From Flavobacteriaceae bacterium (GTDB lineage: Bacteria > Bacteroidota > Bacteroidia > Flavobacteriales > Flavobacteriaceae): a DNA stretch of 36,934 bases. The stretch is from the NCBI GenBank assembly GCA_024763365.1, contig JANTFO010000013.1:1-36934 (forward strand). Direction: 5' to 3'. The translations under genes and the position numbers were made by a program. The notes beneath the pieces were generated by a model. That model ran no database searches. It was not told the DNA's origin and saw only the letters and a list, made by a program, of their open reading frames with translations. Of the stretch, positions 1 through 36,934 are shown piece after piece (within the stretch, counting starts at the first letter, position 1; each line of letters begins with the position of its first letter).

Positions 1-86
1 GTTTCAGCATCTTTAATAGTAAGTATTTGAGATACAACTATTTGCGATGAAAAGATGAAAAATAATAAAAGTATTATTCTCTTCAT
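1..86 (-). CDS. N-terminus of an exported protein, truncated by the window edge
   Basis: Reading leftward from an ATG at 86, 28 complete codons remain before the window ends. They encode a typical Bacteroidota export signal: Lys-Arg after the start Met, a Leu/Ile/Phe-rich core (residues 4-18), then Ser-Gln at 19-20 as a likely signal peptidase I site. The next residues are ILTIKDAET. A short beta-strand followed by 'DAET' right after the signal resembles the start of a carboxypeptidase-regulatory-like domain found at the N-terminus of many TonB-dependent receptors and other surface proteins, but too little is present to assign a family. It is divergent from ppa. Confidence 0.6.
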   Translation of the reverse strand, partial: MKRIILLLFFIFSSQIVVSQILTIKDAE

Positions 87-234
87 AAATACCCTAAAGT
101 TTATAAATGAAAATTTTATTTAGTTTGACGGGGCAAATATCACAAAAATTATGCCTTACGTTAAGTAATTCTTACTTTTTTTAATTTGTTACACTAAACA
201 TAAAAAATTATGTGAGCCACCTGGTATTTAATTG

Positions 235-242
235 TAAATTTG
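235..242 (+). promoter_or_regulatory. Promoter -7 element for ppa
   Basis: TAAATTTG matches the Bacteroidota -7 consensus TAnnTTTG exactly. It would start transcription near 246-248, about 13 bases before the ATG at 260. I see no TTG at the usual -33 spacing. The site lies inside the possible GTG-started extension at 212, which argues against that longer start. Confidence 0.5.
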
Positions 243-259
243 CGCTTAAATTATATGGT

Positions 260-922
260 ATGAACAAAAAATCTTTAGATCCAATTGGAAAATTAATGGG
301 CTTACGTTACCGTTCACATCCTTGGCATGGTGTTGAAATTGGAAATGACTCTCCCAATATATTAACTGCCTATGTCGAAATGGTGCCAACCGACACCGTA
401 AAATATGAAGTTGATAAAGAAAGTGGCTATCTCACTATCGACAGACCTCAGAAGTATTCCAGTATCTTACCGGCTTTGTATGGTTTTATTCCACAAACCT
501 ATTGTGGTGAGAAAGTAGCAGAAGTAAGCCAGAAATCACTTAAAAACGCTGAAATCATTGGAGATGGTGACCCTCTGGATATTTGTATACTTACAGAAAA
601 AGAAATTGCACATGGAGATATATTGGTTCAAGTAAAACCTATTGGTGGTTTCCAAATGATCGACGGAAATGAAGCCGATGATAAAATTATTGCTGTCTTA
701 AAAAATGATGCAGTTTATGGTACTTATAATGATATTTCAGACTGTCCACCAGCTGTTGTTGAAAGGCTTAAGCATTATTTCTTAACCTATAAAGACATGC
801 CAGATGGGGCTCAAAACCGATGTGAAATTACTGACACCTACGGTGTTAAAGAAGCCCATGACCTCATTAAAAGATCAATAATTGATTATAGGTTTTTTGT
901 GGAAAAGATGCTTTTTGAGTAG
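260..922 (+). CDS. ppa: Inorganic pyrophosphatase, family I
   Basis: It hydrolyses pyrophosphate to phosphate in the cytoplasm, which pulls biosynthetic reactions forward. From the ATG at 260 the protein has 220 residues. The metal-binding aspartates of family I are visible: D102, D104 and D107 in GDGDPLD, and D135 and D140 in DGNEAD, aligned with E. coli D65/D67/D70 and D97/D102. A PWHGVEIG motif near residue 21 and a KYEVDKESG motif near residue 48 also fit the family. An extra stretch around residues 83-99 precedes the aspartate motif, so this is a slightly longer variant than the roughly 175-residue E. coli enzyme. The frame stays open to a GTG at 212, but that extension does not resemble the family and begins upstream of the likely promoter. 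It converges on clpC with a gap of 6 bases. Confidence 0.92.
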   Translation: MNKKSLDPIGKLMGLRYRSHPWHGVEIGNDSPNILTAYVEMVPTDTVKYEVDKESGYLTIDRPQKYSSILPALYGFIPQTYCGEKVAEVSQKSLKNAEIIGDGDPLDICILTEKEIAHGDILVQVKPIGGFQMIDGNEADDKIIAVLKNDAVYGTYNDISDCPPAVVERLKHYFLTYKDMPDGAQNRCEITDTYGVKEAHDLIKRSIIDYRFFVEKMLFE

Positions 923-928
923 AAAGAA

Positions 929-3475
929 TTATTTATTCACCTCTTCTTCCGCTTTCCCACTTATAATTTCGATAGTGAGGCTTTCTTTTTTCTTATCTAA
1001 ATCCATCAAAATTTTATCCCCTTCTTTCACCTCATTGTTGACAATTTTTTCGGCAATGGCATCCTCAACATATTTCTGAATAGCGCGTTTTAGAGGACGT
1101 GCTCCGTATTTGGAATCAAAACCTTTATCTGCTACATAATCTTTAGCCGAATCGGTCATATCTAATTCAAAATCAAGGTCTTTGATACGGGTAAATAGTT
1201 TCCCTAACTCGATATCTATAATTTGGTGTATGGCTTCTCTGTCAAGCGCTTTAAAAATAATTACGTCATCAATACGATTTAAAAATTCAGGAGCAAAACT
1301 CTTTTTCATGGCATTTTCTATCACGCTTCTAGCATGATCCTCGACTTGTTGTTTCCTGGAAGCAGTATCAAATCCAACACCTTGTCCAAAATCTTTCAAT
1401 TGACGGGACCCTATATTGGATGTCATGATGATAATGGTATTTCTAAAATCGATCCTTCTACCCAAACTGTCGGTGATATAACCATCATCTAAGATCTGTA
1501 AAAGCATATTGAATACATCGGGGTGTGCTTTCTCAATTTCATCCAATAAAACTACAGAATAAGGTTTGCGTCTTACTTTTTCCGTTAATTGACCACCTTC
1601 TTCATACCCCACATAACCCGGAGGTGCACCTATCAAACGAGAAACGGCAAATTTCTCCATATATTCGCTCATATCAACACGAATCAAAGAGTCTTCGGAA
1701 TCAAATAACTCACTGGACAAAACTTTAGCCAATTGCGTTTTACCCACACCGGTTTGTCCTAAAAAAATAAAGGAACCAATAGGTTTATTCGGGTCTTTGA
1801 GTCCAACCCTGTTTCGTTGGATAGCTTTGACTACTTTATCAACAGCTTCATCTTGCCCGATCACTTTATTTTTTATGAGTTCCGGTAAAACTTTTAATCG
1901 GCTGCTTTCAGCTTCAACCACTCTGGTAACAGGAATACCGGTCATCATAGAAACCACTTCAGCTACATTTTCTTCGGTGACGATCTCTCTATGTTGTTTG
2001 GAAGCTTCTTCCCATTTCTTTTGAGCAGTTTCCAAGTCTAACTCTACACGCTTTTCATCATCACGTAGGCGTGCAGCTTCTTCATATTGTTGGTTTTTAA
2101 CTGCCTGAGTTTTAGTTTCTTTTATTTTTTCTAAGGCTTCTTCTAATGCCAAAACTTCTTTTGGCACAACAATATTGGTAATATGAATTCGTGAACCGGC
2201 TTCATCCATCGCATCAATGGCCTTATCCGGTAAAAAACGGTCGGTCATATAGCGCGCAGTCAATTTTACACAGGCCTCTATGGCATCGTCAGTAAAGGTT
2301 ACGTTGTGATGTTCTTCATATCTGTCTTTAATATTATGTAATATTTCAATGGTTTCGTCAATAGAGGTAGGTTCGATCATCACCTTTTGAAAACGTCGCT
2401 CCAAAGCACCATCTTTCTCAATATTCTGACGGTATTCATCTAAAGTCGTGGCTCCAATACATTGAATTTCTCCACGAGCCAAGGCCGGTTTCAACATATT
2501 GGATGCATCCAATGAACCTGTAGCACCTCCAGCACCTACTATGGTATGAATCTCGTCGATAAAAAGTATGATATCGTCATTTTTTTGAAGTTCATTCATC
2601 AGTGCTTTCATACGTTCTTCAAATTGTCCCCGATATTTTGTGCCGGCAACTAAACTGGCCAAATCCAATGAAACGATGCGTTTGTCAAAAAGAATTCGAG
2701 AAACTTTACGTTGGATAATGCGTAGTGCCAATCCTTCTGCAATGGCAGATTTACCTACACCTGGTTCTCCTATTAATACCGGATTGTTCTTTTTACGACG
2801 GCTGAGTATCTGAGAAACACGCTCAATTTCGGCTTTTCTACCTACCACCGGGTCCAATTCGTCATTTATAGCTAGCGCCGTTAGATCACGACCAAAATTG
2901 TCCAAGACAGGTGTCTTGGATTTTTTTGTCTGTAATTTTTTAGGTTGTTCAAAAGATTTTCCTGCACCTTTAGCTTCCATATCATCCTCTTCCTCAGAAG
3001 GAAAATCAGATTTAGGTGATTCCGGAGATTTATTCTCAAAAAATAAAAACTTGTATTCGTTTCTCACTTCTAAATAATTGATCCCAAATTGATGTAATAT
3101 CTTTGTTACAGGATCTATCTCATTACGTAAAATACATAAAAGTAAATGAGCTGTATTTATAGCATCATCCTTATATAATTTAGCTTCTAAAAATGTGGTT
3201 TTAAGTGCTTTATCAGCTTGTTTGGTTAAATGTAAACTTCTGTTGGGGTTCAGATGAGAAGTAGCTGTAGCAGGATGTATTCTTTCAAGCTTATTTCTCA
3301 AAAGGCTTATATCCATTTGGAGTGAATTTAAAATAGAAATAGCCTTGCCTTCTCCTTGCCTTATAATTCCAAGCAGAAGATGTTCCGTTCCGATTACATC
3401 ATGTCGTAAGCGAATGGCTTCTTCTTTGCTATAGGCAATAACATCTTTTACTTTTGGCGAAAAATTATCGTGCAT
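929..3475 (-). CDS. clpC: ATP-dependent Clp protease ATPase subunit ClpC
   Basis: This Hsp100 unfoldase feeds proteins to the ClpP peptidase. Of 848 residues, 1-145 form the double Clp-N repeat, followed by an acidic/lysine-rich linker (about 150-190). The first AAA module has Walker A GEPGVGKS at 236-243 and Walker B ILFIDEIH. A UVR-type coiled segment (QYEEAARLRDDE) sits between the modules, which marks ClpC rather than ClpB. The second AAA module has GQTGVGKT and VVLLDEIEKAHPDVFN, and a GVGF loop that is the expected ClpP-docking site. The C-terminal D2-small domain has the GARPLKRAI signature. No ClpP gene is in the window. It is divergent from gyrA across 247 bases. No CtsR-type operator is evident. 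Confidence 0.95.
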   Translation of the reverse strand: MHDNFSPKVKDVIAYSKEEAIRLRHDVIGTEHLLLGIIRQGEGKAISILNSLQMDISLLRNKLERIHPATATSHLNPNRSLHLTKQADKALKTTFLEAKLYKDDAINTAHLLLCILRNEIDPVTKILHQFGINYLEVRNEYKFLFFENKSPESPKSDFPSEEEDDMEAKGAGKSFEQPKKLQTKKSKTPVLDNFGRDLTALAINDELDPVVGRKAEIERVSQILSRRKKNNPVLIGEPGVGKSAIAEGLALRIIQRKVSRILFDKRIVSLDLASLVAGTKYRGQFEERMKALMNELQKNDDIILFIDEIHTIVGAGGATGSLDASNMLKPALARGEIQCIGATTLDEYRQNIEKDGALERRFQKVMIEPTSIDETIEILHNIKDRYEEHHNVTFTDDAIEACVKLTARYMTDRFLPDKAIDAMDEAGSRIHITNIVVPKEVLALEEALEKIKETKTQAVKNQQYEEAARLRDDEKRVELDLETAQKKWEEASKQHREIVTEENVAEVVSMMTGIPVTRVVEAESSRLKVLPELIKNKVIGQDEAVDKVVKAIQRNRVGLKDPNKPIGSFIFLGQTGVGKTQLAKVLSSELFDSEDSLIRVDMSEYMEKFAVSRLIGAPPGYVGYEEGGQLTEKVRRKPYSVVLLDEIEKAHPDVFNMLLQILDDGYITDSLGRRIDFRNTIIIMTSNIGSRQLKDFGQGVGFDTASRKQQVEDHARSVIENAMKKSFAPEFLNRIDDVIIFKALDREAIHQIIDIELGKLFTRIKDLDFELDMTDSAKDYVADKGFDSKYGARPLKRAIQKYVEDAIAEKIVNNEVKEGDKILMDLDKKKESLTIEIISGKAEEEVNK

Positions 3476-3722
3476 CTCTCTGTATTTTATGAGGTAAAAT
3501 TACTTCTTTTTTTATTTCTAGAACAAGCACAAAAATGCCAATTTTTTATTAATTGTTTTTAATTTATGTAATGTGCTGTTTATCTGACACTTACTTTTAT
3601 TAACATAAAATTAAAATTGTTAATAAAAAGCCTGAAAACCTCCCGATAATACAAGGTAAAAAAGCTTTAAAAATATTAAATTGCAAGCCTGTTTTTTTAA
3701 CGAATAATTTTAAAGAAATCAT

Positions 3723-6206
3723 ATGAATAATGGAGAGAAGATAATTCCGGTTAATATAGAAGAGCAAATGAAGTCGGCTTACATTGATTATTCAATGTCG
3801 GTCATCGTATCAAGAGCTTTACCGGATGTAAGAGACGGTTTAAAACCTGTTCACAGGCGTGTACTTTACGGCATGCATGAACTAGGTATCAGATCTACAG
3901 GAAGTTATAAAAAATCAGCTAGAATTGTTGGTGAAGTGCTTGGTAAATACCACCCACATGGTGACACCTCTGTGTATGATTCTATGGTGCGTATGGCACA
4001 AGATTGGAGTGTGCGATACATGATGATTGATGGTCAGGGCAACTATGGTTCCGTAGACGGTGATCCGCCGGCAGCTATGCGTTATACAGAAGCCAGAATG
4101 CAAAAAATTTCTGAGGATATGCTGGCAGATATTGAAAAAGATACTGTCGATCACCAATTAAATTTTGATGATACCCTTCAGGAGCCTACTGTATTACCTA
4201 CACGTATCCCTAACTTACTCGTCAATGGTGCTGCGGGTATTGCTGTAGGTATGGCTACCAATATGCCACCACATAATCTTACAGAAGTAGTAGATGGAAC
4301 GATAGCATACATTGAGAATAATGATATCAGTATTGATGAGCTAATCCAGCATGTCAAAGCTCCTGATTTTCCTACTGGCGGCATCATATATGGATATGAG
4401 GGTGTTAAAGATGCTTTCCATACCGGGAAAGGACGTATCGTGATGCGTGCCAAAGCGCATATCGAAGAAGTGAAAGGGCGCGAAACTATTATCGTTACCG
4501 AAATACCTTATCAGGTAAACAAAGCCGAAATGATCAAAAAAACGGCAGAAATGGTCAATGAAAAGAGATTTGATGGAATCTCAAACATTCGTGACGAATC
4601 CGACCGGAATGGAATGCGTATTGTTTATACCATTAAAAGGGATGCCATACCAAATGTAGTACTCAATAAATTATATAAATATACTGCATTACAAACGTCC
4701 TTTAGTGTCAATAATGTTGCGCTTGTCAATGGAAGACCACAACAACTCAATTTAAAACAACTCATCAAATACTTTGTAGAACACCGTCATGAAGTAGTCG
4801 TTAGAAGAACCAAATATGAGTTAGACAAAGCTGAAAAGAGAGCACATATCCTAGAAGGTTTAATTATTGCTTCTGATAATATTGATGAGGTCATTCAAAT
4901 TATCAGAGCTTCTAAAAACGCTGATGAAGCTAGAGAGAAATTAATGAAGCGCTTCGAATTGTCTGAAGAACAAGCCAAAGCCATTGTTGAAATGCGTTTG
5001 AGACAATTGACCGGATTGGAACAAGATAAACTACGTGCTGAGTATAATGAAATTATCAAAACCATCGCTGATCTAAAGAATATTTTGGAGAATAAGGACC
5101 GTCGAATGAATATCATCAAAGAAGAATTGTTAGAAGTGAAAGCAAAATATGGTGATACACGTCGTTCTGAAATAGACTATGCAGGTGGTGATATGAATAT
5201 CGAAGATATTATTCCAAACACTAATGTATTAGTCACTATTTCTCATGCCGGATATGTGAAACGTACTAATCTGGATGAATATAAAGTACAAAACCGTGGT
5301 GGTAGAGGACATAAAGGAGTTACAACACGTAATGAAGACTTTTTGGAAAAACTTTTTGTAGCTACTAATCATCAATATATTTTAATTTTTACCCAAAAAG
5401 GCAAAGTATATTGGATGCGTGTTTTTGAAATTCCTGAAGGCAACAAGGCTTCTAAAGGTCGTGCGATACAAAATATAATCAATATCGAACAAGATGATAA
5501 GGTAATGGCTTATTTGGTTACTAAAAACCTCAAAGACAAAGATTATATAAACAGCCACTATGTGATCATGGCAACGAAAAATGGAATTGTTAAAAAAACA
5601 TCTTTAGAACAATATTCACGTCCTAGAGCTAATGGTATCAATGCCATTACCGTGCGTGCAAATGATGAGTTACTCGAAGCAAAATTAACAAACGGTGATA
5701 GCCATATCATGTTGGCAGCTAAGTCAGGTAAAGCCATTCGCTTTGAAGAATCCAAAACTAGACCTATGGGCCGTTCAGCTTCGGGTGTAAGAGGTATTAA
5801 AATAGATGACAGCGATGAAGTAATCGGTATGATATCTATTGATAATCAGAATAGTGATGTATTAGTAGTTTCCGAAAAAGGTTACGGAAAACGTTCTAGC
5901 TTAGAAGATTACAGATTGACTAACAGAGGAGGAAAAGGTGTAAAAACGATTAATATTACCGAAAAAACCGGTAAATTAGTAGCCATTAAAAATGTGACTG
6001 ACGAAAATGATATTATGATCATCAACAAGTCAGGAATTACGATACGTATGGAAGTGAAAGATCTAAGGGTAATGGGCAGAGCCACACAAGGGGTAAAACT
6101 CATTAATATAAAAGATGATGATGAAATAGCATCTGTAGCTAAAGTGATGAAAGAAGAAGCAGCAGGAGAAAACGATGAAAATGAAAATGGCACAGAAATT
6201 GAATAA
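3723..6206 (+). CDS. gyrA: DNA gyrase subunit A
   Basis: GyrA is the DNA-cutting and rejoining subunit of the A2B2 gyrase that introduces negative supercoils. The 827 residues contain the N-terminal winged-helix/tower part with catalytic Tyr121 in AAMRYTEAR, and the quinolone-determining helix [10 protein letters not shown] at 77-86, with Thr82 and Asp86. The C-terminal beta-pinwheel begins near residue 500, and its GyrA box is [10 protein letters not shown]; this box and the repeated RGGKG-like blades indicate GyrA rather than ParC. The C-terminus ends in a Glu/Asn-rich tail. The gene lies 41 bases upstream of a TPR protein gene, probably in one transcript. gyrB is not in the window. Confidence 0.96.
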
Positions 6207-6247
6207 TAACAAACGAAATTAATTCTTAAAACAAATCTTTAAACAAA

Positions 6248-7537
6248 ATGAAAAAAATCCTTACACTTTTCTTAGTTGTTCTTTTTACAACCAGTCTTTT
6301 TGCACAAAAAAAAGAACTAAAAGCAGCAGATAAAGCTGTTGAAGGTCAACAATTTACCGAAGCTATTAGTTTGTTAAATAGTATAGAATCACTTATGCCT
6401 TCTGCCAAAGAAAGTTATCAAGCTCAGTTCTATTTCCTTAAAGGTAAAGCGCTTTATGCCAACGGAACCGGTAAAATAATTGAAGCTAATGAAGCTTTTA
6501 ATAAAGCGCTGAAAATTGAGAAAGGAAATGGAAAATATACTGACGACATTAAAAATATCCAAAACACTATAGTCACAAAAATTGCTGATGATGCCGGCAA
6601 GTTGTATAGTAAAGCGATTGAAAAAATGAATAATCCCGATTCTGTAGAAGAAAGTAAACCATTGTTTGAAAAAGCAGCAAAAAAATTCTATATGGTTTAT
6701 GCTATAAGCCCACAGGATACTGCTTATGTTCAAAATAGTGGATTAGCATACTATTTTTCCGGTAATTATAATAAATCTATTGAACAGTATAATGAATTAC
6801 TTAATACTGGTTATACCGGAATCAGTAAAACATTTTCTGCTGTTAATGCTATTTCAGGAGCACGAGAAATCTTCGCTTCTGAAGAAGAGATGAACAAGAG
6901 AGTTAAAATGAAATTGGCTTCTGACCCCAAAGTGGAAGAACGTCCTTCCCAACGCAATGAGATCGTAAAAATGATCGCTAAAAATTACATTGCATTAAAA
7001 GATAATGAAAAAGCTTTGGAAGCTATTCACGAAGCTCAGAAAGAAAATCCTAACGACTATGGTTTGTTAGTTGACGAAGCTAATGTTTATTTTGCTATGG
7101 GCAACAATCAAATGTTTAAAGAAAAATTGGAACAAGCTGTTACTATCAATCCTACTGATCCCACACTTTACTATAATATTGGTGTAATGAAAATGGAATT
7201 AAATGATTTAGATGGTGCCATTGAAAGTTTTAAAAAAGCTTTAGAGCTCAAACCTGATTATATAGATGCCATTAATAATATTGGTGCTTCAGTTTTGAAA
7301 AAAGCAGAAGCTATTGTTGAACAAATGAATAACAGCTTATCAGACTTTGATAAATATGACAAATTGCAAGCGCAACAATTGCAGATATATCGCGAAGCAC
7401 TACCCTACTACGAACAAGTTTACCAAATGGATAATCAAAATATTTCTGTCATGCAAACATTGATGGGTATATATGAAAATCTGGAGATGTACGAAAAAGC
7501 TAAAGAGATCAGAGAGATCTACAACCAATTGAAATAA
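6248..7537 (+). CDS. Exported tetratricopeptide repeat protein
   Basis: The 429-residue protein begins with a signal peptide (MKKILTLFLVVLFTTSLFAQ, cleavage after about residue 19), so it is probably periplasmic. Helical repeats follow. Two clear TPR units lie near residues 245-340: one holds NEKALEAIHEAQKENP and the other DPTLYYNIGVMKMEL followed by DLDGAIESFKKALELKP. A further repeat near the C-terminus contains EALPYYEQVYQMDNQ. TPR proteins are scaffolds for protein contacts; no enzymatic domain is visible, and the partner is unknown. I recall a TPR gene after gyrA in other Flavobacteriia. A strong terminator follows. Confidence 0.8.
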   Translation: MKKILTLFLVVLFTTSLFAQKKELKAADKAVEGQQFTEAISLLNSIESLMPSAKESYQAQFYFLKGKALYANGTGKIIEANEAFNKALKIEKGNGKYTDDIKNIQNTIVTKIADDAGKLYSKAIEKMNNPDSVEESKPLFEKAAKKFYMVYAISPQDTAYVQNSGLAYYFSGNYNKSIEQYNELLNTGYTGISKTFSAVNAISGAREIFASEEEMNKRVKMKLASDPKVEERPSQRNEIVKMIAKNYIALKDNEKALEAIHEAQKENPNDYGLLVDEANVYFAMGNNQMFKEKLEQAVTINPTDPTLYYNIGVMKMELNDLDGAIESFKKALELKPDYIDAINNIGASVLKKAEAIVEQMNNSLSDFDKYDKLQAQQLQIYREALPYYEQVYQMDNQNISVMQTLMGIYENLEMYEKAKEIREIYNQLK

Positions 7538-7555
7538 TATTTTAAAACGCACCAT

Positions 7556-7588
7556 AAAAAAACCCGATTTTTATAATCGGGTTTTTTT
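7556..7588 (+). terminator. Intrinsic terminator after the TPR gene
   Basis: A 9-bp perfect stem (AACCCGATT at 7561-7569 paired with AATCGGGTT at 7575-7583, loop of 5) is followed by a run of T and preceded by a run of A. It ends the gyrA-TPR unit; the A-run would allow function in both directions. The ruvX promoter begins only 6 bases further on. Confidence 0.9.
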
Positions 7589-7593
7589 ATTGG

Positions 7594-7601
7594 TATATTT
7601 G
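7594..7601 (+). promoter_or_regulatory. Promoter -7 element abutting the ruvX start
   Basis: TATATTTG matches TAnnTTTG exactly. Only 4 bases separate it from the ATG at 7606, so the predicted transcription start coincides with the start codon. No TTG is seen at -33, where the terminator hairpin lies instead. Confidence 0.5.
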
Positions 7602-7605
7602 TCAC

Positions 7606-8016
7606 ATGGCAAGAATATTAGCAATAGATTATGGTAAAAAAAACTGTGGCATTGCAGTAACAGATACCTTACAATTGATCGCTAGTGGCCTCACGACTAT
7701 AGCTACTGAAAGTATTATTGAATTTCTTGAAAACTATTTTCAGCAAGAAGAAGTTGATTTAGTTATCATTGGCGAACCAAAAACACTTCAAAACAAACCC
7801 AGTGAAAGTGAAGTACTAATTCAAATTTTTCTGGAAAAATTCACTAAATCCTTCCCTAACACACCTATTAAAAGAGTTGATGAGCGGTTTACTTCAAAAA
7901 TGGCATTCCAAACTATGATAGACAGCGGTTTATCCCAAAAAAAACGTCGTAATAAAAAGTTAATTGATGAGATTAGTGCAACGATTATATTACAATCATA
8001 CCTGCATTATAAATAA
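7606..8016 (+). CDS. ruvX: Putative pre-16S rRNA nuclease / Holliday junction resolvase-like RuvX (YqgF)
   Basis: The 136 residues match the usual length and fold of the YqgF family (RNase H-like). Family features seen are the opening strand RILAIDYGKKNCGIAVTD with acidic D8, the VIIGEPKT strand near residue 54, the DERFTS motif near 98, and the C-terminal DEISATIIL helix with an aspartate near 123. In E. coli YqgF takes part in maturing the 5' end of 16S rRNA; a resolvase role was proposed from fold similarity. The gene stands between a terminator and a new promoter, with almost no room for a leader or ribosome binding site. Confidence 0.9.
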   Translation: MARILAIDYGKKNCGIAVTDTLQLIASGLTTIATESIIEFLENYFQQEEVDLVIIGEPKTLQNKPSESEVLIQIFLEKFTKSFPNTPIKRVDERFTSKMAFQTMIDSGLSQKKRRNKKLIDEISATIILQSYLHYK

Positions 8017-8027
8017 TATTTTAGTAC

Positions 8028-8035
8028 TATATTTG
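8028..8035 (+). promoter_or_regulatory. Promoter -7 element for the coiled-coil membrane protein gene
   Basis: TATATTTG is an exact TAnnTTTG match 29 bases before the ATG at 8065, giving a leader of about 20-25 bases. No clear -33 TTG is present. Confidence 0.5.
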
Positions 8036-8064
8036 CTTACTAATTTAAATTTAGCATAAAAAAA

Positions 8065-8661
8065 ATGAAACATATTTTATTTATCTTTTTGATAGTGACA
8101 GCTTTATTTTCATTTGGCCAAGATAGTACTAACAATATGAAAGAAGGTTCTGTAAAAGAACAATTTGATCACGTCTATAAAAAATCCGGTAGTTATCAAG
8201 AATATAAGGTCATTAAAAAAAACCTATACAACACACTAAAAAAAAATGTATTAGATAGCATTCAAAATCAAAAAGTAAATATTTCTGAAGCTAATAAACT
8301 TATCAAAGAACAAGCTAATGAGATTAACACATTAAGCTCATCTTTGAATCAATTAAAAAGTGAACTTGATAAAAGTAAAAATGAAAAAAATAGTATTCGT
8401 TTTCTTGGAATAAAACTTAAAAAAGGTGTTTTTTTGGCATTGATGTGGTCAATTTTTGGTTTGTTGTTATTTGGCTTGGGCACATTATTCTACCTATACA
8501 ATAACAATAATAGAATTACTCAAAAAACTAACGAGGACTTAAAAGAACTGGAAATGGAGTTTAAAAATGCTAGAACACGTGCTTTAGAGAGAGAACAAAC
8601 CTTGAACCGGAAATTACAAGATGAAATAAACAAGCAAAAAAACACCAACTCGAAAAAATAA
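8065..8661 (+). CDS. Conserved membrane protein with signal peptide, coiled coils and one TM helix
   Basis: Function unknown. The 198 residues show a signal peptide (1-19, ending FSFGQ), a Lys-rich helical region with the motif YQEYKVIKKNLYNTLKK (44-60), a coiled coil (about 62-110), a transmembrane helix (about 121-145), and a second charged coiled coil ending ERE..LNRKLQDEINKQK. The layout implies an exported N-terminal coil and a cytoplasmic C-terminal coil. I recall similar proteins in many Flavobacteriia, where some annotations call them tRNA (guanine-N1)-methyltransferase; nothing here looks like a methyltransferase, so I treat that name as an error. The next gene starts 19 bases downstream, so the two are probably cotranscribed. 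Confidence 0.75.
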   Translation: MKHILFIFLIVTALFSFGQDSTNNMKEGSVKEQFDHVYKKSGSYQEYKVIKKNLYNTLKKNVLDSIQNQKVNISEANKLIKEQANEINTLSSSLNQLKSELDKSKNEKNSIRFLGIKLKKGVFLALMWSIFGLLLFGLGTLFYLYNNNNRITQKTNEDLKELEMEFKNARTRALEREQTLNRKLQDEINKQKNTNSKK

Positions 8662-8680
8662 AACCTATTTAGGAATATCA

Positions 8681-10309
8681 ATGGATATTACATACAATAC
8701 AAATGAAGACTTTAATAAACTTGCTTTAAGTGAGTTAAAAAATAAATTACTAAAGATATATAAAGGAGGTGGTGAAGACAGAATTGAAAAAGAGCATCGT
8801 AAAGGTAAATTAACTGCCCGAGAACGTATTGATTACTTGTTAGATAAAAAAACTGAAAGGCTTGAAATAGGTGCATTTGCTGGTTACAAAATGTATGAAG
8901 AACATGGTGGATCTCCTGCCGGTGGCGTGGTTGTAGTTATCGGTTATATCTCCGGCAAACAATGTATCGTTGTAGCGAATGATGCCACAGTTAAAGCTGG
9001 TGCCTGGTTTCCCATTACAGGTAAAAAGAATCTAAGGGCTCAGGAAATTGCCATGGAGAATAAATTACCGATTATTTATCTTGTAGATAGTGCCGGTGTA
9101 TTCTTACCCATGCAAGATGAAATTTTTCCGGATAAAGAAAATTTCGGACGCATATTCCGAAATAATGCCGTAATGAGCAGTATGGGAATCACACAAATTG
9201 CTGCAGTTATGGGAAGTTGTGTCGCTGGAGGTGCATACCTACCTATCATGAGTGATGAAGCCATAATGGTTGATAAAACTTCAAGTATTTTTTTAGCGGG
9301 TAGTTATTTGGTAAAAGCTGCCATAGGAGAGGAAATAGATAATGAAACATTGGGGGGGGCTACTTCACACAATGAAATCTCGGGAGTAGCTGATTATAAA
9401 GCTACTGATGACAAAGACGCGCTTGAAAAAATCAAGAAACTGGTTGGTAAAATGGGAGATTTTGAAAATGCAGGTTTTAATAGGATAAAAGCTAGCTTAC
9501 CGACTTTAGAACCTAAAGAAATATATGGACTATTTCCCAGCAAAAGAAGTGATGCTTATGATATGATGGAAATCATCCTCAGGATAGTTGATAAATCTGA
9601 GTTTGAACATTACAAGGAAGATTATGGTAAAACACTAATCTGTGGATACGCCCGTATAGATGGATGGGCTGTTGGCATAGTGGCCAATCAAAGGAAGGTA
9701 GTCAAAAATGCAAAAAAAGAAATGCAATTTGGGGGTGTTATATATTCCGACAGTGCAGATAAAGCCACGCGTTTTATTGCTAACTGCAATCAAAAGAAAA
9801 TACCACTGGTTTTTTTACAAGATGTGACCGGTTTTATGGTAGGTAGTAAATCAGAACATGGCGGCATCATTAAAGACGGGGCAAAAATGGTCAATGCAGT
9901 AGCCAATTCAGTAGTGCCAAAATTTACGGTAATCATTGGTAATTCTTATGGAGCAGGTAATTATGCTATGTGTGGAAAAGCCTATGATCCTAGGCTGATC
10001 GTTTCATGGCCTACTGCAGCATTAGCAGTGATGAGTGGTGCATCTGCTGCGAAAGTTCTATTACAAATAGAAACAGCATCTCTAAAGAAACAAGGAGAGA
10101 AAATCACCAAAGAAAACGAAGAAGAACTCTTTGATAAAATTAAAAGCAAATACGATCATCAAATTTCACCCTACTACGCAGCCGCTAGGCTTTGGACTGA
10201 TGCAATTATTGATCCTTTACAAACCAGAAAATGGATTAGTTTGGGTATTGAAGCAGCTAACCACGCCCCTATTGAAAAAAGATTCAATATGGGGGTTTTA
10301 CAAGTATAA
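8681..10309 (+). CDS. Biotin-dependent acyl-CoA carboxylase, carboxyltransferase (beta) subunit
   Basis: The 542 residues form the two crotonase-like halves of a carboxyltransferase, which moves CO2 from carboxybiotin to an acyl-CoA. The N-half shows KGKLTARERIDYLLD, GGSPAGGVVVVIGYI, IIYLVDSAGVFLP and GSCVAGGAYLP. The C-half shows PLVFLQDVTGFMVG, GNSYGAGNYAMCGKAYDPR and MSGASAAKVL. The overall pattern is closest to methylcrotonyl-CoA carboxylase beta, with propionyl-CoA carboxylase as the alternative. No biotin carboxylase or biotin carrier gene lies nearby, so its partner must be encoded elsewhere. A terminator follows directly. Confidence 0.88.
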   Translation: MDITYNTNEDFNKLALSELKNKLLKIYKGGGEDRIEKEHRKGKLTARERIDYLLDKKTERLEIGAFAGYKMYEEHGGSPAGGVVVVIGYISGKQCIVVANDATVKAGAWFPITGKKNLRAQEIAMENKLPIIYLVDSAGVFLPMQDEIFPDKENFGRIFRNNAVMSSMGITQIAAVMGSCVAGGAYLPIMSDEAIMVDKTSSIFLAGSYLVKAAIGEEIDNETLGGATSHNEISGVADYKATDDKDALEKIKKLVGKMGDFENAGFNRIKASLPTLEPKEIYGLFPSKRSDAYDMMEIILRIVDKSEFEHYKEDYGKTLICGYARIDGWAVGIVANQRKVVKNAKKEMQFGGVIYSDSADKATRFIANCNQKKIPLVFLQDVTGFMVGSKSEHGGIIKDGAKMVNAVANSVVPKFTVIIGNSYGAGNYAMCGKAYDPRLIVSWPTAALAVMSGASAAKVLLQIETASLKKQGEKITKENEEELFDKIKSKYDHQISPYYAAARLWTDAIIDPLQTRKWISLGIEAANHAPIEKRFNMGVLQV

Positions 10310-10310
10310 A

Positions 10311-10342
10311 AAAAGGCCGCTTTTTAGAAAAAGCGACCTTTT
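10311..10342 (+). terminator. Intrinsic terminator after the carboxyltransferase gene
   Basis: AAAAGG-CGCTTTTT pairs with AAAAAGCG-CCTTTT across a short loop, with one internal C/A mismatch, and T residues close the hairpin. The A-rich 5' flank means it may also act leftward, where the small minus-strand ORF ends 13 bases away. Confidence 0.75.
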
Positions 10343-10354
10343 AAAAATAATCCA

Positions 10355-10498
10355 TCAATTCAAATGTAATGTAATGAAATAGTTGGTCTTTGTTCTGACA
10401 ATTTCAACAGATTTTGAATAATCCAGAAGAAATTGTATAGTTTCCTTTTTCGGACGCAAGTTTTTGGTTTCTAAGTTTTTAGTGTAAAAATTCATCAT
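10355..10498 (-). CDS. Small conserved-looking ORF (47 aa) downstream of the sigma factor
   Basis: Starting at ATG 10498 (or the adjacent ATG at 10495), the frame runs 47 codons to TGA at 10355. The product has a Lys-rich N-terminus (TKNLETKNLRPKKET), a hydrophobic helix IQFLLDYSKSVEIVRTK and a short strand ending TLHLN. The 'PKKETIQFLLDYSKS' pattern recalls short uncharacterised proteins I associate with Flavobacteriia; this is recall, not a search. It lies on the same strand as the sigma factor, 54 bases downstream, with its own TATTTTTG promoter element, and ends just before a terminator hairpin. No signal peptide or TM helix. Function unknown. Confidence 0.65.
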   Translation of the reverse strand: MMNFYTKNLETKNLRPKKETIQFLLDYSKSVEIVRTKTNYFITLHLN

Positions 10499-10515
10499 AT
10501 ATTCTTGATTAAATT

Positions 10516-10523
10516 CAAAAATA
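10516..10523 (-). promoter_or_regulatory. Promoter -7 element for the 47-aa ORF
   Basis: On the minus strand TATTTTTG matches TAnnTTTG exactly, 17 bases before the ATG. A TTG lies 16 bases further upstream, slightly closer than the usual spacing of about 19. Confidence 0.45.
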
Positions 10524-10552
10524 TAACGATATATCTACTCAATTATTGTATC

Positions 10553-11140
10553 TTATTGTGCGTGTAATACAATTTGATGCTTTTCTATTAATTTTCTCAG
10601 ATTGATTAAGGCATAACGCATCCTCCCTAAAGCAGTATTAATACTCACATCTGTAATGTCAGCAATTTCCTTAAAACTCATATCTTTATAAATCCTCATG
10701 ATCAATACTTCTCTCTGATCGCCTGGTAATTCTTCAATAAGATTTCTTACATCCTGATACACTTGTTCTTTAACTAGCTTGTTCTCCACATTTAAAGTAT
10801 CATCTCCAATGATATCAAAAATGTCAAAGTTCTCAAAAGTGTCTATCGTAGCTTTTTTATTTAATTTCCTAAAGTGGTCAATGATTAAATTATGTGCAAT
10901 ACGCATCACCCATTGGAAAAACTTTCCTTCTTCCCTATAAGTTCCTTTTTTAAGAGTATTGATTACTTTTATAAATGTATCCTGAAAAATATCTTCAGTA
11001 ATATCTTTATTCTGTACTTTAGAATAAATAAAACTATAAATACGGTGTTGGTATCTATGGATAAGAATTTCAAGGTTAGCTTCTTCACCTTTGATATAAC
11101 GAGAAACTAATACTGAATCAGAAATTTTGTGTAATGGCAT
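10553..11140 (-). CDS. RNA polymerase sigma factor, ECF / sigma-70 family
   Basis: The 195 residues have the two-domain ECF layout. Region 2 spans about 24-95, with YQHRIYSFIYSKVQNKDITEDIFQDTFIKV and WVMRIAHNLIIDHFRK. A linker of about 40 acidic residues follows, then region 4 (about 135-185) with LPGDQREVLIMR and the helix-turn-helix MSFKEIADITDVSINTALGRM. It directs RNA polymerase to a set of promoters, but the target set cannot be told from sequence. No anti-sigma factor gene is adjacent; the FKBP lipoprotein gene lies upstream and a small ORF downstream. The start ATG at 11140 fits the family. Confidence 0.9.
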   Translation of the reverse strand: MPLHKISDSVLVSRYIKGEEANLEILIHRYQHRIYSFIYSKVQNKDITEDIFQDTFIKVINTLKKGTYREEGKFFQWVMRIAHNLIIDHFRKLNKKATIDTFENFDIFDIIGDDTLNVENKLVKEQVYQDVRNLIEELPGDQREVLIMRIYKDMSFKEIADITDVSINTALGRMRYALINLRKLIEKHQIVLHAQ

Positions 11141-11217
11141 ACTAATTACTTTTTAAATTGGGTAGTTTAAATATTTTTATAAAAGTAATAGTATGCTATA
11201 AGTGCGGTTTTTCAATT

Positions 11218-11256
11218 AGACAATACAAATATGCATTGTCTTTTTTTATTATGCAA
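11218..11256 (-). promoter_or_regulatory. Candidate sigma-factor promoter overlapped by an inverted repeat
   Basis: On the minus strand a TTG (11254-11256) is followed after 20 bases by CATATTTG (11226-11233), one mismatch from TAnnTTTG. This would start a leader of about 80 bases for the sigma factor gene. The -7 element lies exactly between the arms of a perfect inverted repeat, AGACAAT (11218-11224) and ATTGTCT (11235-11241). On the plus strand the same hairpin is followed by a T-run, so a terminator reading is possible, but no plus-strand gene ends nearby. Confidence 0.4.
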
Positions 11257-11272
11257 GTTTTTCTTTGTAAAA

Positions 11273-12148
11273 TTATTTTGAAGGCACATTCGGATCTAGA
11301 TAATCGGCCAAGTCGGGATTATCAGCATTTGAGGAATTTTCAGCATCTGCGGGAACACCATCATTATTAGGATCAGGATTTTCATCAATTGTCAAAGTGC
11401 CGTCACCGTCATCATCACTATCCAAAAAATTTGGACGTCCATCTTCGTCTGTATCGTATTCAAAATAATCACCATTGTCATCATTTTCATAAACTGACAA
11501 TATTGAATCGCCATCATGATCTATATGAAAAACACGATTCATCTCAATTCTAAAATATATTGGGGCATTAGCCGGTATATCACCCGATCCGACATTAGCA
11601 TATGCCAAGCCTGAAGGTAAAAATATGTAGCCTTTACCGTTATTTTCATAAGTATATGTCCCATCTCCCTGGGGATCCCAAGCTCCCGAATGAAATTCAA
11701 CAGCACCCTTTCTCATACCAACAATCAAATCTGAATATAAATCAAAATTTACCCCATTATCGGCTCTGTCAAAAATTTCACCATCGTCCAGAGTCATACC
11801 AATATAAGACATGTTTACCATATCAACCTCTACCGGTTTAATACTATCTCCTATTTGTTGGACAATGTAATATAATGTGTATTCTATTTCTTCACTCCCT
11901 CTTGTAAAATTGACAGTTTTGCTTTTCAAAGTATCTGATTCATAAAGGGCTTCTTCATCTGCTTCAATTTCAGCAATATTTCCTTCTGTATCAAGATAGT
12001 GTGTTTTGAAATAATTAATTAAAGAATCATTATCTATTATTGCTTGCGCTGCATGGTCAAAAGCTACTACATCTTCACTATCGTCTTTTTTACAACTAGA
12101 AGCATATATAAACAAAACAGCGAGGCTTAAAAGCAAATATTTTTTCAT
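11273..12148 (-). CDS. FKBP-type peptidyl-prolyl isomerase lipoprotein with C-terminal Asp-rich repeats
   Basis: The 291 residues begin with a lipoprotein signal: hydrophobic core, then ASSC with the lipidated Cys19. An FKBP domain follows (about 108-210), recognisable from VNMSYIGMTLDDGEIFD and LPSGLAYANVG...IPANAPIYFRIEM. FKBPs catalyse cis-trans isomerisation of prolyl bonds and act as chaperones. After it comes an acidic tail (about 213-285) with thrombospondin type 3-like motifs such as DHDGDS, DTDEDG, DSDDDGDG and DPNNDG, which in this family bind calcium. The protein is probably anchored at the outer membrane and assists folding of exported proteins. It is upstream of the sigma factor gene with 132 bases between. 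Confidence 0.85.
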   Translation of the reverse strand: MKKYLLLSLAVLFIYASSCKKDDSEDVVAFDHAAQAIIDNDSLINYFKTHYLDTEGNIAEIEADEEALYESDTLKSKTVNFTRGSEEIEYTLYYIVQQIGDSIKPVEVDMVNMSYIGMTLDDGEIFDRADNGVNFDLYSDLIVGMRKGAVEFHSGAWDPQGDGTYTYENNGKGYIFLPSGLAYANVGSGDIPANAPIYFRIEMNRVFHIDHDGDSILSVYENDDNGDYFEYDTDEDGRPNFLDSDDDGDGTLTIDENPDPNNDGVPADAENSSNADNPDLADYLDPNVPSK

Positions 12149-12198
12149 ACAGTATAAATGATGTTTATTATTTTAGGTGCGCAAGATACAATAATTCC

Positions 12199-12206
12199 TA
12201 TTTTTG
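12199..12206 (+). promoter_or_regulatory. Promoter -7 element for the S4-domain gene
   Basis: TATTTTTG matches TAnnTTTG exactly, 33 bases before the ATG at 12240. No TTG at -33 spacing. The divergent FKBP gene shares this 91-base region. Confidence 0.45.
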
Positions 12207-12239
12207 TATTTTACTTTAACGCATTATTAACAAGTTTCT

Positions 12240-12611
12240 ATGCGAATTGATAAATATTTATGGGCAGTAAGGTATTTTAAGACCCGGAACCAAGCAGCTA
12301 TCGCCTGTAAAAAAGGCCAAATTGTTTGTAATGATATCAAAGTTAAAGCATCAAAAGAAATATTTATAGGTGATAAAATTATTATAAGAAAAAACCAGAT
12401 CAATTACGAAATTGAAGTAATCGATATTCCCAAAAGTCGTGTGGGAGCTAAAATTGTCAATTTATACAGAATGGACCATACTCCCGATGATGCATTCAAC
12501 ACAAAAGAATGGGATAGTTTGACCCACTTTGACGATCGTAAAAGAGGCACCGGAAGACCAACCAAAAAAGACCGTAGGGAGTTAGACGGTTTTTTTGAAA
12601 ATAAAGATTAA
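12240..12611 (+). CDS. S4 RNA-binding domain protein, HslR (Hsp15)-like
   Basis: The 123 residues start with an S4 domain, MRIDKYLWAVRYFKTRNQA, then KKGQIVCNDIKVKASKEIFIGDKI (about 1-50). The tail is basic, with DDRKRGTGRPTKKDRREL near the end. This is the layout of Hsp15, which in E. coli binds free 50S subunits carrying a nascent chain and helps recycle stalled ribosomes. The length is close to the E. coli protein (about 133). A methyltransferase gene follows after only 2 bases, so the two are surely cotranscribed. Confidence 0.87.
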   Translation: MRIDKYLWAVRYFKTRNQAAIACKKGQIVCNDIKVKASKEIFIGDKIIIRKNQINYEIEVIDIPKSRVGAKIVNLYRMDHTPDDAFNTKEWDSLTHFDDRKRGTGRPTKKDRRELDGFFENKD

Positions 12612-12613
12612 AG

Positions 12614-13195
12614 ATGTTGTTAAACAAAGAATATTGGAATAAATTATATGCTCATAATAAAATAGGATGGGATGTGGGGTATGTAACTACTCCATTAAAA
12701 TCATACTTTGACCAATTAACTGATAAAAGTCTAAAAATACTAATTCCAGGAGCAGGTAATGCCTATGAAGTTGCTTATTTATACGAAAAAGGCTTTAAGC
12801 ATATTTTTCTGTTGGATTTTGCAGACCTAGCTATCAAAAATTTCATTTTAAATAATCCAAATTTCCCTAAAGATCAGATCATTAGAGATGATTTTTTTGA
12901 ACATCATGACACTTATGATCTTATCATTGAACACACCTTTTTTAGCAGTATTGATTTATCCAAAAGACCCCTATATGTCAAAAAGGTCTATGACCTGTTA
13001 AAAACACATGGAAAATTAGTCGGTTTGTTATTTGACCGGAAGTTTGATGGGGATTTTCCTCCTTATGGTGGTAATAAAAAAGAATACCGTGAATTGTTCG
13101 ATGAATTCTTTGAAATTGACACTATGGAAACTGCTCATAATTCCATAAAACCCCGTCGTGAAACGGAGTTGTTTTTCATCATGAAAAAAAGATAA
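12614..13195 (+). CDS. SAM-dependent methyltransferase, thiopurine S-methyltransferase (TPMT)-like
   Basis: The 193 residues have the class I methyltransferase layout. The TPMT-type N-terminal signature is YWNKLYAHNKIGWD (7-20). The SAM-binding loop is LIPGAGNAYEVAYLYEKGF (42-60), and LLDFADLAI supplies the acidic residue at the end of strand 2. Later YDLIIEHTFFSSID matches motif IV. Bacterial TPMT-like enzymes methylate thiols, selenium or tellurium compounds, or other small molecules; the substrate here is unknown. Its stop codon touches the stop codon of the convergent DUF1853 gene with no base between. Confidence 0.8.
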   Translation: MLLNKEYWNKLYAHNKIGWDVGYVTTPLKSYFDQLTDKSLKILIPGAGNAYEVAYLYEKGFKHIFLLDFADLAIKNFILNNPNFPKDQIIRDDFFEHHDTYDLIIEHTFFSSIDLSKRPLYVKKVYDLLKTHGKLVGLLFDRKFDGDFPPYGGNKKEYRELFDEFFEIDTMETAHNSIKPRRETELFFIMKKR

Positions 13196-14044
13196 TTACC
13201 ACCATACGACAAAACAACTTTCTATCTTGTTATCGGCTGTTTTTACCCATAAAAACGGACTTTGCTTCTTATGGATCTCTTGTTGTATAATAGGGCGAAT
13301 TTCTTCAAAGCTAAACCATGTTTTATTATCTATTATATCTAACATCCAATCCTGTTTTACCGGCATAAAAAACTTTTTATCGGTATGATCGAAAGTAATA
13401 AATTCGTGGGCTTTTAAATAATAGCCTTTGATATTCTTAGCCATGACAAATTCAGGCACTACATCTTTAAGATCATAGGGCATAAAAAGCCTTGCTTTAA
13501 AACATATTCTTTGCTTAATAGACATCGATTTTAGATGCAATTCATCAAGTAAACTGGCAGTCTTTGGATGATATAAAAGTGGAAATTGCTTCTCTTTAAG
13601 TTTAGCCATTTTTTGACAAAGAGAATCCCTTCTGTTTGGCCCAATCCACCTTTTTAATTCATCATCTATTTCAGGGTTATAAAGATAAATCTTGGCGGCT
13701 AATTCCACATGATTCAGCTCATTGGTAGATTTATCTAAAAATATGAAATCAAGCTCTCCAATAGTAGTCTTATAGTCAATAATTTGCAGGTTTTCAGCTA
13801 GCAACTCATAATTTTTAGAATAGCTAATGATATAGGAAAAAAATCTTTCTAAGCGATTACCTAAACGTAAGTTTTCAGGCATAGAAAAATTTCTAATAAA
13901 ACTTTTAGTTAATCGTGTTTTTGGTAAGTAAAACATGGGTAAATCAAGTGCTTTTGCCACAATATCTAAATAAGTATCACTCAAAAAAGCATCAAATTGA
14001 GCTTTTAAACGCAGACTTTCATAGTCCTGGTTGAAATATTTCAT
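13196..14044 (-). CDS. DUF1853 family protein, PD-(D/E)XK nuclease-like
   Basis: The 282 residues match what I know of DUF1853: LGNRLERFFSYIISYS (61-76), then TIGELDFIFLD (94-104), NHVELAAKIYL (111-121) and the motif KRWIGPNRRDSLCQKMAKL (about 130-148). Residues E66, D99, E114 and K118 have the order expected of a PD-(D/E)XK nuclease core, so a nuclease role is plausible but unproven. It begins 7 bases after the stop of the uvrD-type helicase gene on the same strand, which points to one operon and to a possible DNA or RNA-linked role. Confidence 0.75.
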   Translation of the reverse strand: MKYFNQDYESLRLKAQFDAFLSDTYLDIVAKALDLPMFYLPKTRLTKSFIRNFSMPENLRLGNRLERFFSYIISYSKNYELLAENLQIIDYKTTIGELDFIFLDKSTNELNHVELAAKIYLYNPEIDDELKRWIGPNRRDSLCQKMAKLKEKQFPLLYHPKTASLLDELHLKSMSIKQRICFKARLFMPYDLKDVVPEFVMAKNIKGYYLKAHEFITFDHTDKKFFMPVKQDWMLDIIDNKTWFSFEEIRPIIQQEIHKKQSPFLWVKTADNKIESCFVVWW

Positions 14045-14051
14045 AAGTGAA

Positions 14052-16349
14052 TCAGCTTAGCTTTTCAAGTTTAGCAAATTGTAGTAATATTTTTTTAAGC
14101 CCTGCATCAAAAGCTATGGTGGCACGTGTATCGGTTCCTTTACCCTCTAATGACTTTACCAGCCCTTTGCCAAAACGGCTGTGCCTCACTTGATCTCCAA
14201 CTTTCAATTCAGGAATGACCATATTTTTAGGTACAGGTTTAGATTTAGCTTTGTTCAGTACAACTAATTTTTTTTGGGGTGTAAATCCTATTTTTTTACC
14301 TGTTTTTAAGGGTCTGTCTTGCGGCAAGTCACCAAAAATAGAAGCATCCACAAATTGATTAGCCCCATCTTTCTCTCTCAAAGGTGTTTTGAAATCTAAA
14401 TATTTTTCATCTAGTTCCTCAATAAATCTACTGGGTTCACCGTCCGTGAGTTTACCCCATCTAAATCGCATCTGTGTATAAAGCAAATAGGCTTTTTTCT
14501 CAGCTCTGGTGAGTGCTACATAAAAAAGGCGTCTTTCTTCTTCCAAATCTTCACGTGTGTTCATATTCATGGCAGATGGGAATAGACCTTCTTCCAATCC
14601 TGCTATATAGACATAAGGGAATTCCAATCCTTTCGCCATATGAACAGTCATCAAGGAAACTACATCCACCTCGTCTTTTTGTACATCAAAGTCTGTTGCC
14701 AAAGCCACATTTTCTAGGAACGAGGCCAAACTAGCATCACCCTCATCTATATTACTTTGAACTTGAATAAAATCTTGTAAACCATTTAATAATTCCTGAA
14801 TATTTTCAACCCTACTGATATCTTCGGGGGTAGCGTCTTTTTCTATATCTTTAATAATACCGGTCTTATTAACAACTTCACGAGCAACTTCAAAGGCATT
14901 ATGTGTTTTCATAAAAAGTTGAAAATGCCTAATCATTACTGCAAAATCAGCCAACTTGGTTTGTGTACCTCTATTTAAGGATAAATTCTGAATTCTGGAA
15001 GCATTTTCAAGCACATAAAATGCGGTCTCATCTAATTCATTTGCTTTAACAAAAACTTTGTCTAAGGTAGTATGCCCAATACCTCTCAATGGGTAATTGA
15101 TGATCCTTCGCAAAGCTTCTTCATCTTTAGTATTGACAATCAATCTTAAATAAGCCAATACATCTTTTATTTCCTTTCTTTGATAGAAAGACAAACCTCC
15201 ATAGATACGGTATTTAATATTCTTTTTACGCAGGGCATCCTCTACAGCTCTGGATTGAGCATTGGTGCGATAAAGTACCGCAAAATCCTGATTTTTAAGC
15301 TGATTTTTTAATTTATTTTCAAGGATAGACTCTGAAATATATCGGCCTTCTTCTGCATCACTCATCAATTGTCTTACCTCCACTTTATCACCTTCGGGAT
15401 TTTCAGTCCACAACGCTTTATCCAGCTTCATTTTGTTATTATCGATCACAGAATTAGCAGCTTTGACAATATTATTGGTAGATCTATAGTTTTGTTCTAA
15501 TTTGAAAATTACCACATCAGCATAGTCCTTTTGAAAATTCAGGATATTCTGAATGTTTGCCCCTCTAAAAGCATAAATACTTTGTGAATCATCACCAACT
15601 ACACAAATATTCTGAAACCTATCGGCGAGTGCTCTGACAATAAGATATTGAGAATGGTTGGTATCTTGATATTCATCGACCAAAATATACTGAAAACGAT
15701 TTTGATATTTAGCCAATACATTCGGAAATTTTGTCAATAACTCATTGGTTCTCAGCAAAAGATCATCAAAATCCATAGCCCCTGCTTTGAAGCATCTATC
15801 GACATAGTTTTTATAGATTTCACCCATCTTTGGCCGCTTGCTGAGTGTATCGGCTTCTATCAATTCAGGATTGTTAAAATAGGCTCTTACTGTAATGAGG
15901 CTATTCTTATATTTTGATATACGTGAAGCTACTGATTTGGCTTTGTACAGATCCTTGTCAAGCTGCATATCCTTAATGATATTGGCTATAGCCCTTTGGC
16001 TGTCCTGAGCATCATAAATGGTAAAATTGGAAGGGAAACCCAATTTTTCGGCTTCAATTCTCAAAATCCTTGCAAAAATGGAATGGAAAGTACCCATCCA
16101 AAGATTTTTGGCTTCTGATTCTCCAACAATACTTGCGATACGTTTTTTCATTTCTCTCGCTGCCTTGTTGGTAAAGGTAAGAGCCAAAATATTAAATGGA
16201 TCTATCCCCTGCTCCATCAGATAAGCTATACGATAAGTAAGCACACGTGTTTTGCCGGAGCCCGCACCAGCTATAATGATCATTGGCCCTTCTTTGTGTA
16301 TCGCTGCTTTTTGCTGTACTTCATTAAGATCTTTTAGAAATTTTGACAT
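14052..16349 (-). CDS. UvrD/PcrA-type ATP-dependent 3'-5' DNA helicase
   Basis: The protein belongs to helicase superfamily 1 and has 765 residues from the ATG at 16349. Motifs in order are IIAGAGSGKTRVL (Walker A), ALTFTNKAAREMKKRI (Ia), GTFHSIFARIL, ILVDEYQDTN (II), VVGDDSQSIYAFRGA (III), LEQNYRST (IV), VSLMTVHMAKGLEFPYVYIAGL (V) and RRLFYVALTRA (VI). The C-terminus has a PcrA-like basic region and a GDQVRHSRFGKG tail known to contact RNA polymerase in PcrA/UvrD. It works in repair and in clearing replication-transcription conflicts. The frame is open to 16385, but that start lies upstream of the likely promoter at 16375-16382, so MSKFLKDLN is preferred. DUF1853 follows 7 bases downstream. 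Confidence 0.93.
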   Translation of the reverse strand: MSKFLKDLNEVQQKAAIHKEGPMIIIAGAGSGKTRVLTYRIAYLMEQGIDPFNILALTFTNKAAREMKKRIASIVGESEAKNLWMGTFHSIFARILRIEAEKLGFPSNFTIYDAQDSQRAIANIIKDMQLDKDLYKAKSVASRISKYKNSLITVRAYFNNPELIEADTLSKRPKMGEIYKNYVDRCFKAGAMDFDDLLLRTNELLTKFPNVLAKYQNRFQYILVDEYQDTNHSQYLIVRALADRFQNICVVGDDSQSIYAFRGANIQNILNFQKDYADVVIFKLEQNYRSTNNIVKAANSVIDNNKMKLDKALWTENPEGDKVEVRQLMSDAEEGRYISESILENKLKNQLKNQDFAVLYRTNAQSRAVEDALRKKNIKYRIYGGLSFYQRKEIKDVLAYLRLIVNTKDEEALRRIINYPLRGIGHTTLDKVFVKANELDETAFYVLENASRIQNLSLNRGTQTKLADFAVMIRHFQLFMKTHNAFEVAREVVNKTGIIKDIEKDATPEDISRVENIQELLNGLQDFIQVQSNIDEGDASLASFLENVALATDFDVQKDEVDVVSLMTVHMAKGLEFPYVYIAGLEEGLFPSAMNMNTREDLEEERRLFYVALTRAEKKAYLLYTQMRFRWGKLTDGEPSRFIEELDEKYLDFKTPLREKDGANQFVDASIFGDLPQDRPLKTGKKIGFTPQKKLVVLNKAKSKPVPKNMVIPELKVGDQVRHSRFGKGLVKSLEGKGTDTRATIAFDAGLKKILLQFAKLEKLS

Positions 16350-16374
16350 AGGAGTTGATAGTATTCTATAAGCC

Positions 16375-16382
16375 CAAAAATA
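16375..16382 (-). promoter_or_regulatory. Promoter -7 element for the uvrD-type gene
   Basis: On the minus strand TATTTTTG is an exact TAnnTTTG match. The predicted start near 16370 leaves about 20 bases of leader before the ATG at 16349 and decides against the upstream start at 16385. Confidence 0.5.
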
Positions 16383-16436
16383 CAATTATTAAACCTTTTG
16401 TAAGTTTGAAATAAGATAAGTTTTTAACAGGCCATA

Positions 16437-16468
16437 AAAAAAAGACTCCATATAAAAAGGAGTCTTTT
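16437..16468 (-). terminator. Intrinsic terminator after the HhH protein gene
   Basis: On the minus strand AAAAGACTCC and GGAGTCTTTT form a 10-bp stem with a 9-base loop, followed by a run of 8 T. It lies 20 bases after the stop of the HhH gene and separates it from the uvrD promoter. Confidence 0.88.
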
Positions 16469-16488
16469 ATACCTAAAAATTATAAAAA

Positions 16489-17337
16489 TTATTTTCCTCC
16501 ATCAAGAAAATCTTGATATTCTTTCAATTCATCCCATTTTTCTTCATGAGCTAACTGAGCTTGTTTGGGCCAGGTTCCCGGGTCAGCTAATTTAAATTTA
16601 GAACCGGCACTATCCAGGATTTGTTTTAATTTTTCAACACTTGTGTTGGCCAGCTCAAGCCAGGTATTGATCCCATTCTCATGGAATATGCTTTCAATTT
16701 TGGGCCCTATTCCTTCTACAGCTTTGAGATCGTCTTTTTTCCATTTTTTGAGCAAACCTAGTTTGATCATCATCTTCTCTAACTTAGAATCTGTCTCACC
16801 AACTGCATTTGTTCTTCCAGTATCTAGATTCTTTTGTAAAGCGATCAAATCCTCCCATTTACTATTTACAGCTAATTGTGCTTGATCAGGCCAAGTTCTA
16901 GGGTCTATAATTTTATAGCGTGTCGGGTTTTCTTCATCCAACAATTTTCTCAATTCATCAGGCGTTTGGGATGCTAATTTTGCCCAATTTGTTACACTGT
17001 GTTTTTTAAGCACTTCTTCCATTTTTGGACCTATACCCTCAATAATCTGCAAATTATCATCTTTAAGTTTAGCGAATGAGGTAGTAGCTAAAGTTTTGGC
17101 AGCTAAATTTGTTGGAGTAACCGTTTGCACCCTTTCTTTTGAAAGATGCAAATTGTTATATTGAATCTCAAGATTGGCATATTTTTTCTTCCACTCATCG
17201 AGTTCATCACAACATTCAGAATCATTAGAACTAAAAATTTTTCTTAATAGCCAACCTAAAAGGAAAGCTAAAAACATCCATAAGAGCAGCCACCACCAGC
17301 AATTGGTAAATAGATCGGATAAAATTGATAATTTCAT
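16489..17337 (-). CDS. Membrane-anchored protein with two helix-hairpin-helix modules
   Basis: Function unknown. The 282 residues show an N-terminal transmembrane helix (12-31, Trp/Leu-rich), then a Lys-Arg pair, a Cys-Cys pair at 42-43, a coiled coil (about 46-70), and two homologous modules at about 94-163 and 203-272. Each module has a helix-hairpin-helix core, IIEGIGPKMEEVL or AVEGIGPKIESIF, then a motif of the form DPxTWPxQAQLA and a Trp. HhH motifs usually contact the DNA backbone. Positive charges just after the TM helix suggest the modules are cytoplasmic. It starts 26 bases after the OmpA-domain gene, in the same operon, and is followed by a terminator. Confidence 0.8.
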   Translation of the reverse strand: MKLSILSDLFTNCWWWLLLWMFLAFLLGWLLRKIFSSNDSECCDELDEWKKKYANLEIQYNNLHLSKERVQTVTPTNLAAKTLATTSFAKLKDDNLQIIEGIGPKMEEVLKKHSVTNWAKLASQTPDELRKLLDEENPTRYKIIDPRTWPDQAQLAVNSKWEDLIALQKNLDTGRTNAVGETDSKLEKMMIKLGLLKKWKKDDLKAVEGIGPKIESIFHENGINTWLELANTSVEKLKQILDSAGSKFKLADPGTWPKQAQLAHEEKWDELKEYQDFLDGGK

Positions 17338-17363
17338 TGTTTTATATTTTATAGATTAGAATT

Positions 17364-18254
17364 TTATTTAATTGATATGGTAATTCTTCGATTTTTTGCC
17401 CTGCCTTCTTCTGTGTCATTGGAAGCAATGGGTTTTTCTTCACCTTTTGAGTCAACGCTCATTTTTGATTTAGCTATTCCTTGAGACGCTAAATAATCAG
17501 CAACATTTTGGGCTCTTTGTAAGCCAAACCTGTAATTAGAAGAAGCACTTCCTACGTTATCGGTATGTCCCCTAATGCTAACGCTTACTTCTGGATATGC
17601 TTCTAAATATTGTTTTAATTCAAATGCGTATGCTTGCAGGTTTCTGTCCGGTTTAAACTCTGTTGAAGCAAAATTGCTATACAATGTTTTATTAGTAATA
17701 CTTTGTTCAAAAAGTCTCTTCGTTTCATCAGATTGATTTCTAAACAACATAGCTACACCTTCATAATAATGTCCTTCATCGTCATAAGCATAATCAGAAA
17801 GTACAGCTTCCGGAATGATTTTACTAGGATTTATCCCTGAATTCTTAACTAGAAAATTCTTTAAAAAGTTGGCTCTGTTAATACCGATAGGTTCTCCTTC
17901 TCTTTCGAGGTATTTGGCCGATATTAGTAATTCCTTATTCTGATTAAGATTTAAGAAATTAAAAATGGAGTCCTTGATGCCCTGCATACTTTCCGGGACA
18001 AAAACATTATCACCAGATGCATTAATAGTAAAGCTTTCCGGAAATTCAAACAAGGTATTTCCGTTGGTATCAGCAATGGCAAAAACCATAGATCTCTTTT
18101 GGATTTCATCTGTTGAAGTGACTTCGACTTTTTCTTTAGCAATATTAGAAGTATAACATACTCCACAGATATGTTCACCAATAAAAAAATGAAAAATAAG
18201 AGCAATAATTGCCAATACCAAAAACCAAAGTAGCGCGTAAATATATTTTTTCAT
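17364..18254 (-). CDS. Inner-membrane-anchored OmpA-domain protein
   Basis: The 296 residues begin with Lys-Lys and a long hydrophobic helix (5-25) without an obvious cleavage site, so the protein is probably anchored in the inner membrane with the rest in the periplasm. The C-terminal OmpA/MotB domain (about 185-296) has SIRGHTDNVGSASSNYRFGLQRAQNVADYL. D232 and R247 correspond to the peptidoglycan-binding Asp and Arg of OmpA. A more distant half at about 83-172 (ISAKYLERE, then GINRANFLKNFLV) looks like a degenerate copy of the same fold. It likely ties the envelope to peptidoglycan. The HhH protein gene lies 26 bases downstream. No clear promoter was found upstream. Confidence 0.85.
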   Translation of the reverse strand: MKKYIYALLWFLVLAIIALIFHFFIGEHICGVCYTSNIAKEKVEVTSTDEIQKRSMVFAIADTNGNTLFEFPESFTINASGDNVFVPESMQGIKDSIFNFLNLNQNKELLISAKYLEREGEPIGINRANFLKNFLVKNSGINPSKIIPEAVLSDYAYDDEGHYYEGVAMLFRNQSDETKRLFEQSITNKTLYSNFASTEFKPDRNLQAYAFELKQYLEAYPEVSVSIRGHTDNVGSASSNYRFGLQRAQNVADYLASQGIAKSKMSVDSKGEEKPIASNDTEEGRAKNRRITISIK

Positions 18255-18374
18255 GTTTTCGGCTTTTAATTAATGAATATATGAAAGTGTTAAATTTATT
18301 AAAAAAAAAATTCCTATGCAATAAGAAAAACATAAAATAGCTGGTTTTAATAAGAATATAAAACTTAAAAGAAC

Positions 18375-18382
18375 TAATTTTG
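18375..18382 (+). promoter_or_regulatory. Promoter -7 element abutting the lipoprotein start
   Basis: TAATTTTG is an exact TAnnTTTG match, 4 bases before the ATG at 18387. The predicted transcription start falls at or within 2 bases of the start codon. No -33 TTG at normal spacing. Confidence 0.45.
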
Positions 18383-18386
18383 CCAA

Positions 18387-18980
18387 ATGATTCTTCTAAA
18401 AAAACTACCATTAAATAGGTTTCTAATTTTTTTGAGTATTGTATTATTGACATTTTTTTCCTGTCATAAGAATAGTGGTTTCCCTAAAGAATTAATGTCT
18501 TGTGAAAAGAAATTTTTGCCTATGAATCTGGAGCACATCACAGATTTTAAAAATCAATTTAGTATTGACATTCCCAAACACTGGAATACCAAAATGTACT
18601 ATGACAACTATCAATCTGAAATCTTTTCAGCAGACACTATAAAACCTATTAGTGAAACATTTATTTTGCAAGTTTCTCACATTCAATCTGCTATACAACT
18701 TAATGATACACTTATTAAAAGCCTGGACAAACAATCAATTGTTTTAAATAGAACTAAAGAACTGGTAAAATATCATCAATTCAAAGATCGGGAAGCGCTT
18801 ATCTATGCCAGCAACGGGGTTAAAGATAATTTACCATTATATATTTTTCAGGATTATATAAAAATTGATCACGATCGGTTTTTATTGATGAAAGTTGATA
18901 TTTATGGTTCAGAAAATATCGAAGAAAGATTGTGTGAAGCTCTTCAGCTATTGGAAAAAGTTAGTATTTTTGAAAATTAA
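18387..18980 (+). CDS. Uncharacterised lipoprotein, possibly PsbP-like fold
   Basis: The 197 residues start with a lipoprotein signal: LLKKLPLN, a hydrophobic core (12-24), then FFSC with the lipidated Cys26. The remainder includes FSIDIPKHWNTKMYYDNYQSEIFSAD-type text (about 59-84) and a C-terminal beta-rich part ending in an amphipathic helix. The 'F..IP..W....Y.D' pattern recalls PsbP-like proteins, but I am not sure. No other Met could serve as start, so the ATG at 18387 must be used although it sits almost on the promoter. pepT begins 26 bases downstream and may be cotranscribed. Confidence 0.7.
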   Translation: MILLKKLPLNRFLIFLSIVLLTFFSCHKNSGFPKELMSCEKKFLPMNLEHITDFKNQFSIDIPKHWNTKMYYDNYQSEIFSADTIKPISETFILQVSHIQSAIQLNDTLIKSLDKQSIVLNRTKELVKYHQFKDREALIYASNGVKDNLPLYIFQDYIKIDHDRFLLMKVDIYGSENIEERLCEALQLLEKVSIFEN

Positions 18981-19006
18981 TAAACATTCATTTAAAATAA
19001 ATATAT

Positions 19007-20242
19007 ATGAAGCCAATTTTAAACCGTTTTTTTAGATATATCAAAATTGACACACAATCCGACCCAAACAATGAAGAAGTTTTTCCCAGCACTGAAAAAC
19101 AATGGGATTTAGCCAATTTATTAGTTAAAGAATTAAAGGAAATGGGGATGAAAGAAGTAAGCATTGATGAAAATGCTTATATTATGGCCAGCTTACCTTC
19201 TAATGTAGATTATCATGTACCAACTATTGGTTTTATAGCGCACATGGATACAAGCCCCGATTTTTCAGGAACCAATGTCAACCCTCAGATACACGAGAAT
19301 TACGATGGTAAAGATGTGGTTTTGAACAAAGATCAAAACATCGTAATGACTACAGATTATTTTAGTGATTTACTTATGTACAAGGGACAAACATTAATTA
19401 CTACTGACGGTACTACCCTACTCGGTGCAGATGATAAAGCAGGGGTTACAGAAATTATGTGTGCCATGAAATACTTAATAGCACATCCGGAGATCAAACA
19501 TGGAAAGATCAGAGTTGGGTTTACACCAGACGAGGAAGTTGGTAAAGGTGCGCACAAATTTGATGTAGATAAATTTGAAGCAGAGTGGGCATATACCATG
19601 GACGGCGGACAAGTTGGCGAGCTGGAATATGAGAATTTCAATGCAGCTGGCGGTAAAGTAATTGCCACCGGGAAAAGTGTACATCCCGGATATGCTAAGG
19701 ACAAATTGGTCAATGCCATGACAATAGCCTCAGAATTTATCCAAGCATTACCGGCCAAAGAAGTCCCCGAACATACTGAAGGTCGAGAAGGATTCTTCCA
19801 CCTACACAATATGCATGGGCACGTTGAACACGCTGAATTACAATATATCATCCGAGACCATGATATGGAGAAATTTGAAGCTCGTAAAGCCCTCTTTCAA
19901 AAAACTGCCGATAAAATCAATAAAGAACATGGCAGTGAAGTGCTTAAAGTCGAGATAAAAGACCAATACTTTAATATGCGTGAAAAAGTAGAACCGGTGA
20001 TGCATATTGTTGATATTGCTGAACACGCCATGCAAGAAGTTGGTGTAAAACCCATTATCAAAGCCATTAGAGGAGGTACAGATGGTTCGCAATTATCTTA
20101 TAAAGGTTTGCCTTGTCCCAACATATTTGCCGGAGGTCATAACTTCCACGGAAAATATGAATTCGTCACCGTAGAAGCCATGGAAAAAGCAACTAATGTG
20201 ATCCTGAAAATAGCTGAATTAACGGCAAAGAAGTATCAATAA
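19007..20242 (+). CDS. pepT: Peptidase T (tripeptide aminopeptidase)
   Basis: This zinc aminopeptidase of family M20 removes the N-terminal residue of tripeptides in the cytoplasm. The 411 residues match the family length. Metal and catalytic motifs are HMDTS (H79, D81), GADDKAG (D142), DEEVG (E176, E177), YTMDGG and, at the C-terminus, GGTDGSQLSYKGLPCPNIFAGG with the final metal His in GGHNFHGKYEFV. The insert HPGYAKDKLVNA marks the start of the dimerisation domain. It lies behind the lipoprotein gene; a short hairpin follows the stop. Confidence 0.94.
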   Translation: MKPILNRFFRYIKIDTQSDPNNEEVFPSTEKQWDLANLLVKELKEMGMKEVSIDENAYIMASLPSNVDYHVPTIGFIAHMDTSPDFSGTNVNPQIHENYDGKDVVLNKDQNIVMTTDYFSDLLMYKGQTLITTDGTTLLGADDKAGVTEIMCAMKYLIAHPEIKHGKIRVGFTPDEEVGKGAHKFDVDKFEAEWAYTMDGGQVGELEYENFNAAGGKVIATGKSVHPGYAKDKLVNAMTIASEFIQALPAKEVPEHTEGREGFFHLHNMHGHVEHAELQYIIRDHDMEKFEARKALFQKTADKINKEHGSEVLKVEIKDQYFNMREKVEPVMHIVDIAEHAMQEVGVKPIIKAIRGGTDGSQLSYKGLPCPNIFAGGHNFHGKYEFVTVEAMEKATNVILKIAELTAKKYQ

Positions 20243-20247
20243 AATAT

Positions 20248-20268
20248 CTTCTTTTAAACTAAAAGAAG
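20248..20268 (+). terminator. Weak hairpin after pepT
   Basis: CTTCTTTT and AAAAGAAG form an 8-bp stem with a 5-base loop six bases after the pepT stop. It has no T-run after it, so termination is uncertain; its right arm overlaps the outer arm of the long palindrome. Confidence 0.35.
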
Positions 20269-20395
20269 CCGTCTAAAAAGTTTAAAAAGTTGTCATTTAG
20301 AGTGGAGTCGAGAAATCTAACCTATTGAACATTAAAGAATTAGATTTCTCCATTGCAGTTGAAATGACAGAAAACCTTGCTTATGAGACGGTTTC
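20265..20395. repeat. Imperfect long palindrome, dispersed MITE/REP-like element
   Basis: Two nested pairs of arms define about 130 bases. The outer pair is GAAGCCGTCT (20265-20274) against AGACGGTTTC (20386-20395). The inner pair starts GTCATTT (20292) and ends AAATCTAA (20320) on the left, and reads TTAGATTT (from 20340) to GAAATGAC (20368) on the right. The left arm holds GTGGAGTCGAGAAATCT, which resembles a short intergenic repeat I have seen in many Flavobacteriia. It sits between the convergent pepT gene and the sorting-domain remnant. No ORF inside. Confidence 0.65.
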
Positions 20396-20413
20396 TTTCT
20401 ATGGATATAAATA

Positions 20414-20821
20414 TTACTCTTTTATAATTTTTAATACTTTACTTCCTTCATTTGCCCTCACATTAATAAAATAATTACCTGAGGCTAAATGTGATATATC
20501 GATACATTGCGTATTAAGCTCATCACTATTTTTAAAAGTAAAATATTTAAGACTTTTACCCGCAATATTGTAGATCGTTACCCCTATATCATTTAAGTCA
20601 CTTTTAGTTTTTAATAAAAGCATACCATCTTGTATGGGATTTGATATAACATCCATGTTAAATTCAGATGATAATTCTTGTTCATTAGATGAGAAAAGCA
20701 AGAATGGTTCCGGCATATCAGAACCTAATATAAGTTTAGCCTGAACAAAGTAATGAGGATTATAACCATTATTACAATCACTACAAGTTACTCCGCTCAC
20801 ACAGTAAAAAAATAGGGACTT
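20414..20821 (-). pseudogene. 5'-truncated remnant: C-terminal type IX secretion sorting domain
   Basis: The frame is open on the minus strand from a TAG near 20830 to TAA at 20414. Its last 80 residues form a Por secretion tail: a strand with VISNPIQDG, then LLKTKSDLNDIGVTIYNIAGKSL, DISHLASGNYFINVR and a basic end KVLKIIKE. This domain normally ends large proteins exported by the type IX system. Here only about 50 unrelated residues precede it, with no signal peptide; the first usable start is a GTG at 20800. The open frame begins next to the tRNA promoter. I read it as the 3' end of a lost secreted-protein gene. A real short protein is less likely. Confidence 0.6.
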
Positions 20822-20833
20822 TTTTTTAATCTA

Positions 20834-20866
20834 TTGCTTCAATAGGCATTTTTTATATTATATTTG
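20834..20866 (+). promoter_or_regulatory. tRNA promoter (-33 TTG, -7 TATATTTG)
   Basis: TTG at 20834-20836 and an exact TATATTTG at 20859-20866 are 22 bases apart. Transcription would start near 20871-20873, about 10 bases before the tRNA. Both elements of the Bacteroidota promoter are present. Confidence 0.7.
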
Positions 20867-20881
20867 CACCCACCAAAAATT

Positions 20882-20955
20882 GGCGAGGTAGCTCAGTCGG
20901 TTAGAGCGTCGGATTCATAACCCGGAGGTCACGAGTTCAATTCTCGTCCTCGCTA
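20882..20955 (+). tRNA. tRNA-Met (anticodon CAU)
   Basis: A full cloverleaf can be drawn. The acceptor stem GGCGAGG pairs with CCTCGCT (first pair G-U) and the discriminator is A. The D-stem GCTC/GAGC encloses a GG-containing loop. The anticodon loop TTCATAA reads CAU, and the T-stem ACGAG/CTCGT closes the loop TTCAATT. The anticodon stem has a U-G closing pair and an A-C at its base. CCA is not encoded. The paired 1-72 end argues against initiator tRNA; elongator Met is most likely, while tRNA-Ile2 with a lysidine-modified CAU cannot be excluded from sequence alone. Confidence 0.93.
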
Positions 20956-20963
20956 CAAAATTG

Positions 20964-20993
20964 ACCTTTCAGTTAAAAACTGAAAGGTTTTTT
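20964..20993 (+). terminator. tRNA terminator (hairpin copy 1)
   Basis: An 11-bp perfect stem, ACCTTTCAGTT with AACTGAAAGGT and a 3-base A loop, is followed by TTTTTT. It begins 8 bases after the tRNA end. Three variant copies follow at 21062-21092, 21166-21196 and 21270-21300; in these the stem changes are G-U wobbles that keep pairing. Confidence 0.9.
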
Positions 20994-21019
20994 ATGCCCT
21001 TTATTGTAAGATTATCAGG

Positions 21020-21054
21020 CCACGAGTTCCCCCTTCGGGGCTCGTCCTCGCTAC
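21020..21054 (+). repeat. tRNA 3'-tail copy 1
   Basis: CCACGAG...CTCGTCCTCGCTAC repeats the T-arm and 3' acceptor strand of the tRNA at 20882. The seven-base T-loop is replaced by a 14-base segment, TTCCCCCTTCGGGG, that folds on itself. There is no D-arm or anticodon arm. Confidence 0.85.
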
Positions 21055-21118
21055 AAAATTGACCTTTCAGTTAAAAACTGGAAGGTTTTTTTGTGTCCTT
21101 TATTGTAAGATTATCAGG

Positions 21119-21158
21119 CCACGAGTTCCCCCGATACTTCGGGGCTCGTCCTCGCTAC
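21119..21158 (+). repeat. tRNA 3'-tail copy 2
   Basis: As copy 1, but the loop replacement is five bases longer and contains the palindrome CCCCGATACTTCGGGG. The tail is followed by TAAATTGACC where the tRNA and copy 1 have AAAATTGACC. Confidence 0.85.
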
Positions 21159-21222
21159 TAAATTGACCTTTTAGTTAAAACTGGAAGGTTTTTTTTGTGT
21201 CCATTATTGAAAGATTATCAGG

Positions 21223-21262
21223 CCACGAGTTCCCCCGATACTTCGGGGCTCGTCCTCGCTAC
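21223..21262 (+). repeat. tRNA 3'-tail copy 3
   Basis: Identical to copy 2 over its whole length, including the CCCCGATACTTCGGGG palindrome and the following TAAATTGACC. Copies 2 and 3 thus look like the latest duplication. Confidence 0.85.
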
Positions 21263-21410
21263 TAAATTGACCTTTCAGTTAAAACTGGAAGGTTTTTTTT
21301 GTGCTATGTTTAATATTAATTATTAGTATTAGAGAATATTATCTCTAAAATTTTCAACATTTTCTTTATAAAATATATAATAAAACTCATTGAAATATCA
21401 ATTTTTTTTC

Positions 21411-21418
21411 TATATTGG
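21411..21418 (+). promoter_or_regulatory. Near-consensus -7 element for the START-like gene
   Basis: TATATTGG differs from TAnnTTTG at one position and lies 20 bases before the ATG at 21439. It overlaps the TTG at 21415 that could open a longer frame, which favours the ATG. The bases from 21301 to here are AT-rich, with a small inverted repeat TTAGAGA/TCTCTAA (21329-21348) and nothing else recognisable. Confidence 0.35.
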
Positions 21419-21438
21419 CAATCCAATCAATACAAATT

Positions 21439-21822
21439 ATGACCGAAAAAATAAAGGTAGAAATAGAATTTCCCATACAAGCTTCTCCGCAAATGCTTTA
21501 TCGCTATTTTTCAGAAGCTTCTAGCTTAGATGAATGGTTTGCGGACAATGTAAACTCGCGTGGCGAAATATATACTTTTATTTGGGGAGATAGCGAAGAG
21601 CAAGCTCGATTGCTTAAATATGAAACTGAAGAATATATGCGTTTCAGGTGGTTGGAGAACGATGGTGAAGACGTATATTTCGAGTTTCGCATTCAGGTGG
21701 ACGATCTTACTAAAGATGTATCTCTTATTGTCACCGACTTTGCGGAAGAAGACGAAGTAGAAGACATCAAACTTTTCTGGGAAAATCAGATCAATGAGTT
21801 GAAACTTACCATTGGTGCCTAA
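21439..21822 (+). CDS. START-like (SRPBCC) domain protein
   Basis: The 127 residues from ATG 21439 form a small START/Bet v1-like helix-grip domain: an opening strand KIKVEIEFPIQAS, a helix PQMLYRYFSEASSLDEWFAD, several strands (YTFIWGDSEEQARLLKYE, YMRFRWLE, YFEFRIQ) and a long acidic C-terminal helix with LFWENQINELKLTIGA. Such domains bind hydrophobic ligands, but none can be named. It is followed after 17 bases by a class IV aminotransferase gene. I recall this pairing, with yqgE and HU behind, in other Flavobacteriia. Confidence 0.8.
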   Translation: MTEKIKVEIEFPIQASPQMLYRYFSEASSLDEWFADNVNSRGEIYTFIWGDSEEQARLLKYETEEYMRFRWLENDGEDVYFEFRIQVDDLTKDVSLIVTDFAEEDEVEDIKLFWENQINELKLTIGA

Positions 21823-21839
21823 AATTTTCTTTCTCGTAA

Positions 21840-22640
21840 ATGAATCAAGAATTTCTTAACCCATTTAAACGTTCCCTACTATACGGCGATTCGTTATTTG
21901 ACACGCTGCTTTTCAAAAACAATAAAATTCAATTTGCTGAAGCCCATTACTTAAGGCTGGTTTCAGGTATGCGTCAATTGCGAATGGAAATACCGGAAAC
22001 ATTTTCTTTGGATTATTGGAAAACACAAGTTGAAGAAAAAATTAAACTGGCTGGCTTTCAAGAAGCCAGAGTAAGAACTTTTGTTGCTCGTATTTCAGAC
22101 GGGTATTATACTCCAATTCATCAAAATACTGTATGGAATATTGAGGTTGAAAAATATAAAGTTTCTACTTTTGATGATTATTTATTGGGTGTTTATAAAG
22201 ACAATTTTATCAACGCCACCCCTATTTCCAACATTAAGACAACCAACAGATTGATCAATGTCTTAGCCGGTATTTATGCTAAAGATAATGATTTTGATAA
22301 TGTACTTATCTTAAATCAGGATAAAGAAATTGCAGAAAGTACTCATGCCAATGTATTTGTCATCAAAGATAATATAGTGAAAACACCGCCTCTTAATTCC
22401 GGTTGTATAGCCGGAATACTAAGAGCTGAAATTATCAAATTAATTCATAAATCGGATAATTTTAAGCTTATGGAATCACCTTTAAGCATTTACGATCTGC
22501 AACAAGCTGACGAAGTATTTGTCACAAATTCCTTGATAGAAATCCAATCTGTTACACATTTCAAGAGAAAAAAATATGTGACTGACAAAACTGCAGTTAT
22601 TAAAAAAAAATTAAAGGAATTGACTCAAGCTAATTCATAG
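21840..22640 (+). CDS. Class IV (fold type IV) PLP aminotransferase / aminodeoxychorismate lyase-like
   Basis: The 266 residues have the fold-type IV pattern: an N-terminal SLLYGDSLFDTLLF, the PLP-binding Lys133 in NIKTTNRLIN, EIAESTHANVFVI (E166, N171) and PPLNSGCIAGILR, followed by EVFVTNSLIEIQSV. The family includes PabC (aminodeoxychorismate lyase, folate path), IlvE and D-amino acid transaminase. The length and the arrangement suit PabC best, but substrate cannot be fixed by sequence. Its last 11 bases overlap the end of the convergent yqgE gene. Confidence 0.85.
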   Translation: MNQEFLNPFKRSLLYGDSLFDTLLFKNNKIQFAEAHYLRLVSGMRQLRMEIPETFSLDYWKTQVEEKIKLAGFQEARVRTFVARISDGYYTPIHQNTVWNIEVEKYKVSTFDDYLLGVYKDNFINATPISNIKTTNRLINVLAGIYAKDNDFDNVLILNQDKEIAESTHANVFVIKDNIVKTPPLNSGCIAGILRAEIIKLIHKSDNFKLMESPLSIYDLQQADEVFVTNSLIEIQSVTHFKRKKYVTDKTAVIKKKLKELTQANS

Positions 22641-23187
22641 TAGGATCTTCTGGAGAATTCGCCCAAAAGCGGTAGTCACCACCCATCTCTAAGAGTTTTT
22701 CTTTCCAACCTGAAGCATCTTTTATGTTGAAAATATTGGGGTAATTGTTTTCCATTACGAGCCAAGTTTTTTGTTTGATCTCCATTTCCAATTGGTCTTC
22801 AGTCCAACCTGAATATCCGAGAAAAAACCTGATCTCATTTTTTTTTATCATGCCTTGGTTTAAATAGGAAACTACTGCTTGATAATTACCACCCCAATAT
22901 AAATCCTTGTCTATTTGTATAGAATCCGGGATGAGGTGTGGTATATTGTGTATAAAATATAAGTTATCATTTTCAACAGGGCCACCATGAAAAACTCTAA
23001 AATCAGCATCCAACTCAATTACCAAGTCTTTTAATAAATACCTAGAAGGCTTATTTAAAATAAAACCTACCGAACCTTCTTCATCATGTGAAGTAAGTAA
23101 TATGATAGCACGATTGAATGACGGATCCATTAAGATGGATGGTTCCGCAATCAATAGATTACCTTTTTTTATTTTCTCAGATATCAT
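22630..23187 (-). CDS. YqgE/AlgH family protein
   Basis: The 185 residues match the family: KGNLLIAEPSILMDPSFNRAIILL near the start, EGSVGFILNKPS, FHGGPVENDNLYFIH, LYWGG and RFFLGYSGWTEDQLEMEI. The structure is known for homologues but a biochemical role is not settled; Pseudomonas AlgH was linked to alginate control. Its promoter lies only 5 bases before the start codon. The 3' end overlaps the aminotransferase gene by 11 bases on the other strand. HU is encoded upstream behind a strong terminator, so it is a separate unit. Confidence 0.9.
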   Translation of the reverse strand: MISEKIKKGNLLIAEPSILMDPSFNRAIILLTSHDEEGSVGFILNKPSRYLLKDLVIELDADFRVFHGGPVENDNLYFIHNIPHLIPDSIQIDKDLYWGGNYQAVVSYLNQGMIKKNEIRFFLGYSGWTEDQLEMEIKQKTWLVMENNYPNIFNIKDASGWKEKLLEMGGDYRFWANSPEDPTMN

Positions 23188-23192
23188 ATTGA

Positions 23193-23221
23193 CAAATTTA
23201 ATAAGACTAATTCAAAAACAA
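23193..23221 (-). promoter_or_regulatory. yqgE promoter with both elements, abutting the start codon
   Basis: On the minus strand TTG (23219-23221), 18 bases, then an exact TAAATTTG (23193-23200). Only 5 bases separate the -7 element from the ATG at 23187, so the mRNA would have a leader of 0-2 bases. Confidence 0.6.
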
Positions 23222-23232
23222 TACCAATTTGC

Positions 23233-23270
23233 AAAAAAAATGTCCTTTAAAAAAATTTAAAGGACATTTT
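23233..23270 (-). terminator. Intrinsic terminator after the HU gene
   Basis: A perfect 15-bp stem (23237-23251 with 23256-23270, four-base loop) begins 18 bases after the HU stop. On the minus strand it runs into a tract of T. It isolates the HU gene from yqgE. Confidence 0.92.
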
Positions 23271-23288
23271 GTTAAGCTTTAAAAATTT

Positions 23289-23561
23289 TTAGTTTACAGC
23301 GTCATCAAATTTTGATCCTGCTTTAAAACGAACTACATTTTTAGCTTTAATTTTGATAGTTTCTCCTGTTTGTGGATTACGTCCTGTACGAGCATTGCGT
23401 TTTGATACTGACCATGTACCCCATCCTACTAAGGCAACTTTACCACCTTTTTTCAAAGTTTTGGTTACATTATCAGTTAATGATTCTAAAGCGGCTTTTG
23501 CAGCAACTTTTGAAATTCCGGCATCAGCTGCCATTGCATCAATTAATTCTGACTTGTTCAT
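23289..23561 (-). CDS. HU-family histone-like DNA-binding protein
   Basis: The 90 residues are the full HU/IHF fold: MNKSELIDAMAADAGISK at the N-terminus, dimerising helices, and the DNA-binding beta-arm with VGWGTWSVSKRNARTGRNP and the conserved GETIKIKAKNVVRFKAG. HU bends and compacts DNA as a dimer. The gene has the best promoter in the window and its own terminator, as expected for an abundant protein. The Trp pair in GWGTW replaces the usual GFGTF. Confidence 0.95.
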   Translation of the reverse strand: MNKSELIDAMAADAGISKVAAKAALESLTDNVTKTLKKGGKVALVGWGTWSVSKRNARTGRNPQTGETIKIKAKNVVRFKAGSKFDDAVN

Positions 23562-23596
23562 ATTTACTAAAATTAAAGTTATTAATAATCTTCGTA

Positions 23597-23627
23597 CAAA
23601 GATAGATTTTATAAGGGCTTGCGCAAA
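23597..23627 (-). promoter_or_regulatory. HU promoter
   Basis: On the minus strand TTTG (23624-23627), exactly 19 bases, then TATCTTTG (23597-23604), an exact -7 match with ideal spacing. Transcription would start near 23592, giving a leader of about 30 bases. Confidence 0.75.
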
Positions 23628-23729
23628 TATTTAAGCTAAAATCAAAGTGTTTTGTTAATAAATAAGCAAAATTGTTAATAAAACAGCATATAACAATCAT
23701 ATTTCGCCTTATGCCTTGCTGCAAAAGGC

Positions 23730-24704
23730 TTAAAGCATACAGGCCTCTTTGGAGAACTGAAAACCGTTAAGCAAGCTTTTAGCGTCCATTGCTTTTTTCC
23801 CCGGTAATTGTATTTGTTCTAAATAAAGGAAGCCATCTTTACAAGCTACTTTAATATGTGATTTATCTGTAAATATCCTACCAGGCTCAAACTCATGTAA
23901 AACATATTCCGGCCTTACATGATACAATTTCACATTATATTTTATTTCTTCTGATTCAAATGTACTCCAGGCTGTTGGATAGGGGCTTAAACCTCTGATA
24001 AAATTATATACCTTTTCAAGTGGCATATGCCAATCTACTTTTGTATTGGTTTTATTTAACTTAGGCGCCAAGGTGCCCCCTTGATGAGCTTGTGTTTGTG
24101 TTTTAATATTTCCGTGCGCAATCAATCTTATTGTTTTTACTACTAAATTTGCCCCTTTTTCTAAAAGCTTATCATGTAAACTACCTGCAGTATCACAAGG
24201 TGATATGTCTTGTTTATCGCTGATGATTATTGCTCCAGTATCAATTTTTTCATCTATAAAAAAGGTGGTTACACCTGTTTCTTTTTCTCCATTAATGATA
24301 GCCCAATTGATCGGAGCTGCCCCTCTATATGCCGGTAAAAGTGAAGCATGAAGGTTGAAAGTACCACGTTTGGGTAATTTCCATACCGATTCGGGCAACA
24401 TCCTAAAGGCAACTACTACGATCAAGTCTAAATCTAATGATTTTAACTGTTCTATAAAAAGCGGATCTTTTAAATTAGAGGGTTGATATATAGTTAATTG
24501 ATGTGCTGATGCAAAAGTCTTTACTGCCGATGCTTTAAGTTTCTTGCCCCTGCCTGCTGGTTTGTCAGGTCCTGTAACTACACCAACTATTTGTAGCCTC
24601 TCCTGAATTAGCCTATCTAAAATACCCACTGCAAAATGGGGTGTCCCCATAAAAAGTATACGCAGGGATTTTTCATTTACAGATTTGAAATTCTTGTTTT
24701 TCAT
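23730..24704 (-). CDS. fmt: Methionyl-tRNA formyltransferase
   Basis: Fmt formylates Met on initiator tRNA with 10-formyl-tetrahydrofolate. The 324 residues show the family start RILFMGTPHFAVGILDRL, the strand LIVVVAFRMLPESVW, the signature FNLHASLLPAYRGAAPINWAI with the catalytic region, then GVTTFFIDEKIDTGAII. The C-terminal OB-like domain holds VYNFIRGLSPYPTAW. The first 18 residues (KNKNFKSVNEKS...) extend beyond the usual start and overlap the 3' end of recQ by 32 bases. No other good start codon is present in frame, so translational coupling to recQ is likely. Confidence 0.94.
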   Translation of the reverse strand: MKNKNFKSVNEKSLRILFMGTPHFAVGILDRLIQERLQIVGVVTGPDKPAGRGKKLKASAVKTFASAHQLTIYQPSNLKDPLFIEQLKSLDLDLIVVVAFRMLPESVWKLPKRGTFNLHASLLPAYRGAAPINWAIINGEKETGVTTFFIDEKIDTGAIIISDKQDISPCDTAGSLHDKLLEKGANLVVKTIRLIAHGNIKTQTQAHQGGTLAPKLNKTNTKVDWHMPLEKVYNFIRGLSPYPTAWSTFESEEIKYNVKLYHVRPEYVLHEFEPGRIFTDKSHIKVACKDGFLYLEQIQLPGKKAMDAKSLLNGFQFSKEACML

Positions 24705-26571
24705 TCAATTCAACTTGGTTATGATCCATTAGTTTTCTCAATTCTTTGATCAATTTCTTTTCATCAACTTGTAAGTTTTTTAGTAGTTCACTAAGTGTTT
24801 GTGGTTTTAACGCTATAAAGTTCAGTATTTTTTTATCAAGCTTTTTATAAGATTTACTATTTTGTTTTTTCCGTTTACAAATATCACAAATTCCACAATT
24901 CTCTATGCCTTCTTCTTTAAAATACTGTCTAATAAACACATTTCTACACAGTTTTTCATTATTAAAATAACGAATCATACTGCGGTATTTATCCAGCTTA
25001 TTTTTATTAAGCTGCTTCAAATAACCTAAAATAGGATTGATCACAAAGGCATCTTCACGAGGAACAAGAAATCGAATTTTAGTATCATAGATAGCTTTGC
25101 TAAAATCGATGATTCCATCATTCTGCATATTACGTAAATGCTTTTCTAATACTACATCTGTCAAGTTTAATTTAGTCGTCAATAATTTAGTATGCACCTC
25201 CTTAGTCATGTCAAGTATCCCTTCATAAGTTCTTAAAAGTAATTTGATAATTTGCTCTTTAACAGGATTTTGCCGGTAATAAGAAAATAAATGTTGTGGA
25301 TTGGCCAGAATCTTAATTCTTGTTACAGGTTTAAAATGCTGTTCCTGATTCAAAATACCATTCCTTTCAAATACTTCCAAAGCTTTATAAGTCTTTACAA
25401 TATCTAATTCATATCTTTTACAGAAATCAGCAATATTGAAATCAAAAGTTGTTTCGGGTAAATCATGTAAAGCGATTTGGAAGTAAATATTGAGTTTTTG
25501 ATAGACTATCTTGATAAAATTTTCATCCGGAAGATTAGATTCAAAAATATTTTCCAAACGTTTTAAAACCTTTTTTTCCTCCATGAGGACAGCATAAGCC
25601 TTCTTACCATCACGGCCTGCCCTACCAGCTTCTTGAATATAATTTTCCAAACTAAAAGGCAATCCTGCATGGATAATAAGTCTCACATTTGCTTTATCGA
25701 TACCCATACCAAAAGCATTGGTCGCTACCATGATTTGTGCTTTTTCTTGCATCCATGTATCAAAAGCCAATTTTTTCTCATTTGGATTTAATCCTGCGTG
25801 ATAATAAACTGCTGTTTTATGATGGCGTATTAAATATTCGTAATAAACGCGTGTATTTTTACGGGTACCAGCATAAATTATGATCGGTTCATCTGTTTTA
25901 TGAACCAAGGCTAAGATATGTCCACGTTTATCAGCCGTGTCAATATTTTGTAATTCTATATTATTACGAATCAAAGATTTTTTAAATACTTTAGGGTTTT
26001 TTAAATCCAAAAATACTTGTATGTCTTCCAAAACTTTTGGGGTAGCTGTAGCTGTTAAGGCTATTATATTTATACTTGGAAACCAATCCCTTAGAATATT
26101 TAACGCTAGGTAGGAAGGCCTAAAATCATGCCCCCATTCCGAGATGCAATGTGCCTCATCAATAGCTATCAAACTGATGGGGAGTTTTTTTAATTTTTCA
26201 GCAAAAAGGGCATTTTGTAATCTTTCCGGTGCTATATACAAGAAGCGAATTCCGCCATTTTGTAAATTGTCAAAATGTCTAATCAATTCATGTTGAGGAA
26301 TCATTCCTGTTAAGGCTAATGCTTTAATTCCCAATTTATTCAATTGGCTTACTTGATCGTTGATCAATGCTACCAATGGTGAAATAACCAAACAAATTCC
26401 GGACGCTTGCATCATGGTGGGTACTTGAAAGCAAATAGATTTTCCAGAACCAGTAGGCAGCAGTGCAATTACATCGTTTTTGTTGATAAGTTGGCCGATA
26501 ATAGCCTCTTGTGGTTCCCTAAAAGACGGATATCTCCAATAGGTTTGCAGTATTTCTACTGCGGATTTCAT
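24673..26571 (-). CDS. recQ: RecQ family 3'-5' DNA helicase
   Basis: RecQ unwinds DNA during recombination and repair. The 632 residues carry helicase motifs LLPTGSGKSICFQVP (Walker A), LVISPLVALINDQ, IAIDEAHCISEWGHDFRP (DEAH), IIALTATATP, and VATNAFGMGIDKANVR with QEAGRAGRDGK. The zinc site CxxxF...CGICDICKR and the winged-helix region follow. A classic HRDC domain is not evident; the C-terminal 70 residues look like a small helical domain instead. The start overlaps the stop of the upstream P-loop gene by 4 bases, and the end overlaps fmt by 32 bases. Confidence 0.93.
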   Translation of the reverse strand: MKSAVEILQTYWRYPSFREPQEAIIGQLINKNDVIALLPTGSGKSICFQVPTMMQASGICLVISPLVALINDQVSQLNKLGIKALALTGMIPQHELIRHFDNLQNGGIRFLYIAPERLQNALFAEKLKKLPISLIAIDEAHCISEWGHDFRPSYLALNILRDWFPSINIIALTATATPKVLEDIQVFLDLKNPKVFKKSLIRNNIELQNIDTADKRGHILALVHKTDEPIIIYAGTRKNTRVYYEYLIRHHKTAVYYHAGLNPNEKKLAFDTWMQEKAQIMVATNAFGMGIDKANVRLIIHAGLPFSLENYIQEAGRAGRDGKKAYAVLMEEKKVLKRLENIFESNLPDENFIKIVYQKLNIYFQIALHDLPETTFDFNIADFCKRYELDIVKTYKALEVFERNGILNQEQHFKPVTRIKILANPQHLFSYYRQNPVKEQIIKLLLRTYEGILDMTKEVHTKLLTTKLNLTDVVLEKHLRNMQNDGIIDFSKAIYDTKIRFLVPREDAFVINPILGYLKQLNKNKLDKYRSMIRYFNNEKLCRNVFIRQYFKEEGIENCGICDICKRKKQNSKSYKKLDKKILNFIALKPQTLSELLKNLQVDEKKLIKELRKLMDHNQVELNEKQEFQICK

Positions 26572-27119
26572 GAAAGTGTATTGATTACCTTTAAAATATA
26601 ATCTGTTCTGTCATCTACGCTTCCTTTTGGAACTTGAATAACATTGTAATTTAGAGATTTATAGGTGGTCAGGAGGTGGTTATGAATAGCTAGTGACTGT
26701 TCAAAACTTTCGTAGCGTTCATTATCGTTTATATAGATATCTTCCCAGGGGGGCATAAGAAAAACAAAATCATAACGGTTTTTTCGGCTATTTTCAATAA
26801 AGGTATCCGGATATTCCTGACTGATATAATTCAAATAAGCATGAACATCGGGTATACCACGGTCAAAAAAGACTAATGAATGATCTAATTGATGGGCTTC
26901 TTCAAACTGTTTCATTCTCCCTTTAATAAGCATTTCACTAAACAGCAATGGTTCAGTCAAAAATAACTGAGAAGTGCCATTTAACTGAGCTTCACGTGTC
27001 ACCGCCCTGGATATTTCGTGCATACAAAAGTAATTCCTGCCCTCCAACTCATGGATAATGGTAGATTTTCCGGTACCCGGCGCTCCGGTCAATACTATTT
27101 TTTTCTGTTTTTTCATCAA
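26568..27119 (-). CDS. P-loop ATPase/kinase, AAA_28 (NadR/Ttd14)-like
   Basis: The 183 residues begin with a Walker A motif TGAPGTGKSTIIHEL (G12 to S19), followed by LVFFDRGIPDVHAYL, which matches the acidic DRG loop of small-molecule kinases, and a C-terminal helix-strand part with YNVIQVPKGSVDDRTDYIL. The pattern fits the AAA_28 group, similar to the kinase half of NadR and to eukaryotic Ttd14; the substrate is unknown. The start overlaps the yggS stop by 4 bases and its stop overlaps the recQ start by 4 bases. Confidence 0.75.
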   Translation of the reverse strand: MMKKQKKIVLTGAPGTGKSTIIHELEGRNYFCMHEISRAVTREAQLNGTSQLFLTEPLLFSEMLIKGRMKQFEEAHQLDHSLVFFDRGIPDVHAYLNYISQEYPDTFIENSRKNRYDFVFLMPPWEDIYINDNERYESFEQSLAIHNHLLTTYKSLNYNVIQVPKGSVDDRTDYILKVINTLS

Positions 27120-27787
27120 GCAATAAAATTTCGGCGACCAAAAATAGCAGTACCAATTCGTACCATATTACTACCTTCCTCTATGGCAATTTCGTAATCT
27201 CCACTCATTCCAGTGGAAAGAATTTTCATTTCTACATTTTCTGACGCAAACGCTTTCATTGATTCAAAAAAATCTCGTAAAGCATGAAACTCTTTTCTAA
27301 CTTGTTCTTCATCGTCTGTAAAAGTAGCCATCCCCATTAAACCAACAATTCTTATATGCTTTAAATCAGTTGCTTTACCACTATTTATTAAAGTATTAAT
27401 TTCATCAAAATCTAAGCCAAATTTAGTGCTTTCCTGCGCAATATGTACCTGTAATAAACAGTCAATCACACGATTATGTTTGGCGGCCTGTTTATTGATT
27501 TCCTTAAGTAATTTAAAGCTGTCTATTCCATGGATTAAATGTACAAAACCGGCCATGTATTTTACTTTATTTCGTTGTATATGGCCGATCATATGCCATT
27601 TGATATCTTTAGGTAGTTCTGCTGCTTTACGCGCCAATTCCTGCACCTTATTTTCACCAAAATCTCTATGCCCTGCGTTATATGCTTCCATAATATCAGA
27701 GATCGGTTTGGTTTTGGTGACTGCTACCAGCGTTACCTCTTTAGGAATTTTACTTTTTATTAAATGTAGATTCTCCTTTATCATCAA
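27116..27787 (-). CDS. yggS: YggS/PROSC-type PLP-binding protein
   Basis: The 223 residues form the TIM-barrel PLP-homeostasis family. Lys25 in LVAVTKTKP binds PLP. Other signatures are FGENKVQELARKA, WHMIGHIQRNKVKY, LLQVHIAQESTKFGLDFDEI, VGLMGMATF, MKILSTGMSGDYEIAIEEGSNMVRIGTAIFG. It buffers and delivers pyridoxal phosphate in the cytoplasm. Start: two Met codons lie in a row. It follows the DUF1015 gene after 10 bases and overlaps the next gene by 4, so it is part of an operon. Confidence 0.93.
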   Translation of the reverse strand: MMIKENLHLIKSKIPKEVTLVAVTKTKPISDIMEAYNAGHRDFGENKVQELARKAAELPKDIKWHMIGHIQRNKVKYMAGFVHLIHGIDSFKLLKEINKQAAKHNRVIDCLLQVHIAQESTKFGLDFDEINTLINSGKATDLKHIRIVGLMGMATFTDDEEQVRKEFHALRDFFESMKAFASENVEMKILSTGMSGDYEIAIEEGSNMVRIGTAIFGRRNFIA

Positions 27788-27797
27788 GTTAAAATAC

Positions 27798-29048
27798 TTA
27801 ATCCAATTTATAGATCACTAGTCCTGAACGTAATTTAGGTTCAAACCAGGTAACTTTTGGTGGCATGATATTTCCAGTATCGGCAATGTGCATTAATTGC
27901 TTCATACTCACAGGGTATAGAGCAAAAGCCACGGCCATCTCACCACTGTCTACTCGTTTGCTCAATTCACCTAAGCCTCTGATACCACCAACGAATTCAA
28001 TACGATTATCGGTACGTAAGTCTTTGATATTCAATATGGGTTCTAGCACAAATTTTGACAATACACTTACATCAAGACTGTTGATGGGATCATTGTCATC
28101 ATAGGTGTTATTATGGGCTCTAAGGGCATACCATTTACCATCCAAATACATCGAGAAATGGTGCAATTGTGAAGGTTTTAATATGTCTTTGCTTTCTGAT
28201 ACAATGTCAAAGTTTTCCTTGATCTTGCTTAGAAAATCCTCTACTGATAATCCATTAAGATCTTTAACAACACGGTTATAATCTATAATCTGTAATTGAT
28301 TATCAGGAAAATGAACAGCCATAAAAAAGTTATAGGATTCATCACCGGTATGATTTGGATTTTCTGCACGCCTGTCAGCACCTATTCCTGCAGCTGCGGC
28401 TGTACGGTGATGACCGTCGGCAACATACGTAAAAGGTACTTTTTCGGAAAATAGTTTTTCCAGTTCTTTGTTTGTTTCAGCATTTTCAATCACCCAAAAG
28501 TGATGGCCAAAGCCATCATCTGCTGTAAAATCATATTCCGGTTCTTTACTGTTTACAATATCTGAAACGATGGCATCAATTTCAGGTACAGCTCGATAAG
28601 TAAAGAAAACAGGTTCAATATTTGCGTTTAAATAACGCGTAAGCACTTTTCTGTCTTCTTCTTTGTCTGGACGTGTTAACTCGTGTTTTTTAATGATACC
28701 ATTCTCATAATCAGCACAGGCGGCTGCACCTACAATACCATATTGCGTCTTGCCATTCATGGTCTGTGCATAGATATAATAATGTGGATCATCATCTTGT
28801 TTCAATAGATTTTTTTCTTGAAAATCAATAAAATTGGCTACTGCCTGATTATAAACACGTTCTGCATGTGGGTCTATACTTTCCTCAAAACAAATTTCTG
28901 CTCTGGTAATGTGTAATAAAGATTCCGGTTTACCTTCAGCCATTTGTTTGGCTTCTTGAGAATTCATCACGTCATAAGGCAAACAAGCTAAAGTTTTTGC
29001 GATATCTTTTGGTGGCCTAAGGCCTCTGAAAGGTTTTATAATTGCCAT
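27798..29048 (-). CDS. DUF1015 family protein
   Basis: The 416 residues match DUF1015: PFRGLRPPKDIAKTLACLPYDVMNSQEAKQ at the start, ESLLHITRAEI, and further on FTYVADGHHRTAAAAG, which is the family's most conserved stretch, and FVGGIRGLGELSK. Homologues are large cytoplasmic proteins with no firm biochemical role, sometimes described as ATP-dependent kinase or ATP-grasp-like; I would not assign one. The gene stands between serA (50 bases upstream) and yggS (10 bases downstream), an arrangement I recall from other Bacteroidota. Confidence 0.87.
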   Translation of the reverse strand: MAIIKPFRGLRPPKDIAKTLACLPYDVMNSQEAKQMAEGKPESLLHITRAEICFEESIDPHAERVYNQAVANFIDFQEKNLLKQDDDPHYYIYAQTMNGKTQYGIVGAAACADYENGIIKKHELTRPDKEEDRKVLTRYLNANIEPVFFTYRAVPEIDAIVSDIVNSKEPEYDFTADDGFGHHFWVIENAETNKELEKLFSEKVPFTYVADGHHRTAAAAGIGADRRAENPNHTGDESYNFFMAVHFPDNQLQIIDYNRVVKDLNGLSVEDFLSKIKENFDIVSESKDILKPSQLHHFSMYLDGKWYALRAHNNTYDDNDPINSLDVSVLSKFVLEPILNIKDLRTDNRIEFVGGIRGLGELSKRVDSGEMAVAFALYPVSMKQLMHIADTGNIMPPKVTWFEPKLRSGLVIYKLD

Positions 29049-29098
29049 GATTATGGTTTCATGTTAAAGGTTAAAAGTTAGCAGCGATGTTGCTTACT

Positions 29099-30055
29099 TT
29101 ACATTTCATTAAATATATTGATAATTTGAGTAGCTAATTCTGTGCCGATTCTATCTTGGGCTTCTACAGTAGCTGCACCAATATGAGGTGACAAAGACAA
29201 GAGTGGGTTCATCAATAATTGCACTTCCGGTTTGGGTTCTTTTTCAAAAACATCCAGAGCAGCTGCACTTAATTTATGTGACTCTAAAGCTTTTGCTAAG
29301 GCAACTTCATCTACCACCCCACCTCTTGCAGCATTAGCTAAGAAAGCACCATCTTTCATCATTTCTATTTCATTTTGTCCTATCACATAATCTTCTTGAG
29401 CAGGTACATGTAAGCTAAGAAAATCGGCTTCTTTTAATACTGTCTCTTTTTCAACAGTTTTAATTGTAAAACGCAATTGTTGTCCATCAAAAAAATCGAG
29501 ATTCAACTCCTTTTCATCGATATACGGATCATGAGCTACCACTTTCATACCCAAGCCGACTCCAATTTTGGCTGCCTCTTGTCCTATTCTGCCAAAACCA
29601 ATAATTCCAAGGGTTTTACCTTTGAGCTCTGTTCCTTTGGCATAAGTCTTTTTCAAACCTTTAAAATTGGACTCTCCTTCTAAAGGCATATTTCTATTGG
29701 CATCATATAAAAATCTGGCCATACCAAAAAAGTGCGCAAAAACTAATTCAGCGACTGAATGAGAGGAAGCTGCCGGTGTGTTGATTACATGTATGCCTTG
29801 TTCTCTCGCGTATTCCACATCGATATTATCCATACCTACACCGCCACGCCCAATGATCTTTAAAGAAGGACAGGCATCTATTAATTCAGCACGAACTTGG
29901 GTAGCGCTTCTTACTAAAATGACATCTACATTGTTCTTGTTGATATAATCTTCCAGGTCTTCTTGAGGTACTTTTGTGGTAATAACTTCATAACCGACTT
30001 TTTCGAGCATATCTTGCCCGGCTTGAGCTATACCATCATTTGCTAATATTTTCAT
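29099..30055 (-). CDS. serA: D-3-phosphoglycerate dehydrogenase
   Basis: This enzyme oxidises 3-phosphoglycerate to 3-phosphohydroxypyruvate with NAD, the first step of serine synthesis. The 318 residues are the short form without an ACT domain. Seen are the nucleotide-binding GFGRIG (153-158), the acid DP at 176-177, and the catalytic set R244 (NAARGG), E273 (FEKEP) and H291 (SPHIGAA). The opening SLKIIGRGGVGMDNID is typical of the family. Lacking ACT, it is probably not feedback-inhibited by serine in the E. coli way. serC is not next to it. It follows the SPFH gene after 10 bases. Confidence 0.9.
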   Translation of the reverse strand: MKILANDGIAQAGQDMLEKVGYEVITTKVPQEDLEDYINKNNVDVILVRSATQVRAELIDACPSLKIIGRGGVGMDNIDVEYAREQGIHVINTPAASSHSVAELVFAHFFGMARFLYDANRNMPLEGESNFKGLKKTYAKGTELKGKTLGIIGFGRIGQEAAKIGVGLGMKVVAHDPYIDEKELNLDFFDGQQLRFTIKTVEKETVLKEADFLSLHVPAQEDYVIGQNEIEMMKDGAFLANAARGGVVDEVALAKALESHKLSAAALDVFEKEPKPEVQLLMNPLLSLSPHIGAATVEAQDRIGTELATQIINIFNEM

Positions 30056-30065
30056 AATAATATAT

Positions 30066-30899
30066 TTAGTTATTTCCTAATATTAATGGTAGTCCATCTT
30101 TAGAACCAACCACCACTACTTTAGTGTTATTAGATTCAGCTAAAGTTAAGGTAGCTTCAATTCCTTTATCTTTTAAAATTTTATCTGTTAAAGAGGCGCT
30201 TAATATTCTATTCGCATCTGCTTTACCCTGCGCTTCAATCCGCTGTTTTTCTGCTTCTTTTTTAGCTTTTACTAACCTAAATTCATATTCAAGGGCTTCT
30301 TGTTCTTGTTTTAGTTTTCTTTCAATAGCTTCTTTAATAGTTGTGGGAAGTGTCACGTCCCTAACCAAAACATCATTAAGTTGCACATATTCATCATCGA
30401 GTATTTTTTTAGTTTCTTCATAGATTTCATCTTGAATGATTGCTCTTTTTGAAGAATAAATTTGTTCAGGGGTATATCTTCCGACAACTTCTCTGGTTGC
30501 AGATCGCAAAGCTGGTCTTACTACTCGTTCTAAATAATTTACCCCTTTGGTTTTATGTAATAAACCGAGATTTTCAGATTGAGGTTGATACCAAGCTGTT
30601 GCATCAAGTTTAATATCTAAACCATTTGAAGAGAGGACTTTCATTTCATCAAAAAATTCTTGTTGTCTCAATTCATATATCTGCACCTCATTCCAGGGTG
30701 CAACTATGTGAAAACCTTCTCCCATTGGTGGTGCATCTGTTACTACGCCACCTCCAAAACGTTTCCAAAGCACTCCGGCATCACCGGCTTCGACGGTCAC
30801 AATAGATTTGAAAATGGCTACTAATAAAATTATACCTATTAATACTATCAGAAAACTAGCTTTAGGTATTTGAAATTCTTGTTGTCTACGATTTTGCAT
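30066..30899 (-). CDS. Prohibitin-like SPFH/Band 7 membrane protein
   Basis: The 277 residues show an N-terminal transmembrane helix (about 15-33), the SPFH core starting VEAGDAGVLWKRFGGG, with GEGFHIVAPWNEVQIYELRQQ and LDIKLDATAWYQP, and a long helical region (about 180-245) rich in Glu/Lys/Arg/Ala that forms the coiled rim of prohibitin rings. A beta end (TKVVVVGSKDGLPLIL) closes the protein. Such proteins assemble into large rings in the inner membrane and protect or regulate AAA proteases; no such protease is in the window. serA follows after 10 bases. Confidence 0.9.
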   Translation of the reverse strand: MQNRRQQEFQIPKASFLIVLIGIILLVAIFKSIVTVEAGDAGVLWKRFGGGVVTDAPPMGEGFHIVAPWNEVQIYELRQQEFFDEMKVLSSNGLDIKLDATAWYQPQSENLGLLHKTKGVNYLERVVRPALRSATREVVGRYTPEQIYSSKRAIIQDEIYEETKKILDDEYVQLNDVLVRDVTLPTTIKEAIERKLKQEQEALEYEFRLVKAKKEAEKQRIEAQGKADANRILSASLTDKILKDKGIEATLTLAESNNTKVVVVGSKDGLPLILGNN

Positions 30900-30970
30900 A
30901 TTTGTATTTTTTTAAAATTAAATTTAGGAAACTAAATAACCGAGAGATAAAAAAGATTACTTTTATAAAA

Positions 30971-33001
30971 CTAGAGTAATCCGTGATACTTCCTTAAAAA
31001 CCATTCCGCTGACAAAGATAGTATTATCAAGACTAATAACCAATGCCAGTCTATCAAAAAAAACTGTTTTTTTGTGCTTTTCTGTATAGGTTTATAGGCG
31101 GGTTTTTGAATTAGTTCATTTAAGGTTTTAGTAAGATTGTCCTTATTCAACACCTTTGATTGTTGTACGGCAGCCCATTTTTTCAGAAAATCAATATTGG
31201 CAGTTGTAAACTGCTCCTCCACCTGATAATCTAAAACTCTAAAGCTACCATATTGAGTAATATCTAATTGGGAACTACTGACACTAAAACCATAGTCTCC
31301 GGGCGGCAATACAGGAAGCGTGACCAAATATGTATTTCCGTTATGATAAAAAGGTATTTGCTGTTTTTCTTTAGTTTGTTTATTTGTCAAGGATAATTGT
31401 AATACAGCATCTGAACGCAATGTCATGTTTTTATCTAAGAGTCTAGCATGTATTTCCGGCTTGTTATTGTTAAAATAAATCTTTTTATAATCCAAAAATA
31501 ATTTATTCTGAGATTTTTGGGAAGCACTGTACTGAACGATTGTAGAAAAGAATTCATCAAAAATTTCAAAAGTCTTGTTTTCAATTTTAGATTGCATACG
31601 CCATTTCCAAATACCTTCACCAAAAAGCGCAACAAAACGCCTGTCTGCTTCGGTAAAAGTTGCCATAAGTGCTTCGCCTGTATCAATCTGTGCCACCTTT
31701 TGGTAAAATAAAATTTGTAATGGCACATTAAATGAAATACTCCCAAACTTATCTTGTAAGGGTGGTAAGGAAGCAACGTCAATGTCGTTTGTTACAAATT
31801 CATTATAACTCTTATTGTATACAGCTTGATAATTTTCTGTTTGAGAAGTCGGTTTTTTGTAAAAATACGCTTGAATACTATTTAAATAATTCCAATCGGT
31901 TTTGGTCCCAGTGATGATAAAGGTATTTAAGTTCAATCTCTCAATTTCTTTTATATAGGAAGCAATAGTTGGGTTAGGTTGGTATAAAATAACCAGATTA
32001 TATTTACTAAAATCTATATTATTTTTCCAGCCTGTTTGCGTAGTAACTCTATATTTATTTTGGCTTTCGAGGCTTCGTTTTATCGCTCCAATATCCGGGT
32101 GACTGAAAGGGCTTAGAATTAAAATTTCTGTTTGCTCATCAAGTACCTCAATACTGAAATCTGAGCGATTATTCTGTTTATTTTTTTCATTTTGCAAACT
32201 GCTAAGTATTACCCGGTAATACTGCTGACCTACTTCATTTGCCGGTAATTTTAAGTTGAGATGTTGGGAGTTATTTTCCCTAGAAGCAGTTAGTTTTTTT
32301 TGAAATACTCTTTTATTGTTATTATATATATCTAATTGATAATCAATTTTTTTATTCCCTTTGTATAAAGTATATATTTCAACAGGAAAATTATTGTTTA
32401 AATAGGTATATGGATTGGTATTAACTCGAGAAATACTTAAATCTTCATGACTTAAGGTATCCCCAAAAACGACAGGAAATACCTTCACGTTGGAATGCAA
32501 GTAAACAGGATTTCTACCTAATGTTTGATTTCCATCTGTGAGTACCAGAGCCAATTGTTTTTGCCCATGCCCTAGATTATCCAATTGATATAAAAGTGCT
32601 TCATAATTGGTTTGAGGTTTATCAAAGCTAAGACTATCGAGCAGATGCGTATATTCACCAAAAGTGAAATAAGAAATTTCAAATGCTTCATTTAGGGCTG
32701 GATCATTTTGGACTTGTTGTACAACTTCAGCGAGTTCATTAGTAACATTTAGGGATTTCAATGATGTAGAATTATCAACAGCTACATATAAAGCAGGCTT
32801 TTCTGTCTTAAATCTTTTAGACACCCATCCTGGATTAATCAATAAACTCAAGATTGCGGCAATACTGAGTAACCTCAGTGTAAAAAACAGATAATCAAGT
32901 GGTTGTAGTGTTCTTTTATTGGATTGCAAGTATAGCCACCAGGCTAATACACTAGCAGCTATCAATACGAGCACAATAAATAAAACATTTGTAGTAATCA
33001 T
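30971..33001 (-). CDS. Large membrane protein with VWA-like domain
   Basis: The 676 residues begin with two transmembrane helices (about 5-25 and 37-56). A von Willebrand A-like domain follows (about 68-190), with the metal-site motif DNSTS (D76, S78, S80) and a later ALVLTDGNQT. Beta-sandwich-like regions (about 200-300 and 520-600) enclose a further alpha/beta part, and a last TM helix (about 648-667) lies near the C-terminus. The layout resembles BatA-like or glutamine-amidotransferase-like membrane proteins of Bacteroidota, but no catalytic Cys motif is visible. It lies between fabG and the SPFH gene. A scaffold role in the periplasm is my inference. Confidence 0.78.
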   Translation of the reverse strand: MITTNVLFIVLVLIAASVLAWWLYLQSNKRTLQPLDYLFFTLRLLSIAAILSLLINPGWVSKRFKTEKPALYVAVDNSTSLKSLNVTNELAEVVQQVQNDPALNEAFEISYFTFGEYTHLLDSLSFDKPQTNYEALLYQLDNLGHGQKQLALVLTDGNQTLGRNPVYLHSNVKVFPVVFGDTLSHEDLSISRVNTNPYTYLNNNFPVEIYTLYKGNKKIDYQLDIYNNNKRVFQKKLTASRENNSQHLNLKLPANEVGQQYYRVILSSLQNEKNKQNNRSDFSIEVLDEQTEILILSPFSHPDIGAIKRSLESQNKYRVTTQTGWKNNIDFSKYNLVILYQPNPTIASYIKEIERLNLNTFIITGTKTDWNYLNSIQAYFYKKPTSQTENYQAVYNKSYNEFVTNDIDVASLPPLQDKFGSISFNVPLQILFYQKVAQIDTGEALMATFTEADRRFVALFGEGIWKWRMQSKIENKTFEIFDEFFSTIVQYSASQKSQNKLFLDYKKIYFNNNKPEIHARLLDKNMTLRSDAVLQLSLTNKQTKEKQQIPFYHNGNTYLVTLPVLPPGDYGFSVSSSQLDITQYGSFRVLDYQVEEQFTTANIDFLKKWAAVQQSKVLNKDNLTKTLNELIQKPAYKPIQKSTKKQFFLIDWHWLLVLIILSLSAEWFLRKYHGLL

Positions 33002-33050
33002 TAATTCTTTAGCCTTAGTTTTTAGTTAAAACCCTAACGTGGACAAGCCA

Positions 33051-33092
33051 CAAATTCCAAATCCCAAATCTCAAATAAATTCCAAATTTCAA
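33051..33092. repeat. Low-complexity repeat of an AATTCCAAAT type
   Basis: CAAATTCCAAATCCCAAAT and similar words (CAAATTCC, CAAATCTC, AATTCCAAATTTC) repeat with a period of about 7-14 bases in the gap between fabG and the VWA gene. On the minus strand this reads TTTGGAATTT. I have seen such simple arrays between genes in Flavobacteriia. Confidence 0.6.
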
Positions 33093-33124
33093 TATTTTTA
33101 AACACCAAAATTCTTGCAAAAAAA

Positions 33125-33132
33125 CAAAAATA
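33125..33132 (-). promoter_or_regulatory. Possible -7 element for the VWA-like gene
   Basis: On the minus strand TATTTTTG matches TAnnTTTG exactly. It would give a leader of about 120 bases that carries the AATTCCAAAT repeat, so the match may be chance. Confidence 0.25.
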
Positions 33133-33174
33133 TCATTAGTAAGATACTTCTCACTTTTTACATTTAGCTTCCAA

Positions 33175-33921
33175 CTATGTCAGCATTCCCCCATCAACAT
33201 TTATCACCTGCCCTGTCACATAACTACTGAGGTCAGAAGCTAAGAATAAACAAGCATTGGCTACATCTTCCGGAGTACCTCCTCTTTTGAGCGGTATGGC
33301 TTTTCGCCATTCATCTACCGTTTTTTCATCTAATTGAGCTGTCATTTCTGTTTCGATAAATCCTGGCGCAATGGCATTACATCTGATGTTTCGAGAACCC
33401 AACTCCAGCGCTACCGATTTGGTAAAGCCAAGTATACCTGCCTTAGAAGCAGCATAGTTAGCTTGCCCCGCATTACCTTTCAAGCCTACAACAGAGCTCA
33501 TATTAATAATACTGCCTTTGCGTTGCTTCATCATAGGACGAATCACAGCTTTGGTCATATTATAAACTGATTTTAAATTGACTTCTAACACCTTATCAAA
33601 ATCTGCTTCACTCATGCGCATTAATAAATTATCTTTAGTGATACCCGCATTATTGATCAATATGTCAATACTTTCAAATTCATTTAAGACTTCCTCAACT
33701 AATTTTTGAGTTGATTCAAAATCTGCTGCATCAGATTGATACGCTTTCACTTTAACACCAAATTTTTGGCATGCTGCTACTAAAGTTTCAGCTGCTTTTG
33801 ATGAAGAAGCATAGGTGAATGCTATGTGGCAACCAGCCGCTGCCATTTTCAGCGCAATACCTCTACCGATACCTCTTGTAGCGCCTGTTATAATGAGCGT
33901 TTTTCCTTGTAAATCTTGCAT
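33175..33921 (-). CDS. fabG: 3-oxoacyl-[ACP] reductase
   Basis: FabG reduces 3-oxoacyl-ACP with NADPH in fatty acid elongation. From the ATG at 33921 the protein has 248 residues, the family length. Seen are TGATRGIGRGIAL (12-24), INNAG (89-93), N115, MSSVVG (141-146), and the catalytic Y156 and K160 in YAASK, then NAIAPGFIETEMT and VINVDGGM at the end. The frame is open to 33969, but that start lies upstream of the promoter at 33949-33956 and adds a non-conserved hydrophobic leader. It heads the long minus-strand series that ends at yqgE. Confidence 0.93.
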   Translation of the reverse strand: MQDLQGKTLIITGATRGIGRGIALKMAAAGCHIAFTYASSSKAAETLVAACQKFGVKVKAYQSDAADFESTQKLVEEVLNEFESIDILINNAGITKDNLLMRMSEADFDKVLEVNLKSVYNMTKAVIRPMMKQRKGSIINMSSVVGLKGNAGQANYAASKAGILGFTKSVALELGSRNIRCNAIAPGFIETEMTAQLDEKTVDEWRKAIPLKRGGTPEDVANACLFLASDLSSYVTGQVINVDGGMLT

Positions 33922-33948
33922 AATTATTTTGTTATTTTTAAGAACAAT

Positions 33949-33956
33949 CAAATATA
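33949..33956 (-). promoter_or_regulatory. Promoter -7 element for fabG
   Basis: On the minus strand TATATTTG matches TAnnTTTG exactly. Transcription near 33944 gives about 23 bases of leader and rules out the start at 33969. No TTG at -33 spacing. Confidence 0.5.
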
Positions 33957-33969
33957 AAAAAATTAACAT

Positions 33970-34287
33970 ACAGGGATTAAATAATTAATGAAATCTTATA
34001 TATTTCAAAAGGATTATCTTAAAGTGTATATTTATATAATGTTATTCAATTAATTGTTTTTAAACTGTTTACAAATCATTAGTGGGTAGTTTTAAATTTT
34101 TATTTGAAAAAATTAACATTGGGGTAACTTTCCTTGTTTCAGGGACTTAATTTTTATCAACAAGAATTTGTTAATTATTTATTTTGACTAGTATTATTTT
34201 GATAAAATCTTATGCTACTTTTACCTCTTGAAAACATACCCCAAAATAACTATTTAATAGAAATCAACCAACTAATAATATAATAAA
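33970..34287. other. AT-rich intergenic region upstream of nrdJ
   Basis: With the fabG leader this is 366 bases without a gene. I find no exact TAnnTTTG on the plus strand. Two identical near-matches, TTATTTTG, lie at 34179-34186 and 34194-34201, about 90-110 bases before the nrdJ start. A TTTGTTAATTATT segment precedes them. No cobalamin riboswitch, NrdR box or hairpin terminator was recognised. The longest plus-strand frame with ATG (at 33988) is only 21 codons. Confidence 0.5.
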
Positions 34288-36846
34288 TTGGAAAATATTG
34301 TTGCCAAAAAAGTAAAAAAGACCTATACGTATGAAGAGGTTTTAGAAGCATCTTTAGAATACTTTAAAGATGATGAATTAGCCGCCACGACTTGGATAAA
34401 AAAATATGCATTACGCAACAGTGACGGTATGTATTTAGAGTCAAACCCTGATGATATGCATCATCGTATGGCAAATGAATTTGCACGAATAGAAGAAGAC
34501 TACCAAAAAACAGCTAAAAAAGAAGAACATACCGATTTATCGGCATATGGAAAAAAACGCAAACCCCTTACTTCCAAAAAGATATATGAACTATTTAAAG
34601 ATTTTAAATACGTAGTACCACAAGGTAGTGTAATGTATGGTTTGGGCAATAGTGAAGTGATTGCATCTCTGTCCAATTGTATTGTAATTCCATCTGTGGA
34701 AGACTCCTATGGTGGTATTTTTCATGCCGATCAACAAATGGCGCAGCTTTTTAAAAGACGATGTGGTGTGGGTACTGATCTATCTAAACTAAGACCTAAT
34801 GATGCTAAAGTATCAAATGCTGCAGGAACAACTACCGGGGCTGTATCTTTTATGCACCGTTTTTCATCCACTACCAGAGAAGTAGCACAAAATGGACGTC
34901 GTGGGGCTTTGATGCTTACCCTTGATGTAGCACATCCAGATATTGAAGATTTTATTACGGTTAAACAAGATCTTAGCAAAGTTACCGGAGCAAATATTTC
35001 TGTTAGGTTATCAGACGAATTTATGAATGCCGTAATTGCAGATAAAGACTTTACCTTGCGTTGGCCCATAGATAGTGATAAACCTAAAATTACGAAGGTT
35101 GTCAAAGCCAAGGAAGTATGGAATAGTATTATTAAAAGTGCACACAATACAGCGGAGCCGGGATTAATTTTCTGGGATAAACAACATACCTACTCTACCT
35201 CCTCCATATATCCCGGTTTTGAAAATGTATCTACTAATCCCTGTTCAGAAATAGCCATGCAAGGTGGTGACAGCTGTAGGCTTATAGCCATTAACTTATT
35301 CAGTTTTGTTGAAAACCCATTTACAGATAAAGCTTTATTTAACTACAAAAAATTCTACGAAGTTACTTATGAAGCACAACGTTTGATGGATGACCTGGTA
35401 GACCTTGAATTAGAATCTATCGGCAAAATTCTTAAAAAAATAGAAGCAGATCCTGAACCGGATTATATTAAAAATACAGAAAAAGTAACTTGGGAACTTC
35501 TAAGAGATACCGGGAAACAAGGAAGACGCACCGGTTTAGGCTTTACTGCTTTGGCTGATGCCATAGCTGCGATGGGAGCTAAATATGACAGTGATGAAGC
35601 CTTGGCATTAGTTGATGAGATCATGCGTACTAAATTACAAGGAGAATTTGATTCTAGTATAGATATGGCCATCACCAGAGGTGCTTTTCCTATTTTTAAT
35701 AGAAATATTGAAAAAAAATCTGAATTTGTACAAATGATGGGTGAAGATTTCCCTGACCTCTACGAACGCATGATGAACAATGGTAGAAGGAATATATCAA
35801 TTAGTACAGTAGCTCCTACTGGAACATTAAGTATGTTAGCACAGGTATCTTCCGGTATTGAGCCTGTTTTCCTACTCTCTTACACTAGAAGAAGGAAAGT
35901 AAATCCCAATGATGAAAATGTACGGGTAGATTTTACCGATGATATGGGTGATGCTTTTGAGGAATTCACTGTTTTCCATACTAAATTAAAAGAATGGATG
36001 GAAGCATCAGGAGAAACTGATATTATCAAAAGTCCTTACCATGGCGCAACAGCTCCCGATATAGACTGGGAAAAGCGTGTAGAAATGCAAGCTTTGGTAC
36101 AAAAGTATACCACCCACTCCATTAGCTCTACCATTAACTTAAAAACTGATGTACCTGTCGAATTGGTAGGTGATATTTATATAGAATCCTGGAAAAAAGG
36201 TTTAAAAGGGATTACTGTTTACCGTGACGGTTCCAGAAGTGGTATTTTGGTTGCTGAAAATGATAAGAAAACCAAAGATATCCATGACAATTCTGAAACT
36301 TTCCGAGGCAAACGACCTAAGCGTTTGGAAGCTGTAGTTGTAAGGTTTTTTAACGATACTGAGCGTTGGTTGGCTGTTATTGGTCTAATGGAGAATAGGC
36401 CTTATGAAATTTTTACCGGTAAAATGAAAGATGCCTTTAACCTGCCTGAATGGGTAGAAAAAGGTTGGGTGATCAAAAACCGTGAAGAGGATGGTGCCTC
36501 TCGCTATGATTTCCAGTATGAAGACGCCGACGGATACCGCGTTACCATCGAAGGCTTATCACGTTCCTTTGACAAAGAATTTTGGAATTATGCCAAACTC
36601 ATTTCTGGTGTGTTACGCCATGGTATGCCACTACACTACGTAGTAGACTTAGTCAATAACTTGAATTTATTTGACGAAAACATCAATACTTGGAAAAACG
36701 GTGTTTCCAGAACCCTCAAACGTTTCATCCCTAATGGCACCGAAGCGGTCGATAAAAAATGCCCGGAATGTGGAGATCCCGATGGCCTTGTTTATATGGA
36801 AGGCTGCCTGACTTGTAAAAGTTGTGGACATTCTAAGTGTGGGTAA
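34288..36846 (+). CDS. nrdJ: Class II (adenosylcobalamin-dependent) ribonucleotide reductase
   Basis: It reduces ribonucleotides to deoxyribonucleotides using a B12-derived radical, so it works with or without oxygen. The 852 residues show SLSNCIVIP with Cys131, KRRCGVGTDLSKLRPN, NGRRGALMLTLDVAHPD, and the active-site loop NPCSE (N317, C319, E321), with GGDSC (C330) as partner of C131. VAPTGTLSMLAQVSSGIEP is the substrate-phosphate loop. The C-terminal part holds a TSCPD-like domain and a Cys-rich tail (CPECGD, CLTCKSCG). No ATP-cone is seen at the N-terminus. The start is TTG: an in-frame TAA lies just upstream, and the first Met is residue 48, inside conserved sequence. Confidence 0.92.
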   Translation: MENIVAKKVKKTYTYEEVLEASLEYFKDDELAATTWIKKYALRNSDGMYLESNPDDMHHRMANEFARIEEDYQKTAKKEEHTDLSAYGKKRKPLTSKKIYELFKDFKYVVPQGSVMYGLGNSEVIASLSNCIVIPSVEDSYGGIFHADQQMAQLFKRRCGVGTDLSKLRPNDAKVSNAAGTTTGAVSFMHRFSSTTREVAQNGRRGALMLTLDVAHPDIEDFITVKQDLSKVTGANISVRLSDEFMNAVIADKDFTLRWPIDSDKPKITKVVKAKEVWNSIIKSAHNTAEPGLIFWDKQHTYSTSSIYPGFENVSTNPCSEIAMQGGDSCRLIAINLFSFVENPFTDKALFNYKKFYEVTYEAQRLMDDLVDLELESIGKILKKIEADPEPDYIKNTEKVTWELLRDTGKQGRRTGLGFTALADAIAAMGAKYDSDEALALVDEIMRTKLQGEFDSSIDMAITRGAFPIFNRNIEKKSEFVQMMGEDFPDLYERMMNNGRRNISISTVAPTGTLSMLAQVSSGIEPVFLLSYTRRRKVNPNDENVRVDFTDDMGDAFEEFTVFHTKLKEWMEASGETDIIKSPYHGATAPDIDWEKRVEMQALVQKYTTHSISSTINLKTDVPVELVGDIYIESWKKGLKGITVYRDGSRSGILVAENDKKTKDIHDNSETFRGKRPKRLEAVVVRFFNDTERWLAVIGLMENRPYEIFTGKMKDAFNLPEWVEKGWVIKNREEDGASRYDFQYEDADGYRVTIEGLSRSFDKEFWNYAKLISGVLRHGMPLHYVVDLVNNLNLFDENINTWKNGVSRTLKRFIPNGTEAVDKKCPECGDPDGLVYMEGCLTCKSCGHSKCG

Positions 36847-36851
36847 GGGAA

Positions 36852-36874
36852 CCGGAAGTTGGAAGTTGGCAGTT
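36852..36874. repeat. Short GGAAGTT tandem repeat
   Basis: GGAAGTT occurs twice in tandem at 36854-36867, followed by a decayed third copy GGCAGTT. It begins a few bases after the nrdJ stop. The remaining bases to the window end show no gene or terminator. Confidence 0.6.
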
Positions 36875-36934
36875 TGAAATATTATTCTTAAGATTTTAGA
36901 ATACTCAATGCTTTGGTGTTGCTATTTAACGTTT

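Follow-up and report, generated by a model that had tools for sequence, protein, structure and literature searches.

Bacterial mobile DNA preferentially inserts at transfer RNA genes, with integrases as the standard explanation. Elements targeted to tRNA genes by tyrosine recombinases reconstitute part of the tRNA gene, so that the original part is displaced. Another kind of tRNA-associated DNA is found in Escherichia coli, where tandem repeats (rttR, tpr) lie behind tyrT and tyrV. Rfam holds a family for such tyrT-type repeats, and to our knowledge they have gone unexplained for decades. In E. coli K-12, three copies spaced by 178 bases follow tyrV, and a further one lies between tyrT and tyrV; all end in AATCCTTCCCCCACCACCA, a copy of the tRNA tail starting in the T-loop, after TTCG. 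Each copy is preceded by AAGGTTCG, the 5' half of the T-arm, and by a perfect palindrome, either CGTTGCCGCAGGCAACG or CGTTGCCACAGGCAACG.

Phages provide a further precedent. SegB of the T-even phages (studied in T6) is a free-standing GIY-YIG homing endonuclease located in tRNA clusters (PMC13096335). According to the available part of that account, SegB cleavage peaks lie within tRNA genes, with the motif RAWTSGAAC at 23 of 83 sites; the enzyme drives tandem amplification of a unit composed of the tRNA and segB via homologous recombination, and the co-location of SegB-type genes with tRNAs favours no particular isotype (PMC13096335). By our own reading, the SegB motif would be the reverse complement of the tRNA T-loop, GTTCSAWTY. 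Short palindromes of bacterial chromosomes are also known from the REP/RAYT system, where the available text describes them as carrying a GTAG or CGTC tag (PMC3733652).

Here we describe an array behind a tRNA-Met gene in the window, by which we mean the whole 36,934-nucleotide stretch of Flavobacteriaceae DNA that was analyzed. The genome assembly from which it comes comprises 2.0 Mb in 149 contigs and is 84% complete, and the copy number of the array rests on this metagenome assembly. The tandem array spans 20943-21299 with a period of 104, direct repeats being spaced by 98, 104, and 104 bases. Its units occupy 20957-21054, 21055-21158, and 21159-21262, with pairwise identities of 95/104, 90/105, and 99/105 columns. 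The features of the locus are as follows.

20882-20956, + strand: intact tRNA-Met(CAT) heading the array, found by ARAGORN (Rfam tRNA, 68.7 bits over 20882-20955)
20963-20989, + strand: terminator-like hairpin 1, 3' of the intact tRNA (terminator scan)
21020-21029, + strand: unit 1 copy of the T-arm 5' half, CCACGAGTTC, where the tRNA itself has TCACGAGTTC (sequence comparison)
21030-21040, + strand: unit 1 palindrome CCCCTTCGGGG, replacing the remaining T-loop (sequence comparison)
21041-21054, + strand: unit 1 exact tRNA-tail copy (T-stem 3' strand, acceptor 3' strand, discriminator, and C)
21061-21087, + strand: terminator-like hairpin 2 (terminator scan)
21119-21128, + strand: unit 2 copy of the T-arm 5' half (sequence comparison)
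21129-21144, + strand: unit 2 T-loop palindrome CCCCGATACTTCGGGG (the fold of 21108-21158 has -18.4 kcal/mol)
21145-21158, + strand: unit 2 exact tail copy (sequence comparison)
21165-21190, + strand: terminator-like hairpin 3 (terminator scan)
21223-21232, + strand: unit 3 copy of the T-arm 5' half (sequence comparison)
21233-21248, + strand: unit 3 T-loop palindrome CCCCGATACTTCGGGG (sequence comparison)
21249-21262, + strand: unit 3 exact tail copy (sequence comparison)
21269-21294, + strand: terminator-like hairpin 4, closing the array (terminator scan)

All three units adjoin the tRNA as palindrome-interrupted partial copies of it. The T-arm 5' half CCACGAGTTC is retained, a palindrome of the CCCC..GGGG type (CCCCTTCGGGG in unit 1, CCCCGATACTTCGGGG in units 2 and 3) takes the place of the remaining T-loop, and the 3' strands of the T-stem and the acceptor stem come next without a mismatch, so that each unit ends in the same exact tail, CTCGTCCTCGCTAC. 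The terminator scan of 20700-21500 returned five sites, compared with 0.5 +/- 0.8 in shuffled sequences; these were the four + strand hairpins of the array and the reverse strand of hairpin 1. The + strand RNA of 20882-21310 folded with z = -7.0, and none of 100 shuffles folded as well. No open reading frame of at least 80 amino acids overlaps the array, and the nuclease profile described below gave nothing significant against the whole window (best E 0.64). The array carries neither a nuclease gene nor a recognizable remnant of one, and it probably has no host function beyond its repeated terminators.

A preliminary description of this DNA had reported three units of 98, 104, and 104 bases with terminator hairpins and a fourth hairpin behind tRNA-Met(CAT), and the repeat and terminator scans bore this out. 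It had taken the units to be copies of the T-arm and 3' acceptor strand; this is correct for the exact tails, but the units are not plain copies, as the T-loop is swapped for a palindrome. The statement that no gene lies inside likewise stands for this array but cannot be extended to its relatives, since the tRNA-Phe unit of the same genome contains a nuclease ORF.

The window units and the E. coli tyrT/tyrV repeats are alike in anatomy: both are tandem units behind a tRNA, with an exact tail copy from the T-loop and a T-arm half joined to a palindrome. A common origin would be no more than a possibility. The E. coli unit is, however, longer and without the YCCCGA palindrome, and no nuclease is among the eight annotated features of that stretch; an Rfam search of 20300-21600 gave no match to the tyrT-type repeat family at E up to 1. 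Short chromosomal palindromes are shared with the REP/RAYT system as described in the available text, but here their positions are tied to tRNA loops. A CGTC was seen by eye two bases after the window palindromes, where it belongs to the tRNA tail.

We then surveyed the tRNA genes of three genomes for own-tail copies, each a run of at least 12 bases from the last 20 of the gene, repeated exactly in the 600 bases downstream. In the source genome (G000), the survey covered the 33 tRNAs found by ARAGORN in loci taken from it (an Rfam search also gave 33). The preliminary description had named a lack of similar tail copies at other tRNAs among the conditions that would leave only a chance duplication, yet 11 of these 33 tRNAs have one. 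Controls in the same genome gave 0 copies upstream, 0 antisense, and 1/1054 for the tails of other tRNAs. In the congener G299, an own-tail copy was present at 1/36 tRNAs (other tails 2/1260), and in G007, which belongs to another genus, at 8/39 (other tails 4/1474), with upstream and antisense controls of 0 in both. Unlike the loci collected below by pattern or best hit, these rates come from a census of tRNA genes, although the three genomes were not randomly drawn. The tail copies start in the T-loop or the T-stem 3' strand. The distal copy is the most decayed in several arrays (His, Leu, Lys, and Trp of the source genome), whereas the tails in the window are all exact. As ended by ARAGORN, tRNA genes have a terminal C without a following CA in 32/33 cases in G000, 27/36 in G299, and 35/39 in G007, and only the first base of CCA seems to be encoded in most tRNA genes of these genomes.

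The units are of several types. In class A, the window type, the T-arm 5' half is kept and YCCCGA..TCGGGR lies in the T-loop; it occurs at Met, Gly, and Phe of the source genome. In class B, a left arm that can pair with the tail is followed by GAGAAGCNTGTCCCGA..TCGGGA and by the tail itself; it occurs at His (variant), Leu, Lys, Trp, an initiator-like Met, and Asn (variant). The Arg and Ser units are different again. Three tRNA-Arg loci of the source genome (L042, L060, L065) show a third type, with CAAAGCGGAGCTTTG or a similar sequence, an AGGAT..ATCCT hairpin, and the tail. At the initiator-like tRNA-Met on contig C14 of the source genome (L059/L002), the terminators flanking the class B unit are an exact hairpin inversion of each other, CTGAGAAACCTCAG versus CTGAGGTTTCTCAG. 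No gene was found inside the class B, Arg, or Ser units among the loci read.

Among 397 genomes of the family, the class B core occurred 40 times, in 20 genomes, versus one match to a reversed control pattern. A same-strand tRNA was located 16-462 bases upstream at 35 of 37 class B loci, several of which come from one array; the tail match was at least 12 bases long in 23 of these 35 and shorter in 12. The class A pattern gave a summed 135 matches in 53/397 genomes, compared to 7 control matches. At 30 class A loci, a same-strand tRNA was found within 355 bases upstream in 19, just downstream in 2, and not at all in 9, and a tail match of at least 10 bases was retained in only 12. An exact search of genome contigs for the T-arm/palindrome/tail string of the window gave 0 matches. 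A doubled-tail pattern gave five, four of them off tRNA tails and one real (L038, at the tRNA-Met of a Bacteroidetes MAG). A DNA search with the array matched 21 of 299 family genomes, by query coordinates mostly in terminator stretches, and was of little use.

The tRNA-Phe unit of the source genome revealed a longer form of the same structure. Behind the tRNA are a terminator, an ORF of 91 amino acids matching the GIY-YIG family of Pfam (PF01541, 1.1e-11), a T-loop palindrome, a tail copy, and finally another ORF, which is truncated. With the Pfam model, three small GIY-YIG ORFs were found in the source genome, all of them behind a tRNA (Phe twice, Ala), and none of the seven found in G007 is near one. 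A nuclease profile was built from an alignment of eight tRNA-linked ORFs, and at 1e-12 it matched 86/299 genomes of the family and 129/395 sampled genomes of the phylum. The 56 loci returned, together with 80 further regions chosen from the 299-genome list, made a set of 136, some of which overlap one array. A nuclease match was present in 135/136, and in 114 of these 135 it lay within 400 bases of a same-strand tRNA; these rates do not represent random samples, because the loci came from best hits and patterns. Of the 21 unlinked loci, 10 are no more than 200 bases from one end of the stretch, and in 3 a tRNA is located 404-424 bases away. When 18 of these 21 and two other loci were searched for RNA families, four tRNA matches and one SAM riboswitch were found. 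One locus of G007 (L109, contig C7) has a small GIY-YIG ORF and several TCCCGA..TCGGGA palindromes, with no Rfam RNA gene in the stretch.

As judged from these sequences, the anatomy of the full units and their link to tRNA genes are clear. A full unit has about 350-400 bases and consists of a stretch that rebuilds part of the tRNA (in the window, the tail and a terminator), a GIY-YIG gene of about 90 amino acids, and the displaced partial tRNA copy with a palindrome in place of a loop or arm. Depending on the lineage, units stand on the 3' or the 5' side of the tRNA; the 5' type is a mirror image, with a palindrome-bearing partial copy of the tRNA 5' part, the ORF, and then the intact tRNA. 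A partial tRNA copy was found in 103/109 units, five repeat loci being excluded; its longest unbroken match had a median length of 20 bases. A perfect palindrome was present at the partial copy in 95 of 109 units versus 35/337 control windows, a rough control because tRNA arms and terminators are also palindromic. The position of the palindrome could be read on at least one side in 88/111 units (L312 and L382 being one locus). By tRNA, it replaces the following positions, the counts being of units read on both sides.

Phe: 56 to 62, in 7/11 (plus one on the 5' side alone; three unread)
Val: 28 to 46, in 6/17 (most others agree on one side)
Arg-TCT: 27 to 45, in 3/8
Ala: 27 to 45, in 3/3
tRNA-CAT: 35 to 41, in 5/7 (51 to 58 in L370, with a window-like tRNA)
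Asn, 3' type: 45 to 51, in 5/13 (others at 25 to 36, partly mixed)
Asn, 5' type: 14 to 18, in 5/5
Pro-TGG: 51 to 67, in 6/10
Pro-GGG: 28 to 46, in 4/6 (partly mixed)
Arg-CCT: 22 to 27, in 3/4
Asp: mixed
Arg-TCG: read in 0/4

At the sequence level, palindrome positions are fixed in many lineages. Four tRNA-Pro loci (L285, L294, L321, L353) have near-full-length extra copies ahead of the nuclease ORF, tRNA-shaped pseudogenes in which the T arm, and sometimes the D and anticodon arms, are swapped for other hairpins.

Units with ORFs also form tandem arrays. Three units of about 370 bases lie at the tRNA-Phe of G354, five at another tRNA-CAT of G123, and seven in G157, starting 1.5 kb behind tRNA-Phe. 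At the tRNA-Phe of G135, one palindrome is shared by an ORF unit and by three units of about 91 bases that have no ORF, which shows how arrays like that of the window can arise. Draft contigs end inside or beside units at L293, L326, L348, L349, and L358, and arrays are therefore probably under-counted and may break assemblies.

The nuclease lineages are largely tRNA-specific. A tree was built from 108 ORFs after unlinked loci, identical sequences, and fragments of less than 70 amino acids were dropped. Over the 13 tRNA labels with at least two rows (99 rows, with 9 single rows uncounted), 17 label changes were required, compared to a minimum possible of 12 and a mean of 73.2 with shuffled labels, and 0/200 shuffles were as low. 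The exceptions are Asp (3' type) and Ala, which are scattered, and Val and Arg-TCT, which are intermingled in a single clade; with only 92 columns in the alignment, many forks are weak. The structure model of the nuclease is a bare GIY-YIG module with a pLDDT of 91.5, in which Y5, Y16, G18, R26, and E64, invariant in the alignment (A1), are residues that we take to be catalytic. Since there is no separate DNA-binding domain, fidelity to a tRNA may come from recognition of hairpins. The best matches were to UPF0213 and SLX1-type nucleases, both by sequence (UPF0213 at 5.2e-7, an SLX1 homologue at 0.0075) and by fold (E 3.6e-3 and 2.1e-2), with I-TevI lower in the list; a link to tRNA is stated for neither, and SLX1 acts with SLX4 on branched DNA according to structure entry titles. 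None of the solved structures reached E 0.001 in the fold comparison (best 3.6e-3), three nucleases were without an NCBIfam match at 0.001, and no homologues of one nuclease were found in phages (50,697 records) or plasmids at 1e-5.

The resemblance to SegB lies in a GIY-YIG nuclease beside tRNA genes and in tandem amplification. The GIY-YIG domain with its conserved residues is present in the family nucleases (PF01541 and the structure model) and absent from the window. SegB is phage-borne and amplifies a whole tRNA, whereas the units here are chromosomal and their lineages tRNA-specific. Family units contain a palindrome-interrupted tRNA piece, of which the available part of the SegB account makes no mention (PMC13096335).

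Close relatives of the tRNA-Met of the window occur with and without units. Most ORF units at a CAT tRNA belong to a tRNA other than that of the window, with 44-49 identical bases of 75-76. A window-like tRNA-Met(CAT) (60/77 identical) with a full nuclease unit was found in G568, from another family of the class (L370), where the order is terminator, GIY-YIG ORF, T-arm palindrome CCCCGATAAATATCGGGG, tail copy, and terminator. An ORF-less unit with a T-loop palindrome lies at a near-identical tRNA-Met (72/75) of G007, and the ORF-less unit L038 (70/75) has its palindrome ahead of an intact T arm. The congeners G299-G302 have the same tRNA-Met and no such unit.

Filled, decayed, and empty sites can be recognized from sequence comparison. 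In G560 a unit lies behind tRNA-Phe; the syntenic site of G610, with flanks 85-89% identical, is empty, and its terminator is joined directly to the native flank. Searching 23 genomes of this genus gave 22 readable tRNA-Phe loci, with two strong nuclease matches, one remnant (E 2.2e-6), and no significant nuclease match within 500 bases at 19/22. Gain is not proven by such an empty site, because deletion through direct repeats would leave the same one. The two tails at the tRNA-Asn of G007, proximal and displaced, are not the same, nor are their terminators; of the two tails, the displaced one fits the tRNA 5' strand better, which is what would be seen had incoming DNA pushed the old tail away. 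In the one pair of filled and empty sites compared, G560 and G610, the intact tRNA-Phe has the same sequence. The carrier is therefore not immune by sequence, and a nuclease cutting the tRNA loop should cut its own carrier; this negative carrier-immunity test speaks against textbook homing for the tRNA-Phe pair, as a free-standing homing endonuclease of the SegB kind would be expected to have an immune carrier allele. Nuclease-driven mobility of the units is inferred.

Because the same kind of unit is found behind many tRNAs of related bacteria, often with a nuclease gene, it looks like an unrecognized family of tiny mobile elements. We consider it fairly probable (about 0.6) that the window array consists of three ORF-less, tandemly amplified members of this family of very small tRNA-bound GIY-YIG elements. 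With no nuclease gene in its units, though one is present at tRNA-Phe of the same genome and at tRNA-Met of G568, the array is at most an ORF-less relative. Given the SegB parallel of tRNA-gene cleavage, a motif readable as the T-loop, and tandem amplification, we propose a model of cutting, repair, and insertion. The nuclease would rarely cut tRNA genes or their hairpins at the loop, and recombinational repair would insert and multiply the unit, giving tandem growth. The palindrome would spare the extra copies from cutting and make them less prone to recombine with the intact gene. Units without an ORF, those of the window among them, would be deletion derivatives, possibly moved in trans by a nuclease, as the source genome has GIY-YIG ORFs at tRNA-Phe and tRNA-Ala. 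We put forward only tentatively, as a bolder reading that may well be wrong, that these are a new class of mobile DNA, chromosomal GIY-YIG elements that home to one tRNA arm and exchange it for a palindrome while rebuilding the tRNA, with a hairpin-directed, SLX1-like nuclease and with the E. coli tyrT repeats as a relic of the same process.

Such a family would be widespread, with a nuclease match in 129/395 genomes of the phylum, no integrase seen, and units of less than about 400 bases. Its lineages would mostly keep to single tRNA types, a palindrome standing in for a tRNA loop or arm at recurring positions. Many of the small GIY-YIG genes next to tRNAs would thereby be accounted for. The family would also offer an origin, open to testing, for tandem arrays of tRNA tails, those of E. 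coli tyrT perhaps among them, and connect such arrays with SegB, a phage nuclease that cuts tRNA genes. A search at title and abstract level, with the subscription literature largely outside it, found no published account of such elements.

The units might instead have arisen passively, slippage or unequal recombination having multiplied the stretch from T-loop to spacer, with dispersed palindromes landing in the redundant pieces and nuclease genes hitch-hiking. The preliminary description had called replication slippage the simpler explanation, and tandem expansion did occur in the window array, as its units are near-identical; in many arrays, moreover, terminators are duplicated along with tails. 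Similar tail copies at 11 of 33 tRNAs, and core motifs in 20 and 53 of 397 genomes when similar units were sought elsewhere as had been suggested, nevertheless make chance duplication alone insufficient. Palindromes of the TCCCGA..TCGGGA type do occur off tRNAs (20 in 485 kb, versus 142 in 821 kb near tRNAs, in a biased sample), and 9/30 class A loci have no tRNA nearby, but T-loop breakpoints recur at many tRNAs, nuclease lineages are tRNA-specific, palindromes hold fixed tRNA positions in many lineages, and mirror-image 5' units exist. We therefore regard a passive origin as unlikely.

That the units are made for their RNA, as tRNA-like stem-loops with swapped arms serving as decoys, processing signals, or antitoxin-like RNA, we think improbable. 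A whole loop or arm is often replaced stem for stem by a palindrome, the folds are strong (z = -7.0, and -18.4 kcal/mol for 21108-21158), and E. coli rttR is annotated as a small RNA; distal copies are decayed in several arrays, though not in the window, and only 1/36 tRNAs of the congener G299 has a copy. The earlier suggestion of decoys for RNase P, RNase Z, or CCA-adding enzyme found no support. Compared with our preferred reading of mobile GIY-YIG elements, the tail copies are far less probably leftover att sites of tyrosine-recombinase islands. Units here have about 45-400 bases, no integrase lies between tRNA and tail copy in the array (no ORF of at least 80 amino acids), and palindrome-interrupted displaced copies and 5'-side units do not fit such scars. 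Two class B units, those of the 37 loci that have no same-strand tRNA upstream, lie behind displaced tRNA fragments (L094 clearly, L098 probably). The island reading was disfavoured after comparison with the congener G302, in agreement with the preliminary description, which had set ordinary island insertion aside: the island copy there differs in length and start from those in the array and has no T-loop palindrome. The tRNA-Met of the window is a true island site in that congener, where a 3.2-kb island (contig C61; L028, L034) carries a 45-base copy of the tRNA 3' half, extending from the anticodon loop to the tRNA 3' end.
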